This document shows, one piece after another, positions 1 through 64,000 of a stretch of 64,000 nt of DNA (its first letter is position 1; each line of letters begins with the position of its first letter). The notes under the pieces are model-generated. The model did not search any database. It saw only the letters and a list, made by a program, of their open reading frames with translations, and had not been told where the DNA came from. The stretch lies in NCBI RefSeq assembly GCF_024979295.1, contig NZ_JANLCJ010000003.1, positions 62,001-126,000 on the forward strand. The letters are read 5' to 3'. A program made the translations under genes and the position numbers. This DNA is from Herbiconiux daphne. GTDB lineage: Bacteria; Actinomycetota; Actinomycetes; Actinomycetales; Microbacteriaceae.

Positions 1-2
1 AG

Positions 3-416
3 CGCGACGAGATCCACATGACCGGCACCACGATCGAGTTCCGCGACGGCGAGACCGAGTGGCCGACCCTGTGGCAGAACGGCCAGGTGGTGTTCCGCTG
101 GGCCGTCTGGGAGATGGTGAAGGTCGCCAAGGAAGCCCTCGAGGCCGCTGGCGTGACCGTCGACGACCTGGCCGCGTTCATTCCGCACCAGGCCAACATG
201 CGCATCATCGACGAGTTCGCCAAGCAGCTGAAGCTGCCCGAGTCGGTGGCCATCGGCCGCGACATCGAGACGACCGGAAACACCTCGGCCGCGTCGATCC
301 CGCTCGCCACCCACCGCCTGCTGGCCGAGAACCCGTCGCTCTCGGGCGGCCTGGCCCTGCAGATCGGTTTCGGCGCCGGGCTGGTGTTCGGAGCCCAGGT
401 GGTCGTGCTGCCCTGA
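3..416 (+). CDS. fabH: Beta-ketoacyl-ACP synthase III, C-terminal part (5' truncated by window)
   Basis: This enzyme starts type II fatty-acid synthesis by condensing an acyl-CoA primer with malonyl-ACP in the cytoplasm. Only about the last 137 residues are visible. They hold two of the three catalytic residues of the family: the His in FIPHQANMRI and the Asn in GNTSAASIP. The catalytic Cys must lie upstream, outside the window. The C-terminus GFGAGLVFGAQVVVLP is typical and complete. The gene is followed after 74 bp by acpP and then fabF, the usual actinobacterial fab operon order, so co-transcription is likely. Identity is secure; the start is not visible. Confidence 0.96.
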   Translation, partial: RDEIHMTGTTIEFRDGETEWPTLWQNGQVVFRWAVWEMVKVAKEALEAAGVTVDDLAAFIPHQANMRIIDEFAKQLKLPESVAIGRDIETTGNTSAASIPLATHRLLAENPSLSGGLALQIGFGAGLVFGAQVVVLP

Positions 417-490
417 TCGTATGCACGAACCCGACCCCCCGGCCTGACTAAACTAAGTCTCGGTCAAACGACACCCTCAAGGAGAGAACA

Positions 491-739
491 ATGGCATTGT
501 CCAACGAAGAAGTACTGGCCGGCTTGGCCGAGCTCATCAATGACGAGACGGGCATCGCTACCGACACAGTCGAGCTGGACAAGTCGTTCACCGATGACCT
601 CGACATCGACTCCATCTCGATGATGACGATCGTCGTCAACGCCGAAGAGAAGTTCGACGTCAAGATCCCCGACGAAGAGGTCAAGAACCTCAAGACCGTC
701 GGCGACGCCGTCACCTTCATCGTCGCCGCCCAGGCCTGA
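491..739 (+). CDS. acpP: Acyl carrier protein
   Basis: An 82-residue acidic helical carrier that holds growing acyl chains on a 4'-phosphopantetheine arm during fatty-acid synthesis. Ser41 in DLDIDSISMM is the expected attachment site; the usual DSL is DSI here, a conservative change. Length matches the family (75-85 aa). A good ribosome-binding site (AAGGAG) precedes the ATG. It lies between fabH and fabF, which use it as substrate carrier. Confidence 0.97.
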   Translation: MALSNEEVLAGLAELINDETGIATDTVELDKSFTDDLDIDSISMMTIVVNAEEKFDVKIPDEEVKNLKTVGDAVTFIVAAQA

Positions 740-856
740 CGACCCCGTTCCACGCGGATGGTCGGCAGGATCGCGGCCTGAGACACGCCCGATCCTGTCG
801 ACCGAACTGCGCCGCCCCGGCGCGAACTGGACTGACCACCCACAGAAAGTTTTGCC

Positions 857-2095
857 ATGAGCACGAAGAAGATCGTCGTCACCGGAATCGGTGCCACGTC
901 ACCCCTCGGGGGCACCGCCACCGACAGCTGGAAGAACCTGCTGGCGGGTGAGTCGGGCATCACCACCCTCGAGCAGGAGTGGGTCGCCAAGAACGACCTG
1001 CCGGTGACCTTCGCGGGCCAGGCACGGGTGCCCTCGTCAGAGGTTCTCGAGCGCATCGAGATCAAGCGCCTCGACCCGTCGAGCCAGTTCGCGCTCACCG
1101 CGGCACGCGAGGCCTGGGCCGATGCCGGGTCGCCGGATGTCGTGCCCGAACGCTTCGGGGTCGACTGGGCCACGGGCATCGGCGGCGTCTGGACGCTGCT
1201 CGACGCCTGGGACACCCTGCGCGAGAAGGGCCCGCGGCGGGTGCTGCCGATGACGGTTCCCATGCTCATGCCGAACGGCCCCGCGGCCGCCATCGAGATG
1301 GCGCTCGGCGCTCGCGCCGGCGCCCGCACGGTCGTGTCGGCGTGCGCCTCGAGCACCGAGTCGATCGTCAACGCCTACGACCACCTGCAGGCCGGCTACG
1401 CCGACATCATCATCGCCGGTGGCTCCGAGGCGGCCATCCACCCGCTGCCGATCGCGGCCTTCGCCGCCATGCAGGCGCTCTCGAAGCGCAACGACGACCC
1501 GGCCACGGCATCCCGCCCCTACGACCTCACCCGCGACGGTTTCGTGCTCGGCGAGGGCGGCGCGGCCCTCGTGCTCGAGACCGAGGAGCACGCGAAGGCG
1601 CGCGGCGCCAAGATCTACGCCGAGCTGCTCGGTGGTGCCGTCACGAGCGACGCCTTCCACATCACGGCCCCCGACCCCGAGGGTTCGGCGGCCGCGCGCG
1701 CCATGATCGCCGCCGTGGCCAATGCCGGCTTCTCGCTCGACGACGTGGCGCACATCAACGCGCACGCCACGAGCACCCCGGTCGGCGACATCGCCGAATA
1801 CAAGGCGCTGCTGCACACCTTCGGCGAGCGACTGCACGACATCCCGGTGTCGGCCACGAAGGCCTCGACCGGGCACCTGCTCGGCGGCGCCGGCGGCATC
1901 GAGGCGATCTTCACCGTGCTCGCGCTGCACGAACGCACCGCTCCCCCGACGATCAACCTCAGCGAGCAAGACCCCGACATCCCCCTCGACGTCGTGCGCG
2001 AGCCTCGCACCCTGCCCGCCGGCGACTTGCTCGCCATCTCGAACTCGTTCGGCTTCGGCGGCCACAACGCGGTGGTGGCCTTCAAAACGGCCTGA
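857..2095 (+). CDS. fabF: Beta-ketoacyl-ACP synthase II
   Basis: Elongating ketosynthase of type II fatty-acid synthesis, condensing acyl-ACP with malonyl-ACP. The 412-aa protein carries the catalytic triad: Cys163 in VVSACASSTES, His303 in NAHATSTPVGD and His340 in KASTGHLLGGAGG. The C-terminal SNSFGFGGHNAVV glycine-rich loop is present. It is the last gene of the fabH-acpP-fabF run and is followed by a long perfect palindrome that probably ends the transcript. The 117-bp gap after acpP holds no other gene. Confidence 0.97.
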   Translation: MSTKKIVVTGIGATSPLGGTATDSWKNLLAGESGITTLEQEWVAKNDLPVTFAGQARVPSSEVLERIEIKRLDPSSQFALTAAREAWADAGSPDVVPERFGVDWATGIGGVWTLLDAWDTLREKGPRRVLPMTVPMLMPNGPAAAIEMALGARAGARTVVSACASSTESIVNAYDHLQAGYADIIIAGGSEAAIHPLPIAAFAAMQALSKRNDDPATASRPYDLTRDGFVLGEGGAALVLETEEHAKARGAKIYAELLGGAVTSDAFHITAPDPEGSAAARAMIAAVANAGFSLDDVAHINAHATSTPVGDIAEYKALLHTFGERLHDIPVSATKASTGHLLGGAGGIEAIFTVLALHERTAPPTINLSEQDPDIPLDVVREPRTLPAGDLLAISNSFGFGGHNAVVAFKTA

Positions 2096-2103
2096 TCCCA
2101 CCC

Positions 2104-2160
2104 CGAGACGTCAAAATCCGCCCCAAAACGTGTGTTTTTGGGGCGGATTTTGACGTCTCG
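2104..2160. terminator. Perfect 25-bp-arm palindrome, probable bidirectional terminator
   Basis: The two arms (2104-2128 and 2136-2160) are exact reverse complements of 25 bases, with a 7-base loop. Each arm begins CGAGACGTC, runs through AAAATCCGCCCC and ends in an A (or T) run. It sits between the convergent stops of fabF (+) and the DUF3145 gene (-), where a bidirectional terminator is expected. The loop-proximal A/T run is unusual, since U-tracts normally follow the stem. The perfection of the arms is greater than termination alone needs; it could also be a dispersed palindromic repeat. Confidence 0.8.
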
Positions 2161-2171
2161 ACGGGTCAGGC

Positions 2172-2678
2172 TCAGCCGACTCCGCGGTGGAGGTAGATGA
2201 CCGGGGACATGTCGCTGGCGTAGCGGAAGGGCTCGAGCTCGTCGTCCCACGCCTGCCCGAGGGCGAGGCGCAGTTCGCGGTGCAGCTCGAGAGCGTTGGT
2301 GCCGGCCGTCTCCATGGCGTCACGGATGCGGTCTTCGGGCACGACGGTGTTGCCGGCGTTGTCGACCTGCGCGTAGAAGATGCCGAGGTCGGGTGTGTGC
2401 ATCCAGCGACCGCCGTCGGTGCCGTCGCTGGCGTCTTCGGTCACCTCGTAGCGCAGGTGCTCCCAGCCGCGCAGGGCAGACGCGATCGCCGCGCCGGTGC
2501 CCGGAGCGCCTTCCCAGAAGAAGTCGGCTCGCTGGGAACCGCGCAGCACAGGCTGATCGATCCAGTCGAAGTTCACTGCACGACCGATGGCGCGACCTGC
2601 GGCCCACTCGACGTGGGGGCAGAGCGCGCGAGGAGCGGAGTGGACGTAGACCACTCCGCGTGCAACGGTTGCCGCCAT
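2172..2678 (-). CDS. DUF3145 family protein
   Basis: A protein of about 168 aa recognisable as the actinobacterial DUF3145 family by VYVHSAPRALCPHVEWA near the N-terminus and the C-terminal end SDMSPVIYLHRGVG. The function of the family is unknown. Genes of this family commonly sit beside fabF, as here, which suggests a role linked to lipid metabolism, but that is inference. I chose the ATG at 2678 because GGAGAG lies just upstream; an in-frame ATG four codons earlier would overlap that ribosome-binding site. Confidence 0.88.
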   Translation of the reverse strand: MAATVARGVVYVHSAPRALCPHVEWAAGRAIGRAVNFDWIDQPVLRGSQRADFFWEGAPGTGAAIASALRGWEHLRYEVTEDASDGTDGGRWMHTPDLGIFYAQVDNAGNTVVPEDRIRDAMETAGTNALELHRELRLALGQAWDDELEPFRYASDMSPVIYLHRGVG

Positions 2679-2820
2679 TTTTCTCTCCATTCGTGAGGTA
2701 CGTCTTCCCCAACGACCTGTGAACGGATTTCGGCGGCGCTATGCAGTTGTGCTCATAGTATGCCGCAGGAATTCCGGGAATGACAACCGTGTAATCCGCG
2801 GTTCATGAACTCACAGAAAT

Positions 2821-2835
2821 ATACTGAGTGAGTAT
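2821..2835 (+). promoter_or_regulatory. Candidate PadR operator (ATACT-N5-AGTAT)
   Basis: A perfect 5-bp inverted repeat, ATACT-GAGTG-AGTAT, lies about 30 bp before the PadR start. PadR-family dimers bind AT-rich dyads of this kind and often repress their own gene, so this is a plausible autoregulatory site. A second small palindrome, CATAGTATG, occurs at 2754-2762 nearer the divergent DUF3145 gene. The site is short and could be chance. Confidence 0.4.
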
Positions 2836-2866
2836 TTACCAGCCGACGGGTGACCGGAGAGCGAGG

Positions 2867-3424
2867 ATGTCGTCGATGTCGATCCGCGCGGGCATCCTCG
2901 CCGTTCTGACGGAGTCGGATGCCTACGGGTTGCAGATCCACGCCGAGCTCGAGGAGCGCACCGACCGGCACGGCCGCATCAACGTGGGGCAGATCTACTC
3001 CACGCTCGATCGCCTCGTGATCGCCGGGCTCGTGCGGTCGACGGGCAGCACCGACGACGGTCTCCCGCTCTACGGCGTGACGTTCGACGGCCGCCGGGCC
3101 GCCGCCGAGTGGCTCACCGAGGCCGCGGTCGACGGCGCCTCCCCCTGGGTCGACATGACCTTCAAGGTGCTGCTCGCGAGCAGTCTGGGCGCTGCGGGTG
3201 CGAGCGACCTGGTCGAGCGCTACCGCGCCGCCTGGAGCGCGGTCGCCGCCGAGGCATCCGGAGCGCCCTCCCCCGCGAGCCTGGCGCGTCTCCGGCTCGC
3301 CGAGGCGGCGCAGGCCTGGCTCGACGACCTCGAGGCGTTGCCGGGCGGTCTGCCGTCGCTCGTGCTGCCGTTACGGAACGAGCGACCCCGTCGCGGCCGT
3401 CGTCCGGCGCCGACGCCAGAGTGA
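2867..3424 (+). CDS. PadR family transcriptional regulator
   Basis: A 185-aa DNA-binding regulator. The N-terminal winged helix (about residues 1-85) includes GILAVLTESDAYGLQIHAEL and the GQIYSTLDRLVIAGLV recognition region characteristic of PadR proteins; the C-terminal half is helical and probably dimerises. The ATG at 2867 is preferred over an upstream GTG because GGAGAG sits seven bases before it. It stands alone, divergent from DUF3145 and convergent with the transglutaminase operon, whose last gene overlaps its 3' end by 54 bp. The ligand and targets are unknown. Confidence 0.88.
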   Translation: MSSMSIRAGILAVLTESDAYGLQIHAELEERTDRHGRINVGQIYSTLDRLVIAGLVRSTGSTDDGLPLYGVTFDGRRAAAEWLTEAAVDGASPWVDMTFKVLLASSLGAAGASDLVERYRAAWSAVAAEASGAPSPASLARLRLAEAAQAWLDDLEALPGGLPSLVLPLRNERPRRGRRPAPTPE

Positions 3425-5698
3425 CGTGGGCAGCAGCCGGGCACGGCGTCGCCCGGCCGGCGACGCCTCCGCCTCGAGCGCGGCGATGATCTGCCGCAGG
3501 TCGTCGCGGATGTATGCGCGCGTCTCGACCCCCGCCGACCCCGGTGGGGCGTACTGCTCGATCTCGACCTGACGGCGCAGCCGGTCGATCGCTTCGGCGG
3601 GCAGCGCGATGTCGTGGTGCAGGCGCCGTTCGAGGTCGTACATCGTGTCTCCGGCGGAGCGCTGCACCCGGTAGTCGTCGAGGGTGTCCTCGAGCTCGGT
3701 CCAGGCGAGCGTTCCCGGCATCCCGTCGGTGCCGATCCGGCGCACGCGTGACCGCCGCACGAGCTGACGCACTCCCCACGGCAGCAGCCCCAGCGCGACG
3801 ATGCCGCCCAGCACCGCCGCGAATACGCCCCAGCCGCGCACCTGCCCCAGAAGCACCTGCTCGGGCGTCTGCACGGCGCCCACCGCGCCCGTGTCGTCGC
3901 GCTGCGCGTCGGGACCGGCCGTCGAGGTCGCCCCGGCGTCGGTGGGCGTGGTGGAGCCGGATGCCCCGACCTGGGCGTAGTCGGGCAGGCTGTAGTCGGG
4001 CGGCGTGATGTCGAGCCCCGGGGTGGGCTCGAAGGGCAGCCAGCCGATGTCGTCGAAGTAGAGCTCGGGCCAGGCGTGCAGCTGATCGGTGTAGACCTCG
4101 TAGACCGGCCGCCCCTCGGTGGTGCCGTCGGCGGTCTGGCCGGGCGAGTAGCCGACCGCGATGCGCGACGGGATGCCCAGGGTGCGCGCCATCACGGCCA
4201 TGGCCGAGGCGAAGTGCACGCAGTAGCCCTCGCGCGCCTCGAGGAACGCCGCGATCATCTGCGCGTTGTCGCCGTCGTAGTCGCCCGACACCGGCGCCGA
4301 GAGCGAGTAGCGGAACACCCCCGACCGGAAGTACTCCTGCAGGGCGACCGCGCGGTCGTAGTTGGTGGCGGCGCCGCTCGTGACCTCCGTGGCGGTCTCG
4401 GCGATCAGCGGCGGCAGGTCGTCGGGCACGGCGAGGAAGTCGCGCACCGCGTCTGGCACGATCGCGCCCGCCTCGGCGAGCTGCCCGGGCGTCGGGTTGA
4501 TGGCCAGCCCCGTGACCTGGTAGTTGAGGCCGCGGGTGTCGCCCTGGAAGTCGGTGACGGTGAACGACGACGGCGTGAGCAGCCAGTCGCCGTTGAGGTT
4601 GTCGACGCGCTGGGTCGGGTAGGGCAGCGGCAGCCAGTCGCTCCGCAGGCTCGCGACCGAGACCGTGGTGGAGACCTCCTCGGTCGGCACCTCGGGCGCG
4701 AGCCCGGGCGGCGTGCCGAACTCCTGCCCGCTGTAGCCGATGGAGTTGAGCGGCCGCTCCGGCACCCAGACGCCGGTGGAGAAGTCGCTGAGGTTGACCA
4801 TCTTGAGGTAGAGACCCTCGGTGGAGGTGGTGGTGTAGGTCAGTGACAGCAGCGGGGCGCTGCGGCGCAGATCGCGCCCCAGCTGGATGGTGGGATCGAC
4901 ACCGGTGGCATAGATCGACGGAAAGCGGCTGCCCGAGCCGTCGTCGGCCAGCGACTCGGCGGTGAGGCCCGGGGTGATCACCGGCAGCACGATCATGGCC
5001 GCGACGGCGCCCGCGCCCACGCCGAGCGCCAGCCCCGGGTTGCGCCCGCCCTTGACGGTGGGCCTGGTGGTCGCCCGCGGCGGCCCCGACCCGATGCGCG
5101 AGCTGCACCAGACCACCAGCAGGAACGCGGCGGCCGTCAGCACGTAGACGGGCACGTTCGGCTCCGACCGCCGCACGAGCGGCGCGATGGCGAGAACGGC
5201 GAGCGGGCCGACGCCGCTCAGCACGGGGGTGCGGAGGCCGGTGGCGAGCTCGTCGCTGACGATCGCGATGAGTCCGACGGCCATGACGATCAGTTGCGTG
5301 ATGGCGCCGTCGGCGACGGCGGGCACCTCCTGCTCGGCGATCGAGAGCCGCGCGGCCGCGAGGTCGCCGGAGATGTCGGTGAGCGTCTGCAGCGTCGGCA
5401 GCAGGAACCAGAGCGTCGACGCGGCATAGAGCAGCACGACGAGGGCTCCCCAGACCAGCGCCGACACCGCGACCACCGTGACCTCGGGCGCACCGCGCCC
5501 GCGCAGCACGGCGGAGACGGTGAGCACGGCCACCACCATCGCCATGGTGGCGATCCACCAGGTGAACCCCTGCAGCAGCGGCGACAGACCGGTCAGCGCC
5601 ACGGCGATCGTGAGCGCCACGGCCGCCGTGCTCTTCCAGGCGCCCGTCTTCTCGGCCCGGCGGTAGAGCGCCGCGCTGCGGCGGCGGGCGGCGCTCAT
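3371..5698 (-). CDS. DUF3488/transglutaminase-like membrane protein (TgpA-like)
   Basis: A 775-aa membrane protein. The N-terminal ~200 residues hold several hydrophobic helices (DUF3488-type). A central transglutaminase-like domain carries Cys493 in GYCVHFASAMAVMAR, His541 in HAWPELYF and an Asp in FDDIGW. One more membrane helix (GVFAAVLGGIVALGLLPWGV) is followed by a cytoplasmic tail. This architecture matches TgpA-type proteins, which may crosslink or cleave peptides outside the cell; the substrate is unknown. The ATG overlaps the DUF58 stop by 4 bp (ATGA), indicating coupling in the MoxR-DUF58-TgpA operon. Its 3' end overlaps the convergent PadR gene by 54 bp. Confidence 0.9.
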   Translation of the reverse strand: MSAARRRSAALYRRAEKTGAWKSTAAVALTIAVALTGLSPLLQGFTWWIATMAMVVAVLTVSAVLRGRGAPEVTVVAVSALVWGALVVLLYAASTLWFLLPTLQTLTDISGDLAAARLSIAEQEVPAVADGAITQLIVMAVGLIAIVSDELATGLRTPVLSGVGPLAVLAIAPLVRRSEPNVPVYVLTAAAFLLVVWCSSRIGSGPPRATTRPTVKGGRNPGLALGVGAGAVAAMIVLPVITPGLTAESLADDGSGSRFPSIYATGVDPTIQLGRDLRRSAPLLSLTYTTTSTEGLYLKMVNLSDFSTGVWVPERPLNSIGYSGQEFGTPPGLAPEVPTEEVSTTVSVASLRSDWLPLPYPTQRVDNLNGDWLLTPSSFTVTDFQGDTRGLNYQVTGLAINPTPGQLAEAGAIVPDAVRDFLAVPDDLPPLIAETATEVTSGAATNYDRAVALQEYFRSGVFRYSLSAPVSGDYDGDNAQMIAAFLEAREGYCVHFASAMAVMARTLGIPSRIAVGYSPGQTADGTTEGRPVYEVYTDQLHAWPELYFDDIGWLPFEPTPGLDITPPDYSLPDYAQVGASGSTTPTDAGATSTAGPDAQRDDTGAVGAVQTPEQVLLGQVRGWGVFAAVLGGIVALGLLPWGVRQLVRRSRVRRIGTDGMPGTLAWTELEDTLDDYRVQRSAGDTMYDLERRLHHDIALPAEAIDRLRRQVEIEQYAPPGSAGVETRAYIRDDLRQIIAALEAEASPAGRRRARLLPTSLWRRRRTTAATGSLVP

Positions 5699-7128
5699 GC
5701 GATCCCCCGCGCATCGCCGAGCGCTTTCCAGAGCGACGGCAGGTCGTCGTGGGCCGTGCATTCGAGCACCGACCAGCCGGCTCCGCGCAACTCGGTGGCG
5801 ACGGACCGGTCGGCCACGGCCACCGACGCCCGCCGGGCCGCGCTGTCGGCGCCGACCACGAAGGCGATCGGATGCGACGACATCGCCGCGAGATCGCGGA
5901 TGCGTGCGGCCGACCCGGGAACGTTCGACACGATCGCGAACACGGGCGGGGCATCCGGTGACGTCAGCGCAGCCTCTTCGACCGCCTGACGGAACTCGAC
6001 CGGGTCGTGCAGGGCGTCACGGCTCGCGAACGCCAGATCGCGCACCACCCGGCTGAGTCCGTGCGGCGCGGCGAACACCGCGTCGTCATCGTCACTGAAG
6101 TGCGGCGGGGCATGGCCCACCAACCGCACGCCGTAGCCCTCGTTCATCAGGTGCACGGCGAACGACCCGACGGCGCTCACCGCCCACTCGAACGCCGGGT
6201 CGACCTCGGCCTCGGAGCCGCGCCGGCCGTCCGGGTCACTGAAACCGCCCGTGCTCCCGGGGCGACCCGCGCCGCCGGGGCGACCCGCGCGCCCGGTGCG
6301 ACCCGCGCGACCCGCCCGGCCGGCTCCCCGCCGCGACCCGTCGTCGCGGGCGAACGAGTGGGCGTCGATGACGATCACGGCATCTTGATCGTTGCGCTGG
6401 TCGTCTTGCCTCACCATCAGCTGGCCGTGCTTCGCGGTGGCCGGCCAGTGCACCCGGCGGATCGAGTCGCCGGGCTGGTACTTGCGGGCGATGACGTCTT
6501 GCTCCCCCGCCCCCACGAGGCGGCGGGACACCTGCTCCGCGCCGTCGCCGGCCGAGAGCCGCAGGTCGATGCGCGCGAGCTCGTAGACCGTGGGAGTGAC
6601 GAGCACGGTGTCGGTGCCCCCGAACCGCACCCGGCGGATGGCGCAGCCGAACGGGTCGGTGACCGTCACCTGGAAGGGCCCGATCTGATGCGCACCGCGG
6701 TAGCGCGTGTCGAGCCGGTAGCGCAGCCGCTGCGCCGCCGGCTCGTCGAGGGTCGACGACGAGTAGCCGGGAAGGGCCGGAAGGGGCGCCGGGTCGCTCG
6801 GCCGCAGCGGCTCGCCCGCACGCTCGACCCAGACAGCTGCGGGAGTGCGCAGGCTGCCCCAGTTCTGCAGGAAGATCGTCGCCATCACGGTCTGGTTCAC
6901 CGAACCCGCTTCGGGCGAGAACCGGCGGCGCACCTTGAGGGCGAGGCGGCGCAGGGCCACCCACGCCAGCGAGAACACCGGAACCGCGATCAGGAAGCAG
7001 GCGAGGTAGGCCAGCTCCTGCCGCCGGAACACCTGGGTGGCCACGAACGCCACGATCGCCGCGACGACGAACCCCCACCCGCGCACGGTCAGGCGCGGTG
7101 CGGTGCGTTCGGGCCGGGGAGCCGTCAT
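5695..7128 (-). CDS. DUF58 domain-containing protein
   Basis: A 477-aa protein with two N-terminal membrane helices (about residues 16-60), then an extended domain and the DUF58 signature KYQPGDSIRRVHWPATAKHGQ before a vWA-like fold (VIVIDAHSFA). DUF58 proteins act with MoxR AAA ATPases and often a transglutaminase; all three are adjacent here. An unusual glycine-rich, collagen-like stretch of GRA/GRT/GRP triplets lies at about residues 266-291, encoded by near-tandem DNA repeats. It overlaps MoxR and the transglutaminase gene by 4 bp each. The biochemical role of DUF58 is not established. Confidence 0.9.
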   Translation of the reverse strand: MTAPRPERTAPRLTVRGWGFVVAAIVAFVATQVFRRQELAYLACFLIAVPVFSLAWVALRRLALKVRRRFSPEAGSVNQTVMATIFLQNWGSLRTPAAVWVERAGEPLRPSDPAPLPALPGYSSSTLDEPAAQRLRYRLDTRYRGAHQIGPFQVTVTDPFGCAIRRVRFGGTDTVLVTPTVYELARIDLRLSAGDGAEQVSRRLVGAGEQDVIARKYQPGDSIRRVHWPATAKHGQLMVRQDDQRNDQDAVIVIDAHSFARDDGSRRGAGRAGRAGRTGRAGRPGGAGRPGSTGGFSDPDGRRGSEAEVDPAFEWAVSAVGSFAVHLMNEGYGVRLVGHAPPHFSDDDDAVFAAPHGLSRVVRDLAFASRDALHDPVEFRQAVEEAALTSPDAPPVFAIVSNVPGSAARIRDLAAMSSHPIAFVVGADSAARRASVAVADRSVATELRGAGWSVLECTAHDDLPSLWKALGDARGIA

Positions 7129-8153
7129 GCCGACCGGGAGCGGTTGAGCGGCACCGGGGTCGACGCCACGATGGCGCGCAGGGCGTCGGCGATGGCCTGC
7201 GACCCGCCACCGCGGGCGTCGCTGGCCGCGCGGCGGGTGGCGACGATGCGGTGCGCCAGCACGGGCACCACGAGCTCGTTGATGTCGTCGGGCACCACGA
7301 ATTCGCGGCCGTTCAGGGCCGCCAGCACCTTCGCGGCCCGCACGAGGTGCAGGGTGCCGCGGGGGCTCGCGCCGAGCCGGAACTCCGGATGCGTGCGCGT
7401 GGCCTGCACGATCGAGACCACGTAGGACTCGACGGCCCGGCTCACGTAGACGTGGCGGGCGGTCTGGATCATGTCGCCGAGCTGGCGCTTGTCGACCACC
7501 GCGGTGAGCTTGTCGAGGGGACTGGTGGTCTCACGCTGGTGCAGCATCGAGAGTTCGGCCGCGGCATCCGGATAGCCCATCGAGATGCGCGCCATGAACC
7601 GGTCGCGCTGCGCCTCGGGCAGCGCGTAGGTGCCCTCCATCTCGATCGGGTTCTGGGTGGCCACCACGATGAACGGCGGGTCGAGCGGATGCGTCGTGCC
7701 GTCGAGCGAGACCTGCCCCTCTTCCATGCACTCCAGCAGGGCCGACTGCGTCTTGGGCGACGCCCGGTTGATCTCGTCGGCGATGACGATGTTGGCGAAC
7801 ACCGCGCCCCGCTTGAACTCGAAGGCGTGGTCGACCTGGTTGTAGATCGACACCCCCGTGACGTCGGAGGGCAGCAGGTCGGGCGTGAACTGGATGCGCG
7901 ACACCGTGCAGCCGACGCTCGTGGCCAGGGCCTTGGCGAGTGTGGTCTTGCCGACGCCCGGCACGTCTTCGACCAGCAGGTGGCCCTCGGCGATGAGCAC
8001 GATCAGCGCGAGGGTCGCCGCCTCGGTCTTGCCGTCGATGACGCTCTCGAGGTTGGCCATGATGGCGCTCGCGTGCTCGTCGAACTCGGCGAGCGTGAGG
8101 GGCGCACCCGACCCGGGCTGGCCGGCGGTCGAGACGGAGGATTCGGATGTCAC
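7125..8153 (-). CDS. MoxR family AAA ATPase
   Basis: A cytoplasmic AAA+ ATPase of about 342 aa thought to act as a chaperone for membrane or periplasmic assemblies. It shows Walker A DVPGVGKTTLAKA, the IADEINRASPKTQSALLECM region (Walker B) and the family-typical PDDINELVVPVLAHR near the C-terminus. I chose the GTG at 8153: it overlaps the preceding stop as GTGA and has GGGAG eight bases upstream. An ATG 15 bases further upstream has no ribosome-binding site. It is second-to-third in an operon with DUF58 and transglutaminase genes, the usual context. Confidence 0.92.
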   Translation of the reverse strand: MTSESSVSTAGQPGSGAPLTLAEFDEHASAIMANLESVIDGKTEAATLALIVLIAEGHLLVEDVPGVGKTTLAKALATSVGCTVSRIQFTPDLLPSDVTGVSIYNQVDHAFEFKRGAVFANIVIADEINRASPKTQSALLECMEEGQVSLDGTTHPLDPPFIVVATQNPIEMEGTYALPEAQRDRFMARISMGYPDAAAELSMLHQRETTSPLDKLTAVVDKRQLGDMIQTARHVYVSRAVESYVVSIVQATRTHPEFRLGASPRGTLHLVRAAKVLAALNGREFVVPDDINELVVPVLAHRIVATRRAASDARGGGSQAIADALRAIVASTPVPLNRSRSA

Positions 8154-8551
8154 GCGCGGCGCTCCCATCGAACGGCGAGAAGAAACAGGGTGCCCACGAT
8201 CGTGGCGACGCCCACGAAGAACAGCCAGGGGGCGAACTGCGAGATCACCATGCTGGCCACGTAGTCGGGGCTCGGGCCGTCGGCGCCGTTGCTCGTGGTG
8301 TAGACGACCACCGTGCGGGCCAGGCTGTAGATGCCGGCCACGATGAGGCCCGCGCCGACGGCCCAGAGGGCCACGACGAACCGGTCGATCAGGTGCCGCG
8401 GCCGGCGCGGGGCGGCGTCGCCGGCGACGTCACGCTCGAGGCCACCCGACGCGAGCTCGTCGAGGTCGATCTGCAGCGACTCCTCGAACCCGGGCTGGAA
8501 CGCTGCGTCGAACCGGGAATCGAACTCCCGGTCGTGTGTTCTCTCGCGCAC
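8150..8551 (-). CDS. Small two-helix membrane protein, operon partner of MoxR
   Basis: A protein of about 133 aa with no family I can name. It has an acidic/charged N-terminal half and two hydrophobic helices (FVVALWAVGAGLIVAGIY and LFFVGVATIVGTLFLLAV) separated by a short loop. The GTG at 8551 has AAGGAG just before it, so I prefer it to a GTG 54 bases further upstream without one. The stop overlaps the MoxR start (GTGA), so it belongs to the MoxR-DUF58-transglutaminase operon and may anchor or tune that system. Confidence 0.72.
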   Translation of the reverse strand: MRERTHDREFDSRFDAAFQPGFEESLQIDLDELASGGLERDVAGDAAPRRPRHLIDRFVVALWAVGAGLIVAGIYSLARTVVVYTTSNGADGPSPDYVASMVISQFAPWLFFVGVATIVGTLFLLAVRWERRA

Positions 8552-8629
8552 TCTGCTCCTTCGGATCGGCGTCGTCGCTGTCGTCTCCACGATAGGCTTC
8601 CACACCAGTATTTGCGAGAGATGTGCAGC

Positions 8630-10054
8630 TCACTCCACGCTGACGACCGGCACGTCTCCCTCCGCGTTCGCGGGCACGGTGATGACCGGCCGCTGCACGA
8701 TCTCGAGCACGGCGAGCACGACGCCGGCGAGCACGAGGGTCCAGATGGTGAGCGCCGGCGTGAGCGGCCGCAGAAACAGCACGATCGCGGCGCCGATCGC
8801 GGCGACCACCACCCGCAGCAGCACACGCTGGGCGTAGAGCCATTCGCCCACCCGGCCCGTCGTGATGCCCCGGCGCTCGGCCGCGCCCCGGATGCGCCCG
8901 GCACCCTCGGCCGCGAACCGCCGCAAGCGCCGGGGCACGTCGAAGGGCCCGGCGAGCCAGGCGACCACGGCCACCACGATCGCGAGCACCAGCACGGCCA
9001 CGGCGGTGGTGCGCATGTCGCCGGCCACCGTCTCGTAGAGCAGCCCGGCGACATCCCCGGGCAGCAGGGCGGGGCTGACGGATGACACGAACACCAGACT
9101 GCCGACGGCGAAGGCGGCGGCCGTCAGCGCCATGACCAGAGCGAGGGCGACCGCGGCCCAGATCAGGGCGACCGAGCGACGGCGGGACACCACGACGCCG
9201 GCGGCCAGGAAGAGCAGGGCGATCCACGGCAGCCACGCGCCCGCCGACACGGCGAGCCCGTAGGCCAGCTGCACGGTCGGCAGCGCGTCGGACTGGGCGA
9301 CCACGATCGTGCGATCGATGGCCGGGATCTGGCTGGCGAAGTCGATGCCCTGCGCGATGAGCGCCGACTTGACCGCCTCGATGATGGGGCCCAGCTGGAT
9401 GCCGATCGATCCGTCGCCGCCGAGCGTCACGGCGGCGTTCGGGTCGTTCTGCATCACCGCCACGAGCTGGGCGTGGCTGATGCGCAACGCCGACGTCCAG
9501 ACATCCGCGAACGCGTCGGACTCGACGAACCCCGAGACGCCGCTCTGGATGAGCGACTGGATGCCGGAGGCCGCCGGACCTTTCAGCAACTCGAGCGCTC
9601 GCGTGGCCGCCGGTCCGGTGCCGAGCCCGGTGATGCCGTCGATGACGTCGGCGGTCAGCTTCGGGATGTCGACCTGCTCGTTGATGACGATCACGGTCTG
9701 ATCCGTGATGTAGGCCTGCACCCGCGGGTCGTCGGCCAGCGGGGCGTAGGTGGCGACGAAGCTCTCGGTGTCGGTCAGCACGACCTTCGACCACGACGCC
9801 GCGACGGCGAGCGGGGCGAGCACGGCGCCGATCACGATGAGCACGGTCGCGAGCAGGGTCCAGCCCCAGCCGCGCTTCTTCTTGGCCGCGGCAAGCGGTG
9901 CGCCGCTCGGGCCGCCGCTGGGGCCGCCGCCTGTGCCGCCGAGCGGCTCGAGCGGCAGGGTGGGCTGGGCGTCGACCCGCTGCCGGAGGGCGGCGTTCTC
10001 GGCCTCGAGCGCTTCGAGTCGGCGCACCAGTTCGGCGTTCGTCTGACCTGCCAT
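8630..10054 (-). CDS. Multipass membrane protein with N-terminal coiled coil
   Basis: A 474-aa protein, not assigned to a named family. Residues 1-30 form a likely coiled coil (LVRRLEALEAENAALRQRV), then a Gly/Pro-rich linker and a membrane helix (TLLATVLIVIGAVLAPLAV). A large domain of roughly 190 residues, probably extracytoplasmic, follows, with several hydrophobic helices in the C-terminal half. The start ATG has GAGGG upstream. It is first of the minus-strand group leading to MoxR, 78 bp before the next gene, so it may be co-transcribed. Its role is unknown. Confidence 0.75.
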   Translation of the reverse strand: MAGQTNAELVRRLEALEAENAALRQRVDAQPTLPLEPLGGTGGGPSGGPSGAPLAAAKKKRGWGWTLLATVLIVIGAVLAPLAVAASWSKVVLTDTESFVATYAPLADDPRVQAYITDQTVIVINEQVDIPKLTADVIDGITGLGTGPAATRALELLKGPAASGIQSLIQSGVSGFVESDAFADVWTSALRISHAQLVAVMQNDPNAAVTLGGDGSIGIQLGPIIEAVKSALIAQGIDFASQIPAIDRTIVVAQSDALPTVQLAYGLAVSAGAWLPWIALLFLAAGVVVSRRRSVALIWAAVALALVMALTAAAFAVGSLVFVSSVSPALLPGDVAGLLYETVAGDMRTTAVAVLVLAIVVAVVAWLAGPFDVPRRLRRFAAEGAGRIRGAAERRGITTGRVGEWLYAQRVLLRVVVAAIGAAIVLFLRPLTPALTIWTLVLAGVVLAVLEIVQRPVITVPANAEGDVPVVSVE

Positions 10055-10180
10055 GAGACCCTCATTCCCGCGGTGATGTGGCTCACAGTAGCGGTGCCGA
10101 ATGGCGGCGCGCATCGTCCGCCTCGGGTGAGAGCGGGGCCGGATGCCGCCACTTCCGCTCGCGGGAACGGCGGCGCTACG

Positions 10181-10259
10181 CTGTGGCAGAGAGCCTCCGG
10201 CTGCGGCACAGAGCCTCCGGCTGCGGCAGGAGCCGTCGGCTGCGGCAGAGAGCCGCCGG
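10181..10259. repeat. Four tandem ~20-bp repeats
   Basis: Four head-to-tail units of 19-20 bp with consensus close to CTGCGGCAGAGAGCCTCCGG fill this stretch of the 280-bp gap between the membrane protein gene (-) and the ClC gene (+). No coding sequence in the gap has a credible start or family resemblance. The unit shares the core CAGAGCCTCCG with another short repeat at 20838-20874. Such units can form nested hairpins because CCGGCTGCGG-like segments partly self-pair. Confidence 0.75.
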
Positions 10260-10334
10260 CTCCGGACGGGGACGGATCATGAGTTGCTGCAGCCGCACCG
10301 GAGACGCCGGTCGCCCGCCCGCGCGAGGCCGCGG

Positions 10335-11714
10335 ATGAGCGGCGACGGCAGCCGGGCCCGAGGGACCGCCGGCGCCGCTGTCGACCGACCCTCGGCGTCG
10401 ACGGTGCGGATGCTGCTGCGCCTCTCGATTCCCGCCGCCGTGATCGGCGTGGTGTCGGCGCTCGTGCTCTGGGCGGTGGAGGAGTTCGCCGAGCTGATCG
10501 AGCACGGGCTCTGGAGCGGCCTGCCCGCGGCGCTCGGCATCGATCCGGCGTCGGGCTGGTGGATCTTCGGCATCCTGTCGGTCACCGGCCTCGTCATCGG
10601 CCTGGTGCTCTGGCTCGTGCCGGGTCACGGTGGTCACGACTCCGCGACCGTCGAGCTGATCGCCCCTCCCCTGCCACTCCGCACCCTGCCGTCGTTGTTG
10701 ATCGTGACCGTGCTGGCGCTCGCGGGCGGCGTCAGCCTCGGACCCGAGGGGCCGATCATCGCCATCAACACGGCGCTGCTGGTGGCGCTCGTGCGCCGGT
10801 TCCTGCCGAAGATCCCGGTCGATCTCGTCGTGATGATCACCGCGGCCGGCACCATCGGCGCCCTCTTCGGCACACCCGTGGCGGCCGCACTCGTGTTCAC
10901 CGGTGTGGTCGGCGCGTTCAAGGCCGGCGGGGCGCTGTGGGACAAGCTGTTCCTGCCGCTCGTGGCCGCCGGCGCCGGATCGATCACGATGACCCTGCTC
11001 GCGGCGCCGCACTTCGCCGTGCCGATGCCGGCCTACGACACGGTCGCCCCGATCGATCTGCTGAGTGCCACCGTCATCGCGGTCGTCGCCGCCGCGCTCG
11101 GCCTGACCGCGGCGTCGGTGTTCCCCCGGCTGCACGCGGGCTTCCGGGTGCTGCGGAACCCCGTGTTCTACGTCACCCTCGGCGGCATCCTGCTCGGACT
11201 GCTCGGCGTGATCGGCGGTCCGATCACCCTGTTCAAGGGGCTCACCCAGACCGGGGAGCTCGTCTCCGATCGTGCGGACTACACCGTGGGGGCGCTCGTG
11301 CTGATCGTGCTGGTGAAGATCGTCGCCCTCACGGTGAGCGCCGCGGCGGGCTTCCGGGGCGGCCGCATCTTTCCGGCCGTGTTCATCGGCGCCGCGGTCG
11401 GCGTGCTGGCGAACGCCGTGATCCCGTCGATCCCGCCGGCCGTGGCGATCGCCGCCGGCGTGCTCGGCATGGTGCTCGCCATCTCGCGCGACGGATGGAT
11501 CGCGCTGTTCGTGGGTGCTGCGGTGACGGGCAGCGTCACCATCCTGCCGGTGCTCTGCATCGCCATCCTGCCGACCTGGCTGCTCGTCTCGCGCGGGCCC
11601 GAGATGATCGTGCACCCGGCGGGCGCCGATGACCGGCCGAGCGGCGGAGCAGGCACAGGCACCGACGCAGACCCCGCGACTCCCCCCGACGAACGGAGCC
11701 CCCGTGCCGAGTGA
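10335..11714 (+). CDS. ClC family chloride channel/antiporter-like protein
   Basis: A 459-aa polytopic membrane protein of the ClC superfamily. The loop GGVSLGPEGPIIAIN corresponds to the conserved GxEGP region with the gating glutamate. GFRGGRIFPAVFIGAAVG matches the GxFxP filter region. The first filter motif (GSGIP in canonical ClC) is degenerate here, near PGHGGHDSATVE, as in YfeO-like members. It would move halide or other anions across the cytoplasmic membrane. Upstream in-frame codons run through tandem repeats, so the ATG at 10335 is preferred. Its 3' end overlaps the next gene by 11 bp. Confidence 0.87.
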   Translation: MSGDGSRARGTAGAAVDRPSASTVRMLLRLSIPAAVIGVVSALVLWAVEEFAELIEHGLWSGLPAALGIDPASGWWIFGILSVTGLVIGLVLWLVPGHGGHDSATVELIAPPLPLRTLPSLLIVTVLALAGGVSLGPEGPIIAINTALLVALVRRFLPKIPVDLVVMITAAGTIGALFGTPVAAALVFTGVVGAFKAGGALWDKLFLPLVAAGAGSITMTLLAAPHFAVPMPAYDTVAPIDLLSATVIAVVAAALGLTAASVFPRLHAGFRVLRNPVFYVTLGGILLGLLGVIGGPITLFKGLTQTGELVSDRADYTVGALVLIVLVKIVALTVSAAAGFRGGRIFPAVFIGAAVGVLANAVIPSIPPAVAIAAGVLGMVLAISRDGWIALFVGAAVTGSVTILPVLCIAILPTWLLVSRGPEMIVHPAGADDRPSGGAGTGTDADPATPPDERSPRAE

Positions 11715-13116
11715 TCCGCCGCCCGTTGCCGCCGTCACCGCCCGGTCGATCGACGGCCGCTCCTTCCGGTTCTCGGGGCCCGCCGACGTCGCCGTCGATT
11801 CCGGCCGGCTCGTGACTCTCACCGAGCCGGGCGGGCGGCGGCAGCTGGGTCAGATCGACGACGTCGACCTCTCGGCCGGCGCACACCCGGGCGGGGAGCT
11901 CGCCGGGAGCGGCCGCATCCTCGGCGCCATCTCGGCTGACGGAGGGCACCTCGACAACCGCAGCTCGTCGGCGTTCGCCGCGGCGCAGGTCGCCGACGCG
12001 GGGGCCGACGAGATCGAACTGCTCCACCCGCAGGGCTCCGCGACCCTGACCATCGGCTCCTTCCTCGCCCGCGACGACGTGCCGGCACGGCTGCTGGCGC
12101 AGCGCTTCAACCGCCACACCTTCTGGTGCGGTCAGAGCGGGTCGGGCAAGACCTACGCCCTCGGCGTGGTTCTCGAGCAGGTGCTGCTGCACACCGGGCT
12201 GCCGCTGGTGATCTTCGATCCCAACGCCGACTTCGTGCGCCTCGGCGAGCCCGCCGGAGCGCTCGGAGATCGCGACATCCGGGTTCTGCGGCCTTCGTCG
12301 GCCGACCCCGACTCGCTGCGCGTGCGGTTCGTCGACCTGCCGCTGCGTTCGAAGGGCGCCATCCTGCGGCTGCATCCGCTCGACGACCGCGACGAGTACA
12401 ACGAACTGGTGCATCTCGAAGAGACGCTCGGCACACTGGAGCCCGACCGCATCGTGCCCCGGCTGCTCGAGCGCGGAACCACGGCGGCGCGCGACCTCGC
12501 GGCACGCATCGAGAACATCCGCGTGATCGACTGGGGCGTCTGGGCGGGCGGGCACGAAGCGGTTACCGACATCATCGAGACGCGACCGGATGCCACGGTG
12601 CTCGACCTCGGCGGGTTCGCGTTCCCCGACGAATCGCTCGTCGTGGCCATGGCCGTGCTCGACGACCTGTGGGCGAAGCGCGAGCGCCGCCGGCCCGTGC
12701 TGCTCGTGATCGACGAGGCGCACAACCTCTGCTCACCCGACCAGACCAGTCCGCTGCACGTGGCCGTGCGCGAGCGGCTCATCCAGATCGCCGCCGAGGG
12801 GCGCAAGTTCGGGTTGTGGCTGCTGCTGTCGACCCAGCGGCCCTCGCGGGTGCACCCGAGCATCGTCTCGCAGTGCGACAACCTGGCCCTGATGAAGATG
12901 ACGTCACCGGTCGACCTCGACGAGCTCGCCACGATCTTCGGGTTCGTGCCGCCGGCGTTGTTCGCGCGATCGCCTCGGTTCCGGCAGGGCGAGGCCCTGT
13001 TCGCCGGCGGTTTCGTGCCGGCGCCCACCATGGTGCGCCTCGGCGCGCGGTTGACCCGCGAGGGCGGTGCCGACGTCGGCGTGCCGCTGCGGGCCGCGGA
13101 CCCCGACGCGACCTGA
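11704..13116 (+). CDS. HerA/DUF87-like ATP-binding protein
   Basis: A 470-aa ATPase of the HerA/FtsK-like DUF87 group. An N-terminal beta-rich region (VTLTEPGGRRQLGQIDDVDL) resembles the HAS-barrel; Walker A GQSGSGKT lies at about residues 143-150 and Walker B VLLVIDEAHNL at about 333-343. A late LWLLLSTQRPSRVHPSIVSQ segment is typical. HerA pairs with the nuclease NurA in archaea, but no nuclease gene is adjacent. I chose the GTG at 11704, with CGGAG upstream; it overlaps the ClC gene by 11 bp, implying coupling. The function in this organism is unknown. Confidence 0.82.
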   Translation: MPSDPPPVAAVTARSIDGRSFRFSGPADVAVDSGRLVTLTEPGGRRQLGQIDDVDLSAGAHPGGELAGSGRILGAISADGGHLDNRSSSAFAAAQVADAGADEIELLHPQGSATLTIGSFLARDDVPARLLAQRFNRHTFWCGQSGSGKTYALGVVLEQVLLHTGLPLVIFDPNADFVRLGEPAGALGDRDIRVLRPSSADPDSLRVRFVDLPLRSKGAILRLHPLDDRDEYNELVHLEETLGTLEPDRIVPRLLERGTTAARDLAARIENIRVIDWGVWAGGHEAVTDIIETRPDATVLDLGGFAFPDESLVVAMAVLDDLWAKRERRRPVLLVIDEAHNLCSPDQTSPLHVAVRERLIQIAAEGRKFGLWLLLSTQRPSRVHPSIVSQCDNLALMKMTSPVDLDELATIFGFVPPALFARSPRFRQGEALFAGGFVPAPTMVRLGARLTREGGADVGVPLRAADPDAT

Positions 13117-13131
13117 CACGGCCTGGGGCGG

Positions 13132-13974
13132 TCAGGCGTCGGCCGAGAGGAACGGCCGGTGGTGGTAGCCGTCGTGGTCGATGACGGCGACGGTCGACTC
13201 CGGAACCTCTCGGAAGATGCCCGGCAGGTCGTTGAGCGGCTCCGAGACCACGACGTGCGCGTGGTCGCCGAAAAGCTTGAGCCGGGCGGCATCCGGATAC
13301 ATCTGCCGCACCGTGTCGACGTCGACCGAGTGGAACAACGAGCGGCTGCGGCCCTCGGACGAGTAGCGGAAGGCCCACAGGGTGCTGCCGTCGGAGACCG
13401 CGACCGTGCCCTGCATCGGAAACGGGATGCCGTGGTCGCGGCCCACCGACTCGACGAGGCCGATGGCTGCACCGAGGCCCGCGATCGGATCGCTCTGCAG
13501 CCCGAGGGTGAGCGCGAGGTGGAAGAGCACCTCGGAATCGGTCGTGCCCTGCAGGTGCGGGTAGAGCGAAGGGTCGACGGCCCAGGTGAGATCGCGCTTC
13601 ACCTCGGCGAAACCGGCGAGGAAGCCGTTGTGCATGAACAGCCAGTTCTCGTGGCGGAACGGGTGGCAGTTGGTCTGCTGGATGGGCGGACCGGCCGCGG
13701 CCCGCACGTGGCTGAAGAAGAGCGGGCTGCGGATGGCCTGGGTGAGCTCGCGCAGATTGCGGTCGTTCCAGGCGGGCTCGATGCTGTGGAAGAAGGCCGG
13801 CGTCGCCCCGGGGCCGCCGTCTTCGGGATACCAGCCGAACCCGAAGCCGTCGCCGTTGACGGTCTCGTTGCCGAGCGGCGAGTTGAGCGACTGCGCCACG
13901 AGCGAGTGCTGGGCGTCGAGGATCACGGTGGAGGGTTGCAGGGGTTCGCCGATGTAGGCCAGCCAGCGGCACAT
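13132..13974 (-). CDS. Class II glutamine amidotransferase (YafJ/EgtC-like)
   Basis: A 280-aa protein starting MCRWLAYIG, so that Cys2 becomes the N-terminal nucleophile of the Ntn-type glutaminase fold. Other family marks are GDGFGFGWYP, CHPFRHENWLFMHNGFLAGF and TDSEVLFHLAL. Such proteins hydrolyse glutamine or gamma-glutamyl amides. EgtC acts in ergothioneine synthesis, but no egt genes are nearby, so a general YafJ-like assignment is safer. It stands alone, convergent with the HerA-like gene 15 bp away. A GAAGG ribosome-binding site supports the start. Confidence 0.88.
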   Translation of the reverse strand: MCRWLAYIGEPLQPSTVILDAQHSLVAQSLNSPLGNETVNGDGFGFGWYPEDGGPGATPAFFHSIEPAWNDRNLRELTQAIRSPLFFSHVRAAAGPPIQQTNCHPFRHENWLFMHNGFLAGFAEVKRDLTWAVDPSLYPHLQGTTDSEVLFHLALTLGLQSDPIAGLGAAIGLVESVGRDHGIPFPMQGTVAVSDGSTLWAFRYSSEGRSRSLFHSVDVDTVRQMYPDAARLKLFGDHAHVVVSEPLNDLPGIFREVPESTVAVIDHDGYHHRPFLSADA

Positions 13975-14146
13975 GTCGTCACGCCTTCGTTCAGAATGGT
14001 GCGGTGGGCCGACAGTACCGCCCGGCGGATGCCGCCGACTCATCCGGTGCGGGTGAAACCGGCTGCCCGGGGTCGTCACCCGATCAGGATGAGGCGACCG
14101 GGCGGAGTCGGCGGTAGCTTCGAGCACAGCGAGCGAGGAGGAGCGG

Positions 14147-15061
14147 ATGCGCAGGGTTCCGAAGCGCCCCTCGTCGGCACTCGCCGAGCGGTGGACGACC
14201 GTCGACGGTGTCGACGTGTTCTACCGGGAGTCGCCCGGGCCGGTCGGGCCGGCTGGGCCCGTCGGGCAGGCGGGGCCGCCGGGTTCGCCGGAACCGGCCA
14301 CTCGCACCATGATGCACCTGCACGGTTTCGGGCTATCGGGCCGTTACCTGCTGCCGACGGCCGAACTGCTGCGCGACGAGTTCCACACCCTCGTGCCCGA
14401 CCTGCCGGGGTTCGGCCGCAGCGGCCGCCCCGCCGAGCCGCTCGACGTGCCCGAACTCGCCCACGCGGCCGCGCGGTTCCTCGACGACCGCGGGGTCGAG
14501 TCGGCCACGCTCGTCGGCAACTCGATGGGCTGCCCGGTCATCTGCGAGTTCGCCTACCACCACCCCGAACGCATCGAGCGGGCCGTGCTCGTGTCGCCGG
14601 CCGGCGGCATCTACAACCAGCCCTTGCGCCGCGCCATCCGGCAGCTCGCACGCGACGGATCGCGCGAGCCGGCGAGCATGATGAGGGTGGCGGCGCCCGA
14701 CTACCTCCGGTTCGGGGTGCCGAGCACGCTGCGGCTCTTCCGGGCGCTCACCCGCTATCCCTCGCTCGACCGCCTGCTGGCACTGCGCATCCCGACGCTC
14801 GTGGTGCTGGGCAGTCGTGACCCGCTGATGCCGGGCCCGGCGCGCATCCGCGAGGTCGCCCGGCAGAGCGAGAACCACGTGCTGGTCGTCGTCATCGACG
14901 GCGCGGCCCACGCGATCAACTTCAGCAACCCCGGCGAGCTGGCCAACGTCATCCGTCAGTTCATGGCCGACAAGCCCATCGTCGACGACCCGGATGCGCC
15001 CGGCACCGCGCGCGCCTACGAGATCCACCGCGGCTCGCTGCATCCGCCGGCCGTGCCCTGA
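14147..15061 (+). CDS. Alpha/beta hydrolase with collagen-like insert
   Basis: A 304-aa hydrolase. The nucleophile elbow is GNSMGC (Ser126), the acid is probably Asp in GSRDPLMPG and the His lies in AHAINFSNP. MMHLHGFGLSGRYLLP supplies the oxyanion region. The substrate is unknown. An insert at residues 31-46 reads GPVGPAGPVGQAGPPG, five Gly-X-Y triplets, between the first strands. A strong ribosome-binding site (GAGGAG) precedes the ATG. It is monocistronic and convergent with the next gene. Confidence 0.88.
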   Translation: MRRVPKRPSSALAERWTTVDGVDVFYRESPGPVGPAGPVGQAGPPGSPEPATRTMMHLHGFGLSGRYLLPTAELLRDEFHTLVPDLPGFGRSGRPAEPLDVPELAHAAARFLDDRGVESATLVGNSMGCPVICEFAYHHPERIERAVLVSPAGGIYNQPLRRAIRQLARDGSREPASMMRVAAPDYLRFGVPSTLRLFRALTRYPSLDRLLALRIPTLVVLGSRDPLMPGPARIREVARQSENHVLVVVIDGAAHAINFSNPGELANVIRQFMADKPIVDDPDAPGTARAYEIHRGSLHPPAVP

Positions 15062-15084
15062 GGAGCCCGCCCGCATCGGCGGTG

Positions 15085-16164
15085 TCACGGGTGCGCAAGG
15101 CGACAGGCCTGCTCGAGAGCGGTGGCATACGACAACGGCTTACGAACCGCCTCGGACGGCACGCGAGCCAACAGGGAGCGTGCGACGGCGATGTGGGACT
15201 CGTCGCGCGTGAGTTCGGCGAGATCGAGCAGCGCACCGGCGAGCGAGCCTCCTCCCGACGGACGGGCGCCGTCATCGGTGTCGACGAACACCGACGGGTC
15301 CCACGACACCGCTGACCCCGACGACGCCGCTGAGACCGACGACACCGCTGAGACCGGTGTGCCGTCGGGCCGCGGTTCCGCCAGGGCGACCGCGACGAGG
15401 TCACGCGCGGCGTCGGCGAACCCGGGGTCTCCCGAGGCCCGCGTGACTGCGATCAGGCCCGCGGCGCACAGGGCGTAGTCGGCGAGGCCGGCGCTCGATC
15501 CACTCAGGCGACCCTCGATCGACGAACGCGCGAGGCGACCGTCGACGTAGCGGTGCCTCGTCAGCAGGAACTCGATCGCCGCCACCGCCGCGTCGAGCAA
15601 CCGGGGTTCCCGGAGCACCGTCGCCGCGCGCGACAGAGCCCGTACCGCGAGACCGGTGCCCGCCGTCTCGACCCGCAGATCGCGGCGCTCGGTCTCGCGG
15701 TCGATGCCCGAGGCGAAGCCGCCGCTGTCGAGCCGGAGGGCATCCCGCACGAACCAGGCGATGCCGGCGGCGCATTCCATGGCCGTCGACCGCGTCGCCA
15801 CGTCACTCGACTCGGCCGCAGCGACGAGGAAGGCGTCGAGCAGAAGGCCGTTGACGTCGAGAGGCAGCTGCGGACGCGGGGCGTTCCAGTCGCGCAAGGC
15901 CGCCGCGGCGCTGAACCCTCCGCTGGCGTCACGGAGGGGCGACGCGGCCAGCACCGAGAGTGCCCTGGTCGCAGAACGCTCGGCATCGAGACGCTGGAGC
16001 AGGAGGATCGCCGGCGCATTGACGAATTTCGACGGGCCGCCGAATCCGCCGAAGGTCGTGTCTTCGACCTCGGTCAGGCGCTCCAGCGTCTGTTCGCGCC
16101 AGCCGGCCGGCCAGGGCCCGTCGGCGGACGCTCGACCTTCCGTCGTTCTAGGCCCCTCGAACAC
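15085..16164 (-). CDS. YyaL/DUF255-like barrel protein lacking the thioredoxin domain
   Basis: A 359-aa protein resembling the (alpha/alpha)6-barrel part of YyaL/SPATA20 proteins. It has DTTFGGFGGPSKFVNAP, the equivalent of the family GGFGGAPKFP motif, and a C-terminal DDGARPSGGGSLAGALLDLA, like the family PSGNS segment. The N-terminal thioredoxin-like DUF255 half, normally about 170 residues, is absent. The GTG start has no ribosome-binding site, but TATGCT lies six bases upstream, suggesting a leaderless transcript. A serine-rich low-complexity stretch (SAVSSVSAASSGSAVS) occurs near residue 280. The catalytic role is unknown. Confidence 0.65.
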   Translation of the reverse strand: MFEGPRTTEGRASADGPWPAGWREQTLERLTEVEDTTFGGFGGPSKFVNAPAILLLQRLDAERSATRALSVLAASPLRDASGGFSAAAALRDWNAPRPQLPLDVNGLLLDAFLVAAAESSDVATRSTAMECAAGIAWFVRDALRLDSGGFASGIDRETERRDLRVETAGTGLAVRALSRAATVLREPRLLDAAVAAIEFLLTRHRYVDGRLARSSIEGRLSGSSAGLADYALCAAGLIAVTRASGDPGFADAARDLVAVALAEPRPDGTPVSAVSSVSAASSGSAVSWDPSVFVDTDDGARPSGGGSLAGALLDLAELTRDESHIAVARSLLARVPSEAVRKPLSYATALEQACRLAHP

Positions 16165-16170
16165 GGAACG

Positions 16171-16176
16171 AGCATA
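16171..16176 (-). promoter_or_regulatory. Candidate -10 element (TATGCT), leaderless start
   Basis: On the minus strand TATGCT is followed by six bases and then the GTG of the YyaL-like gene, with no Shine-Dalgarno sequence. This spacing places transcription start at or next to the start codon. Confidence 0.5.
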
Positions 16177-16208
16177 GTCGACGAAACCTCAGCTGGGAGT
16201 CGGCCCGG

Positions 16209-17210
16209 TCAGCCGGCCGCGGTCGCCGCGTTGCGGGCGGCGAGGGTGGCGAAGGCCGCGGTGAGCTCCGGCGGCCCGATGACCCGGATGGCCGCGTCGA
16301 ACCGGTTGAGCGAGGCGGCGAGTCCGACCCACGACCACGCGCCGGCGTCGAGCCGGCAGCGGTCGGGGCCCAGGTCTTCGACGACGCCGTCGCCCGCGAA
16401 GGGCAGCACGTCGCTCGCGGGCAGCTCGAGCATCACGCTGCCGACGCACGGCCAGCGGTCCGCGTGCTGAGACCCCATGAACCGGGCCGACACGAACGCG
16501 GTCGCGTCGGCGCCGCCCGGGAGGTCGCGCGGTGCGAATCGCGGGCCGGTGGGGGTGCGGGGCGTGATGCGATCGGCGCGGAAGAGTCGCCAGTCGTCGC
16601 GGTCGAGATCCCAGGCCACGAGATACCAGCGGCCGCGCGACATCACCAGGTGGTGGGGTTCCACCCGTCGCGGGGGAACCGGGGCGGCGGCATCCGGCGG
16701 ATGCCCGGCCCCCTCGAAGGAGCCGCCGGCGTAGTCGAATCGCACCACCTCCCGGGCCCGAACGGCCGTCGACAGCGCGACCAGCACGTCGGGCGGCACC
16801 GGCTCGACGGCCGCGTCGCCGGGCCGGGCCGGCATGGCCGTGAACTGCAGCGCGTTCACGCGGTGCCGCAGACGAGACGGCATCACCTGGCGCACGGTGG
16901 TGAGGGCTCGCACCGCCGCCTCCTCGATGCCGGCGCCGGTCGCCGTGGCCGCCTGCAGCGCCACCGTCAGGGCGATGACCTGGTCGTCGTCGAACAGCAG
17001 CGGAGGTAGCTCGCTGCCGGCATCGAGGCGGTAGCCGCCATCCGCCCCCATCGTGGCCTGGATGCGATAGCCCAGTTCGCGCAGGCGGTCGACGTCGCGG
17101 CGCACCGTTCGGTCGCTGATGTTCAGTCGCTGGGCGAGCACCGAGCCCGGCCAGTCGCGGCGCGTCTGCAACAGCGACAGCAGGGTCAACAGGCGTGTGG
17201 TCGTCGTCAT
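16209..17210 (-). CDS. WYL domain transcriptional regulator
   Basis: A 333-aa regulator with an N-terminal helix-turn-helix (LLTLLSLLQTRRDWPGSVLA, then NISDRTVRRDVDRLRELGY) and a C-terminal WYL domain (RGRWYLVAWDLDRDDWRLF). WYL domains sense ligands or nucleic acid and often control neighbouring genes. It faces a VOC gene across a 103-bp region with a perfect dyad, so that gene is a likely target. The ATG at 17210 is chosen because TACGAT lies six bases upstream, fitting a leaderless start; longer in-frame extensions run into the divergent promoter. Confidence 0.9.
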   Translation of the reverse strand: MTTTTRLLTLLSLLQTRRDWPGSVLAQRLNISDRTVRRDVDRLRELGYRIQATMGADGGYRLDAGSELPPLLFDDDQVIALTVALQAATATGAGIEEAAVRALTTVRQVMPSRLRHRVNALQFTAMPARPGDAAVEPVPPDVLVALSTAVRAREVVRFDYAGGSFEGAGHPPDAAAPVPPRRVEPHHLVMSRGRWYLVAWDLDRDDWRLFRADRITPRTPTGPRFAPRDLPGGADATAFVSARFMGSQHADRWPCVGSVMLELPASDVLPFAGDGVVEDLGPDRCRLDAGAWSWVGLAASLNRFDAAIRVIGPPELTAAFATLAARNAATAAG

Positions 17211-17216
17211 GGTCCG

Positions 17217-17222
17217 ATCGTA
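17217..17222 (-). promoter_or_regulatory. Candidate -10 element (TACGAT) of the WYL regulator
   Basis: TACGAT on the minus strand lies six bases before the ATG of the WYL regulator, with no ribosome-binding site between. This is the same spacing as at several other starts in the window. Confidence 0.5.
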
Positions 17223-17229
17223 TTGCTTA

Positions 17230-17252
17230 TCTAGGACAGAAACAGACCTAGA
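17230..17252. promoter_or_regulatory. Dyad TCTAGG-N11-CCTAGA between divergent WYL and VOC genes
   Basis: A perfect 6-bp inverted repeat with an 11-bp centre (ACAGAAACAGA) lies in the shared promoter region, 20 bp from the regulator start and about 60 bp before the VOC start. Its size and place fit an operator for the dimeric WYL regulator, controlling itself and the VOC gene. This is inference from position. Confidence 0.5.
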
Positions 17253-17313
17253 CGGCTGCGAGAGTCGAAGACGTCGGGGAGAAGCCCCGGCGACGGTCTC
17301 ACGAGGAGCAGAC

Positions 17314-17778
17314 ATGAGCATCACGACCACCACCCACCTCAACTTCCGCGGCGACGCCCGGGCGGCGCTGACCTTCTACCAGTCGGTCTTCGGCGGCGAG
17401 CTCGCCATCACCACCTACGGCGACTTCGGTATGCCGGCCGAGGCCCCCGGGGCGCAGAACGTCGTCTTCGGCCAGGTCGTGAGCCCCGAAGGCTTCCGCG
17501 TGCTGGCCTATGACATCCCCGGTCAGTCGGGCGGCTCGGCGGCGGGCACCGGTTCGACACACCGCGAGAACGGCGTCACGATCACCGATCAGCCGTTCTT
17601 CGTGTCGGTCGAGGTCGGCACCCTGCCCGAGGTCGGGGCCTACTGGCAGGCACTCGCCGAGGACGCGACGATCGTGGAACCGCTCGCCGCGTCGGCCTGG
17701 AGCGCCGGCTTCGGCATGCTTACGGACCGTTTCGGGGTGACCTGGATTTTCGGCGTCGCCGCCCCGGCATCCGCCTGA
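17314..17778 (+). CDS. VOC family protein (PhnB/glyoxalase-like)
   Basis: A 154-aa vicinal-oxygen-chelate fold protein of the PhnB type, recognisable from THLNFRGDARAALTFYQSVFGGEL at the N-terminus and FGMLTDRFGVTWIFGV at the C-terminus. Such proteins include metal-dependent lyases, dioxygenases and antibiotic-binding proteins; the PhnB subgroup is mostly uncharacterised. GAGGAG precedes the ATG. It is divergent from a WYL regulator that may control it. Confidence 0.9.
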   Translation: MSITTTTHLNFRGDARAALTFYQSVFGGELAITTYGDFGMPAEAPGAQNVVFGQVVSPEGFRVLAYDIPGQSGGSAAGTGSTHRENGVTITDQPFFVSVEVGTLPEVGAYWQALAEDATIVEPLAASAWSAGFGMLTDRFGVTWIFGVAAPASA

Positions 17779-17806
17779 CCGACGCGATCGGGGCGCGCGC
17801 TCTCGG

Positions 17807-17880
17807 TAGGGCGGACGGGACTTGAACCCGTGACCGACGGATTATGAGTCCGCTGCTCTAACCAGCTGAGCTACCGCCCC
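17807..17880 (-). tRNA. tRNA-Met (anticodon CAT)
   Basis: A 74-nt cloverleaf on the minus strand with a 7-bp acceptor (the first pair is G-U), D-stem GCTC/GAGC, anticodon stem GCGGA/TCCGT with loop CTCATAA, and T-loop TTCAAGT closed by ACGGG/CCCGT. The anticodon is CAT. The 3' end is A-CC-G, so the CCA tail is not fully encoded. The absence of the initiator features (GGG/CCC anticodon stem) makes it an elongator Met or the lysidine-modified Ile2 tRNA; sequence alone does not settle this. Confidence 0.92.
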
Positions 17881-17973
17881 GATCGGGTCGCGCCCGGCCG
17901 AGAGGCGAGGGCGTTACCGCGAGACAACGATACCGCCTCGCTCGGCGGCATCCGGTCAGGCAGCGGCCGCCGG

Positions 17974-19272
17974 TCAGGCCGCGTCGGTGCGGCCGTCGGT
18001 TGCCGACCTGCCGACCACCGGCGCCGTCACCGGCTCGCCCCGGTAGAGATGCTCGAAGGTGTTGAGGGTGCGCTGGATGTCGTGAGCGGCCACGATCGTG
18101 AGCGACTCGTTCTTCAGCACGTCGAGCTCGGCCTGCGGAAGCCGCAGGATGTGCTCGAGCTTGTCGGCGAGCTCCTGGGCGTCGCCCGGCGTGAACAGGA
18201 AGCCGTTCTTGCCGTCGTGCACCAGGTGCGGCAGAGCCATGGCGTCGGCCGCGACCACGGGCAGCCCGCTCGCCATCGCCTCCATGGTGGCGATGCTCTG
18301 CAGCTCGGCGATCGAGGGCATCGCGAACACGGTGGCCCGGGTGTAGAGCCGCTGCTTCTCTTCTTCGGTCACGTAGCCCGTGAAGGTGACGCGGTCGCCG
18401 ATGCCGAGCTGGTTGGCCATGGCCTGCAGGTTCTTCAGCTGGTCGCCGCCGCCCACGATGTCGAGCTTCGTGTCGAGGTCGGCGGGCAGCAGCTGAATGG
18501 CCTTGAGCAGCACGTCGAGGTGCTTCTCGCCGGCCACGCGGCCGACGAAGATGACGCGGTTCTCGGTGCGCGGCGTGAAGTCGGCGACGTATTCGTCGGC
18601 GTTGATGCCGCAGGAGATGGCATAGACGTTGTCGATGCCCGTGGCCTTCTCGAAGTAGTCGGCGGCTTTGCGGGTGGGTGCGGTGACGACATCCGCTCGG
18701 ATGAACGACCGGCGGGCAGCCGCCCAGGCCAGACCGATGGCCCAGTTCTGCAAGAACTTCGGGATGCCGGTGAACGCGAGCATGTTCTCGGGCATGACGT
18801 GGTTCGTGCCCACGATGCGGATGCCGCGCTTCTGCGCCTCGTCGGAGAGGCCGCGCCCGATGATGATGTGCGACTGGAAGTGCACCACGTCGGGCTTCAC
18901 CTCGTCGATGATGCGGGCGCTGTTCTGCTTGATGCGCCACGGCAGGGCGAAGGTGAGCCAGTCGTGCGGATACCAGCGCCAGCTGTAGAGCCGGTGCACG
19001 GTGACCTTCTGACCGTCGTAGATCTCGGTGCGGGCGCCCACCGGCAGTTTGGCGGAGGGCGCGACAACGTGCACGTCGTGCCCGCGGGCGGCGAGGCCCG
19101 AGGCCAGGTGCTCGGCGAAGCGGGCCGAGCCGTTGACGTCGGGCGAGAAGGTGTCTCCGCCGATCAGGATCCGAAGGGGCCGCTGCAGGTCGCCGGCCGT
19201 GGGGGCGCCGGCCGTGCCGGTGCCCGTTTCTGCGTCGGTGTCTGCGGAGTCTGTCAAACCGTCGTCTCTCAT
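17974..19272 (-). CDS. Glycosyltransferase family 4
   Basis: A 432-aa GT-B fold glycosyltransferase. The N-domain begins with LRILIGGDTFSPDVNGSARF after a ~30-residue disordered Thr/Ala-rich lead. The C-domain holds NRVIFVGRVAGEKHLDVLLKAI and the donor-binding MPSIAELQSIATMEAMASGLPVV segment (split here for length: EAMASGLPVV is the classic motif). It resembles actinobacterial PimB-like and glycolipid mannosyl/glucosyltransferases using nucleotide sugars at the inner membrane face. The acceptor is unknown. It lies upstream of the tRNA on the same strand and follows the DMT transporter by 18 bp. Confidence 0.88.
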   Translation of the reverse strand: MRDDGLTDSADTDAETGTGTAGAPTAGDLQRPLRILIGGDTFSPDVNGSARFAEHLASGLAARGHDVHVVAPSAKLPVGARTEIYDGQKVTVHRLYSWRWYPHDWLTFALPWRIKQNSARIIDEVKPDVVHFQSHIIIGRGLSDEAQKRGIRIVGTNHVMPENMLAFTGIPKFLQNWAIGLAWAAARRSFIRADVVTAPTRKAADYFEKATGIDNVYAISCGINADEYVADFTPRTENRVIFVGRVAGEKHLDVLLKAIQLLPADLDTKLDIVGGGDQLKNLQAMANQLGIGDRVTFTGYVTEEEKQRLYTRATVFAMPSIAELQSIATMEAMASGLPVVAADAMALPHLVHDGKNGFLFTPGDAQELADKLEHILRLPQAELDVLKNESLTIVAAHDIQRTLNTFEHLYRGEPVTAPVVGRSATDGRTDAA

Positions 19273-19290
19273 GCTTGGGAAGAACCTACC

Positions 19291-20205
19291 TTAGCGTTGC
19301 GCCTGGGGGTGGTATCTCGCGAGCCCGAACACTCCCAGGATCGCGATGAGGCCCGACAGCAGGAAGGCGAAGATGGCCCAGAGCGGCGCCTGCGACGCCT
19401 CGCCGAGCACCAGCACCCCGATGGCCACGGCCACCAGGGGGTCGATGACGGTGAGCCCGGCGATCACCAGGTCGGGCGGGCCCGACGAGTAGGCGTTCTG
19501 CACGAAGTAGCCGCCGAGCGCCGCGGCCGACAGCAGCCCGACGAGGGCGAGCAGCGTCAACCACTCGAAATGCGCCTGGAAGACCCGGCTGATGACCACC
19601 TTGGCGAGCGTCGCCACGAAGCCGTAGAGCACGCCGGCCCCCACGATGTAGGCGAGCGCCTTGAAGCGGCGGCGCAGGAAGGCGAACGTCAGGGCGAAGA
19701 TGAGCAGCACGACGGCGAGCACGATCAGGATGATGATGAGGTCGGCCGTGGTGACCGGCTTGTCGACCGCCGTGAAGGCGGCGACGAGCACGAACAGCCC
19801 CACGCCGCCCACGCAGAGCACGATCGAGATGACCGAGCTGCGGTTGAGCTTGACCTTGCTGATGCGCGAGTTGAGGATCGCCGTGATGACGAGCGCGACG
19901 GCGCCGAGCGGCTGCACCACGATGATCGGCGAGAACCCGAGGCTGGTGAGCTGGAACACGATGGCGAGCCCGAGCATGAGCGTGCCGATCACCCACGACG
20001 GCCGGCTCAGCAGCGCGAACAGCTGGCGGCCGTTGAGGCCCTTGTCGGCCTGCTGCGTGTTCGCCTCGACCTTGGTGACCCCGCGGTGCTGGAACTGCGC
20101 GCCGAGGCTCAGGAAGACGGCACCGACCAGAGCGATGGGGATGCCGATGAATTGCTTCGGGTCGAGCGCGATCTGGTCGCTGAGCTCGAACAGTTCAGGA
20201 GGCAC
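19291..20205 (-). CDS. DMT/EamA-like transporter
   Basis: A 304-aa polytopic membrane protein with about nine to ten hydrophobic helices arranged as two repeats, typical of the drug/metabolite transporter superfamily. Marks include PIIVVQPLGAVALVITAIL and the second-half equivalent VIDPLVAVAIGVLVLGE. The substrate cannot be told. The GTG start has GAGG about 11 bases upstream. It precedes the glycosyltransferase by 18 bp, so the two probably share a transcript. Confidence 0.83.
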   Translation of the reverse strand: MPPELFELSDQIALDPKQFIGIPIALVGAVFLSLGAQFQHRGVTKVEANTQQADKGLNGRQLFALLSRPSWVIGTLMLGLAIVFQLTSLGFSPIIVVQPLGAVALVITAILNSRISKVKLNRSSVISIVLCVGGVGLFVLVAAFTAVDKPVTTADLIIILIVLAVVLLIFALTFAFLRRRFKALAYIVGAGVLYGFVATLAKVVISRVFQAHFEWLTLLALVGLLSAAALGGYFVQNAYSSGPPDLVIAGLTVIDPLVAVAIGVLVLGEASQAPLWAIFAFLLSGLIAILGVFGLARYHPQAQR

Positions 20206-20235
20206 CCGTCGACATTACCTCGACAGGTGCGCCGT

Positions 20236-20241
20236 TAGGCT
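20236..20241 (+). promoter_or_regulatory. Candidate -10 element (TAGGCT) of def
   Basis: TAGGCT followed by exactly six bases and the def ATG, with no Shine-Dalgarno sequence. The same TAGGCT-N6-ATG arrangement recurs before the GNAT gene at 45771. Confidence 0.55.
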
Positions 20242-20247
20242 TAGCGA

Positions 20248-20814
20248 ATGGCCGTTCTCCCGATCCGGATCTCCGGAGACCCCGTGCTGCACTCCCCCGC
20301 CTTTCCGGTCGCCGAGTTCGACGACACGCTGCGAACCCTCGTCGCCGACATGTTCGACACGATGGACGAAGCCCCCGGAGTCGGTCTCGCCGCCCCGCAG
20401 GTGGGCGTGCCACTTCGCGTGTTCGTCTACAGCTACACCGACGACCACGACGAGCAGCACCGCGGGGTGGCCGTGAACCCCGAGCTCTTCATCACGCCGG
20501 CCTCGCCCGAGCCGGCCGATCCCGACACCGAGTCGGAGGGTTGCCTGTCGTTCCCGGGCCCGCGCTTTCCACTGGCCCGCGGCGCCCGGGCGCTGCTGCG
20601 CGCCCACGATCTCGACGGCCGGCCGTTCGAGATCGAGACCGGCGGATGGCTCGCCCGCATCTTCCAGCACGAGTTCGACCACCTCGACGGCCTGCTCTAC
20701 ATCGACCGCATCGATCGCGTCTACGGCAAGGTCGCCGCGAAGATCGAGCGCAAGAAGGGCTGGGGAGTTCCGGGAATCGCCTGGCTGCCCGGAGTCGACC
20801 ACCTCGACGCCTGA
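20248..20814 (+). CDS. def: Peptide deformylase
   Basis: Removes the formyl group from the N-terminal Met of nascent proteins at the ribosome. The 188-aa protein has all three signature motifs: GVGLAAPQ (residues 44-51), EGCLS with metal-ligand Cys99, and HEFDH with His141, Glu142 and His145. It is transcribed alone and divergently from the DMT transporter gene; the start appears leaderless. Confidence 0.96.
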   Translation: MAVLPIRISGDPVLHSPAFPVAEFDDTLRTLVADMFDTMDEAPGVGLAAPQVGVPLRVFVYSYTDDHDEQHRGVAVNPELFITPASPEPADPDTESEGCLSFPGPRFPLARGARALLRAHDLDGRPFEIETGGWLARIFQHEFDHLDGLLYIDRIDRVYGKVAAKIERKKGWGVPGIAWLPGVDHLDA

Positions 20815-20837
20815 CGGCACGGCTGGGAGTTTTCCGC

Positions 20838-20874
20838 GCAGGGCTCCGCTCAGGTGCAGAGCCTCCGCTCAGGT
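20838..20874. repeat. Two-copy 18/19-bp direct repeat overlapping the azlD stop
   Basis: Two adjacent units, GCAGGGCTCCGCTCAGGT and GCAGAGCCTCCGCTCAGGT, lie between def and azlD and run over the azlD stop codon. The second shares CAGAGCCTCCG with the four-copy repeat at 10181-10259, suggesting a small dispersed repeat family. Confidence 0.6.
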
Positions 20875-21174
20875 GAAGGCGCGGATGCCGGCCGCCACCG
20901 CCGCGGCCACGATCACGACCACCACGAACGGCACCCGCAGGGCGTAGAGCCCCGCCGCCACGAGCACGGCCGGCACCCGCGCGTCGACCGCGATCGACTG
21001 ACCGGCGCCGAGCGTCTGCACGGCGATGAGCGCCGCCAGCAGCGCCACGGTGAGCAGGTTGGCGATGCGCGACACCGTCGGGTGCTCGAACGCCCGCGGC
21101 GGAATGAGGTAGCCCAGCACCTTGAGGGCGACGCAGACGACGGATGCCAGGATGACGATGTTCCACGCGCTCAC
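20869..21174 (-). CDS. azlD: AzlD domain branched-chain amino acid export subunit
   Basis: A 101-aa protein with three to four membrane helices of the AzlD family, the small partner of AzlC in branched-chain amino acid (or analogue) export. FEHPTVSRIANLLTVALLAAL is typical. Its ATG overlaps the azlC stop (ATGA), indicating coupled translation, as is normal for this pair. Confidence 0.9.
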   Translation of the reverse strand: MSAWNIVILASVVCVALKVLGYLIPPRAFEHPTVSRIANLLTVALLAALIAVQTLGAGQSIAVDARVPAVLVAAGLYALRVPFVVVVIVAAAVAAGIRAFT

Positions 21175-21878
21175 GCCCGCTCCTCCTTGCCGCCGAGCAG
21201 GTTGAACGCGCCCACCACGATCGCGACCACGGCCGCCACGAGCACCGGCAGTCCGGGGGTGAGGAAGGGCGTCAGGAGGGTCGCGACGAACGCGGCGCCG
21301 ACGGCCACGGCCTGGGTCTGACGCTGCTTGAGCCGGGGCCAGAGCAGCCCGAGGAAGGCCGCCGCGGCCGCGGCATCCAGGCCGTAGGCGCTCACGTCAC
21401 CGAGGAGGTCGCCGATCAGCGCCCCGATCAGCGTGGTGACGTTCCAGCCGAGATAGATCAGGATGCCGGTGACCCAGAAGCCGACCCGCTGCGCCGACGG
21501 GGTCGGCTGCGCCACCGCCACGGCCACGGACTCGTCGATGGTGACCTGGGCGGCGGCGGCACGGCGCCAGAATCCGGGGCCGATGAGCGGCGACATCCGG
21601 ATCGAGTAGAACACGTTGCGCACGCCGAGCAGGCCCGCGCTCGTGATGGCGGAAGGTCCGGCCGCGATGCCGCCCGACGCGAGAACCCCGATCAGGGCGA
21701 ACTGCGAGCCGCCGGTGAACATCACCAGGCTGAGAAAGCAGGTCTGCCAGATGTCGAGGCCCGAGAGTGTGGCGAGAGCCCCGAACGACACCCCGTAGGC
21801 CGTGGTGGCGAGCCCCACCGCGAGACCGGCGCGGAAGGCCGCCGTCTCTTCGGGGGTGCGACGCGGGCGGCTGGACAT
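21171..21878 (-). CDS. azlC: AzlC family branched-chain amino acid exporter
   Basis: A 235-aa membrane protein, the large subunit of the AzlCD exporter. Marks: YGVSFGALATLSGLDIWQT and MFTGGSQFALIGVL near the N-terminus, then RNVFYSIRMSPLIG. About seven hydrophobic helices are visible. The ATG at 21878 has AGGAG upstream; any longer frame would run back into the tRNA-Asn terminator and gene. The substrate is probably leucine, isoleucine, valine or analogues by family knowledge. Confidence 0.93.
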   Translation of the reverse strand: MSSRPRRTPEETAAFRAGLAVGLATTAYGVSFGALATLSGLDIWQTCFLSLVMFTGGSQFALIGVLASGGIAAGPSAITSAGLLGVRNVFYSIRMSPLIGPGFWRRAAAAQVTIDESVAVAVAQPTPSAQRVGFWVTGILIYLGWNVTTLIGALIGDLLGDVSAYGLDAAAAAAFLGLLWPRLKQRQTQAVAVGAAFVATLLTPFLTPGLPVLVAAVVAIVVGAFNLLGGKEERA

Positions 21879-21896
21879 GGTCTCCTCAGACGAAGA

Positions 21897-21926
21897 AAGG
21901 CCCCGCGGGTGGAGCCGCGAGGCCTT
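21897..21926 (-). terminator. Hairpin terminator downstream of tRNA-Asn
   Basis: AAGGCC-C-CGCGG pairs with CCGCG-A-GGCCTT around a 6-base loop, one mismatch in 12. On the minus strand the stem is followed by a T-rich TTTCTT run, so it probably ends the tRNA-Asn transcript, just ahead of azlC. Confidence 0.75.
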
Positions 21927-21928
21927 CG

Positions 21929-22001
21929 CTCCCCGACTTGGACTCGAACCAAGAACCTGCCGGTTAACAGCCGGCTGCTCTGCCAATTGAGCTATCGAGG
22001 A
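21929..22001 (-). tRNA. tRNA-Asn (anticodon GTT)
   Basis: A 73-nt cloverleaf on the minus strand: acceptor TCCTCGA pairs TCGGGGA (with one G-T pair), D-stem GCTC/GAGC, anticodon stem GCCGG/CCGGC with loop CTGTTAA giving anticodon GTT, and T-loop TTCGAGT. Discriminator is G. CCA is not encoded. A strong hairpin follows. Confidence 0.95.
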
Positions 22002-22085
22002 ATGCTGGTGAAGCGTGAATACACTATCACTGATTTTCGGGGCGCTTTGTCACCGCTCCCCTCCGGCACGCCCGGCGGGCGGGTG

Positions 22086-23090
22086 TCAGTAGCCGGCGGC
22101 GGGGTCGACCCGGCCCGCGAAATCGCCGGTGTCGAGCAGCGCCCTGACGTTGTGGCGCACCCGCGCGGCGAGCAGCGGCGCAGTCATCTCGGGCGTGTCT
22201 GCCGAGTGCGGCGTGATGATGGCGTGGGGCTCGGCCCAGAGCGGATGACCGTCGGGCAGCGGCTCGGGGTCGGTCACGTCGACCCCGGCTCCTGCGATGG
22301 CTCCGGACCGCAACGCGGCCACCAGGGCGTCGGTGTCGATCAGGGCGCCGCGGGCGATGTTCACGATGTATGCCGAATCGCGCATGAGTTCGAACTCGGC
22401 TGCCGAGAACATGTTCGCGGTGCCGGGGGTCGACGCCGCGGCGACCACGACGACGTCGGCATCGGGGAGCACCTCGTGCAGGCGGTCGTCGGTGACCGTG
22501 CGCGTGGCGCCGGCCACGGGGTCGCCTGAACGGCGCACCACCGTGCTGGTCACGCCGAATGGCTCGAGCAGGCGCAGCAGCTCGATCGCGATGCCCCCGG
22601 CGCCTACGATCACCACGTGCAGACCGTAGAGCGACCAGCCAGCCTTCGGGCCCCACGAGGTGGCCCGGATGCGCTCGGGCAGGTCGCGCAGCAGCGCGAG
22701 CGTGAGTGTGAGCGCGTGCTCGGCCACGGGCTGGGCGAATGCGCCTTTCGCGCTGGTGAAGATGCGGCCTGGCACGGCCTGGTCGCGGATGACCTCGGCG
22801 AAGGCGTCGATGCCCGCCCAGGGCAGCTGCGCCCATCCGATCTGCGGATGCGCGGCCAGAGCGGCGGCGAAGTCGTCGGCGCCCTCGGAGCTGAGCCACA
22901 CCAGGCCGCGGGTGTCGTCGTCGAGCGGGGCGACGGTTCCGCCGGCGTCTTCGACCGCGGCGACGAAGAACGGGTCGGGCTCGGGCAGCACCGCGATCGG
23001 GCCCGGTGCGGGCCGGTCGCCCGGCGCGAGGGTCTCGGCCGGCACCGCGAGCACCTCGCGGTGCCGGCCCCGACGGTCAGGCCCCGTCAC
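22086..23090 (-). CDS. D-isomer specific 2-hydroxyacid dehydrogenase
   Basis: A 334-aa NAD(P)-dependent oxidoreductase. The nucleotide-binding loop reads VVIVGAGGIAIELLRLL; the third glycine of the usual GxGxxG is Ala. NIARGALIDTDALVAAL carries the substrate Arg, and TPHSADTPEM the catalytic His. The 2-oxoacid substrate is unknown. The GTG start overlaps the upstream ABC ATPase stop as GTGA, so it is the last gene of the dusB-dgt-dnaG-ABC run. The first ~28 residues are a Pro/Arg-rich lead not needed by the fold. Confidence 0.87.
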   Translation of the reverse strand: MTGPDRRGRHREVLAVPAETLAPGDRPAPGPIAVLPEPDPFFVAAVEDAGGTVAPLDDDTRGLVWLSSEGADDFAAALAAHPQIGWAQLPWAGIDAFAEVIRDQAVPGRIFTSAKGAFAQPVAEHALTLTLALLRDLPERIRATSWGPKAGWSLYGLHVVIVGAGGIAIELLRLLEPFGVTSTVVRRSGDPVAGATRTVTDDRLHEVLPDADVVVVAAASTPGTANMFSAAEFELMRDSAYIVNIARGALIDTDALVAALRSGAIAGAGVDVTDPEPLPDGHPLWAEPHAIITPHSADTPEMTAPLLAARVRHNVRALLDTGDFAGRVDPAAGY

Positions 23091-24073
23091 GCGCGGCGCC
23101 CGTCGCCGGCGTCGCCGGCGTCGTGGACGTCGCCGTCACCTGTGACGCCAGCGACGTCGGGGCCGTCGTCGCCATCGCCGTTGGAATCGGCGTGACCGTC
23201 GAGGTCATTTCCGTCTCCGTCGAAGTCATCTCCGTCACCGTCGAAATCTTCGTCGTCGTACTCGTCGTCGCCGTAGCTCTCGCGGGCGAGCCCGGCCACA
23301 TAGGGATGCCGGGGGTCGCCCAGCACGTCGTCGATCGGTCCGAGGCCCACGACGACGCCCTCGTGGATGACGGCGATGCGGTCGACCGACCGGCGCAGCG
23401 TCTCGAGGTCGTGGCTCACGATCAGCGCGCTCGCGCCGCGCGACCGCTGCAGGCCGGCGATCACGTCGACCACCGCGCCGCGCACCGACACGTCGACGCC
23501 CGCCGTGGGCTCGTCGGCGATGAGCAGCACCGGGTCGAGGATGAGCCCCCGGGCCACCGCCACCCTCTGGCGCTGGCCGCTCGAGAGCTCGTGCGGGTAT
23601 TTCAGCATCGAGCCCACGGGCAGCAGAAGGGCATCGACGAGGGTCGCGGCCTTGAGCCCGGCCTTCTGCCGGTTGTAGCGCTTGTCGCGAAGGAACAGCG
23701 GCTCGGCCACGAGCTCGGCGACCGTCATGTTCGAGGTGAGGTTCGATCCGGCATCCTGCGACACGAACCCCACGCCCAGGGTGAGCTTGTTGAGCTTCGA
23801 CCGTTTGATGCCTCGCATCTCGAAGCCCAGCACGTCGAGGCTGCCGCCGATGATGCGCGGCGAGTTGTCTTTCGAGCCCCGCAGAGCCGCCTGGCCCGAG
23901 GCGATCTGGGCGAGGGTGGACTTGCCCGAGCCGCTCGACCCCACGAGGCCGACGATCTCGCCCGGCCGGATGGTGAGGGTGAAACCCTTGACCGCCGTGA
24001 ACGCCGAGCTCACGCTGTGCGCGGGGTATTCGACCGTGACGTCGCTGGCGGTGAGTATGTTTCTGTCGGCCAT
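23087..24073 (-). CDS. Orphan ABC transporter ATP-binding protein with acidic DGDG-repeat tail
   Basis: A 328-aa ATPase close to the dipeptide/nickel (Opp/Dpp) importer group. It has Walker A VGSSGSGKST, signature LSSGQRQRVAVARG and Walker [14 protein letters not shown] with switch His in VSHDLETL. No permease or binding-protein gene is adjacent, so its partner is elsewhere or absent. The last ~60 residues are almost only Asp, Gly and a few others, built on a heptad DGDGxD(F/L) from a 21-bp tandem repeat. DxDxDG patterns of this sort can bind calcium. It follows dnaG by 25 bp and overlaps the dehydrogenase by 4 bp. Confidence 0.88.
   Translation of the reverse strand: MADRNILTASDVTVEYPAHSVSSAFTAVKGFTLTIRPGEIVGLVGSSGSGKSTLAQIASGQAALRGSKDNSPRIIGGSLDVLGFEMRGIKRSKLNKLTLGVGFVSQDAGSNLTSNMTVAELVAEPLFLRDKRYNRQKAGLKAATLVDALLLPVGSMLKYPHELSSGQRQRVAVARGLILDPVLLIADEPTAGVDVSVRGAVVDVIAGLQRSRGASALIVSHDLETLRRSVDRIAVIHEGVVVGLGPIDDVLGDPRHPYVAGLARESYGDDEYDDEDFDGDGDDFDGDGNDLDGHADSNGDGDDGPDVAGVTGDGDVHDAGDAGDGRRA
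23195..23257. repeat. Three 21-bp tandem repeats encoding an acidic heptad
   Basis: Three consecutive 21-bp units (starting ACCGTCGAGGTC, TCCGTCGAAGTC and ACCGTCGAAATC) lie in the 3' part of the ABC ATPase gene. On the coding strand they give DGDG-D/N-D-F/L heptads. The period is a multiple of three, so copy number can change without loss of frame. Confidence 0.8.
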
Positions 24074-24098
24074 GATTTTCGAGCCTAGGCGGTTGGCC

Positions 24099-26144
24099 TC
24101 ATTCGGCCTGCAAGGCGCGGCGGTCGGCCTCGAGTTGCACGAGCTGCCGCTGGATGTCGCGGTAGACCTCGGGTTGGGCGACCGCGTCGGTGCGCTGCAA
24201 CGTGCCCTTCAGCTCCTCTTTGCGACGGCCGAGGTGACGCTGGATGAGCGAGCTCGTGATGCGCCGCAGGTAGAGTTCCGGCTGCCGTTCGGGGCGCTCG
24301 GGAATGGGCGCGACGGCGAGCTGCTCCACGAGCGAGCGGTATTCCTCGGGCACGTCGGCCTGCACCACGGCCACCCAGTCGGGGCGGTCGAACGCATCGA
24401 TGTTGCGGCCGATCGAGTCGCGGATGGCCGCCAGCGCGCCGTTGTTGAACCCGCAGACGCTCGCCTGGCCGAGCAGCTCGCGCCCCACGATCACGGGTGA
24501 CTGCAGCAGGGCCATCAACGCGTCGCGCTCGGTGCGCACCGCCGTGGTCGACGGCAGGTCGGTGATCGACACGCTCGGCCGCACGACGGGCTGGTCGAAT
24601 CCCGGGGCCGGCTCGGCCAGCGAGGTGATCGACTGGGCACCGGGAGTCACGACCACCACGCCCTGCGCTCCCCCGGCGTCGCCCCGGCCGTGCGAAACCG
24701 CCGCGGGCGTGCCCGAGGAGGCCCCGTGCCGGGCGTCGCCGGACCGGGCATCGGGCCGTGCTTCCAGCGCCCGACCGCCGTCGCGACCGGAGGCTGCGCC
24801 CGACGCCGACGTCGACGCCGACGAGCGCGAACCGGCGCTGTCGACGGCTCGCCGCACGTCGTCGAGTTCCATCGCGAGCATCTTGGCGAGCTGACGGGTG
24901 TAGGCCGGTCGCAGAGCAGGGTCGCGGATGTCGGCGACGATCGGAGCGGCGTCGCGCAGCGCGGCGACGCGCCCCTCGACCGTCTCGAGGTCGTAGGCCG
25001 AGAGCTTCTGCTTGATCACGAACTCGAACATCGGCTTCTTGCCCTTGACGAGCCGGCGCACGGCGTCGTCGCCCTGCGCCAGGCGCAGGTCGCACGGGTC
25101 GAGACCGTCGGGCGCGACCGCGACGTAGGTCTGGGCGGCGAACCGCTGCTCTTCGCTGAACGCGCGCAGGGCGGCCTTCTGGCCCGCGGCATCCGGGTCG
25201 AAGGTGAAGATGACTTCGCCGAGGCCCGCGCTGTCGTCAGAGAGCACGCGCCGCATGATCTTGATGTGGTCGACGCCGAACGAGGTGCCGCAGGTGGCGA
25301 CCGCCGTGGTGACACCGGCCAAGTGGCACGCCATCACGTCGGTGTAGCCCTCGACCACCACCACCTGGCGGCTGCGGGCGATGTCGCGTTTGGCCAGATC
25401 GAGGCCGTAGAGCACCTGCGCCTTGTGGTAGATCGGTGTCTCGGGCGTGTTGAGGTATTTCGGGCCCTTGTCGTCGTCGAACAGCCGGCGGGCGCCGAAC
25501 CCGACCGTCTGACCCGTCTGGTCGCGGATGGGCCAGATCAAGCGCCCCCGGAACCGGTCGTAGGTGCCCCGGTCGCCGGCGCTCAGCAGGCCCGCGGCGG
25601 TGAGCTCGGCCTCGGTGAAGCCGCGGCCGCGCAGGTGCTTGCCCAGGTTGTCCCACCCCTGCGGGGCGTAGCCCACGCCGAAATGGGCGGCGACGGATGC
25701 GTCGAACCCGCGCTCACCGAGGAACGCCCGCCCGGCATCGGCGCCCGGCGCGGTGAGCTGCTCGGCGAAGTACTCGCGGGCGGCCTCGTTCGCCGCGAGC
25801 AGCCTGGCACGGTTGCCCTGGTCGGCCGCGGGGCCGCCGTCTTCGTAGTGCAGCTGGTAGCCGATCTTGGCCGCGAGGCGCTCGACCGCCTCGGAGAAGG
25901 TGACGTGGTCCATCTTCTGCAGGAAGGTGAAGACGTCGCCGCCCTCGCCGCAGCCGAAGCAGTGGTAGTAGCCCACCTGGGGGCGCACGTGGAAGCTCGG
26001 GGAGCGTTCGTCGTGGAACGGACAGAGCCCCTTCATCGAGCCCACTCCGGCGCTCTTCAGGGTCACGAAATCGCCCACGACATCGGCGATATTGATCCGG
26101 GACCGGACTTCATCGATGTCTCCTCGACGTATCAGCCCTGCCAT
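24099..26144 (-). CDS. dnaG: DNA primase
   Basis: Makes RNA primers at the replication fork. The 681-aa protein has the CHC2 zinc finger (Cys41, His44, Cys62, Cys65), the primase core with GYAPQGWDNLGKHLRGRGF, and the TOPRIM region (VVVVEGYTDVMACHLAGV and FDPDAAGQKAAL). A helicase-binding C-terminal domain follows a low-complexity linker rich in Ser, Ala and Asp. The ATG at 26144 lies 4 bp after the dgt stop. AGAGAG precedes it and may act as ribosome-binding site. The dgt-dnaG order is conserved in actinobacteria. Confidence 0.96.
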   Translation of the reverse strand: MAGLIRRGDIDEVRSRINIADVVGDFVTLKSAGVGSMKGLCPFHDERSPSFHVRPQVGYYHCFGCGEGGDVFTFLQKMDHVTFSEAVERLAAKIGYQLHYEDGGPAADQGNRARLLAANEAAREYFAEQLTAPGADAGRAFLGERGFDASVAAHFGVGYAPQGWDNLGKHLRGRGFTEAELTAAGLLSAGDRGTYDRFRGRLIWPIRDQTGQTVGFGARRLFDDDKGPKYLNTPETPIYHKAQVLYGLDLAKRDIARSRQVVVVEGYTDVMACHLAGVTTAVATCGTSFGVDHIKIMRRVLSDDSAGLGEVIFTFDPDAAGQKAALRAFSEEQRFAAQTYVAVAPDGLDPCDLRLAQGDDAVRRLVKGKKPMFEFVIKQKLSAYDLETVEGRVAALRDAAPIVADIRDPALRPAYTRQLAKMLAMELDDVRRAVDSAGSRSSASTSASGAASGRDGGRALEARPDARSGDARHGASSGTPAAVSHGRGDAGGAQGVVVVTPGAQSITSLAEPAPGFDQPVVRPSVSITDLPSTTAVRTERDALMALLQSPVIVGRELLGQASVCGFNNGALAAIRDSIGRNIDAFDRPDWVAVVQADVPEEYRSLVEQLAVAPIPERPERQPELYLRRITSSLIQRHLGRRKEELKGTLQRTDAVAQPEVYRDIQRQLVQLEADRRALQAE

Positions 26145-26148
26145 CTCT

Positions 26149-27471
26149 CTAGGATACGTTCCGGGCACCGACAGTGGCGGCGCCGGCGCTCGTCGCACCG
26201 CACAGTCGCGCGTGCCACGCCTCGGCGCTCTGGTCGGTGAGGCTCGCCACCTGGTCGACCACGATGCGCTTGCGCTCGGCGTCGTCGTCGGCCCGCTGCC
26301 AGTCGTCGCGGAACGCGGTCTCGAGCGCACGGCCCTCCGATCGCCAGAGCGTGTCGGCGAGTTCGAGCAGCAGGTTGCGCTGATCGACGTAGATCGGCTG
26401 GCGGGCGTCGTTGCTCATCACGAACACCGAGACGATGCCCTTGAGCGTCGCGATCTCGGCCTCCACCCACCGCGGAACCACCACGTTCGCCCCGTAGCGC
26501 GTGATGCTGGGCGCGGGATAGTGCTCGCGGGTGGCCCGCGTCGCGGCACCCGCGAAGCGGCCGATGAGCTGACTCGTGAGGTTCTTGAGTCTCGCGTGCG
26601 CCTGGCGCGAATTCGTCCATTCCGAGAGCCACACCTTGAGCGAGTCGAGCCGGTCGAACGCCTCGGTCAGCTCGTCGAGTGTGAAGCCCCCGCCGGTGCG
26701 GGTATGGATGCTGCGGATCAGCGCCGTGTGATCGGCCTTGACGCCCAGCACGGCGACGTCGATGTAGCCGTTCAGCACGGCGTCTTCGAAGTCGTGCACG
26801 GAGTAGGCGATGTCGTCGGAGAGATCCATCACCTGGGCCTCGACGCAGAGCGTGCGGTCGGGGGCACCCTCGCGGAACCACTCGAACACCGGCAGGTCGT
26901 CGTCGTAGACGCCGTATTTCAGCCGGCCACTGGCATCCTCGACCGGATCGGCGTGCGCCCACGGGTATTTGCAGCTCGCGTCGAGGCTCGCCCGGGTGAG
27001 GTTGAGCCCGTAGGTCTCGCCCTGCTCGCCGATGACCTTCGGCTCGAGGCGGGTCAGGATGCGCAGGCTCTGCGCGTTGCCCTCGAACCCGCCGATGTCG
27101 GCCGCCCAGTCGTTGAGCGCCCGTTCGCCGTTGTGACCGAACGGCGGGTGGCCGAGGTCGTGAGCGAGGCATGCGGTGTCGACCACGTCGGGGTCGAGGT
27201 CGAGGCTGTCGGCCAGTTCACGGCCCACTTGGGCCACCTCGAGCGAGTGGGTGAGCCGGTTGCGTGCGAAGTCGGCCACGACCGTGGGGCTCAGCACCTG
27301 GGTCTTGGCGGCGAGCCGGCGCAGCGACGACGAGTGCAGCACCCGGGCGCGGTCTCGCGCGAAGTCGCTGCGGCGGGTGTAGTGCTCCTCGGGCAGCAGT
27401 CTCTCGGCGTCGCGGTCGGAGTAGCCCTTGGTCGGCGTGAAGGTCGACAGGTCGAGTGCGTCAGCCGCCAC
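26149..27471 (-). CDS. dgt: Deoxyguanosinetriphosphate triphosphohydrolase-like protein
   Basis: A 440-aa HD-domain enzyme that cleaves dNTPs to nucleoside and triphosphate. HD residues appear in CLAHDLGHPPFGHNGE; the upstream His is in RLTHSLEVAQVGRELA and the late Asp in DLSDDIAYSVHDFED. The GTG start overlaps the dusB stop by 11 bp and has GGAGC upstream. Its place between dusB and dnaG is typical and links dNTP control with replication. Confidence 0.94.
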   Translation of the reverse strand: MAADALDLSTFTPTKGYSDRDAERLLPEEHYTRRSDFARDRARVLHSSSLRRLAAKTQVLSPTVVADFARNRLTHSLEVAQVGRELADSLDLDPDVVDTACLAHDLGHPPFGHNGERALNDWAADIGGFEGNAQSLRILTRLEPKVIGEQGETYGLNLTRASLDASCKYPWAHADPVEDASGRLKYGVYDDDLPVFEWFREGAPDRTLCVEAQVMDLSDDIAYSVHDFEDAVLNGYIDVAVLGVKADHTALIRSIHTRTGGGFTLDELTEAFDRLDSLKVWLSEWTNSRQAHARLKNLTSQLIGRFAGAATRATREHYPAPSITRYGANVVVPRWVEAEIATLKGIVSVFVMSNDARQPIYVDQRNLLLELADTLWRSEGRALETAFRDDWQRADDDAERKRIVVDQVASLTDQSAEAWHARLCGATSAGAATVGARNVS

Positions 27472-28648
27472 TGTGATGCAGCTCCGCTTCGGCGATGTCG
27501 GCCCGCACCGAGGCGTCGGCGAGCGACCGTGACTCGAGCCACCGGTCGGGCAGCGAGGGGTTCTTGGGGCTGCCCGCGCGACCCCGGGGGCCCTCGGCGT
27601 CGGCGCCGGGGTAGGGAGCCGACCAGTCGAGTGTGGCCAGGATCTCGTCCATCGCCTCGAGCGTCTTCACCGTGCTGAGGCCGGCGCGCACCTCGTGCCC
27701 CACCGGGTAGCCCTTGAGATACCACGCCACGTGCTTGCGGATGTCGCGGCACGCGCGGTCTTCGTCGCCGAAGAACTCGGCCAGCAGCTCGGTGTGCCGG
27801 CGCAGCGTGCGCGCCACGTCGCCGAGCGACGGTGCCGCGCGCAGCCCGACGGCTTCGTCGGCGGTCAGCTCGCCGGAGCGCACCCGGAACGCGGCCGCCA
27901 GGTCGCCGAACAGCCACGGTCGGCCGAGGCAGCCGCGGCCGACGACGACACCGTCGCACCCCGTCTCGTCGACCATGCGCAGCGCGTCTTCACCCGACCA
28001 GATGTCGCCGTTGCCGAGCACCGGAATGCTCGTGATGGTCTCTTTGAGGGTGGCGATGGCCGACCAGTCGGCGTGGCCGCTGTAGAAGTCGGCCGCCGTG
28101 CGGGCGTGCAGCGCGATGGCCTTGACCCCCGCGCCTTCGGCGGCACGGGCGGCCTCGAGGTAGGTGAGGTGGTCGGTGTCGATTCCCTTGCGCATCTTCA
28201 CGGTCACCGGGATGTCGCCGGCCGCGTCGACCACCGACTCCACGATCTCGCGGAACAGATCGAGCTTCCAGGGCAGCGCGGCACCGCCGCCCTTGCGCGT
28301 GACCTTCGGCACGGGGCATCCGAAGTTCATGTCGATGTGATCGGTGTGGTCTTCGTCGACCAGGATGCGCGCAGCGGTCGCCATGGTCGCCGGATCGACG
28401 CCGTAGAGCTGGATCGACCGCGGCGTCTCGCTCGGGTGATGGGTGATCAGCCGCATGGTCTCGGGGGTGCGCTCGACGAGAGCACGGCTCGTGATCATCT
28501 CGCTCACGTAGAGGCCGGCACCGAACTCGCGGCACAGGCGCCGGAACGCGGTGTTGGTGATTCCCGCCATCGGCGCGAGCACGACGGGCACGTCGAGCGC
28601 GATCGGCCCGATCGAGAGCTTGGGAGCGGTGAGGGTTGAAGTGGACAT
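27461..28648 (-). CDS. dusB: tRNA-dihydrouridine synthase
   Basis: Flavoenzyme reducing specific uridines in tRNA D-loops with NADPH. The 395-aa protein shows VVLAPMAGITNTAFRRLCRE, the catalytic Cys111 in DMNFGCPVPKVTRKGGGAAL and the FMN phosphate-binding GNGDIWSGEDAL and VGRGCLGRPWLF. The ATG at 28648 is preferred over a TTG three codons upstream, which would sit only two bases from the GGGAG site. First gene of the dus-dgt-dnaG operon and divergent from the YbaK-like gene. The C-terminal ~50 residues are an extension beyond the usual fold. Confidence 0.93.
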   Translation of the reverse strand: MSTSTLTAPKLSIGPIALDVPVVLAPMAGITNTAFRRLCREFGAGLYVSEMITSRALVERTPETMRLITHHPSETPRSIQLYGVDPATMATAARILVDEDHTDHIDMNFGCPVPKVTRKGGGAALPWKLDLFREIVESVVDAAGDIPVTVKMRKGIDTDHLTYLEAARAAEGAGVKAIALHARTAADFYSGHADWSAIATLKETITSIPVLGNGDIWSGEDALRMVDETGCDGVVVGRGCLGRPWLFGDLAAAFRVRSGELTADEAVGLRAAPSLGDVARTLRRHTELLAEFFGDEDRACRDIRKHVAWYLKGYPVGHEVRAGLSTVKTLEAMDEILATLDWSAPYPGADAEGPRGRAGSPKNPSLPDRWLESRSLADASVRADIAEAELHHSGG

Positions 28649-28690
28649 CGTGGTCAATTCTCCCAGACCCGGGCGCCGGAGCCGTCATTC

Positions 28691-29218
28691 ATGGGAATCC
28701 TGTGCACAGACATCCGGTTGACTGTGATTGTGAGTGAGAAGACAGGCACCGACCGCGTGCAGCACGACGCCGACCAGCGCGGCATCCCCGTCGAGATCAT
28801 CGAGCGCCCGCCGGCGGGCAGCCTCGAAGCCGCCGCGGCCGGACTCGGCCTCGAACCGGCCGACATCATGAAGAGCCTCGTGGTGAAGCGGCACGACGGC
28901 GACTTCTTGTTCGCCCTGATTCCCGGCGACCGCCAGATCAGCTGGCCGAAACTGCGCGCCCTGGTGGGCGTGAACAAGCTCTCGATGCCGCACAAAGACG
29001 TGGCCCTCGATGCGACCGGCTATGAGCGCGGCACCATCACGCCGCTCGGGTCGACCACGGCCTGGCCGGTCTACCTCGACGAGTCGTTCGCCGGCCGCCG
29101 CGTCGCCATGGGCGCGGGGGCTCCGGGGTTCAGTGCCCTCGTCGACGCCGACGCGCTCGCGCTCGGGCTCGGCGCCACGGTCGCCGACATCAGCGACCCG
29201 CTTCCGCCGCGGCCCTAG
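28691..29218 (+). CDS. YbaK/EbsC family aminoacyl-tRNA deacylase
   Basis: A 175-aa protein of the YbaK/ProX editing family, which hydrolyses mischarged aminoacyl-tRNAs (typically Cys- or Ala-tRNAPro). The conserved Lys lies in ADIMKSLVVKRHDGDF, with GDRQISWPKLRALVG and a final GSTTAWPVYLDES. The start is uncertain: the ATG at 28691 has no ribosome-binding site. GTG codons at 28724 and 28730 would give lengths nearer the family's ~160 aa. It is alone on this strand, convergent with the small Cys ORF. Confidence 0.87.
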   Translation: MGILCTDIRLTVIVSEKTGTDRVQHDADQRGIPVEIIERPPAGSLEAAAAGLGLEPADIMKSLVVKRHDGDFLFALIPGDRQISWPKLRALVGVNKLSMPHKDVALDATGYERGTITPLGSTTAWPVYLDESFAGRRVAMGAGAPGFSALVDADALALGLGATVADISDPLPPRP

Positions 29219-29249
29219 CACGGGCGCCGGGCCGCCGAGCGCCGCACGG

Positions 29250-29387
29250 TCACAGAGCGCAGGAATCGCCTTCGCAGACCGCTCCGGCGTCGCCGAGCGG
29301 CGCCAGCACCGTGAGCGGCGTCAGCCCGTTGAGCGGAGCACGCGGCGGCACCTCGGCCGTCTGGCTCCCGCCGTCGGCCGCGCTCAT
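29250..29387 (-). CDS. 45-aa cysteine-containing small protein coupled to DsbA-like gene
   Basis: A short open frame starting MSAADGGSQ and ending VCEGDSCAL, with two cysteines (38 and 43) in a C-x4-C arrangement next to the C-terminus. Its ATG overlaps the stop of the DsbA-family gene as ATGA, the coupling used by many true gene pairs in this window. I do not recognise a named family with certainty. Position and the terminal cysteine pair suggest a substrate, partner or metal-binding accessory of the thiol oxidoreductase. It has no signal peptide. A competing longer frame over the same bases has no such coupling. Confidence 0.65.
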   Translation of the reverse strand: MSAADGGSQTAEVPPRAPLNGLTPLTVLAPLGDAGAVCEGDSCAL

Positions 29388-30052
29388 TGCCCGACCTCCA
29401 CGCGCTCGTCGGCGACCTGGCGAAGCACCTGGGCGAACGTCGACGCGTCTTGCGCACCAGAGACACCGTATTTTCCGTCGATGACGAAGAACGGCACGCC
29501 CTGGATGCCGTATTGGATCGCCAGGTTCTGGTCGGCCCGCACGTCGGCGAGGTATTCGTTCGCGCGGAGCGACCGCACCACGTCGTCGCGGTCGAAGCCG
29601 AGCTCCACCGCCAGATCGGCGAGGCCGTCGATGGTTCCCACCTGCCGGCCCTCGACGAAGTAGGCCTTCAGCAGGCGCTCCTTCGCCTCGAGCTGAAGGC
29701 CGCGGGCCTTGGCGTAGTGGATGAGCTGGTGCGCCAGCACGGTGTTCGCGTGCTTGAGGTTGGGGTAGTCGTAGTCGAGGCCCACCGACGCGGCGATGCC
29801 GGTGACTCGCTCGAGCATCGGCCCGATCTGCTCGGGCGGAAAGCCCTTCATGGCCAGGAACTCCTCATGGCTGCCCGCGAAGTCGACGGGAGTGTCGGGC
29901 GAGAGTTCGAAGCTGTGGTACTCGATCTGCACCGGCACGGCGTCGTCGTCGACCCCGTATTCGGCGATGCCGTTCTCGAGCTTGCGCTTGCCGATGTAGC
30001 ACCAGGGGCAGGCGATGTCCGACCAGATGTCGATCTTGATGGCGTCACTCAT
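29384..30052 (-). CDS. DsbA family oxidoreductase (FrnE-like)
   Basis: A 222-aa thioredoxin-fold protein with an inserted helical domain. The active site is CPWC (Cys15 and Cys18) in DIWSDIACPWCYIGKRKLE; the cis-Pro loop is in GVPFFVIDGKYGVSGAQ. There is no signal peptide, so like FrnE it is cytoplasmic and may be a disulfide isomerase or a 2-hydroxychromene-type isomerase relative. It lies 57 bp after uppS and overlaps the 45-aa cysteine ORF by 4 bp. Confidence 0.93.
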   Translation of the reverse strand: MSDAIKIDIWSDIACPWCYIGKRKLENGIAEYGVDDDAVPVQIEYHSFELSPDTPVDFAGSHEEFLAMKGFPPEQIGPMLERVTGIAASVGLDYDYPNLKHANTVLAHQLIHYAKARGLQLEAKERLLKAYFVEGRQVGTIDGLADLAVELGFDRDDVVRSLRANEYLADVRADQNLAIQYGIQGVPFFVIDGKYGVSGAQDASTFAQVLRQVADERVEVGQ

Positions 30053-30109
30053 GCAAAGGTGAACCGCGCCGGCTCAGAAGTCATTCCGCATCGGTCATCC
30101 TGCACGAAG

Positions 30110-30925
30110 TCAGTCCTCATCCGCCGCCGTCGGGGTGTCGACCGCTCCCCCGAACCGGCGGTTGCGGCCCGCGTAGTGCTCGATCGCCTGCCACAGGTCG
30201 ACCCGGGTGAAGTCGGGCCAGAGCCGGTCGAGGAACACCATCTCGGCGTACGCCGACTGCCAGGGCAGGAAGTTGCTCGTGCGCTGCTCGCCCGACGACC
30301 GCACGAACAGGTCGACATCGGGCAGGTCGGGAACGTAGAGGTGCTTCTGAATGAGTCTCTCCGACACGGCTGACGGCCGGATGCGCCCGGCGGCCACGTC
30401 GTCGGCGATGGCCCGCACGGCATCCGTGATCTCGTTACGGCCGCCGTAGTTGACGCACATCGTCAGCGTGAGGGTCGAGTTGTGCGCCGTGAGCTGCTCG
30501 GCGAACTGCAGTTCTTTGATCACGCTCGCCCAGAGACGCGGCTTGCGGCCGGCCCAGCGGATGCGCACCCCCCACTCGTTGAGCTGGTCACGCCGACGGT
30601 GCAGCACCTCGCGGTTGAATCCCATCAGAAAGCGCACCTCGTCGGGCGAGCGCTTCCAGTTCTCGGTCGAGAAGGCGTAGACGCTCACGTGCTCCACGCC
30701 GATCTGAATCGCCCCAGCCACCACGTCGAGCAGGGCCGCCTCCCCGGCGCGGTGGCCCTCGATGCGGGTGAGGCCGCGCTGGTTCGCCCAGCGGCCGTTG
30801 CCGTCCATCACGATCGCGACGTGCTTCGGCACCGACCCCTTGGGCAGCGACGGCGGCTGCAGCCCCGTCCAGTCGAGGGGCCGGAACGGCTCCGCCTTGT
30901 CGGACGTCTTTCGAACGGGACTCAC
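30110..30925 (-). CDS. uppS: Isoprenyl (undecaprenyl/decaprenyl) diphosphate synthase
   Basis: Cis-prenyltransferase making the polyprenyl carrier for peptidoglycan and other envelope glycans. The 271-aa protein has [16 protein letters not shown] with the catalytic Asp41, the [17 protein letters not shown] loop, and [20 protein letters not shown] for diphosphate binding. The GTG at 30925 overlaps the recO stop (GTGA) with GAAGG upstream; longer frames extend into recO. The recO-uppS pair is conserved in actinobacteria. Product chain length cannot be judged by eye. Confidence 0.95.
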
Positions 30926-31671
30926 TGCGGCTGAACCTTCTTCGTCTGCGACCGTTCGACGTGCTCGAGCGATCGGAGCCCGCGTTCCAGGTGCCATTGG
31001 GTGTACGCCGCAACGATACCGCTCGCGCGGGAGCGGGTCGCCGGCTCCGACGAGTCGGCCGACGACCAGTCGCCGGTGAGCAGGGCCGCGAGCAGCTCGA
31101 GGGTGCTGACATCCAGTCGCGGCGTGCCCGGGGGCGCGACCTTGTCGCTCACCACCCCGCCCAGCTGCACCACGAAGGCCGAGTGCGGGCCCGCCTCGCC
31201 CGTGACGGCGCAGTCGTGGAAGCTCGGCGCCCAGCCCGCCATCGAGAGCGCCCGCAGCAGGTAGGAGTCGAGGGTCATCGCGGCCCCGTGCTCGCCGCGT
31301 GAGAGCGATCGCAACGCTCCGACGAGCAGCAGGTACTGCTGCAGCGACGGCTCTTCTTCGGTGAGCTTGTCGGCGGTCTCCACCATCGCGCTCGCCGCGG
31401 TGTAGCTGGCGTAGTCGGCCGTGATCTCGGCGCCGTAGGAGCCGATCGTCACCGCCTGGGTGATGGTGTCGAGGCTCCGGCCCTCATAGAACTGCACGTC
31501 GGCCACCATGAAGGGCTCGAGCCGGGCGCCGAACTTCGAGGCCGTTCGCCGAACGCCGCGGGCGACCGCGCGCACCTTGCCGTGCTGACGGGTCAGCAAC
31601 GTGACGATGCGGTCGGCCTCACCCAGTTTGTGGGTGCGCAGCACGACGGCTTCATCTCGGTAAACGGGCAC
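30922..31671 (-). CDS. recO: DNA repair protein RecO
   Basis: Mediates RecA loading and strand annealing in RecFOR repair. The ~249-aa protein begins [20 protein letters not shown], followed by [20 protein letters not shown], both classic for the N-terminal OB fold; the rest is helical. I prefer the GTG at 31671, about 10 bases after GAGGG; a TTG two codons upstream is the alternative. Translation is coupled to uppS. Confidence 0.94.
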
Positions 31672-31717
31672 AGTCAAGTATCCCTCGCCCCGCCGACAGG
31701 CGGCCGAGCGACCCGGG

Positions 31718-32392
31718 CTAGAACGCCTCGAACGCCCGGCCGAGCTGAAGGGCGCCGAGGATGATGAACAGCACCGCCATGATGAGGTTGTTGTGCTGGA
31801 TGAGCGCGGCCTTGGCCGAGGCGAGACCGCTCGCGATGTGCTGCGAGTGCGAGCCTCCGACGACGGTCAGCACGATGAGTCCGAGGCACGAGACCGCCAC
31901 GAAGACGGCCGAGCACACGAACACGAGCGACCACGGCAGGTCGGCCGAGCCGATCGACGAACCGGCCGCGATGGCGATCGGGATGTTCTTCACGTTCGCC
32001 ACCCCGAGCAGCACGCCGAGGCCGGCCGACTTCACCACCCCGAACGAGTCCATGGCGGCGAGCCACTTCGGCTCCACCGGGGTGGCACCCTTCTTCGGCC
32101 GCTTCTGCCAGCTGCGCAGCGCCAGATAGAAGAACAGGGCGGCGAACGCGAAGCCGATCACGATGTGGAACACCGTGGCGAAGAACGAGTCGTTCTCGGT
32201 GGTGCCCTTCGACCCCGAGGCGAGTGCCAGCGTCAGCGCGAAGAACGCGACCGCGAAGGCGATGGTGAACACCACGGCGTTGCCGCGCCCGCGCGGCCCG
32301 AGCAGCAGGGTGATCACGGCCACCAGCGGCATCGGCGAGATGATCACCGCGAAGGCGAGGGGAATGACCTCCCCCAAGGCATGCCAGAACAT
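31718..32392 (-). CDS. GAP family membrane protein
   Basis: A 224-aa protein with six hydrophobic helices of the GAP (Sap, sulfolipid-1-addressing protein) type, related to LysE-like exporters. Marks: [20 protein letters not shown] at the N-terminus and [20 protein letters not shown] in the middle. In mycobacteria relatives aid transport of glycolipids, but the substrate here is unknown. It ends 40 bp upstream of recO on the same strand. Confidence 0.82.
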
Positions 32393-32437
32393 GGCCTCAG
32401 CGTAGCGGTCGGCAACACGCGCGACACATTCGGCGTA

Positions 32438-32443
32438 TACCCT
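32438..32443 (+). promoter_or_regulatory. Candidate -10 element (TACCCT) of the FtsX/ABC operon
   Basis: TACCCT lies seven bases before the GTG of the first FtsX-like gene, without a Shine-Dalgarno sequence, fitting a leaderless transcript that would carry the four-gene operon. Confidence 0.4.
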
Positions 32444-32450
32444 CTTTCGA

Positions 32451-35400
32451 GTGTCATTGCCCTTCCAGCGATCGCGGGCCGGATCGTCGTTCCTCGTCGC
32501 GTCGGCGACCGTGGTTCTGATCGCTGTCGCACTGCTCGCCGGAACCGCGGGATTCCTCGCCGGTTCGACCCTTCAGGCGATGCGCGACACGCTCGCCCAG
32601 GCCCCCGCCACCGAGGCGGCACTGCAGGTCTCGAGCGCCTACGACCCCGCGACCGCCCCGGCTCAGGATGCCGGCACCCGCGCCGTGGTCGGCGACGCGT
32701 TCGCGGGGGCTCCGGTCACGGTCTGGCGCTCACTGCGCACCGCGCCGGTGCCCGTGCAGCCACTCGCGGCCGACGGAACCCCCTCTGGCGACCCGAGTGC
32801 CGACGACGACACGCCCGAGGTGGTGCTGCAGGCCGACGACCGCTCCGACGCGGGCATCGCTACGGTGGCCGGGGCCTGGCCCACGGCTCCCGGCGAGGCG
32901 GCCCTCGAGCAACGCGCCGCCGAGGCTCTCGGGCTCGCCGCCGGTGACCGCATCCTGGTCGGCCCCGAGAGCGGTCGCCGCGAATTCGTGATCTCGGCGA
33001 TCTGGCGCGCCGACGACCCCACCGCCGCACGCTGGTTCGGCGACCCCGCCATCGCCTCGGGCCGCACCGGCGATGCGGTCGGCCCGCTGCTCGTGGCCGA
33101 GACCGATCTCGCCGGGGTCTTCGCCGCGGTCACCGCCCGCTGGGTGGTGCAACCGGATGCCGCCTCCCTCACGCCCTCGGCGTGGTCGGTGGTCGAAGGC
33201 GCGTCGGCCGACGGCGCTCTGTCCGAGCTGCTGGCGCGGGCCGACGTCTTCGGCGCGCAGTCGGTGACGGTCGAAGGCGACCTGCACGCCGAGACCGCGC
33301 GCGTGACGCAGGCCGCGTCGGCCGCCCGGGCGGTCACGCTCGTGCCGGCCGTGCTCGTCGCGACCCTCGCGATCATCGCCCTGCTGCAGCTCGCCACCCT
33401 GCTGGCCGGCTCCCGCTCGGCCGACACCCGTCTGCTTCGCGCGCGCGGCGCATCCGTCGGCCGGCTGACCCTGTGGGCCGCGGTCGAGACGGGCGTCGTG
33501 GCCGTGCCGGCCGCGCTCCTCGGCGCCGCAGCGGGTGCGGTGGCCGGCTGGTCGATCGCGGGCGGAGTGGGCGACCTCGGGGCCACACTCCTCGACGCCC
33601 TGGTGCTCGGGGTCGCGACGGCGGCCGCCGCCGTGCTGGTCTCGACCGGGCGGGGTGCGCTCGCGGCCTGGGCCGCCGCGCGCGGGGAGGGGTCGAGCCG
33701 CACCGCGGGCGCGCCGGTGCTCATCGCCGCCGCCGTCACCGCAGCGGTGGCGGCACTGGCCGCGTGGCAGCTCGTCGCCGCCGGCACGCCCCTGCTGGCC
33801 GGCCCCTCTGCCGCCGGCTCCTCTGCTGGCGCCGGGGCCGTCAACCCTGTCGCGGTGCTGGCTCCCGGGCTCGCCCTGCTGGCACTCGCCCTGTTCGCCG
33901 TCGCCGGCGTGCCGCCCATCACCCGGGTGCTCGGCGCCGGAGCCGCCCGAGGGCGCTCCCTCACGCGGCTGCTCGCCGTGCGCACGCTCACCCGCCGCGC
34001 CTCGCTGTTCACCGTCGCCGTGCTCGTGACCGCCCTCGCGGCCGGCGGCGCGGTCTTCGCCGCCAGCGTGACCGGGTCGCTCGACCGCGCCGACGAGCGC
34101 ACCTCGGCGCTCGTCACCGGCGCCGACGTGCGCGCCGCCTACTCGGTGCCCGCGAACGTCGACCTCGACGGCCCCCGGGTCACCTCCCTCGAGGCATCCG
34201 ACGCCCCCGGAGCGACGGATGCCGCCACGGCGCTCTCGACCATCGCCACCCTCGGCACCGACGAGGTCGGTCTCGTCGCCCTGCCGGCCGCGACGCTGCC
34301 GGGGTTGCTGCCCGGAACTCAGCTGGCGGGCTCCTCGGCGGCTCTCGAGGCCGGCGACGACGGGATGCCCGGCATCGCCGCCCTTCCCGCTGGATCACAG
34401 ACGCTCTCGGTGGCCGTGACGGTGGCCGGAACCGACTCCGCACCGCTCACCGACACCGACGGAACGGTGACGGTGGCCGCGTGGCTCGCCGATTCCGGTG
34501 GTGCCGTCTGGCAGCTCTCGCTGGGCGAGATCGACACCACGACCGCCACCACGGGAGCCGTCTTCACCCGCGCACTGCCGCCGTCGTCAAGCGAGGTCGC
34601 CCTGCTCGGTCTCGACGTCGCGCGCGTCGGATCGGCCGAGTCGTCGCGGTCGACCGTCGTGCTCGACGCCGTCTCGGTCTCCGCGGCCGACGGCGAGGCC
34701 CTCCCGGCCGAGATCGCGCAGGCCGGTGACGAGCCGCTCTCCGTGGCCCTCACCCGTCAGACCCCCCGAGGGCGCATCCTCGCCCCCGACGCAGGCCGTC
34801 GTGTGCCCGTGGTCTTCACCACTGCCCTCGCCAGCCGCCTGGGCGTCGGCACGGGCGACGAGCTGAGCCTGACGCCCTCGACGGGCCGGGCGGTCGACGT
34901 CGTCGTCGCCGCGACCGTCGACGCCGTTCCCGGCTCGGGGCGGGAACTGGTCGTCTTCGCCGACACCGCGACGCTCCAGCAGGGCATCCTCGCCGCGGGC
35001 GGCGCCGTGCCGCTGCCCGCGGAGGTGTGGGTCGCGACATCCGACCCCCGCGGCACCGCGGCGGCGATCAGCACGAGCTCGCCCCTGGCGGTGACGGTCA
35101 CCACGCGGGCGAACGCCTCGGCCTCCGCCATCGTGCTGCCGGCCGTGGTCGCCGTGCAGGTGGGTGTTGGAGGCGGTGTGGTCATCGCCCTGGTCTGCCT
35201 GATCGCCGTGGTGGCCGCGTTGCTCGCTGCGCGGCGCGCGGAGTCGGGCGTGCTCGCCGCACTCGGCAGCACGCGGCGCGACGACGTGGCCGAACGCCGC
35301 ACCGAGGCGTCGGCCGTTGTCGCCTACGGCCTGGTCGCCGGCGTCGTCGCCGGAGCCGCCGTCGCGGTGCTGCTCGCGGCCGTCTTCGCCCGGGCCGCCG

Positions 35401-35534
35401 TGCCCGGCGCGGCCGCGGCCGGATCGGTGCTCGCCATCGACCCCGCCTTCGCGGCTGCGGCCCTGGCGGCGCTCGGCGTCGGTTGCGCGGCCGTCGTGAC
35501 GGTCTACGGCTCGCTCGTCAGGAGGTCACGATGA
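32451..35534 (+). CDS. Large FtsX-like ABC transporter permease (1)
   Basis: A 1027-aa membrane protein of the FtsX/MacB permease group. One membrane helix near the N-terminus (residues ~15-40) is followed by a ~240-residue extracytoplasmic domain. A central helix cluster (~280-480), another large external domain (~530-860) and a final set of helices (~880-1027) complete it. RRAESGVLAALGSTRRDD is the cytoplasmic coupling segment. Such permeases export or extract lipoproteins and lipids or transmit force. Ala/Val richness is extreme. It overlaps the second permease by 4 bp (ATGA). The substrate is unknown. Confidence 0.85.
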   Translation: MSLPFQRSRAGSSFLVASATVVLIAVALLAGTAGFLAGSTLQAMRDTLAQAPATEAALQVSSAYDPATAPAQDAGTRAVVGDAFAGAPVTVWRSLRTAPVPVQPLAADGTPSGDPSADDDTPEVVLQADDRSDAGIATVAGAWPTAPGEAALEQRAAEALGLAAGDRILVGPESGRREFVISAIWRADDPTAARWFGDPAIASGRTGDAVGPLLVAETDLAGVFAAVTARWVVQPDAASLTPSAWSVVEGASADGALSELLARADVFGAQSVTVEGDLHAETARVTQAASAARAVTLVPAVLVATLAIIALLQLATLLAGSRSADTRLLRARGASVGRLTLWAAVETGVVAVPAALLGAAAGAVAGWSIAGGVGDLGATLLDALVLGVATAAAAVLVSTGRGALAAWAAARGEGSSRTAGAPVLIAAAVTAAVAALAAWQLVAAGTPLLAGPSAAGSSAGAGAVNPVAVLAPGLALLALALFAVAGVPPITRVLGAGAARGRSLTRLLAVRTLTRRASLFTVAVLVTALAAGGAVFAASVTGSLDRADERTSALVTGADVRAAYSVPANVDLDGPRVTSLEASDAPGATDAATALSTIATLGTDEVGLVALPAATLPGLLPGTQLAGSSAALEAGDDGMPGIAALPAGSQTLSVAVTVAGTDSAPLTDTDGTVTVAAWLADSGGAVWQLSLGEIDTTTATTGAVFTRALPPSSSEVALLGLDVARVGSAESSRSTVVLDAVSVSAADGEALPAEIAQAGDEPLSVALTRQTPRGRILAPDAGRRVPVVFTTALASRLGVGTGDELSLTPSTGRAVDVVVAATVDAVPGSGRELVVFADTATLQQGILAAGGAVPLPAEVWVATSDPRGTAAAISTSSPLAVTVTTRANASASAIVLPAVVAVQVGVGGGVVIALVCLIAVVAALLAARRAESGVLAALGSTRRDDVAERRTEASAVVAYGLVAGVVAGAAVAVLLAAVFARAAVPGAAAAGSVLAIDPAFAAAALAALGVGCAAVVTVYGSLVRRSR

Positions 35535-38398
35535 GCCGACCCTCGTCGCACAGCGGGCGCGATCGTCCGTTCGGATTCGGCGGCGTGCTGCGCCGGTCGA
35601 TGCTTTCCGGCCCCGCCGCCACCATCGCGCTGACCGTGGTGGTGGCTCTCAGCGCGGCCCTTGCGGCGGCGGCGCCCGCGGTGCTCGAGCGGTCGGCCAC
35701 CGAGGCCCTCCGCTACGACGTCGCCTCGGATGCGCCGGCCGACCAGGCCGACGTCATCGCGCAAGCCACCGGCGGGCCCGCGATCGGCCCCTCGGCGGGT
35801 GGGCCGGCATCCACGGGTCTGGATGACGCGGTCGACGCGATCTGGGGCGCCCAGCACGACGCGCTCCGCGCCATCCGGTCGACCGTTCCCGAACCGCTCG
35901 CCTCAGTGCTCGGTGACCCGGTCGCCACGGTCACCAGCGACCTCGTTCCGCTGACGGAACTGCCCGGAGACCCTCCGGCGCGCTCGACCGATCTCGGCTT
36001 CCAATTCGATCCTCACTATCGCGACCGCGTCGACCTGGTCTCGGGCGAGTGGCCGGTGGCCTCCGACGACTTCCTGGCGACCGGCGCGCCCATCGAGGTG
36101 GTGATCTCGCAACCCGTCAGCGACGGCGCGGAGTGGGCCGTCGGCGAGACCCGCCAGGTGGTCTTCGGCGACGGGCGCACCCAGCCCGTCGTGCCGACCG
36201 GCATCATCGAGGCCGTCGACCCGGCCGACCCCTGTTGGCTGCACACGCCGACGGTGCTCGAGCCGGGCCTCGTGCAAGACGGCTCCGGCGGCACGACCGT
36301 GGTGGCGCTGGCCTACGTCGATCCCGCGTCGTGGCCGTCGGCGGCCGGGATGCCGCTGCACGAGCACACCCAGGCATGGTTCCCGGCTCGTCCGCAGGCC
36401 CTCTCGGTGGCGACGGCGCCGGTGGTCAGCCGCCAGCTGCGCGAATTCATGAGCACGCCGCACGCCGTCGTCGACGATGCGGCGGCGCCCGCGCCCGACC
36501 TGTCCGGCGCGATCTTCGAGGCGTCGGTCACCGCGCTCACCTTCAGTTCGCGCCTGCCGACGCTCATCGGCGACTCCCTGGCGCGCAACACCGCGACCAA
36601 TGAAGTGGTCGCCATGGCCGTCAGCGGCCCCATCGGCGTGCTCGTCGCCGTGCTGCTGCTCGGAACGAGCCTGCTGCTGCGGCGGAGGGGCGCCACGCTC
36701 GCGCTGTTCGGCGCGCGTGGCGCGTCAGCCGGGCAGCTGCGCGGGTTCCTGGCCCTCGAGGGAGCGGCCATCGGGCTCATCGGGTCGGTCGCCGGCACCG
36801 CGATCGGGCTGGGCCTGGCGGCCGCGGTGGTCGGGCCCGGTGCCCTCGACGCCACCCGGCTGCTCGCCGCGGCGGGCGTCGCCCTCGTGCTGGCGGTGCT
36901 GCCGGTCGTGGTGCTGCTCGGCCAGGCGCAACGTCTCCGTGCGGGTCGGCCCGGCGGCGGAACGGCCCCGGATGCCGCGGAGGCGGCCTCGACCCCCGCG
37001 GCCAGGCGCGTGCGGGGCATCGCCGACGGCGTCATCGTGCTGGCGACGGTGGCGTCGATCGTGGTGCTCGCGGTCGGCGCTCAGGCGGCGGCATCCGGAG
37101 CGTCGTTCGACCCGGTGCCCGCGGCCGCTCCCCTGCTCATCGCCCTCACCACCTGCGCCCTGACCGTGCGCGCCTACCCGTGGGTGCTCGGCCGGTGCGC
37201 CGCCTGGGCCCGCAAGCGGGTGGGGGTGGTCGCCTTCCTCGGCGCCACCCGGGCACGGCGCCGCCCGCCCGGGGGCACGGTGCTCGTGTTCGCCGTGGTG
37301 ATCGGCGTCGGCATCGCCGTGTTCTCGACCGTGTTCCTCAGCACCGTGCGCTCCGGCATCGACTCGGCGGCCGTGGCCGACCTCGGCGCCGACATCTCCA
37401 TCCGCGGGCAGGGCATCCCCGATTCGGTGCTCGACCAGGTCGCCGAGGTGCCCGGGGTCGAGGCCACGGCGGCGGTGTACGCCGATCAGCCGGTCGTGGT
37501 GATCGTCGGCGGCTCCCGCACGAGGATCAGGGCGGTCGTCGTCGACGCCGACCGGCTCGCGGAGGTGCAGCGGGGCCGCCCCGGGGCCGTCGAGCTGCCG
37601 CCCGGGCTCGCGGCCGACACGGGTGACGGCCGCGACTCCCCCGTGCCGGTGCTGGCGTCGGCACCGGCGGTGGCCGACCTGGGCGGAGCCGAGCCGACGC
37701 TCAGCGGGCACCCGATCGACGTGATCGCAACCTCGCCGACCACGGCTCTGCCCTTCACGACCGCTTCGTCGTGGCTGCTGCTCGACCGCGAGCACGGCTC
37801 GGCCGCCGTGGGCGACATCACTTCGATCGAGCGCGTGCTCGTGCGGGTGACCGACGGGGCGGATGCCGCCGAGGTCGCCTCCGCCGCCCAGGCCGTGGTC
37901 GACGCGGCGGTCGAGACCGGCACGCAGGTCACGACGGCGCAGGGGGTGGCGGCATCCGTCGCTCTGAATCCGCGCATCTCGGCCCTGCAGACCACCCTGT
38001 TCTTCGCCATAGCGTTCGCCCTGATGCTCTGCGCCGGTGCCGTCGTGATGACCCTGGCGCTCGGCAGCACGGCCCGGGCGCGCCTGGTGCAGCTGACCTC
38101 GGCGCTCGGCGCCGGCCGGCGCCAGAACCGCGCGCTCGCGCTGTGGGAGATGGCGCCCTCGATCGTGATCGCCACGGCCGGCGGCATTTTCGCCGGGGCG
38201 GCGGCGTCGGCGGTGGTGCTCAGCCTGGCCGACCTCACCCCCTTCACGGGTGGGGTCGAGCGGCCCGCCGTGACGGTCGATCCGCTCACCGCCCTCGGGG
38301 CCGTGGCCGGGTTCGTGATCGTGTCGGGGGCCGCCGTGCTGATCGGAACCTTTCGGCCCGCCCGAACGCCCACCGCCTCCGTCGTCGAGAGAGGATGA
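35531..38398 (+). CDS. Large FtsX-like ABC transporter permease (2)
   Basis: A 955-aa FtsX/MacB-type permease with an N-terminal membrane helix (ATIALTVVVALSAALAAAAP), a ~330-residue external domain, a helix cluster (~360-590), a second external domain and a C-terminal helix set. LVQLTSALGAGRRQNRALAL is the coupling segment near the end. It is likely the heterodimer partner of the first permease because the genes overlap (ATGA) and have similar architecture. The ATG at 35531 has GGAGG before it. Two ATPase genes follow at once. The substrate is unknown. Confidence 0.85.
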   Translation: MSRPSSHSGRDRPFGFGGVLRRSMLSGPAATIALTVVVALSAALAAAAPAVLERSATEALRYDVASDAPADQADVIAQATGGPAIGPSAGGPASTGLDDAVDAIWGAQHDALRAIRSTVPEPLASVLGDPVATVTSDLVPLTELPGDPPARSTDLGFQFDPHYRDRVDLVSGEWPVASDDFLATGAPIEVVISQPVSDGAEWAVGETRQVVFGDGRTQPVVPTGIIEAVDPADPCWLHTPTVLEPGLVQDGSGGTTVVALAYVDPASWPSAAGMPLHEHTQAWFPARPQALSVATAPVVSRQLREFMSTPHAVVDDAAAPAPDLSGAIFEASVTALTFSSRLPTLIGDSLARNTATNEVVAMAVSGPIGVLVAVLLLGTSLLLRRRGATLALFGARGASAGQLRGFLALEGAAIGLIGSVAGTAIGLGLAAAVVGPGALDATRLLAAAGVALVLAVLPVVVLLGQAQRLRAGRPGGGTAPDAAEAASTPAARRVRGIADGVIVLATVASIVVLAVGAQAAASGASFDPVPAAAPLLIALTTCALTVRAYPWVLGRCAAWARKRVGVVAFLGATRARRRPPGGTVLVFAVVIGVGIAVFSTVFLSTVRSGIDSAAVADLGADISIRGQGIPDSVLDQVAEVPGVEATAAVYADQPVVVIVGGSRTRIRAVVVDADRLAEVQRGRPGAVELPPGLAADTGDGRDSPVPVLASAPAVADLGGAEPTLSGHPIDVIATSPTTALPFTTASSWLLLDREHGSAAVGDITSIERVLVRVTDGADAAEVASAAQAVVDAAVETGTQVTTAQGVAASVALNPRISALQTTLFFAIAFALMLCAGAVVMTLALGSTARARLVQLTSALGAGRRQNRALALWEMAPSIVIATAGGIFAGAAASAVVLSLADLTPFTGGVERPAVTVDPLTALGAVAGFVIVSGAAVLIGTFRPARTPTASVVERG

Positions 38399-38402
38399 TC
38401 AG

Positions 38403-39428
38403 ATGACCATCGAGAGCACGACCGGCGTCGACCCGCACATCCTGTGCGTCGACCTCGTGCGCATCTTCAGCACCCGGGGTGTCGAGGTGCAGGCCCTGCA
38501 GGGCCTCAACCTGCGCGTGCAGCCGGGCGAGATCGTCGCCGTGATCGGCGCGTCGGGGTCGGGCAAGTCGACGCTGCTGTCGATCTTGTCGGGGCTCGAC
38601 ACGCCGACGGCGGGCTCCGCCCGGGTCGCCGGGCACGACCTGCTGACAATGGGAACCCGCGAGCGGGTGAGGTTCCAGCGCAGCAGCGTGGGGTTCGTCT
38701 GGCAGCAGACGTCGAAGAACCTGTTCCCCTACCTCACGGCGGCCGAGAACATCGAGGCGGTCACGGCGATCGCGCGCAGCGGCAGCGCCCGCGACCGCCG
38801 GCGCCGAACCGATGAGCTGGTCGAGCTGCTCGAGCTCGGCGACATCCGTCACCGTCGACCCGACCAGCTGTCGGGCGGCCAGCAGCAGCGGGTGGCGATC
38901 GCGGTCGCCATCGCCAACGAGCCGCGGGTGCTGCTCGCCGACGAACCCACCGGCGAACTCGACGAGGCGTCGAGCGTCGACGTGCTCGAGGCCCTGCGGT
39001 CGGTGAACGAGTTGCGCGGGGTCACCACCCTCATCGTGACGCACGACCCCTCGGTGTCGTCGCACGTGCGGCGCACGGTGCAGATTCGCGACGGACGCAC
39101 CTCGACCGAGGTGCTGCGCAGCACCCGCATCGCCGACGACGGCTCGGAGCACGCCGTCGCCGAGGAGTTCGCGGTGCTCGACCGCGTGGGCCGCCTGCAG
39201 CTGCCCGAGAACTTCACCAGCGAGCTCGGCCTGCGCGACCGGGTGCGCCTGGCGCTCGAGAGCGACCACGTCGGCGTCTGGCCCGGCGAGAGCGCCGCCC
39301 CACCCCGTCGTCGCCCCCGCCACGCCGGCCCGCCGGAGGCCCCGGCCGCGGCGTCGCCACCCGCTGCTGCGCAGTCGCCTGATGATGCCCCGTCACCCGC
39401 GCCCACCTCGCCGAAGGACACTCCGTGA
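38403..39428 (+). CDS. ABC transporter ATP-binding protein (1) of the FtsX module
   Basis: A 341-aa LolD/MacB-type ATPase: Walker A GASGSGKST, Q-loop VWQQTSKNLFPYLTAAEN, signature [14 protein letters not shown], Walker B VLLADEPTGELD and switch His in VTHDPSV. The Q-loop region is longer than usual. After residue ~225 comes a ~115-residue extension ending in a Pro/Ala-rich, probably disordered tail. It starts 4 bp after the second permease and its stop overlaps the next ATPase (GTGA). Confidence 0.92.
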   Translation: MTIESTTGVDPHILCVDLVRIFSTRGVEVQALQGLNLRVQPGEIVAVIGASGSGKSTLLSILSGLDTPTAGSARVAGHDLLTMGTRERVRFQRSSVGFVWQQTSKNLFPYLTAAENIEAVTAIARSGSARDRRRRTDELVELLELGDIRHRRPDQLSGGQQQRVAIAVAIANEPRVLLADEPTGELDEASSVDVLEALRSVNELRGVTTLIVTHDPSVSSHVRRTVQIRDGRTSTEVLRSTRIADDGSEHAVAEEFAVLDRVGRLQLPENFTSELGLRDRVRLALESDHVGVWPGESAAPPRRRPRHAGPPEAPAAASPPAAAQSPDDAPSPAPTSPKDTP

Positions 39429-40273
39429 ACGAGCCGAACACGAACCCCGCCAGCGACCCGCCGGGCACCGGCCCCGTGACCGAGCCGCGCACGAACCCCG
39501 CCGGCGACCCGTCCAGCACCCGCCCCGTTAGCGACCCGAACACGCATTTCACGGGCGGCGCATCCGCCGGCCGCCCCGCACCCGTGCTGAGCGCGCGCGG
39601 CCTGACGCGGGTGTTCACCACGCCCGCCGGCGACGTGCGGGCGTGCGACGACATCTCGTTCGATGTCGCTCCGGGCGAACTCGTCGTGGTGCGCGGCCCG
39701 TCGGGAGCCGGAAAGACCACGCTCCTCAACCTCATCGGCACCCTCGACCGGCCCACGGCGGGCACGATCGCTATCGACGGCGTGGATGTCGCCGCCCTCG
39801 ACGCCGACGCGATCGCACGTTTGCGGCGCGACTCGCTCGGCTTCGTCTTTCAGGGCTTCGGACTGCTCGACGTGCTCACCGCCGCCGAGAACGTCGAGGT
39901 TCCGCTGCGGCTGCGCCGAACGGATGCCGCCGAGCGCGACCAGCGGGTGCGCGACGCTCTGCGCACGGTGGGCCTCGCCGACCACGGCGGGCAGTTGCCC
40001 GACGAGCTCTCGGGCGGGCAGCAGCAGCGCGTCGGCATCGCGCGGGCGCTGGTGGCCGACCCACGGCTGCTCATCGCCGACGAACCCACGGGCCAGCTCG
40101 ACAGTCAGAACGCCCAGATCGTGATGGACCTCATCGCCGAACTCGTGCACGCTCGCGGCGTCGCCGCGGTGGTCGCCACCCACGATCCCGTCTTCGCCGC
40201 GCGCGCCGATCGCGTGATCGAGTTGCGCGACGGCCGCCAGGTCGCGCAAAGTGCTCTCGAGTCGGCGAGATAG
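39425..40273 (+). CDS. ABC transporter ATP-binding protein (2) of the FtsX module
   Basis: A 282-aa LolD/MacB-type ATPase: Walker [10 protein letters not shown], signature [15 protein letters not shown], Walker [13 protein letters not shown], switch His in ATHDPVFA. It begins with ~50 residues of repeated TNPA-DP and PV-EP/DP units, a disordered lead not found in compact relatives. Together with the preceding ATPase it could form a heterodimeric motor for the two permeases. The GTG start is coupled to the upstream stop. Confidence 0.92.
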
Positions 40274-40286
40274 AGCACTTCGTGCG
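40245..40286 (+). terminator. Hairpin at the end of the FtsX/ABC operon
   Basis: AAGTGCTCT (40249-40257) and AGAGCACTT (40272-40280) are perfect 9-bp complements, extended by CGCA/TGCG across a two-base bulge. The stem overlaps the stop codon of the last ATPase gene and lies before the convergent leuA stop. It has no clear U-tract, so it may be a terminator or a 3'-end stabiliser. Confidence 0.55.
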
Positions 40287-40321
40287 ACCAGCGTCGTTCG
40301 GGAGGCCGGGAACGCGCCCCG

Positions 40322-42115
<1,794 letters not shown>

Positions 42116-42132
42116 TCAGCCGACAGCGAACT

Positions 42133-42172
42133 CCGCGACGAGGGAGGCCTTATGAACTAGGACTCGTCGCGG
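42133..42172 (-). promoter_or_regulatory. leuA leader hairpin (attenuator)
   Basis: On the minus strand CCGCGACGAG, inside the leader peptide frame, is the exact complement of CTCGTCGCGG 20 bases later. The stem starts within the leader codons after the leucine run, so a ribosome stalled at Leu codons would change folding of this region. No strong U-tract follows, so control could act by another hairpin, Rho or by access to the leuA ribosome-binding site. Confidence 0.65.
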
Positions 42173-42204
42173 CAGCTAAGAAGGAGCAGACCGAAAGACA
42201 CCAT
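42157..42204 (-). CDS. leuL: leuA leader peptide with four consecutive leucines
   Basis: A 15-codon frame on the minus strand reading MVSFGLLLLSCRDES, stop TAG, ending about 70 bases before leuA. The Leu run uses CTG, CTC, CTT, CTT in order; CTT is rare in this GC-rich DNA, which sharpens sensitivity to charged tRNA-Leu. A -10-like TAACCT (42208-42213) lies six bases before the second codon GTG, so translation may start leaderless there. Leucine leader peptides before leuA are known in actinobacteria. Confidence 0.8.
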   Translation of the reverse strand: MVSFGLLLLSCRDES

Positions 42205-42237
42205 CACAGGTTAGCACGAGGGCCCAGGCAGCGAGAC

Positions 42238-42966
42238 TCAGGGAGCGACGCGGCCGTTCGCGTTGAAGGCCTGGTAGGTCAGCGGCATGAGCCCGGCCCA
42301 GATGTCTTCCATCTTCTCGGCGCACATCTCGATTTCCCGCTGCGGAAAGCTCGGAAAATGGGTGTCGGCGCGTTTGGTGCGCAGCGACAGGAAGTTCATC
42401 AGCGACCGGGCGTTCATGGTGACGTACATCGACGAGTAGATGTTGAGCGGCAGCACGATGCGGGCGACCTCGCGGGCGACGCCGGCCTCGAGCATCCGCT
42501 CGTAGGACTCGAACGCGGCGGTGCTCACCGTGCGCACCTCCTCGGCGGTGAGGGCGGTCTGCTCGGGGGTGCCGGGCAGGAAGTCGTAGGCGCCCGGCTT
42601 TCCGACCTGCACCAGGTTGCGGTCGGCGCCCGGAACGTAGAACACGGGGGTCAGCTGCCGGTAGCGGCCCGACTCCTCGTTGTAGCTCGCGATGCGGTGC
42701 CGCATGAACTCGCGGAACACGAAGATCGGCGCCTGCACGTAGAAGGTCATCGAGTTGTGCTCGAACGGCGAGCCGTGGCGGTCGCGCATGAGGTAGTTGA
42801 TGAGACCCCGGTCGCGCTTCGGGTCGGCCTCGGTGGCCGCCTCGGCCGACTCGAGGGTCTGCTCCCCCTGGGTCGACACCCGGGCCGCGAACAGCACGTC
42901 GGAGTCGTGGGCACTCGAGCGCACGAGCTCGACGGTCATGTCGCTTCGGAATTCGATGTCGGGCAC
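42238..42966 (-). CDS. thyX: Flavin-dependent thymidylate synthase
   Basis: Makes dTMP from dUMP using FAD, NADPH and methylene-tetrahydrofolate. The 242-aa protein has the diagnostic RHRx7S motif (Arg89-His90-Arg91 to Ser99). NIYSSMYVTMNARSLMNFL and RADTHFPSFPQREI are also present. The GTG start at 42966 has no Shine-Dalgarno sequence but TATCGT lies six bases upstream, suggesting a leaderless mRNA. It is separated from dapB by three other genes, although thyX and dapB are often close in actinobacteria. Confidence 0.95.
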   Translation of the reverse strand: MPDIEFRSDMTVELVRSSAHDSDVLFAARVSTQGEQTLESAEAATEADPKRDRGLINYLMRDRHGSPFEHNSMTFYVQAPIFVFREFMRHRIASYNEESGRYRQLTPVFYVPGADRNLVQVGKPGAYDFLPGTPEQTALTAEEVRTVSTAAFESYERMLEAGVAREVARIVLPLNIYSSMYVTMNARSLMNFLSLRTKRADTHFPSFPQREIEMCAEKMEDIWAGLMPLTYQAFNANGRVAP

Positions 42967-42972
42967 GTCTTC

Positions 42973-42978
42973 ACGATA
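42973..42978 (-). promoter_or_regulatory. Candidate -10 element (TATCGT) of thyX
   Basis: TATCGT on the minus strand, six bases before the thyX GTG, with no ribosome-binding site. Same geometry as at def and the GNAT gene. Confidence 0.5.
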
Positions 42979-43060
42979 GCGGGCCGCGCCACGGGCGGGC
43001 GGCTCCTGACATTCCCGGCGAACCCGAATAGTCTGGGAGCACCGACAGAGAGGTGTGTCC

Positions 43061-43486
43061 ATGGCTGTCACCACCGAATCCACGACCGTCTGGCACGGAG
43101 ACCTTCCTTCCGGGTCGGGATCGACCACGCTCGACTCCTCCGGGGCAGGAACGTTCGCCGTCAACTGGAAGGCCCGCTCAGAGGGCGCCTCGAGCGTCAC
43201 GACGCCCGAAGAGCTGCTCGGCGCGGCCCATGCCTCGTGCTTCTCGATGGCGTTCGCGAATGCGCTCGCCCGATTCGGCACCACCGCGGAGTCACTGCAG
43301 ACCACCGCGGCCGTCACCTTCGACCCCGCCGAGGGCATCACGGGCAGCCACCTGCTCGTGAGCGGCGTGGTTCCCGGCATCAGCGAGGCCGACTTCCAGC
43401 GCATCGCCGAAGAGGCGAAAGCCGGATGCCCCGTCTCGCGCGCCCTGGCCGGCATCCCGATCACCCTCGAAGCCAGTCTGGCCTGA
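43061..43486 (+). CDS. OsmC family peroxiredoxin (OsmC subgroup)
   Basis: A 141-aa thiol peroxidase of the OsmC/Ohr superfamily, reducing organic hydroperoxides in the cytoplasm. The two reactive cysteines are in AAHASCFSMAFAN and EAKAGCPVSRAL. The ATG at 43061 lies after AGAGAGG; a GTG two codons upstream overlaps that site. A TAGTCT -10-like box lies at 43028-43033. It is divergent from thyX and 7 bp ahead of the epimerase gene. Confidence 0.92.
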   Translation: MAVTTESTTVWHGDLPSGSGSTTLDSSGAGTFAVNWKARSEGASSVTTPEELLGAAHASCFSMAFANALARFGTTAESLQTTAAVTFDPAEGITGSHLLVSGVVPGISEADFQRIAEEAKAGCPVSRALAGIPITLEASLA

Positions 43487-43493
43487 CGCGCCC

Positions 43494-44387
43494 ATGGCCG
43501 AGCCACGCACGATCCTCATCGCCGGCGGCAGCGGGTTCATCGGAACCGAGCTCGCCGAGCAGCTGCGGGGCGACGGCCACACGGTGCTCATCCTCGTGCG
43601 CCGGCCCGCGCACGAGCCCACCGAGCGCACCTGGGACCCGGAGGCGGGCTGGATCAAGACGAGCCTCATCGACGAAGCGGATGTCGTGATCAACCTGTCC
43701 GGGGCCTCGATCTCACGCCTGCCGTGGACCCTGTCGTACAAGCGCGAGATCCTGCAGTCACGGGTGCAGGCCACCTCTACGCTCGCCGATGCGATCCTGC
43801 GGGCCGAGTCGCCGCCCGACGTGTTCATCAGCGGCTCGGCGGTGGGTTTCTACGGCAACCGGCCGGGCGAGGCGTTGACCGAAGGATCCGTCGCCGGGTC
43901 GGGGTTCCTCGCCAAGGTCGCCGACGCCTGGGAGAAGGCGGCGGCGCCGGCCGCGGCTCGCACCCGGGTGGTGCTCGTGCGCACCGGTCTCGTGGTGGGG
44001 GCCGGGGGCGGGGCGCTCAAGCCGCTCACCCTGCTCGCGAAAGCGGGCCTCGCCGGGCCGCTCGGGTCGGGTGAGCAGACCTGGCCCTGGATCAGCCTGC
44101 ACGACGAAGCAGCCGCCATCCGGCACCTGATCGACTCGAAACTCTCGGGGCCGGTCAACCTCGTGGGGCCTGAGCCGGTGGCCGCATCGGTCGTCGTGCG
44201 TGAGCTCGCCGACCACCTCAACCGGCCATACTGGCTGCCCGCTCCTGCTTGGGCGCTGCGCACCGCTCTGGCCGACGCCGGCAAAGACCTGCTGCTGGCC
44301 GACCAGGACGTCTCGAGCCAGAAGCTCACCGCCGACGGCTTCACGTTCAGCGAGCCGACGATCGAGAAGGCGCTGGCGCTGGTCTAG
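43494..44387 (+). CDS. TIGR01777 family epimerase/SDR protein
   Basis: A 297-aa extended short-chain dehydrogenase/reductase-like protein. NAD(P)-binding glycine motif AGGSGFIGTELAEQL; VINLSGASISRLPWT and ISGSAVGFYGNRPGEALTE are strong marks of the TIGR01777 family, which is homologous to the SulA-like cell division inhibitor group but has no fixed function. It follows the OsmC gene by 7 bp, so the two are probably co-transcribed. C-terminal DUF1731 region includes YWLPAPAWALRTAL. Confidence 0.92.
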   Translation: MAEPRTILIAGGSGFIGTELAEQLRGDGHTVLILVRRPAHEPTERTWDPEAGWIKTSLIDEADVVINLSGASISRLPWTLSYKREILQSRVQATSTLADAILRAESPPDVFISGSAVGFYGNRPGEALTEGSVAGSGFLAKVADAWEKAAAPAAARTRVVLVRTGLVVGAGGGALKPLTLLAKAGLAGPLGSGEQTWPWISLHDEAAAIRHLIDSKLSGPVNLVGPEPVAASVVVRELADHLNRPYWLPAPAWALRTALADAGKDLLLADQDVSSQKLTADGFTFSEPTIEKALALV

Positions 44388-44401
44388 GCGCCCTCTCGCT
44401 G

Positions 44402-44854
44402 CTAGGCGTGCCGCTCCCGCTCCCGCTCGAGGCGGATGGCGGTGCGCAGCGATTGGCGCGCACGGCGGCGGTCGCCCGAGGCGTCGTATGCCAGTCCGAG
44501 CCGGAACCAGGCCCGCCAGTCGGTCTCGTCGTGCTCCACCGCGTCGCGGTACTGGCCGAACTCGGCGTCGGCCGCCTCGCGCAGCGGGCGACCGCTCGCT
44601 CGCTTCGGCAGATCGTCGACGGGCAGCTCGCCCTCGCGCTCGAGCTGCTCGACGAGCTGCTGGGTGCGGAACCCGAACATCAACTCGCGCACGAGGGCCC
44701 AGGCGCCGACGAGCGGCAGGATGATCAGCGCCACCCCGATCGCGATGGCGATGGGCTCGCCCGTGAGCACGAACATCACGGCGCGCTGGCCGACCAGCAC
44801 CAGGTAGACCGCGAGCAGCACCGCCATCAGCAGTGCGGCGACGCGGCTCTTCAC
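44402..44854 (-). CDS. Two-helix membrane protein with C-terminal TPR-like repeat
   Basis: A 150-aa protein. Two N-terminal membrane helices (VAALLMAVLLAVYLVLVG and GVALIILPLVGAWALV) are followed by a helical cytoplasmic part with WRAWFRLGLAYDASGDRRRA, a tetratricopeptide-like unit. The GTG overlaps the dapB stop as GTGA. A small TPR membrane gene downstream of dapB is common in actinobacteria; its role is unknown. Confidence 0.82.
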   Translation of the reverse strand: MKSRVAALLMAVLLAVYLVLVGQRAVMFVLTGEPIAIAIGVALIILPLVGAWALVRELMFGFRTQQLVEQLEREGELPVDDLPKRASGRPLREAADAEFGQYRDAVEHDETDWRAWFRLGLAYDASGDRRRARQSLRTAIRLERERERHA

Positions 44855-45720
44855 GGGGTCACGCTCGTGGCGGTGGCCGCCTGACCCGAGACGTTCTCGG
44901 GCACGGCGGCACCATCGGCAGCAGCGTCGGCGGCAGCAGCGTCGGCGGGCTCGGCCGCAGACCGGCGGGAGGCGGCATCCGTCGACCCGGTGCCGAGGTC
45001 GATCAGGCGATCGAGGCCCACGATCACACCGCGGGCGGTCACGGCGGCGCGCAGGGCCACGGCGATGCCGGTCTCGTAGGCGCTCGGCGAGATGGTCTCG
45101 TGGGTGAGGGTGAGCACCTCGCCGGTGCCGCCGAACACGACGTCTTGGCGGGCGACCACACCGCCCAGGCGCAGGCTGTGGATCGGGATGCTCGCCACCT
45201 GCTGTCCGCGCGCCCGCTGGTCGGTGTGCGGGGCCGACACCGGGCCGATGCCCGCGCGTGCCGCGCCCATGAGCTCCGCCGTGCGCACGGCGGTGCCCGA
45301 CGGGGAGTCGACCTTGCCGGCGCTGTGGGCCTCGACGATCTCGATCGAGTCGTAGAAGCGCGCCGCCATGGTGGCGAACGAGGTCGCGAGCACCGAGCCG
45401 AGCGAGAAGTTCGGGATGATGACGACGCCGGTCTTCGGGGTGTCGCCGAGCGTGCGGCGCAGCGCCGTCGCCCGGTCGGCCGACCAGCCCGAGGTGCCCA
45501 CGAGCACGTTCTTGCCGTTCGCCACGGCGAAGTCGACGACCTTCTGGCTGACGCCCGGAACGGTCACGTCGACCACGAGGTCGGCGTCGAGCATCTCCTC
45601 GAGCGGAGTGGTCGAATCGAGCGAGGCCACGAGTTCGAACTCGGGCCACTCCCCGATCAGACGGGTGAAGAGGCTCCCCATCTTTCCGGTCGATCCGACG
45701 ATGGCAACCTTCGTAGTCAT
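44851..45720 (-). CDS. dapB: 4-Hydroxy-tetrahydrodipicolinate reductase
   Basis: Lysine/diaminopimelate pathway enzyme reducing the DapA product with NAD(P)H. GSTGKMGSLFTRLI binds the nucleotide, VGTSGWSADR and IIPNFSLGSVLATSF are family segments, and VEAHSAGKVDSPSGTA is the catalytic loop. In that loop the usual HH pair is His-Ser; the first His, the one generally held catalytic, is kept. At 289 aa it exceeds the usual ~245 because of an Ala-rich tail of about 40 residues. It is coupled to the TPR gene by a GTGA overlap. Confidence 0.94.
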   Translation of the reverse strand: MTTKVAIVGSTGKMGSLFTRLIGEWPEFELVASLDSTTPLEEMLDADLVVDVTVPGVSQKVVDFAVANGKNVLVGTSGWSADRATALRRTLGDTPKTGVVIIPNFSLGSVLATSFATMAARFYDSIEIVEAHSAGKVDSPSGTAVRTAELMGAARAGIGPVSAPHTDQRARGQQVASIPIHSLRLGGVVARQDVVFGGTGEVLTLTHETISPSAYETGIAVALRAAVTARGVIVGLDRLIDLGTGSTDAASRRSAAEPADAAAADAAADGAAVPENVSGQAATATSVTP

Positions 45721-45758
45721 CCCTCCAATCTACCGGGGTCAGCGGGCGGTCGGGCTTT

Positions 45759-45764
45759 TAGGCT
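45759..45764 (+). promoter_or_regulatory. Candidate -10 element (TAGGCT) of the GNAT gene
   Basis: TAGGCT, six bases, then the ATG of the acetyltransferase gene, identical in sequence and spacing to the def promoter at 20236. Confidence 0.55.
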
Positions 45765-45770
45765 GGACCC

Positions 45771-46244
45771 ATGCGCATCCGACCAGGCGACGTCACCGCC
45801 GCCCCCGAACGGGCCCTGCTCGACGACTACTTCGCCTTCCGCGCCGCTGCGTTCCCCTCAGACGGCAGCCCCTACGCGGTCACCTATCCCGATCCGGCCG
45901 CGTTCGCGGGCGGCAACGGTGTCTTCCTGGTGGTCGAAGACGACGGGGGCGCGCTCGTGGGGGCCGGCGGCATCCGGATGCTTGCCACCGACGATCCCGC
46001 AACGGTGCGCTTCGAGGTGAAGCACGTCTGGCTCGCGCCCGAGACCCGCGGACGGGGCTGGGCCACCGACCTCATGAACGACCTCGAGGCCCGCGCGCGC
46101 GCTTTCGGCGCCACCGAACTCGTGCTCGACACCCACGACACCCTCACGGCGGCCGCCCGCCTCTACACGCGCCTCGGCTTTGAGCCCACCGCCCCCTACA
46201 ACACCAACCCCAACGCCACCCGCTGGTACCGCAAACCCCTGTAG
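45771..46244 (+). CDS. GNAT family N-acetyltransferase
   Basis: A 157-aa acetyl-CoA-dependent acetyltransferase. The pyrophosphate-binding loop is in VWLAPETRGRGWATDLMNDL, and TAAARLYTRLGFEPT is the typical C-terminal motif B. The acceptor is unknown. It is monocistronic, divergent from dapB, apparently leaderless, and ends at a strong hairpin shared with the convergent phosphatase gene. Confidence 0.9.
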   Translation: MRIRPGDVTAAPERALLDDYFAFRAAAFPSDGSPYAVTYPDPAAFAGGNGVFLVVEDDGGALVGAGGIRMLATDDPATVRFEVKHVWLAPETRGRGWATDLMNDLEARARAFGATELVLDTHDTLTAAARLYTRLGFEPTAPYNTNPNATRWYRKPL

Positions 46245-46254
46245 CCAAGCCTCA

Positions 46255-46289
46255 AGCTGAATGCGGCGGCGTGTACGTCGCATTCAGCT
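46255..46289. terminator. 14-bp hairpin between convergent GNAT and phosphatase genes
   Basis: AGCTGAATGCGGCG (46255-46268) pairs with CGTCGCATTCAGCT (46276-46289) with one G-T pair and a 7-base loop. It lies 11 bp after the GNAT stop and is likely a shared bidirectional terminator, although no U-tract is clear. Confidence 0.75.
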
Positions 46290-46357
46290 CGTGAGGGCGG
46301 CCAGCACGAGGGCAGCCGCTACGTCACCGCACCAGGCGCCGCAGAGGCGGCGGCGCC

Positions 46358-46960
46358 TTAATATGGCTGCGGGTCGTTCACTCCGGTGCGGAGTTCTACC
46401 GGAAGGTGGCCGAGGTCGTTGTGGGCGACGAGTTCGGGCAGTCGTCCGGCCTTGAAGCGGATGATCGTGAGCCCGCAGTGCGCCTGGTTCAGCCCCACCC
46501 ATCGCCACTCGGGCGAGTCGACGGCCTCGCGCACGAACCACGCGATCACGAAGTTGTGGGTGATCAGCAGGTCGTGGGTGGTGGCGCGCGACGGGGTCAG
46601 GAACTCGGCCACGGCATCCGCCATCTGGGCCCGGCCGGCCTCGACCTCGTCGTCGGTGACGGAGTTGAAGAAGGGTTCGAAGGTGTGCGGCATCTGGGGC
46701 GAGTAGCCCGTGGGCACGCAGTCGAACAGCAGCGCGCTCGGTTTGGGGTCGAGGGCGGGCAGGTGCTCCGACATGATGCGGGCGGTCTGCTCGGCGCGCT
46801 GCAGGGGCGAGTGCCAGACGTTGTCGAACGGCACGCCGCCGAGGCGGTCGGCGATCAGCCGGGCCTGACGCTGCCCGCGCGGGGAGAGCGGGCCGTCGTC
46901 GACGCCGTGCTCGGCATCGAGCTGCTCGCCGTGGCGCACGAGGTAGAGCGTGTGACCCAT
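46358..46960 (-). CDS. Histidine phosphatase family protein
   Basis: A 200-aa phosphoglycerate-mutase-like phosphatase. The phospho-acceptor His is in LYLVRHGEQ at the N-terminus, with SPLQRAEQTARIM and the second catalytic His in LLITHNFVIAWFV. The substrate is unknown. The ATG overlaps the M16 peptidase stop by one base, indicating coupling. Confidence 0.9.
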   Translation of the reverse strand: MGHTLYLVRHGEQLDAEHGVDDGPLSPRGQRQARLIADRLGGVPFDNVWHSPLQRAEQTARIMSEHLPALDPKPSALLFDCVPTGYSPQMPHTFEPFFNSVTDDEVEAGRAQMADAVAEFLTPSRATTHDLLITHNFVIAWFVREAVDSPEWRWVGLNQAHCGLTIIRFKAGRLPELVAHNDLGHLPVELRTGVNDPQPY

Positions 46961-48321
46961 CAGACCTGCACCGCCGTGCGGAACGCGTCGTCGTCGATCG
47001 GCCCGACGGCCGCGATGCTCACCGGTTGCGCCGCGAGCTCCTGGGCGAGCTCCTGCACGTCGTCGCGGGTGACCTCCATCAGCCGGCGCACGCTCTCGTC
47101 GAGGTCGATGAACTCCCCCAGCGTCAGCTCCGAGCGGCCGAGCCGCGACATCCGCGTGTCGCTGTCTTCGAGGGCGAGGGCGGCCGAGCCCGACAGCTGG
47201 CCGTGGGCTCGGGAGAGCTCGTCGTCGCTGATGCCGTGGTCGGCGAGGCGCTGCAGTTCGCTCAGCATCAGTTCGCTGACGGTGCCTTCGCGCCCGGGCG
47301 TGCACCCGGCGTACATGCTGAAGATGCCGGCATCCGAGTAGCTCGGGGCGTAGGAGTAGACCGAATAGGCGAGCCCTCGCTTCTCGCGGATCTCCTGGAA
47401 CAGCCGCGACGACATGCCGCCGCCGAACGCCGAGTTGAGCACGGCCATCGTGGTGCGCCGGTCGTCGGTGGCGACGAGCCCGGGTAGCCCGAGCATCACG
47501 CTCGCCTGCTCGGTGGGCTTGGTGGTGACCGAGAGCGGGCGACCGGATGCCAGCTCCGCCGGCTGCACGGAGCGGCGTGCTCGGGGCACGGCGGCCACAT
47601 CGAGGTTCCACCCGGATGTCTGAAGCGCAGCGGTCACCGCGGCCACCAGCTCATCGTGGTCGACGGCCCCCGCGGCCGTGACCACCACGTCGTTGGGGCG
47701 GTAGGAGGCGACATAGTGCTCCCACACGGCGTCTCGGGTGACGGCGCGGATGGTGTCGGGGGTGCCGCCGACCGGCCGCCCGAGGGGATGATCGCCGAGC
47801 ACGGCCTCGAACAGCCGCTCGCCGACGAGGTCGGTGGGGTCGTCTTCGGCCATCGCGAGTTCTTCGAGGATGACGCCACGCTCGGTCTCGAACTCGACCG
47901 GGTCGATCAGCGACGAGGTGAGCATGTCGGCGATCACGGTGACCGCCATGGGCAGGTCGGCGTCACGCACCTTCGCGTAGTAGCAGGTGTACTCCTTCGA
48001 CGTGACAGCGTTGTGCTCGCCGCCGACCGAGTCGAACGAGATGGCGATGTCGAGCGCCGTGCGGCTCGGGGTGCCCTTGAAGAGCAGGTGCTCGAGAAAG
48101 TGGGTGGAGCCGTAGTGCGACGGCGAGCCGGGGCTGGCACCCTGTTCGTCGCGCGAACCGGCGGCGACCCAGTAGCCGATGGTGGCGCTTCGGCTGCCGG
48201 GAATGTGCTCGGTGAGGATGCGCACTCCACTCGGCAGGATGGTTCGCCGCACCAATCCATCGGCGACGGTGCCGATCGAGAGCTCGGGAAGGTCGAGGGG
48301 AAGTGCAACGGCGCCATTCAT
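46960..48321 (-). CDS. M16 family zinc metallopeptidase
   Basis: A 453-aa inverzincin protease. The inverted zinc motif HxxEH is His74-Phe-Leu-Glu77-His78 in STHFLEHLLFKGT, with a downstream ligand Glu in RGVILEELAMAEDD. The C-terminal half is the inactive repeat typical of this single-chain class. Orthologues normally follow pnp directly in actinobacteria; here a hypothetical gene lies between. It is coupled to the phosphatase gene. Confidence 0.94.
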   Translation of the reverse strand: MNGAVALPLDLPELSIGTVADGLVRRTILPSGVRILTEHIPGSRSATIGYWVAAGSRDEQGASPGSPSHYGSTHFLEHLLFKGTPSRTALDIAISFDSVGGEHNAVTSKEYTCYYAKVRDADLPMAVTVIADMLTSSLIDPVEFETERGVILEELAMAEDDPTDLVGERLFEAVLGDHPLGRPVGGTPDTIRAVTRDAVWEHYVASYRPNDVVVTAAGAVDHDELVAAVTAALQTSGWNLDVAAVPRARRSVQPAELASGRPLSVTTKPTEQASVMLGLPGLVATDDRRTTMAVLNSAFGGGMSSRLFQEIREKRGLAYSVYSYAPSYSDAGIFSMYAGCTPGREGTVSELMLSELQRLADHGISDDELSRAHGQLSGSAALALEDSDTRMSRLGRSELTLGEFIDLDESVRRLMEVTRDDVQELAQELAAQPVSIAAVGPIDDDAFRTAVQV

Positions 48322-48341
48322 CGTTGCCCACCTTAGTGTCC

Positions 48342-49202
48342 CTAGCCTGGTGAAGCTGGGGACTCACCGCACGCGCCGGGAACGGATGCCTGCCCCAGTG
48401 GCGCTGGAGAGAAGCGCACCGTCCAGCCATCGGCCCATCGCATATCGACGACGGCTTCGCCATCCGCGTCGACCCTTCGCTTGCCGGAAACCGGAGGGTC
48501 GCAATGGACGAGATAGCCCGGCCTCATCCAGAAATGATCGACGAGGTCGCCGACTTGCACGAAGGGACCCCACGCCTCGAGACCGGGAACCCCGAGTCCG
48601 CCGAGCACGTCGATGAAGCGGGCGTCGCAGAGGTCGTTCACGGAGCGGACGTCTCGGTACTCGAACCAATCAGCCGGTATGTCGGCCTCGAGCTGGCGCA
48701 GGATGTTGTCGTCCCAGCGCAGAACCGTGTGTGCGAACGTGGCACCCAAGTAGCACCTCTCCAAGAGGGACTGTCCGAGAAACCGCTCTGCGTTAACGTA
48801 TACCCGGCTCCAAAGGGCAAGCTCGGGTGCATTGAGGCGATGCCGCGGAAGTGCGGCGGCCGGATTGCGCGCTTGAGAACTGAGTTGAGCCGCGACATCG
48901 TCGACGAGCACTGCCGATATCTGCCGTTCGGCGTCCTCGTCGGCCGGCGCACGCCTCAGGCCCAACGCATCGTCATGAAGCAACGGGATCAGGCCGACGG
49001 CGAACGCGCCCGCCCGAGGCGACGGTACCGCGATGACGTACTCCGGATCGCGACCGTAGCAGGCGCGGTAGGCGCCCCTGAGGGCGGCCGCCGCGGCAAT
49101 CCGAGAGGGTGGCCTCGGCCGGAGCACGAGCGATTCGAAGGTACCCAGCACTAAGCGGATGACGTCGTCTGCAAACACCGAGGAGGGTGGCGTAGCTGAC
49201 AT
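48342..49202 (-). CDS. Hypothetical protein inserted between pnp and the M16 peptidase gene
   Basis: A 286-aa cytoplasmic-looking protein without signal peptide or membrane helices. Not confidently recognised; a loose resemblance to DUF6745-type proteins is seen in AVPSPRAGAFAVGLIPL and in the C-terminal CDPPVSGKRR...RWADGWTVRF pattern, but this is from memory and weak. It contains several Trp/Tyr-rich stretches (ADWFEYRDVRSVNDLCDARF). Codon use is less GC-extreme than in pnp or the peptidase, with runs such as TTAACGTATACC, suggesting acquisition. It has its own AT-rich upstream segment and no clear ribosome-binding site. Confidence 0.75.
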   Translation of the reverse strand: MSATPPSSVFADDVIRLVLGTFESLVLRPRPPSRIAAAAALRGAYRACYGRDPEYVIAVPSPRAGAFAVGLIPLLHDDALGLRRAPADEDAERQISAVLVDDVAAQLSSQARNPAAALPRHRLNAPELALWSRVYVNAERFLGQSLLERCYLGATFAHTVLRWDDNILRQLEADIPADWFEYRDVRSVNDLCDARFIDVLGGLGVPGLEAWGPFVQVGDLVDHFWMRPGYLVHCDPPVSGKRRVDADGEAVVDMRWADGWTVRFSPAPLGQASVPGACGESPASPG

Positions 49203-49232
49203 ATTCTCATTCTTTCACAGGAGGGCGAACGA

Positions 49233-49269
49233 CGGATGCCCGCCCCACACGTGGTGGAACGGGCATCCG
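49233..49269 (-). terminator. Hairpin downstream of pnp
   Basis: CGGATGCCCG (49233-49242) and CGGGCATCCG (49260-49269) are perfect 10-bp complements; the 17-base loop contains CCAC/GTGG, which can pair inside it. It lies 27 bp after the pnp stop and before the start of the hypothetical gene, so it probably ends or attenuates pnp transcription. The tail is only weakly T-rich. Confidence 0.7.
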
Positions 49270-49296
49270 TTTGCGTAGCGGAACTACGCAGCGCTA

Positions 49297-51588
49297 TCAG
49301 CCTTCGGCCGGCTCCGTGGGGCCCTCGCTGTGAGCAGCGGAACCCTCGGTGTCGGCGGCCTCGGCGAGCACCGGAGCGAGCGACAGCTTTCCGCGGTCGT
49401 CGATCTTGGTGATCTCGACCAGGATCTTCTGGCCGACGCCGAGCACGTCTTCGACGTTCTCGACTCGCTTGCCACCGGCGAGCTTGCGCACCTCGGAGAT
49501 GTGCAGCAGACCGTCTTTGCCGGGCAGGAGCGAGATGAACGCGCCGAACGTGGCGAGCTTGACGACGGTTCCGAGGAACTGTTCGCCGATCTCGGGGTTC
49601 TGCGGGTTCGCGATCGCGTTGACCTGCTGACGGGCCGCCTCGGCGGAGGGGCCGTCGACGGCGCCGATGTAGACGGTGCCGTCTTCTTCGATCGAGATGT
49701 CGGCGCCGGTCTCGTCTTGGATGGCGTTGATCGTCTTGCCCTTCGGGCCGATCAGCTCGCCGATCTTGTCGACGGGAATCTGCACCGAGATAACGCGGGG
49801 CGCGGTCGGGGCCATCTCGTCGGGGGCGTCGATCGCGGCGTTGATCACGTTGAGGATCGCGTCGCGAGCGGCCTTCGCCTGCTTGAGGGCACCGTCGAGC
49901 ACGTTCGTCGGGATGCCGTCGAGCTTGGTGTCGAGCTGGATCGCCGTGACGAACTCGCTCGTGCCGGCGACCTTGAAGTCCATGTCGCCGAGGGCGTCTT
50001 CGGCGCCGAGGATGTCGGTGAGTGCCGCGTAGCGCGTCTCGCCGTCGACCTCGTCGGAGACCAGACCCATCGCGATGCCGGCGACCGGGGCGCGCAGCGG
50101 CACACCGGCGTTGAGCAGCGACAGGGTCGAGGCGCAGACGGAACCCATCGAGGTGGAGCCGTTCGACCCGAGGGCCTCGGACACCTGACGGATGGCGTAG
50201 GGGAACTCCTCACGCGAGGGCAGCACCGGCACGAGCGCGCGCTCGGCCAGGAAGCCGTGCCCGATCTCGCGACGCTTCGGCGAACCCACGCGGCCGGTCT
50301 CACCGGTCGAGTAGGGCGGGAAGTTGTAGTGGTGCAGGTAGCGCTTCTTCGTGATCGGGCTCAGCGAGTCGATCTGCTGCTCCATCTTCAGCATGTTCAG
50401 CGTGGTGACGCCCAGGATCTGGGTCTCGCCGCGCTGGAAGATGGCCGAGCCGTGCACGCGCGGGATGACCGCGACCTCGGCGTCGAGCGGCCGGATGTCA
50501 GCGAGCCCGCGACCGTCGATGCGCACGCCGTCGCGCAGGATGCGACCGCGAACGACCACCTTGGTGACCGACTTGTAGGCGGCGGAGACCATCGGCGGCA
50601 CGTCGCCACCGAGCTCACCGGCGTCGACCTTGGCCTGGATGGCGGCCTTGACGCGCTCTTTCAGCGCGTCGTCGGCATCCTGGCGCTCGATCTTGTCGGC
50701 GATCTGGTAGACCGCGACGAGCTCGTCGTAGGCGACCTCGGCGACCGCGTCGTAGGCAGCCTGGGTGTAGGGCAGGAAGATCGGGTACTCCTGCACGGCC
50801 TTGGCGGCCTGTGCAGCGAGCGACTTCTGCGCCTCGACGAGCTGCTTGATGAAGGGCTTGGCGGCCTCGAGGCCCTCGGCCACGACGGCCTCGTTGGGCT
50901 TCGTGGCGCCGGCCTTGATGAGGTTCCAGCTGTTCTCGGTGGCCTCGGCCTCGACCATCATGATCGCGACGTCCTCGTTGCCGTGCTTGTCGGTGACGAC
51001 ACGGCCGGCGACGACGAGGTCGAAGACGGCCTCTTCGAGCTGCGAGTACTTCGGGAACACGATCCACTGGTCGGGCTCGGAGCCGTAGCCGGGCATGAGC
51101 GCGAGGCGCACGCCGCCGATCGGGCCGGAGAACGGCACGCCGGAGATCTGCGACGACGCGGAGGCCGCGTTGATGGCGAGCGAGTCGTAGAACTCGTCGG
51201 GCGCGATCGACAGCACCGTGATGACGACCTGAACCTCGTTGCGGAGGCCGGTGACGAACGACGGGCGCAGCGGCCGGTCGATCAGACGGCAGACCAGGAT
51301 CGCCTCGGTCGAGGGGCGGCCCTCACGACGGAAGAACGAACCGGGGATCTTGCCGGCGGCGTAGGAACGCTCTTCGACGTCGATCGTCAGCGGGAAGAAG
51401 TCGAAGTTGTCTTTCGGGTGCTTACCGATGCTCGTGGCGGAGAGCAGCATGGTCTCTTCGTCGAGGTAAGCGGCAACGGCGCCCTGGGCCTGCTGCGCGA
51501 GGCGGCCGGCTTCGAAGCGAACGGTGCGGGTGCCGTACTTGCCGTTGTCGAGAACGGCTTCGGCGAATTTGATTTCAGGACCTTCCAA
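49297..51588 (-). CDS. pnp: Polyribonucleotide nucleotidyltransferase
   Basis: 3'-5' phosphorolytic exoribonuclease. The 763-aa protein has two RNase PH domains ([20 protein letters not shown] in the first, [18 protein letters not shown] in the second, catalytic half). A KH domain ([19 protein letters not shown]) and an S1 domain ([20 protein letters not shown]) follow. A TTG start at 51588 with AAAGGAG nine bases upstream fits the family N-terminus [16 protein letters not shown]. The gene normally follows rpsO directly; here about 7.7 kb separate them. Confidence 0.97.
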
Positions 51589-51644
51589 GAGGTCTTTCTC
51601 CTTTGTTTAGCGTCTTGCTCTTTGTCGACACAGCCCCGTGTGGG

Positions 51645-51674
51645 CATGCGACTCCTCGCGTGGGAGCAGGCATG
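51645..51674 (-). promoter_or_regulatory. Imperfect hairpin in the pnp 5' leader
   Basis: CATGC(GA)CTCC and GGAG(CA)GGCATG can pair around TCGCGTG about 60 bp upstream of the pnp start. In other bacteria pnp controls its own mRNA through leader hairpins. Whether this stem does so is a guess. The 287-bp gap 51589-51875 otherwise holds the hairpin at 51761-51788 and no gene I can support. Confidence 0.3.
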
Positions 51675-51760
51675 ACGGCAGGCGAAACGAGCCGATACGT
51701 GTGTTGAAGGGCGACGCTGTGACTTAACACATTGCTGGCCACCAGTAGAAGACCTCCGGA

Positions 51761-51788
51761 TGCCGCACCCGCATCTCTGCGGGCGGCA
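51761..51788 (-). terminator. GC-rich hairpin after the phenolic-lipid block
   Basis: TGCCG-CA-CCCGCA pairs with TGCGGG-CGGCA around the loop TCTC, 11 bp with a two-base bulge. On the minus strand it lies about 90 bp after the stop of the membrane protein gene and before pnp, so it likely separates the two transcripts. Confidence 0.6.
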
Positions 51789-51875
51789 ATCGGAAATCCA
51801 CCACCGAGGACCAGCTTCCTGCCAGCCTGCTCTCAACCAGCCCATCCTATCAGGCGGGAGGGTCAGAGCCGAGGA

Positions 51876-52595
51876 TCACCCAGGTTGTTCACTCCGGGCG
51901 CGTCGCAGCGGGGGCAGAGCGATCTTGACCGTGAAGCGCGGAGCGGCGCCCTCGACGGTCACCGGCGCCTGCACGGCCGCGCGCTGCTTGGCGAGGCGCT
52001 GCAGTTCGGGGTCGAGCGCGGCTCCGAAGTCGCGCGGCAGGAACCCGGCCCGGTAGAGCCGCCCGTCGCCGGCCACCAGGTCGACGGCGACGCGCAGTTC
52101 GCGCCCGAGCCAGCGGCTGGCATCCGGTGTCAGCACGGCCGTGAGCCCGCCCACGGTCTTCGCCTGGGCGGCGTCGATCGAGGTCTGGTGCCGGCGTGTC
52201 TCGTCGACGGGCACCAGCACCTCGGCGGTCGGGGTGTCGTTCGTGACGTCGTTCGTGGTGGTGCGGCCGGTGCCGGTGCTGGTGCGGTCGGTGCCGGTGT
52301 CGTCGGTGCCGGTGTCGTCAGGGCCGCGACCGGCGTCGGCGGCCGGCACGAGCGCGACACCGTCGAGGCTGCGGCGGCTGTTCTCGCTGTCGCGGCCCGA
52401 GGGCAGGAAGAGCGGAACGATCAGCAGCAGCGCGAACCCTACGGCGAGCACCAGCAGCACGATCGCCAGCACGGGGCCGACGACCGGCCAGTCGGCGCGG
52501 GTGACGACGTTGGCCACGATGGCGAGCAGCAGCACCATCGCGAGCTGGAACGTCTCCCAGCGCCAGATCGGCTTCCACTTGCGCTTCTCGTTCAT
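51876..52595 (-). CDS. Membrane-anchored hypothetical protein with Thr/Asp-rich linker
   Basis: A 239-aa protein without a family I can name. Two membrane helices near the N-terminus (LAMVLLLAIVANVV and VLAIVLLVLAVGFALLLIV) are followed by a linker of repeated DDTGT/DRTST units (residues ~95-120) and a soluble C-terminal domain (VDLVAGDGRLYRAGFLPRDF). The start ATG follows AGGGG. It is 29 bp downstream of the FAD monooxygenase and may belong to the same transcript. Confidence 0.7.
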   Translation of the reverse strand: MNEKRKWKPIWRWETFQLAMVLLLAIVANVVTRADWPVVGPVLAIVLLVLAVGFALLLIVPLFLPSGRDSENSRRSLDGVALVPAADAGRGPDDTGTDDTGTDRTSTGTGRTTTNDVTNDTPTAEVLVPVDETRRHQTSIDAAQAKTVGGLTAVLTPDASRWLGRELRVAVDLVAGDGRLYRAGFLPRDFGAALDPELQRLAKQRAAVQAPVTVEGAAPRFTVKIALPPLRRARSEQPG

Positions 52596-52624
52596 GCCCC
52601 TAGTCTGCCGTGCCGTTCTTCGAC

Positions 52625-53884
52625 TCAAAGCCCCTGCATCGTGAACGCCCGCGCCAGGCGCCGCCGCACCGCGCCGCGGTCGGCCGCGGTCACGACCAGC
52701 CCGCGCAGGGCGAAGGTGGCGGCGTTGCACGGCGACCCCATGCTCATGTTGAACTCGGCCACGCGCGAGGCCGTGCGGGCGGAGTGCAGCCGTCGTCGCT
52801 CGAATCCGGCGAGCAGAGCCCGGGCACCCGACGGGTTCGCGAGCAGCCCGGGCGCGAGGTCGGCCAGGGCGTCGGCATCGAGCCATCCGAGGTTCATGCC
52901 CTGACCGCCGATCGGACTCACCTCGTGGGCCGCGTCGCCGATCACGATCATGCGGCCGTCGGCCATCCGCGGCACGATGCGGCGGCGCACCCCGAAGGCG
53001 CTCGTCATCGTGGCGGTGGCGGCGTCGGGCGCCGCACCGTCGCCGATGCGCTCGGCGATCAGGCGCGCCACGAGCGCGGCCGACGGCGTGCCGGCCAGGT
53101 CTGTGTCGCCGGCCCCGCCCCGGGCCCGGGCATCGGCTTCTGCACCGGCTTCCGCACCGGCTCCGGCACCGCCCTGTGCCGGGCCATCCGCCGCGCCGTC
53201 GGGCACGTGCGTCACCCAGCGCCGGCGCCCGCCCGGCAGGGGGAACGACTCCACGATGCCGTCGGGGTGCAGGTGCAGCACGGCCGTGGGGCCGTCGCCG
53301 GTCGAATCCGCGAAGTCGCCCATCACGTAGCGGTAGGGGTAGTCGTGCCGCTCCGACGGGATGCGCGCCGCCGCCCGCACCAGGCTGCCCGCGCCATCCG
53401 CCCCCACCACGAACCGCGCGGCGACCCGCTCGAGGGCTCCTTCCCCGTGGCGCACGAGCACGGTGACCCCCGCGGCCCTGCGTTCGAACCGCTCGACCGT
53501 CGCCCCGGCGCGGAGGGCGCGAGGAGCGAGTTCGGCGAGCCGGGCGCGCAGGATGCGCTCGGTCTCGACCTGCGGCAGCGACACCACGAACGGAAACCGG
53601 CCCCCGGCCTCGGCGAAGTCGAGCTCGGCACGCGATTCGCCGCCGATGCGCAGGATGCCGCGATCGATGCGCACCCCGGCGGCGATCACCCGCTCGGCCA
53701 CGCCGATCCGCTCCAGAGCCGCGAGGGCGGGCGGGTGGATGCCGATGGCCCGCGAGTGCTCGCGCTCCGTCGGCCGGCGCTCGAAGACCGCCACCTCGAG
53801 CCCCCGCTGGGCCAGCGCCGCCGCGGCGAACAGCCCGACCGGCCCGCCACCCACGATCGCGATGTCGACATCGACGTCGGTCAT
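52625..53884 (-). CDS. FAD-dependent monooxygenase of the type III PKS operon
   Basis: A 419-aa aromatic hydroxylase-type flavoprotein. Dinucleotide loop IAIVGGGPVGLFAAAALAQ; second FAD motif MIVIGDAAHEVSPIGGQGMN. A low-complexity insert of Gly/Ala/Glu (AGAGAEAGAEADARARGG) at about residue 235 is unusual. In a type III PKS operon it probably hydroxylates the resorcinol or pyrone ring, as SrsC does for Streptomyces phenolic lipids. An in-frame GTG three codons upstream is an alternative start. Confidence 0.86.
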   Translation of the reverse strand: MTDVDVDIAIVGGGPVGLFAAAALAQRGLEVAVFERRPTEREHSRAIGIHPPALAALERIGVAERVIAAGVRIDRGILRIGGESRAELDFAEAGGRFPFVVSLPQVETERILRARLAELAPRALRAGATVERFERRAAGVTVLVRHGEGALERVAARFVVGADGAGSLVRAAARIPSERHDYPYRYVMGDFADSTGDGPTAVLHLHPDGIVESFPLPGGRRRWVTHVPDGAADGPAQGGAGAGAEAGAEADARARGGAGDTDLAGTPSAALVARLIAERIGDGAAPDAATATMTSAFGVRRRIVPRMADGRMIVIGDAAHEVSPIGGQGMNLGWLDADALADLAPGLLANPSGARALLAGFERRRLHSARTASRVAEFNMSMGSPCNAATFALRGLVVTAADRGAVRRRLARAFTMQGL

Positions 53885-53902
53885 GCCGCGCACCCGGTTC
53901 CG

Positions 53903-54631
53903 TCACGCATCCGCATCGGGCTCGCCCAGGGCCGCACTCGCGGCATTGCTCGCGGCATACATCAGCAGGTTGCGGAACGGCGGCAGCGCCTCGACCGTCC
54001 AGCCGCGCCGGGCGGCCACCCGCAGCTCGGCCGTGGTGTAGCTGCGACGGATCGATGTCAACCCGTCGACCCGGATGAACGACCGATGGAAGAACGGCAG
54101 CGTTCCCACCGAGAACCCCGCGTAGGCCCAAGCGCTGCGCCGGATGTCGCTGTGGATGGCCAGCCCACGGCAGAGCAGTTCGCTGTCGATCATCAGATCG
54201 GCGAGCTGCTGCGCGTCGAGGTGGTGCAGCACATGGTTCGAGATGACGAAATCGAAGCGGGCGGCGGCATCCACCAGCTCGCTGCTCTCGAGTTGACGGA
54301 ACAGCACGCCGTCGGGGTTGGGCGTGCGCGCAGCGAAGTCGAGGGCCCGCGGGTCGGGGTCGATCGCGGTCACCTGAAGCGGCAGCCCGTCGCGGGCCGC
54401 CCAGGCGGCGAGGGCGCGGGCCACGTCGCCGCCGCCGCAGCCGATGTCGAGCAGGGTCGCCGGCACATCGGGCTGCAGCAGGGGCCGGATGCGCGCACGG
54501 TAGGTCGAATGCCACCCCGAGACGACCGAGTTCACGAGCCGGAACTGCTCGTAGGTGCGGTCGAGCAGTTCGGGGTCGCAGCGCGGGTCGTCCATCAGCT
54601 CACGGGCGTCGACCGCCCGTTTGCGCAGCAT
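53903..54631 (-). CDS. Class I SAM-dependent methyltransferase of the type III PKS operon
   Basis: A 242-aa methyltransferase. Motif I is LLDIGCGGGDVARAL, followed by VTAIDPDPRAL and FDFVISNHVLHHLDAQQL. The C-terminal part SYTTAELRVAARRGWTVEAL is typical of small-molecule enzymes. It lies 14 bp after the polyketide synthase and before the monooxygenase, so it probably methylates a phenolic oxygen or carbon of the polyketide. I chose the ATG at 54631; a GTG at 54643 is possible. Confidence 0.88.
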   Translation of the reverse strand: MLRKRAVDARELMDDPRCDPELLDRTYEQFRLVNSVVSGWHSTYRARIRPLLQPDVPATLLDIGCGGGDVARALAAWAARDGLPLQVTAIDPDPRALDFAARTPNPDGVLFRQLESSELVDAAARFDFVISNHVLHHLDAQQLADLMIDSELLCRGLAIHSDIRRSAWAYAGFSVGTLPFFHRSFIRVDGLTSIRRSYTTAELRVAARRGWTVEALPPFRNLLMYAASNAASAALGEPDADA

Positions 54632-54645
54632 CGGCCACAGCACCC

Positions 54646-55821
54646 CTAAGCCACCCGGGGGGTGCGAAGGGTGAGCAGGCCGGTCTCGACGGTCAGGCCC
54701 GGGCCGAACGCCATGGCGCACACGCGCTCGCCGTCGACCTCGGCGGGAGAGGACCCGGTCGCCGCCGATCGCGCCGCCGCGGCATCCACGATGCTCTTCA
54801 GCACGAACAGGATGGTCGCGCTCGACATGTTGCCGTAGTCGCGCAGGATCTGCCGCGACGGCACGAGCTGCTGCTCGCTGAGTTCGAGCTTCGACTCGAC
54901 CTTGTCGAGGATGCTGCGGCCGCCCGGGTGGATCGCCCAGTGCGTGATCGACTCGTTCGGCGTCGCCACCAGTTCGGGCGCGCGCGCCAGCAGCGGTTCG
55001 AGGGCGCCCGTGATGTGCTCGTCGATGATCTTCGGCACGTAGGAGCTGAGGATCATCTCGAACCCCTCGTCGCCGATCTTCCACGCCATGTCCTGCTCGC
55101 CCACCGGCGTGAGCACGCTCTCGAACGCATCGAGGTCGAGCACGGGGGTGGGGCCCGCCGGGAGCTCGCGTGCCGTCACGATCGCCGCCGCCGCGCCGTC
55201 GGCGAACACCGACGACGCCACGATCTGGTCGGGCTCGTTCGACGAGCGAACGTGCAGTGTGCAGAGTTCGGCGCTCACCACCAGCACGACCGCCGAGGGG
55301 TCGGCGTCGCAGAACGACTTCGCCATCCGCAGCGCCGGGAACGCGGCGTAACAGCCCATGAACCCCACGTGGTAGCGCAGGGTGCTGGGGGCCAGGCCGA
55401 GCTCGCGCACGAGCACGTAGTCGGGGCCGGGGGCGAAGAAACCGGTGCACGACACCGTCACCACGTGGGTGATGTCGCCCGCCTCGATGCCGGGGGTGGC
55501 GTCGAGCGCCTTGCGGCCGGCTTCGACGTAGAGAACGGATGCCCGCTCGATGTAGAGCTCGTTGCGCACCCGGGTCGACGGCTTCAGCAGGGCACCGGAG
55601 GCCAGGTCGAAGAACTGCGGGTCGTCGTATTGCTCGTCGAGCGTCAGCTCATCGATCACGGTGTAGCGGGTGTCGATGGCCGAGCCGTCGAACGACGCCG
55701 TGACGAGCCGAACGCCCAAGCGGTTGAGCCCCTCCTGGGCCGCGAAGACGTCGCGCACGAGGGGCTGTTTCAGAACAGTGGCCGGCACCGCGGTCTGGAT
55801 GGTTCGAATGCTCACTGCCAT
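54646..55821 (-). CDS. Type III polyketide synthase (chalcone/alkylresorcinol synthase-like)
   Basis: A 391-aa homodimeric ketosynthase that extends a starter acyl-CoA with malonyl-CoA and cyclises the product. The catalytic triad is complete: Cys157 in VGFMGCYAAFPALR, His298 in HWAIHPGGRSIL and Asn331 in DYGNMSSATI. A fatty acyl starter would give alkylresorcinols or alkylpyrones. It heads an operon with a methyltransferase and a flavin monooxygenase, the gene set known from the Streptomyces griseus srs phenolic-lipid cluster. A long dyad sits two bases before its start. Confidence 0.94.
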   Translation of the reverse strand: MAVSIRTIQTAVPATVLKQPLVRDVFAAQEGLNRLGVRLVTASFDGSAIDTRYTVIDELTLDEQYDDPQFFDLASGALLKPSTRVRNELYIERASVLYVEAGRKALDATPGIEAGDITHVVTVSCTGFFAPGPDYVLVRELGLAPSTLRYHVGFMGCYAAFPALRMAKSFCDADPSAVVLVVSAELCTLHVRSSNEPDQIVASSVFADGAAAAIVTARELPAGPTPVLDLDAFESVLTPVGEQDMAWKIGDEGFEMILSSYVPKIIDEHITGALEPLLARAPELVATPNESITHWAIHPGGRSILDKVESKLELSEQQLVPSRQILRDYGNMSSATILFVLKSIVDAAAARSAATGSSPAEVDGERVCAMAFGPGLTVETGLLTLRTPRVA

Positions 55822-55822
55822 A

Positions 55823-55858
55823 GGCCCATGTAAGCACGATCATTCGCTTGCATGGGCC
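55823..55858. promoter_or_regulatory. 13-bp dyad just upstream of the type III PKS start
   Basis: GGCCCATG-T-AAGC (55823-55835) pairs with GCTT-G-CATGGGCC (55846-55858), 13 bp with one T-G pair and a 10-bp centre. It begins two bases before the ATG and covers a possible -10 (TTACAT, six bases before the ATG). This fits a repressor operator, or an RNA hairpin that blocks translation if transcription starts farther upstream. Confidence 0.6.
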
Positions 55859-55893
55859 CATCACAGCAATGTCGCATCCGCGGCCGAGGGTGC

Positions 55894-56535
55894 CTACTGA
55901 GCGCCGTAGCCGCCGACCGGGCTGAACGACGCGTCGAGCTCGAACGGGTCTTTGACGTCGGCCGAACGGGTGGAGACCGCGACCGCCGCCGCGAGCTCCC
56001 CCGCGGCGCGGCGGATGCGGTCGGGAAGCGAGGGCAGACCGTCCCCGCCGGCGCTCGAACCCCAGTCCTCGGCTGCCGCGAACACGCTCGTCGGCAGCAC
56101 GGGTGCGCGCAGGTAGCTGAACAGCGGCCGCATCGCGTGGTCGAGTGCCAGCGAGTGGCGCGGCGTTCCGCCGGTGGCCGCGATCAGCACCGGAAGGCCG
56201 ATGAGGGCGGTGTTGTCGATCACGTCGAAGAACGACTTGAACAGTCCCGAGTAGCTGGCCGTGAAGATCGGTGTCACCGCGATCAGGCCGTCGGCCCGGG
56301 TGATGGCGTCGATCGCCGCTCCGAGCTTGGCGCTCGGAAAGCCGGTCATGAGGTTGTTCGTGATGTCGTGGGCGAGATCGCGCAGGTCGATGGTGGTCAG
56401 CTCGACCTCGAGACCGCGGTCTTCGAGGTCGGCCACGGTCGCCTCGGCCAGGCGGTCGGCGAGCAGACGCGTCGACGACGGCTGGCTGAGGCCCGACGAG
56501 AGGGCGACGACCTTACGGGGGGTGGTATCGGTCAT
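55894..56535 (-). CDS. NADPH-dependent FMN reductase (CE1759 family)
   Basis: A 213-aa flavodoxin-like reductase. VVALSSGLSQPSSTRLLADR is the FMN phosphate loop, and GLIAVTPIFTASYSGLFKSF binds the flavin ring. It lies two bases after the luciferase-like monooxygenase gene and most likely supplies its reduced FMN. The pair matches the CE1758/CE1759 two-component set of actinobacteria. It ends 72 bp before the type III PKS gene on the same strand. Confidence 0.9.
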   Translation of the reverse strand: MTDTTPRKVVALSSGLSQPSSTRLLADRLAEATVADLEDRGLEVELTTIDLRDLAHDITNNLMTGFPSAKLGAAIDAITRADGLIAVTPIFTASYSGLFKSFFDVIDNTALIGLPVLIAATGGTPRHSLALDHAMRPLFSYLRAPVLPTSVFAAAEDWGSSAGGDGLPSLPDRIRRAAGELAAAVAVSTRSADVKDPFELDASFSPVGGYGAQ

Positions 56536-56537
56536 GA

Positions 56538-57746
56538 TCAGGCTCCCTTGATGCCGAAGGCGGCACCGGTGTGGGTGGAGGGGGAAGCGGATGCGCCGGC
56601 GCGGGTGGCCTCGGCGGCCACCGCGGAGCGGGCCTCGTCGTCGGCCTCGGCCACGAGCTTCGCGGCCTGGCGGGCCGCCATCCGCTCGATTTCCGACTGG
56701 TGGGTCGGGCCGTCGGGCACGTGGGAGGGACGCTTGGCCTCGAGCTCCTTGCGGAGCGTGGGCACCACGAGCTCGCCCAGCATGTCGAGCTGCTCGAGCA
56801 CGGTCTTGAGGGGCAGGCCGGCGTGGTCCATCAGGAACAGCTGGCGCTGGTAGTCGCCGAAGGTCTCACGGAAGGTGAGGGTGCGGTCGATCACCTGCTG
56901 CGGGCTGCCGACGGTGAGCGGAGTCTGCTCGGTGAAGTCCTCGAGGCTCGGCCCGTGGCCGTAGACCGGGGCGTTGTCGAAGTAGGGCCGGAACTGGTTC
57001 ACGGCGTCCTGCGAGTTCTTCGCCATGAACACCTGGCCGCCGAGACCGACGTAGGCCTGGTCGGCCTTGCCGTGCCCGTAGAACTCGAAGCGCTGACGGT
57101 AGTAGTTGATCAGGCGCTGGAAGTGCTCCTTGGGCCAGAAGATGTGGTTCGCGAAGAAGCCGTCGCCGTAGTAGGCGGCCTGCTCGGCGATCTCAGGGCT
57201 GCGGATGCTGCCGTGCCAGACGAACGGGGCCACGCCGTCGAGCGGGCGCGGGGTGCTGGTGAAGCCCTGCAGCGGGGTGCGGAACTGGCCTTCCCAGTCG
57301 ACCACGTCTTCGTCCCACAGGCGGCGCAGTAGGGCGTAGTTCTCGATGGCGAGCGGGATGCCCTGGCGGATGTCCTTGCCGAACCAGGGGTAGACCGGAC
57401 CGGTGTTGCCGCGGCCCATCATGAGGTCGACGCGGCCGTCGGCCACGTGCTGGAGCATGGCGTAGTCTTCGGCGATCTTCACCGGGTCGTTGGTGGTGAT
57501 CAGCGTGGTGGCGGTGGAGAGCAGGAGGTTCTCGGTCTTGGCCGCGACATACCCGAGCATGGTGGTGGGGCTCGAGGGCACGAAGGGCTCGTTGTGGTGC
57601 TCACCGAGGGCGAAGACGTCGAGACCGACCTCTTCGGCCTTCTGCGCGATGGTCAGGATGGCCTTGATGCGCTCGTTCTCGGTGGGGGTGGTGTTGTTCG
57701 TCGGGTCGGTCGTGACGTCTCCGACGGTGAAGATTCCGAACTGCAT
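56538..57746 (-). CDS. LLM class flavin-dependent oxidoreductase (CE1758 family)
   Basis: A 402-aa luciferase-like monooxygenase (TIM barrel): VGLDVFALGEHHNEPFVPSS at the N-terminus, DLMMGRGNTGPVYPWFG in the middle. The last ~45 residues are an Ala/Ser-rich extension. The substrate is unknown; it works with the adjacent FMN reductase. AGAGAGG precedes the ATG. The upstream region 57747-57912 has an AT-rich CTATTATTCATGC stretch that probably holds its promoter, divergent from the DUF222 gene. Confidence 0.91.
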   Translation of the reverse strand: MQFGIFTVGDVTTDPTNNTTPTENERIKAILTIAQKAEEVGLDVFALGEHHNEPFVPSSPTTMLGYVAAKTENLLLSTATTLITTNDPVKIAEDYAMLQHVADGRVDLMMGRGNTGPVYPWFGKDIRQGIPLAIENYALLRRLWDEDVVDWEGQFRTPLQGFTSTPRPLDGVAPFVWHGSIRSPEIAEQAAYYGDGFFANHIFWPKEHFQRLINYYRQRFEFYGHGKADQAYVGLGGQVFMAKNSQDAVNQFRPYFDNAPVYGHGPSLEDFTEQTPLTVGSPQQVIDRTLTFRETFGDYQRQLFLMDHAGLPLKTVLEQLDMLGELVVPTLRKELEAKRPSHVPDGPTHQSEIERMAARQAAKLVAEADDEARSAVAAEATRAGASASPSTHTGAAFGIKGA

Positions 57747-57912
57747 GTCGACCTCTCTAATCGATGCGTTTGCATGAATAATAGCTACAACGCGGTTCGA
57801 GCGAATCTATTCCCGCGCTCTCTCAGCCATGACATCGATGGCAAGCGCGTAGCGCGCGGCAGCCTGTCGGGGCGAGATCCCAATGTCGGTGGCTTGCTGT
57901 TGAATTAACCTC

Positions 57913-59220
57913 ATGAACGAGCTGGCTGATCGACTCGATTCGATCCTCGCCGAGTTGGCCGAGGTCGAGTCGAGCATCGCCGCGCTCGCGGGCCGGCGAG
58001 CGGTGCTGCTCGCCGAAGCGACGACCGTGCGACTCGCGCAGTCACGCCGCGATCAGCACGAACTGGCCATGCGCTCGCTCGCCGCCGAGATCGGATGCGC
58101 GCTGCACCTGCCCGGCAGCACAGCCACTCGGCTTCTCAACGACGCCGAGACGCTGACCAGATCGTTGCCCACGACGCTGGCCGCACTGACGGCCGGAAGC
58201 ATCAGCTACCGGCACGCCGAAGTGTTGCTGGCCAACGCACGGTCGCTTCCGCATGACGCCCGCGCACCGTTCGAGCAGGCGCTTCTCGCGACCGCTCAGA
58301 CAGAGACGGCGGCCCGCCTCGACCGCGTCGCCCGTCGTGAGCGCGAGCGCCTGCACCCCGAGTCGATCGAGGTGCGCACGTCCACCGCGTTGACCGAGCG
58401 ACACGTCACCGTCACCCCGGATGCGGATGGCATGGCCTGGGTGAGCGGCTACCTGCCCGCTGTGGCCGCGGTCGCCATCGACGAGCGGCTGACCCGGATC
58501 GCCCGGGCCGCGCGGTCGCGTGAGAGTGAGCTCTCGGTCGCGCAACTGCGTGCCGATGCCCTCGCGTCGCTTCTTCTCGGCGACGGTCGAGCGTCCGACG
58601 AGGCTGACTCGAGCGACATGACCGATCTCTCGGTCGACTCGGCGCTGCTGCACATCGTGCCCACGGTGGTGCTCACGGTGCCGGCGCTCTCATTGCTCGG
58701 CCACGATGCCGGCAACGCCGACCTGCACGGATACGGTCCGATCGACATCGACACGGCCCGACGGCTCGCGGCGCGGGCACCGAGCTTCATCCGCATCCTC
58801 ACCCACCCCGACACCGGCGAGACCCTGAGCGTGGGGCGGGAGCGCTATAGTCCGCCGTCCGATCTGCGCCTCGCGCTTCTGCTCGAAGACGAGACGTGCC
58901 GATTTCCCACCTGCAACCGCCGCGCCGAGGCGTGCGAGCTCGACCACACGCTGGGATGGTCGCGCGGGGGTGCCACCGAGAAGGTCAACCTGCATCACCT
59001 CTGCGTGCAGCACCACCACGTGAAGCACGACAGCACGGGCTGGAGCGTGCGCGCCAACCACGACCGCACCCTCGAGTGGACCTCCCCCACCGGCCGTCGA
59101 TACTCCACGACCCCGAACGGCAGAGCCTCCGGCGGCACGAACAGCACCGGCCCCCGGCGCCCCGTCTTCACGGCCGAACCCGACCGCGACCCGGTCCACC
59201 CCACTCGGGTGGGCGCATGA
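57913..59220 (+). CDS. DUF222 / HNH endonuclease domain protein (13E12 family)
   Basis: A 435-aa protein. The N-terminal DUF222 region (~1-320) is helical with a starting coiled coil (LDSILAELAEVESSIAAL). The C-terminal HNH domain has CRFPTCNRRAEACELDH, then GGATEKVNLHHLCVQHH and KHDSTGW, with two Cys and the HNH histidines in place. 13E12-type genes are multicopy and scattered in actinobacterial genomes; their role is unclear. No ribosome-binding site precedes the ATG. After it, 59221-59341 is non-coding and contains repeated GGCATG/GGCACGGCAC units. Confidence 0.9.
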   Translation: MNELADRLDSILAELAEVESSIAALAGRRAVLLAEATTVRLAQSRRDQHELAMRSLAAEIGCALHLPGSTATRLLNDAETLTRSLPTTLAALTAGSISYRHAEVLLANARSLPHDARAPFEQALLATAQTETAARLDRVARRERERLHPESIEVRTSTALTERHVTVTPDADGMAWVSGYLPAVAAVAIDERLTRIARAARSRESELSVAQLRADALASLLLGDGRASDEADSSDMTDLSVDSALLHIVPTVVLTVPALSLLGHDAGNADLHGYGPIDIDTARRLAARAPSFIRILTHPDTGETLSVGRERYSPPSDLRLALLLEDETCRFPTCNRRAEACELDHTLGWSRGGATEKVNLHHLCVQHHHVKHDSTGWSVRANHDRTLEWTSPTGRRYSTTPNGRASGGTNSTGPRRPVFTAEPDRDPVHPTRVGA

Positions 59221-59341
59221 CCACGTCGCCGCGCATGAAACTCCGTGCACTGTCACTTCCGTGTGATCCCTAGCCACGCAAGGCATGCATGGCACGGCAC
59301 GGCATGCCGGCCGGGGAACGGTTCGCCGGCCCGGGAACGAA

Positions 59342-59373
59342 GAAGGCCGCCATCCCTCAGGATGACGGCCTTC
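59342..59373 (-). terminator. rpsO terminator hairpin
   Basis: GAAGGCCGCCATCC and GGATGACGGCCTTC pair over 14 positions (one G-T pair in the minus-strand RNA) around a 4-base loop, 40 bp after the rpsO stop. The following minus-strand sequence TTCGTTCCC is modestly T-rich. This stem would stop read-through from rpsO into the accessory block. Confidence 0.8.
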
Positions 59374-59412
59374 GCGAAGAAGATCGCGTTGTCGGCGAAG
59401 AGCTTTCTTCGA

Positions 59413-59682
59413 CTAGCGGCGCAGGCCGAGTCGCTCGATGAGCGAACGGTAGCGGTCGATGTCGATGTCCTGGAGGTAACCCAGGAGGCGGCGGCGCTGG
59501 CCCACGAGCAGCAGCAGACCACGACGTGAGTGGTGGTCGTGCTTGTGCTCCTTGAGGTGCTCGGTGAGATCCTTGATCCGCTTGGTCAGGATCGCAACCT
59601 GAACTTCGGGGGATCCGGTGTCACCGGGGTGGGTCGCGTACTCTTCGATGATCGCCTTCTTGACGTCTGCTTCGAGTGCCAT
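59413..59682 (-). CDS. rpsO: 30S ribosomal protein S15
   Basis: An 89-aa primary 16S rRNA-binding protein. [39 protein letters not shown] and [11 protein letters not shown] are the conserved S15 segments. AAGGGG precedes the ATG; a longer frame upstream is not conserved. In most bacteria rpsO is followed by pnp; here a strong terminator and an accessory block intervene. It is divergent from the dioxygenase gene. Confidence 0.98.
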
Positions 59683-59823
59683 AGATGGGATCCCCTTTCT
59701 CTCGTTGCGCGGTGCCAATCAGCCTGATGCTGTGGCTCTCTTTATCCGCGGCCGTCTTCACGGCAACCTGTAGAGCCTACCAGAAACATGCGCGTAACAA
59801 TGCGCATCCACGGCTTAGCATTG

Positions 59824-60870
59824 ATGACTGACATGACTGACGCGCTCGCCCCCGCATCCCTCCCCGTGCTCGACTTCTCACGGCTCGCCGCGGGCCCGAC
59901 CGAGGCCGAGGCCTTCCGCACCGAGTTGCGCGAAGCCACCCACGACTACGGCTTCTTCTATCTGGTCAACACCGGTGTGCCCGACGAGCTCATCGACCGC
60001 GTGATGGTGACGGCCCGGCGCTTCTTCGACCTGCCCGAGGCCGACAAGCTGGCGATCGAGAACCTCAAGAGCCCCCACTTCCGCGGCTACACGCGGGTGG
60101 GCGGCGAGCTGACGCAGGGCAAGGTCGACTGGCGCGAGCAGATCGACATCGGCACCGAGCGCGAGCCGGTCGCACTCACGCCCGACACCCCGGCCTACTT
60201 GCGCCTCGAAGGCCCCAACCAGTGGCCCGCGGCCCTGCCCGAGCTGCGCGAGGTCGTCACCGAGTGGTACGACGCCCTCACCCGGGTGAGCCTCACGCTG
60301 CTGCGCGCCTGGGCGCTGTCGCTCGGCGCCGACGAGCACGTGTTCGACGCCGCGTTCGCCGAGCGCCCCTCGACGCTGATCAAGATCGTGCGCTACCCGG
60401 GCAAGAGCGACCCCGAGCCCAAGCAGGGTGTCGGCGCCCACAAGGACTCCGGCGTTCTCACCCTGCTGCTCGTGGAGCCGGGCAAGGGCGGTCTGCAGGT
60501 CGAGAAAGACGGCCAGTGGATCGACGCTCCCCCGCTTCCCGGCGCCTTCGTCGTCAACATCGGCGAACTGCTCGAGGTCGCCACGAACGGCTACCTCAAG
60601 GCCACCGTGCACCGGGTCATCTCGCCGCGCATCGGCGACGACCGCATCTCCATCCCCTTCTTCTACAGCCCAGCCCTGGATGCCACGATCCCCGTGCTGC
60701 CCCTGCCGCCCGAGCTCGCGGCCGAGGCCACGGGCGTCACAGCCGACCCCGACAATCCGATCTTCCGCACCTACGGCGAGAACGCGTTCAAGAGCCGGCT
60801 GCGCGCACACCCGGATGTCGCGGCGATCCATCACGGCGACATCCTGAGCCCGTCCACCACCGCCGAGTGA
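59824..60870 (+). CDS. 2-Oxoglutarate/Fe(II)-dependent dioxygenase (isopenicillin N synthase-like)
   Basis: A 348-aa oxygenase. The DIOX_N region holds LREATHDYGFFYLVNTGVPD, and the jelly-roll core carries the iron ligands in GVGAHKDSGVLTLLL (HxD) and TNGYLKATVHRVIS (distal His). Arg in DRISIPFFY (RxS) binds 2-oxoglutarate. The substrate is unknown. Two start ATGs, at 59824 and 59833, are possible. It is followed after 13 bp by an MFS exporter, suggesting a small modify-and-export or uptake unit. Confidence 0.9.
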   Translation: MTDMTDALAPASLPVLDFSRLAAGPTEAEAFRTELREATHDYGFFYLVNTGVPDELIDRVMVTARRFFDLPEADKLAIENLKSPHFRGYTRVGGELTQGKVDWREQIDIGTEREPVALTPDTPAYLRLEGPNQWPAALPELREVVTEWYDALTRVSLTLLRAWALSLGADEHVFDAAFAERPSTLIKIVRYPGKSDPEPKQGVGAHKDSGVLTLLLVEPGKGGLQVEKDGQWIDAPPLPGAFVVNIGELLEVATNGYLKATVHRVISPRIGDDRISIPFFYSPALDATIPVLPLPPELAAEATGVTADPDNPIFRTYGENAFKSRLRAHPDVAAIHHGDILSPSTTAE

Positions 60871-60883
60871 CGCGCGCCGCGCA

Positions 60884-62233
60884 GTGACGAACAGCCCCGA
60901 GAACGCGCCCGCGCCGCCGCCCGAGGCCGAGCCGGTCAGACGCCGCAACCCGTTCGTCGACCTGACCCCGTTGCGCGTCAGCGCGCCGTTCGCGCGGCTC
61001 TGGACCGGCGAGGCCATCGCCGGCATCGGCTCGCAGATGACGATCGTGGCCGTGGGTCTGCAGATCTACGACCTCACCGGTTCGACCCTCGCGGTCGCGG
61101 GCGTCGCGCTGTTCGCGCTGGTGCCCATGATCGTCTTCGGGCTCTACGGCGGCATGCTCGCCGACGCGTTCGACCGGCGGCTGGTCGCCCTGATCGCCGC
61201 GATCGTGGCCTGGTCGTCGACCGCGCTCATCGCCCTGCTCGCGTGGACCCACGTCGACAGCGTCTGGCTGCTCTACCTGCTCACCACCGTCAACGCGTGC
61301 GCCGCCACGGTGATCAACGCCACCCGCACCGCGATCTTCCCGCGCCTGCTGCCCCGCGAGCTGCTGCCTGCCGCCGCCGCGCTCAACGGCATCACGGTCG
61401 GCGTGATGGTGACCGTCGGCCCCGCGCTCGCCGGCGTGCTCGTGGCCACCGTGGGCTTCGACTGGACCTACACCGTCGACGTCGTGCTCTTTCTCGCCGC
61501 GTTCCTCGGCATCGCGAGCCTGCCGAAGATCTTGCCCGAGGGCGAGGTGCAGAAGCCCGGTCTCGAGTCGCTGCGCTACGGCTACGACTTCCTGAAGCGC
61601 GCCCCCAACATCCGGGCCGGCTTCCTCGTCGACATCATCGCCATGACGTTCGGGCAACCACGCGTGCTCTACCCGGCGGTGGGCGCCCTCGTGCTCGGCG
61701 GCGGGGCGATCACCGTCGGCATCCTGACCGCCGCCACCGCCGTCGGAGCGACCGTCTGCAGCCTGCTCTCGGGCAGGCTCGGCCACGTGCGCTGGCAGGG
61801 CCGCGCCATCGGGCGATCGGTGCAGTTCTACGGGCTCTTCATCCTCGCCTTCGGCGTCGTGCTGCTCGTCGCGACGCTCACCGGGGTGGATGTCGCGCCC
61901 GACATCGCCTCGGCGAACATCCCCGCCATCGTGCTCGCGAGCATCGTGCTCGCCGCCGCGGGCGCCGCCGACAACGTGAGCGCGATCTTCCGGTCGACGA
62001 TGCTGCAGACCGCCGTGCCCGACAACATGCGCGGCCGCCTGCAGGGCGTGTTCGTGGTGGTCGTCACCGGCGGCCCGCGCGTGGGCGATCTCTACGTCGG
62101 CGCGCTGACGCTGTTCGCCGCGCTGTGGTTCCCGCCGCTGCTCGGCGGGATCGTGGTCATCGTGGCCGTGGCGCTCATCGTGCGGTTCACGCGATCGTTC
62201 CGCGACTACGACAGCCTCGACCCGAAGCCCTGA
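60884..62233 (+). CDS. MFS transporter (EntS-like)
   Basis: A 449-aa major facilitator protein with about 12 helices. The loop GGMLADAFDRRLVALI between helices 2 and 3 carries the MFS motif A, and the C-terminal half has RGRLQGVFVVVVTGGPRVGD. It resembles EntS/MFS_3-type exporters of siderophores and small molecules. The GTG start follows the dioxygenase stop by 13 bp, so the pair is likely an operon. The direction and substrate cannot be told. Confidence 0.89.
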   Translation: MTNSPENAPAPPPEAEPVRRRNPFVDLTPLRVSAPFARLWTGEAIAGIGSQMTIVAVGLQIYDLTGSTLAVAGVALFALVPMIVFGLYGGMLADAFDRRLVALIAAIVAWSSTALIALLAWTHVDSVWLLYLLTTVNACAATVINATRTAIFPRLLPRELLPAAAALNGITVGVMVTVGPALAGVLVATVGFDWTYTVDVVLFLAAFLGIASLPKILPEGEVQKPGLESLRYGYDFLKRAPNIRAGFLVDIIAMTFGQPRVLYPAVGALVLGGGAITVGILTAATAVGATVCSLLSGRLGHVRWQGRAIGRSVQFYGLFILAFGVVLLVATLTGVDVAPDIASANIPAIVLASIVLAAAGAADNVSAIFRSTMLQTAVPDNMRGRLQGVFVVVVTGGPRVGDLYVGALTLFAALWFPPLLGGIVVIVAVALIVRFTRSFRDYDSLDPKP

Positions 62234-62310
62234 GCTCTGAGGCGCGAAGCCCTTGGGCCGAAGCCCCGAGCCCCGTGCCTGGAGCCCAGGCTCGACCGGG
62301 CCGCGCCCTC

Positions 62311-64000
62311 TCAGAGCCCTGCGGGCGGCTCCTCGCCGGGCGAGAGCACGAGGGCGAGCCGCTGCGTCGACCGGGTCATCGCCACGTAGAGAGCGGATGC
62401 CCCGCGCGTGTTCTCCGCGACGATCCCGGCCGGCGACACCACCACCACCGAGTCGAACTCGAGCCCCTTCGCCTCCGGCGGCTCCAGCAGAGCGACCGTG
62501 CGCGACAGGCCGGCGACTCCGGCTCCCGCGTCGTTGCCGAACGACTCCGCGAGGGCGTCGGCGAGTTCGGCCGTGCGCGAGGCCGGCGCGATCACCGCCA
62601 CCGTGCCGCCCGAGGCCGCCATCTCGTGGGCCAGCTGCAGCGTGCGGTCGACGAGCCGCGCATCCGTCGTCGTCTCGTCGGCCGACACCGGCCACTCCGT
62701 GGTGCGCACCGACCGCGAGCGGGTCACGGTGAGACCGTTGGCGTGGGCGACCCGCTCGGCCGCGTCGACGATCTGCGACGGGGTGCGGTAGTTCACCGTG
62801 AGCTCCTCGAGTCGCCAGTTCTCGCCGATCAGGGGTGAGAGGGTGGCATCCCAGCTCGTCGACGACGCCGCGGAACTCGCCTGCGCGACATCCCCCACGA
62901 TCGTGAACGACCGCAACGGCGACTTGCGCAGCAGCACCCGCCACTGCATCGGCGACAGCTCCTGCGCCTCGTCGACCACGATGTGCCCGTAGGTCCACGA
63001 ACGGTCGGAGGCCGCGCGCTCAGCGGTGGTGAGCGAGGCCGTCGTTTCGGCGAAGCCCGACACGACGCTCTCGGCGCTGACCATGCCATCGACGCCCATG
63101 TTGCGGATCGCGTTCTTCGCGTTCTCGATGTCGCGGCGGCGCTGTGCCTTCTCGGCGCGCTTCTTGGCCGCGTCGCCGGGCTCGTAGTCGCCGAGCAGCT
63201 CGGCGGACTCGTCGAGCAGCGGCACGTCGGAGACCGTGAACTCCGAACCGCGGTCGCGGCGCAGCAGCTCGCGCTTGGCCTTCGACCAGTGCCCGGTGAG
63301 CGACGTTAGCCACTGCGGCCGGGCGTAGAGGTCTTCGATGAGCTTCTCGGGCGTGAGCGGGATCCACGCCGTGTTGAGCGCGACGCGCACGTCGTAGGCG
63401 GTGCGGATGTCTTCGCGCAGGTAGGCCTGGTCGGCCTCGTCGACCGTGCTGCCGCGCCGGCGCAACTGCTCGGTGAGCTGCTTGGTCAACTGGGTCAGCA
63501 CGTTCTTCACGAACAGCACGCGGCCCTCGTTGTAGGGCTTGCCAGATTCCCGGGCCTTGGCCATCGCATCGGCGATCAGCGAGGGCTGCAGCACGAGCTT
63601 CTCGCCGTTGATCTCGAGCGTCTGGTCGGCCTCGGGAACCCGCTGGCGCGACCGCACGGCCCGCTTGACCAGCGCCGCCATCTCGGCCGAGCCCTTGAGG
63701 GCGGCGACCGCGGGGGCGTCTTCGAGGGTCGCCTCGACGCCGGGGTAGAGCTGGCCGAGGCTCGAGAGCACCACGCCCGTCTCGCCGAGGCTCGGCAGCA
63801 CGGCGTTGATGTACTGCAGGAAGGCGCGGCTCGGCCCCACCACGAGCACACCGCTCGACCCGAGACGCTCGCGGTAGGTGTAGAGCAGGTAGGCCGCGCG
63901 GTGCAGGGCGACGGCGGTCTTGCCGGTTCCGGGCCCGCCTTGCACCACGAGCACGCCCGACAGGTCGGAACGGATGACGCGATCCTGCTCGGCCTGGATG
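62311..64000 (-). CDS. HelR/HelD-like UvrD-family helicase, C-terminal ~563 aa (N-terminus beyond window)
   Basis: Superfamily 1 ATPase related to HelD/HelR, which removes stalled RNA polymerase from DNA and in actinobacteria can protect against rifamycins. Visible marks: Walker A VVQGGPGTGKTAVALHRAAY, DE box VVDEAQELSPMQW, motif IV VNYRTPSQI and a terminal ALYVAMTRSTQRL. A lysine/arginine-rich region (AAKKRAEKAQRRRDIENAKN) lies in the middle insertion. The frame stays open to the window end (IQAEQDRVIRSDLSG precedes Walker A), so start and promoter are not visible. It is convergent with the MFS gene across a 77-bp gap. Confidence 0.9.
   Translation of the reverse strand, partial: IQAEQDRVIRSDLSGVLVVQGGPGTGKTAVALHRAAYLLYTYRERLGSSGVLVVGPSRAFLQYINAVLPSLGETGVVLSSLGQLYPGVEATLEDAPAVAALKGSAEMAALVKRAVRSRQRVPEADQTLEINGEKLVLQPSLIADAMAKARESGKPYNEGRVLFVKNVLTQLTKQLTEQLRRRGSTVDEADQAYLREDIRTAYDVRVALNTAWIPLTPEKLIEDLYARPQWLTSLTGHWSKAKRELLRRDRGSEFTVSDVPLLDESAELLGDYEPGDAAKKRAEKAQRRRDIENAKNAIRNMGVDGMVSAESVVSGFAETTASLTTAERAASDRSWTYGHIVVDEAQELSPMQWRVLLRKSPLRSFTIVGDVAQASSAASSTSWDATLSPLIGENWRLEELTVNYRTPSQIVDAAERVAHANGLTVTRSRSVRTTEWPVSADETTTDARLVDRTLQLAHEMAASGGTVAVIAPASRTAELADALAESFGNDAGAGVAGLSRTVALLEPPEAKGLEFDSVVVVSPAGIVAENTRGASALYVAMTRSTQRLALVLSPGEEPPAGL

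What the first reader, a model, noticed from the sequence alone, without database searches (positions are those of the whole stretch)
29250..29387. Unlisted 45-aa ORF with C-x4-C, coupled to a DsbA-family gene
The frame has an ATGA overlap with the DsbA-like gene, the same coupling as true pairs here, and ends VCEGDSCAL. Two cysteines five positions apart at the extreme C-terminus, next to a CPWC oxidoreductase, suggest a dedicated substrate, redox peptide, metal-carrier or ribosomally made precursor. It falls below usual gene-calling length limits.
Basis: partly seen in the sequence, partly recalled or inferred. Interest (0 to 1): 0.6.

Follow-up and report, generated by a model that had tools for sequence, protein, structure and literature searches.

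The report
Detached redox tail of FrnE oxidoreductase
The 45-residue reading frame looks like a real, widely conserved mini-protein that carries, on a separate chain, the two-cysteine tail that related disulfide enzymes carry on their own end, so one enzyme part seems to have become a free and portable peptide.

Summary
In detail: a 45-aa ORF on the minus strand (29387-29250) starts in the TGA stop of a DsbA-like gene (ATGA) and ends VCEGDSCAL. Conservation says it is a real gene. The neighbour is a FrnE-type oxidoreductase (closest solved structure D. radiodurans FrnE). Of 128 frnE places in 127 of 150 family genomes, 107 have a separate small downstream ORF with the Cys pair, in 63 of 75 genera. 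Mostly it overlaps as ATGA/GTGA; elsewhere the frame differs and an own start is kept, so it is separately started, not a frameshift product. In other actinobacteria, and in DrFrnE, a homologous G-D-x-x-A-x-x-C-x4-C segment is the in-frame C-terminus of FrnE itself. In DrFrnE that tail meets the active site of another chain and is proposed to regenerate it (PMC8945050, passages). Best reading: a trans-acting, translationally coupled resolving-cysteine peptide for FrnE. It is also grafted onto a glutathione peroxidase (one genome) and a GST (two Paracoccus), which hints at a portable redox relay. Function is inferred; no experiment was possible. Nine members matched no Pfam or NCBIfam family.

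The parts
29250..29387 (-). 45-aa microprotein ORF (detached FrnE tail), stop included
   Evidence: corresponding ORF at 107 of 128 frnE places of the family sample
29259..29276 (-). codons of C38-E-G-D-S-C43, the C-x4-C motif
   Evidence: CEGD[STA]C in all 15 genus rows read
29384..29387 (-). ATGA: start codon of the microprotein overlapping the TGA stop of frnE
   Evidence: ATGA/GTGA at 135 of 159 distinct loci with the microprotein, 9 of 82 without
29395..29399 (-). GGAGG, Shine-Dalgarno-like site inside the end of frnE (within the codons of V-E-V near its C-terminus)
   Evidence: match of 4 nt or more at 112 of 135 overlapping loci against 24 of 82 loci without the microprotein
29384..30052 (-). 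frnE-type DsbA-family oxidoreductase, 222 aa, without a cysteine tail of its own
   Evidence: Pfam DSBA 6.7e-40; PDB FrnE 2.4e-52; model pLDDT 93.6, Foldseek top hit DrFrnE TM 0.92
29999..30010 (-). codons of C15-P-W-C18, the CXXC active site of FrnE
   Evidence: CPWC (124) or CPFC (3) in 127 of 128 family loci, the other is a partial match
30110..30997 (-). uppS-like isoprenyl transferase upstream of frnE, same strand
28691..29218 (+). YbaK-like aminoacyl-tRNA editing protein, convergent, downstream neighbour
   Evidence: Pfam tRNA_edit 2.8e-26

Best explanation
The ORF encodes a microprotein that is the detached C-terminal C-x4-C tail of FrnE. Shown here (by sequence): it is conserved, it begins at its own start codon coupled to the end of frnE, it occurs with frnE, and its Cys segment is homologous to the in-frame tail of other FrnE proteins. 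Inferred: after ribosomes finish frnE they re-start at the overlapping ATG, so enzyme and peptide are made together; the flexible peptide puts its Cys pair into the CPWC site of FrnE, forms and resolves mixed disulfides, and so regenerates the active site in trans, as the tail of one DrFrnE chain is proposed to do for another chain. The peptide may in addition pass electrons between FrnE and a thiol peroxidase.
For: Conservation: 107 of 128 frnE places in the family sample, 63 of 75 genera. Separate start: the base before TGA is A or G (RTG) in 135 of 159 distinct loci with the ORF against 9 of 82 without (Fisher p 3e-30; loci are related, so p is nominal); SD-like match 112/135 against 24/82; frame relative to frnE is -1 in 138, +1 in 15 and 0 in 5 of 158 loci, e.g. 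TAATG in L080, an in-frame stop then a new ATG in L097 and L107, own ATG 31-86 nt downstream in L076, L147, L149 (GGAG before it in L076 and L147). Homology to the FrnE tail: 15 of 49 class loci end in an in-frame Cys pair, 13 of them C-x4-C, e.g. GGGACEGDTCAV; a profile built only from detached peptides ranked DrFrnE 226-248 (PLTMLGQDAPAEGCEDGQCAVPQ) first in the PDB, E 0.053, and in genome-wide searches matched 19 distinct genomes: 14 detached peptides at frnE, 4 C-termini of fused FrnE, 1 solitary ORF. Co-occurrence: 0 of 20 genomes without frnE (at the threshold) had a match at E<=0.01, best 0.026; 18 of 20 frnE-bearing genomes matched at E<=1e-4 and 2 with the CCGG variant did not (the frnE-bearing 20 were picked among genomes already read, many of them in the profile). 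Redox grafts: the peptide is the N-terminus of a glutathione peroxidase (L302) and of a GST in two Paracoccus (L279, L318), each still starting in the frnE stop. Mechanism of the tail in DrFrnE: PMC8945050, passages.
Against: No binding, redox or expression data. pN/pS pooled over 15 genus rows is 0.68 for the peptide (0.63 core) against 0.38 for frnE: weak purifying signal, and the N-terminal half evolves freely. The PDB match is marginal by E-value; against the 15 fused tails of the class sample the same profile gave at best iE 0.053, with shuffled tails reaching 0.19. 19 of 128 family loci, and 14 of 16 decidable named Microbacterium loci, have frnE and no such ORF beside it, so FrnE can do without it. 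AlphaFold on a natural fused relative left the tail disordered, so no docking is shown.
Confidence: 0.74

Rival explanations
1. Programmed -1 frameshift at the ATGA makes a FrnE-tail fusion; the tail is never a free chain.
For: Most loci have the ORF in the -1 frame directly at the stop (138 of 158), and relatives have the tail in frame.
Against: The frame is +1 or 0 in 20 of 158 loci, some with spacers and an SD-like site before a start of their own; A or G is kept before TGA, which only a start codon needs.
Confidence: 0.04
2. The peptide is a dedicated substrate, or a metal carrier, of the FrnE enzyme rather than part of its catalytic cycle.
For: Cys-rich variants CCGGGCC occur (Cryobacterium and others), and frnE of D. 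radiodurans is cadmium-induced (PMC8945050, passage).
Against: The segment is the enzyme's own C-terminus in other lineages and is grafted on thiol enzymes; most members have only two Cys; none of the five window proteins scanned is a metal-handling protein.
Confidence: 0.14
3. Precursor of a ribosomally made, modified peptide, with the oxidoreductase as maturation enzyme.
For: A variable N-terminus and a conserved Cys-bearing C-terminus resemble a leader/core layout.
Against: The other neighbours scanned are housekeeping genes (uppS, dus, ybaK); the segment is homologous to an enzyme tail and is fused N-terminally to Gpx and GST.
Confidence: 0.03
4. Chance ORF in GC-rich DNA.
For: C-x4-C appears in 4.1% of shuffles; pN/pS is not low.
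Against: Conserved at 107 of 128 family places, and at the same place in other actinobacterial families and one proteobacterial genus.
Confidence: 0.01

Closest known systems
Deinococcus radiodurans FrnE (DR_0659; PDB 5cnw, 5co3, 5coh, 5cp1, 5xwh)
   Same: Same fold and CXXC site (46-47% identity, TM 0.90-0.92); same tail segment P-L-T-M-L-G ... C-x4-C; tail reported to act on another chain's active site (PMC8945050, passages).
   Different: Tail is covalently the enzyme's C-terminus there; in the window it is a separate chain with its own start.
Streptomyces coelicolor SCO1869 (PDB 3gl5) and other actinobacterial FrnE with in-frame tail
   Same: FrnE domain plus C-terminal Cys pair such as CGPDGC.
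   Different: Fused, 229-275 aa as read here; the Cys pair differs in sequence (often CGPDGC against CEGDxC).
D. maricopensis and S. roseofulvus FrnE (tail-less)
   Same: FrnE without a C-x4-C on the chain, as reported in PMC8945050 (passage).
   Different: That passage mentions no separate tail gene for them; not examined here.

Membership tests
FrnE subfamily of DsbA-like oxidoreductases (the 222-aa neighbour) | DSBA-type thioredoxin fold with CXXC near the N-terminus | tested here: met
   Pfam DSBA 6.7e-40; C15-P-W-C18; Foldseek's five best matches are DrFrnE entries
FrnE subfamily of DsbA-like oxidoreductases (the 222-aa neighbour) | Cytoplasmic, no signal peptide | tested here: inconclusive
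   N-terminus MSDAIKIDIWSDIACPWC reads straight into the fold; no signal-peptide program was run
FrnE with C-terminal CXXXXC on the same chain | C-x4-C within the enzyme's own C-terminal tail | tested here: not met
   Chain ends QVADERVEVGQ without Cys; the pair lies on the next ORF
FrnE C-terminal tail segment (the 45-aa ORF) | P-L-x-x-L-G-D-x-x-A-x-x-C-x4-C type sequence | tested here: met
   Profile of detached peptides finds DrFrnE 226-248 first in PDB, E 0.053, and four fused FrnE C-termini at E 2.5e-5 to 9.6e-5 in whole genomes; weaker against the class sample's fused tails
FrnE C-terminal tail segment (the 45-aa ORF) | Thiol exchange with the CXXC of FrnE | not testable with these tools
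   Needs purified proteins; complexes could not be modelled
Known curated protein family | Match to a Pfam-A or NCBIfam model | tested here: not met
   Window peptide and 8 relatives: no match up to E 1 except NF041416 at E 0.16, far under its cut-off

The most novel reading that the evidence does not exclude
The detached tail is a portable thiol relay: a diffusible Cys-pair microprotein that carries electrons between FrnE and other thiol enzymes, above all Gpx-type peroxidases, and that evolution moves between chains (FrnE C-terminus, free peptide, tandem double peptide, N-terminus of Gpx, N-terminus of GST). FrnE would then be the reductase of a peroxide-defence chain in actinobacteria. Pointing this way: the Gpx and GST grafts, and a convergent gpx gene at the frnE of 13 of the 15 named Microbacterium loci labelled as lacking the peptide (within 122 nt in 12 of the 13; one of the other two, L246, ends 53 nt after frnE), against 0 of 170 loci that have it. 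Caveats: Microbacterium is one lineage, most family stretches hold only about 500 nt downstream, and the Gpx graft is one genome of 149.
Probability: 0.3. Interest if true: 0.82.

Novelty: new variant of a known kind. Interest (0 to 1): 0.7.

Why it matters
It proposes a testable function for a small-protein group of which nine members matched no Pfam or NCBIfam model, gives a natural case in which a catalytic appendage of an enzyme became a separate, translationally coupled chain, and offers a way to look for the reductant and partners of FrnE enzymes (the peroxidase and GST grafts name candidates).

Tried and rejected
PDB search with the single peptide gave only chance matches. pN/pS and codon-position conservation were weak (mean column conservation 0.763, 0.713, 0.642 for codon positions 1, 2, 3). 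The profile against the 15 fused tails of the class sample was hardly better than shuffles. Folding a natural fused relative gave a disordered tail. Terminator and sigma-70 scans of 29000-30200 found nothing. Paper searches (open-access library only): 'FrnE CX4C', 'DsbA Microbacteriaceae small protein', 'DsbA small protein translational coupling actinobacteria' and 'SCO1869' gave none; 'FrnE disulfide Deinococcus' 12, 'FrnE CXXXXC' 3, 'FrnE actinobacteria cysteine' 1, 'DrFrnE' 4; 'FrnE glutathione peroxidase' 54, of which 8 were listed and looked unrelated by title. Of all these I read passages of PMC8945050 only; the rest I saw as listings. The 2018 DrFrnE paper and the 2013 FrnE paper are not held. 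That the detached form is undescribed rests on these searches alone. Frameshift fusion, RiPP precursor and chance ORF were considered and rejected (see rivals). An apparent Cys motif after Microbacterium frnE (L233, L234, L237) is the antisense of a gpx gene.

Full report
What is there. On the minus strand a 222-aa DsbA-family gene (30052-29384) ends in TGA, and the ATG of a 45-aa ORF (29387-29250) overlaps that stop as ATGA. The 45-mer ends GDAGAVCEGDSCAL. A GGAGG lies seven bases before the ATG, inside the last codons of the larger gene. Upstream on the same strand is an uppS-like gene; downstream are a convergent ybaK-like gene and a dus gene. The gene before uppS looks like recO (recalled, not tested). 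The window's genome is in the same genus as a Herbiconiux MAG: the contig of the same-genus genome G012 (361,148 bases) has the length of NZ_SCVE01000006.1, with the same frnE place.

The neighbour is FrnE-type. Its best PDB sequence matches are D. radiodurans FrnE (2.4e-52) and S. coelicolor SCO1869 (7.6e-36), and its model (pLDDT 93.6) matches DrFrnE with TM 0.90-0.92. It has C15PWC18 and no Cys in its own C-terminus. According to the review PMC8945050 (passages only), many FrnE have a further conserved CXXXXC at the C-terminus; in DrFrnE crystals the tail of one molecule lies at the active site of another, a Cys244-Cys22 intermolecular disulfide was seen in crystals grown with DTT, and the tail is proposed to regenerate the active site.

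The small ORF is conserved. In the genus, the window plus 14 congeners read all have it with ATGA or GTGA and CEGD[STA]C. In a family sample of 150 genomes, 127 have frnE at E<=1e-40, in 75 of 85 genera. I read all 128 places. After profile scoring and hand relabelling of 11 loci over all sets, 107 have the separate ORF, 19 do not, and 2 are undetermined; 63 of the 75 genera have it at least once. One undetermined case, L155, from a draft of about 50 contigs, has the tail fused in frame by deletions that also remove part of the FrnE core; it is the only in-frame fusion seen in the family set. A named set (80 loci; 56 with the ORF, 23 without, 1 undetermined) places the pair in Herbiconiux, Agreia, Agromyces, Cryobacterium, Curtobacterium, Frigoribacterium, Microcella, Salinibacterium, Rhodococcus, Williamsia, Gordonia, Aeromicrobium, Cellulomonas, Isoptericola, Sanguibacter, Solirubrobacter and Paracoccus, among others; 14 of 16 decidable Microbacterium loci lack it. 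On a FrnE tree of 244 rows the detached state needs 13 changes against a shuffled mean of 68 (FastTree, unrooted, some long branches), so it follows lineages with several losses or transfers.

It is separately translated. Among distinct loci with the ORF, 135 of 159 have A or G before TGA, against 9 of 82 without it; SD-like matches of 4 nt or more are at 112 of 135 against 24 of 82. The loci are related, so p-values are nominal; in the same genes 45 nt further upstream the mean match is 3.7, against 4.5 at the site and 2.9 in the genes without the ORF, so part of the excess is general composition. The frame relative to frnE is -1 in 138, +1 in 15 and 0 in 5 of 158 scored loci. Other joints: TAATG in L080; in-frame stop followed by a new ATG in L097 and L107; TGACATG in L106; own ATG 31-86 nt downstream in L076, L147, L149. 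A frameshift fusion cannot explain these.

It is homologous to the FrnE tail. In the class sample (49 of 82 other places read, 3 of them also in the family set), 15 FrnE end in an in-frame Cys pair (13 C-x4-C, one x5, one x6), 7 are detached, 27 have neither. A 22-position profile built only from 54 detached peptides gave two PDB matches up to E 10, the first being DrFrnE 226-248 with both Cys aligned (E 0.053; the second, an FKBP, E 0.3). Searched in whole genomes, the same profile matched 8 of 119 and 3 of 24 genomes at E<=0.001 and 13 of 296 at E<=0.0003, 19 distinct: 14 detached peptides beside frnE, 4 C-termini of fused FrnE (L297, L298, L299, L304; E 2.5e-5 to 9.6e-5), and one solitary 44-aa ORF (L295). 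Against this, the profile scored the 15 fused tails of the class sample poorly. Of 20 frnE-bearing family genomes that I picked from those already read, 18 matched at E<=1e-4 and 2 with CCGG-type peptides did not; of 20 genomes without frnE at the threshold (20 of the 23), none matched at E<=0.01.

Variation that bears on mechanism. The N-terminal half is free in length (pN/pS 0.73 outside the core, 0.63 in it, 0.38 in frnE), as expected of a linker. Both Cys are constant in the 122 cores analysed, but those were selected by having the pair. Some lineages use CCGGGCC. Two Streptomyces plasmids carry a small ORF coupled to frnE; that of S. tendae has two tandem C-x4-C units. In G371 the peptide is the N-terminus of a glutathione peroxidase (GSHPx 8.9e-34), in 1 of 149 genomes searched at E<=1e-50. 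In Paracoccus sp. M683 and on a P. sanguinis plasmid it is the N-terminus of a glutathione S-transferase, again starting in the last bases of frnE. Of the 15 named Microbacterium loci labelled as lacking the peptide, 13 have a gpx gene convergent to frnE, within 122 nt in 12. Over all sets gpx was found at 17 of 72 loci labelled 'none', 0 of 170 detached and 0 of 15 fused; 16 of the 17 are in Microbacterium or in genus code g106. These grafts and neighbours are thiol-redox enzymes, which fits a redox peptide better than a metal carrier or a natural-product precursor.

Conclusion. Shown by sequence: conservation of the gene, its separate start, its link to frnE, its homology to the tail. Inferred: thiol exchange with the CPWC site and regeneration in trans. 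The further reading, a portable relay to peroxidases, is open.

Noticed in passing
L302 (G371) 2064-2720; also L300: Microprotein coupled to frnE (ATGA) is the N-terminus of a glutathione peroxidase; one genome of 149 in the order sample.
   Followed up: partly
L279 (after its frnE); L318:2501-3280: In two Paracoccus the microprotein is the N-terminus of a glutathione S-transferase, overlapping the end of frnE by four bases.
   Followed up: partly
L233, L234, L235, L237, L239, L242 and others: Microbacterium frnE mostly lacks the peptide and has a convergent gpx gene: 13 of 15 named Microbacterium loci labelled without the peptide, 12 of them within 122 nt of the frnE stop.
   Followed up: partly
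L320 from about 1845; L321:1845-2042: Streptomyces plasmid frnE genes are followed by a small ORF with two tandem C-x4-C units in S. tendae; in S. griseorubiginosus only the second unit has both Cys, and the ORF is annotated hypothetical protein WP_326569904.1.
   Followed up: partly
L295 about 1440-1570: Solitary 44-aa copy of the microprotein in genome G142, not beside a frnE gene.
   Followed up: no
L080, L102, L103, L116 and others: Several members carry a second conserved block after the Cys pair, about EHHEQAVVNRRLDEDLV, of unknown role.
   Followed up: no
L155: FrnE with two deletions and the tail fused in frame; re-fusion or assembly error cannot be told apart.
   Followed up: partly
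L047 and L063 (G165): Two nearby frnE genes; only one is followed by a (CCGGGCC-type) microprotein.
   Followed up: no
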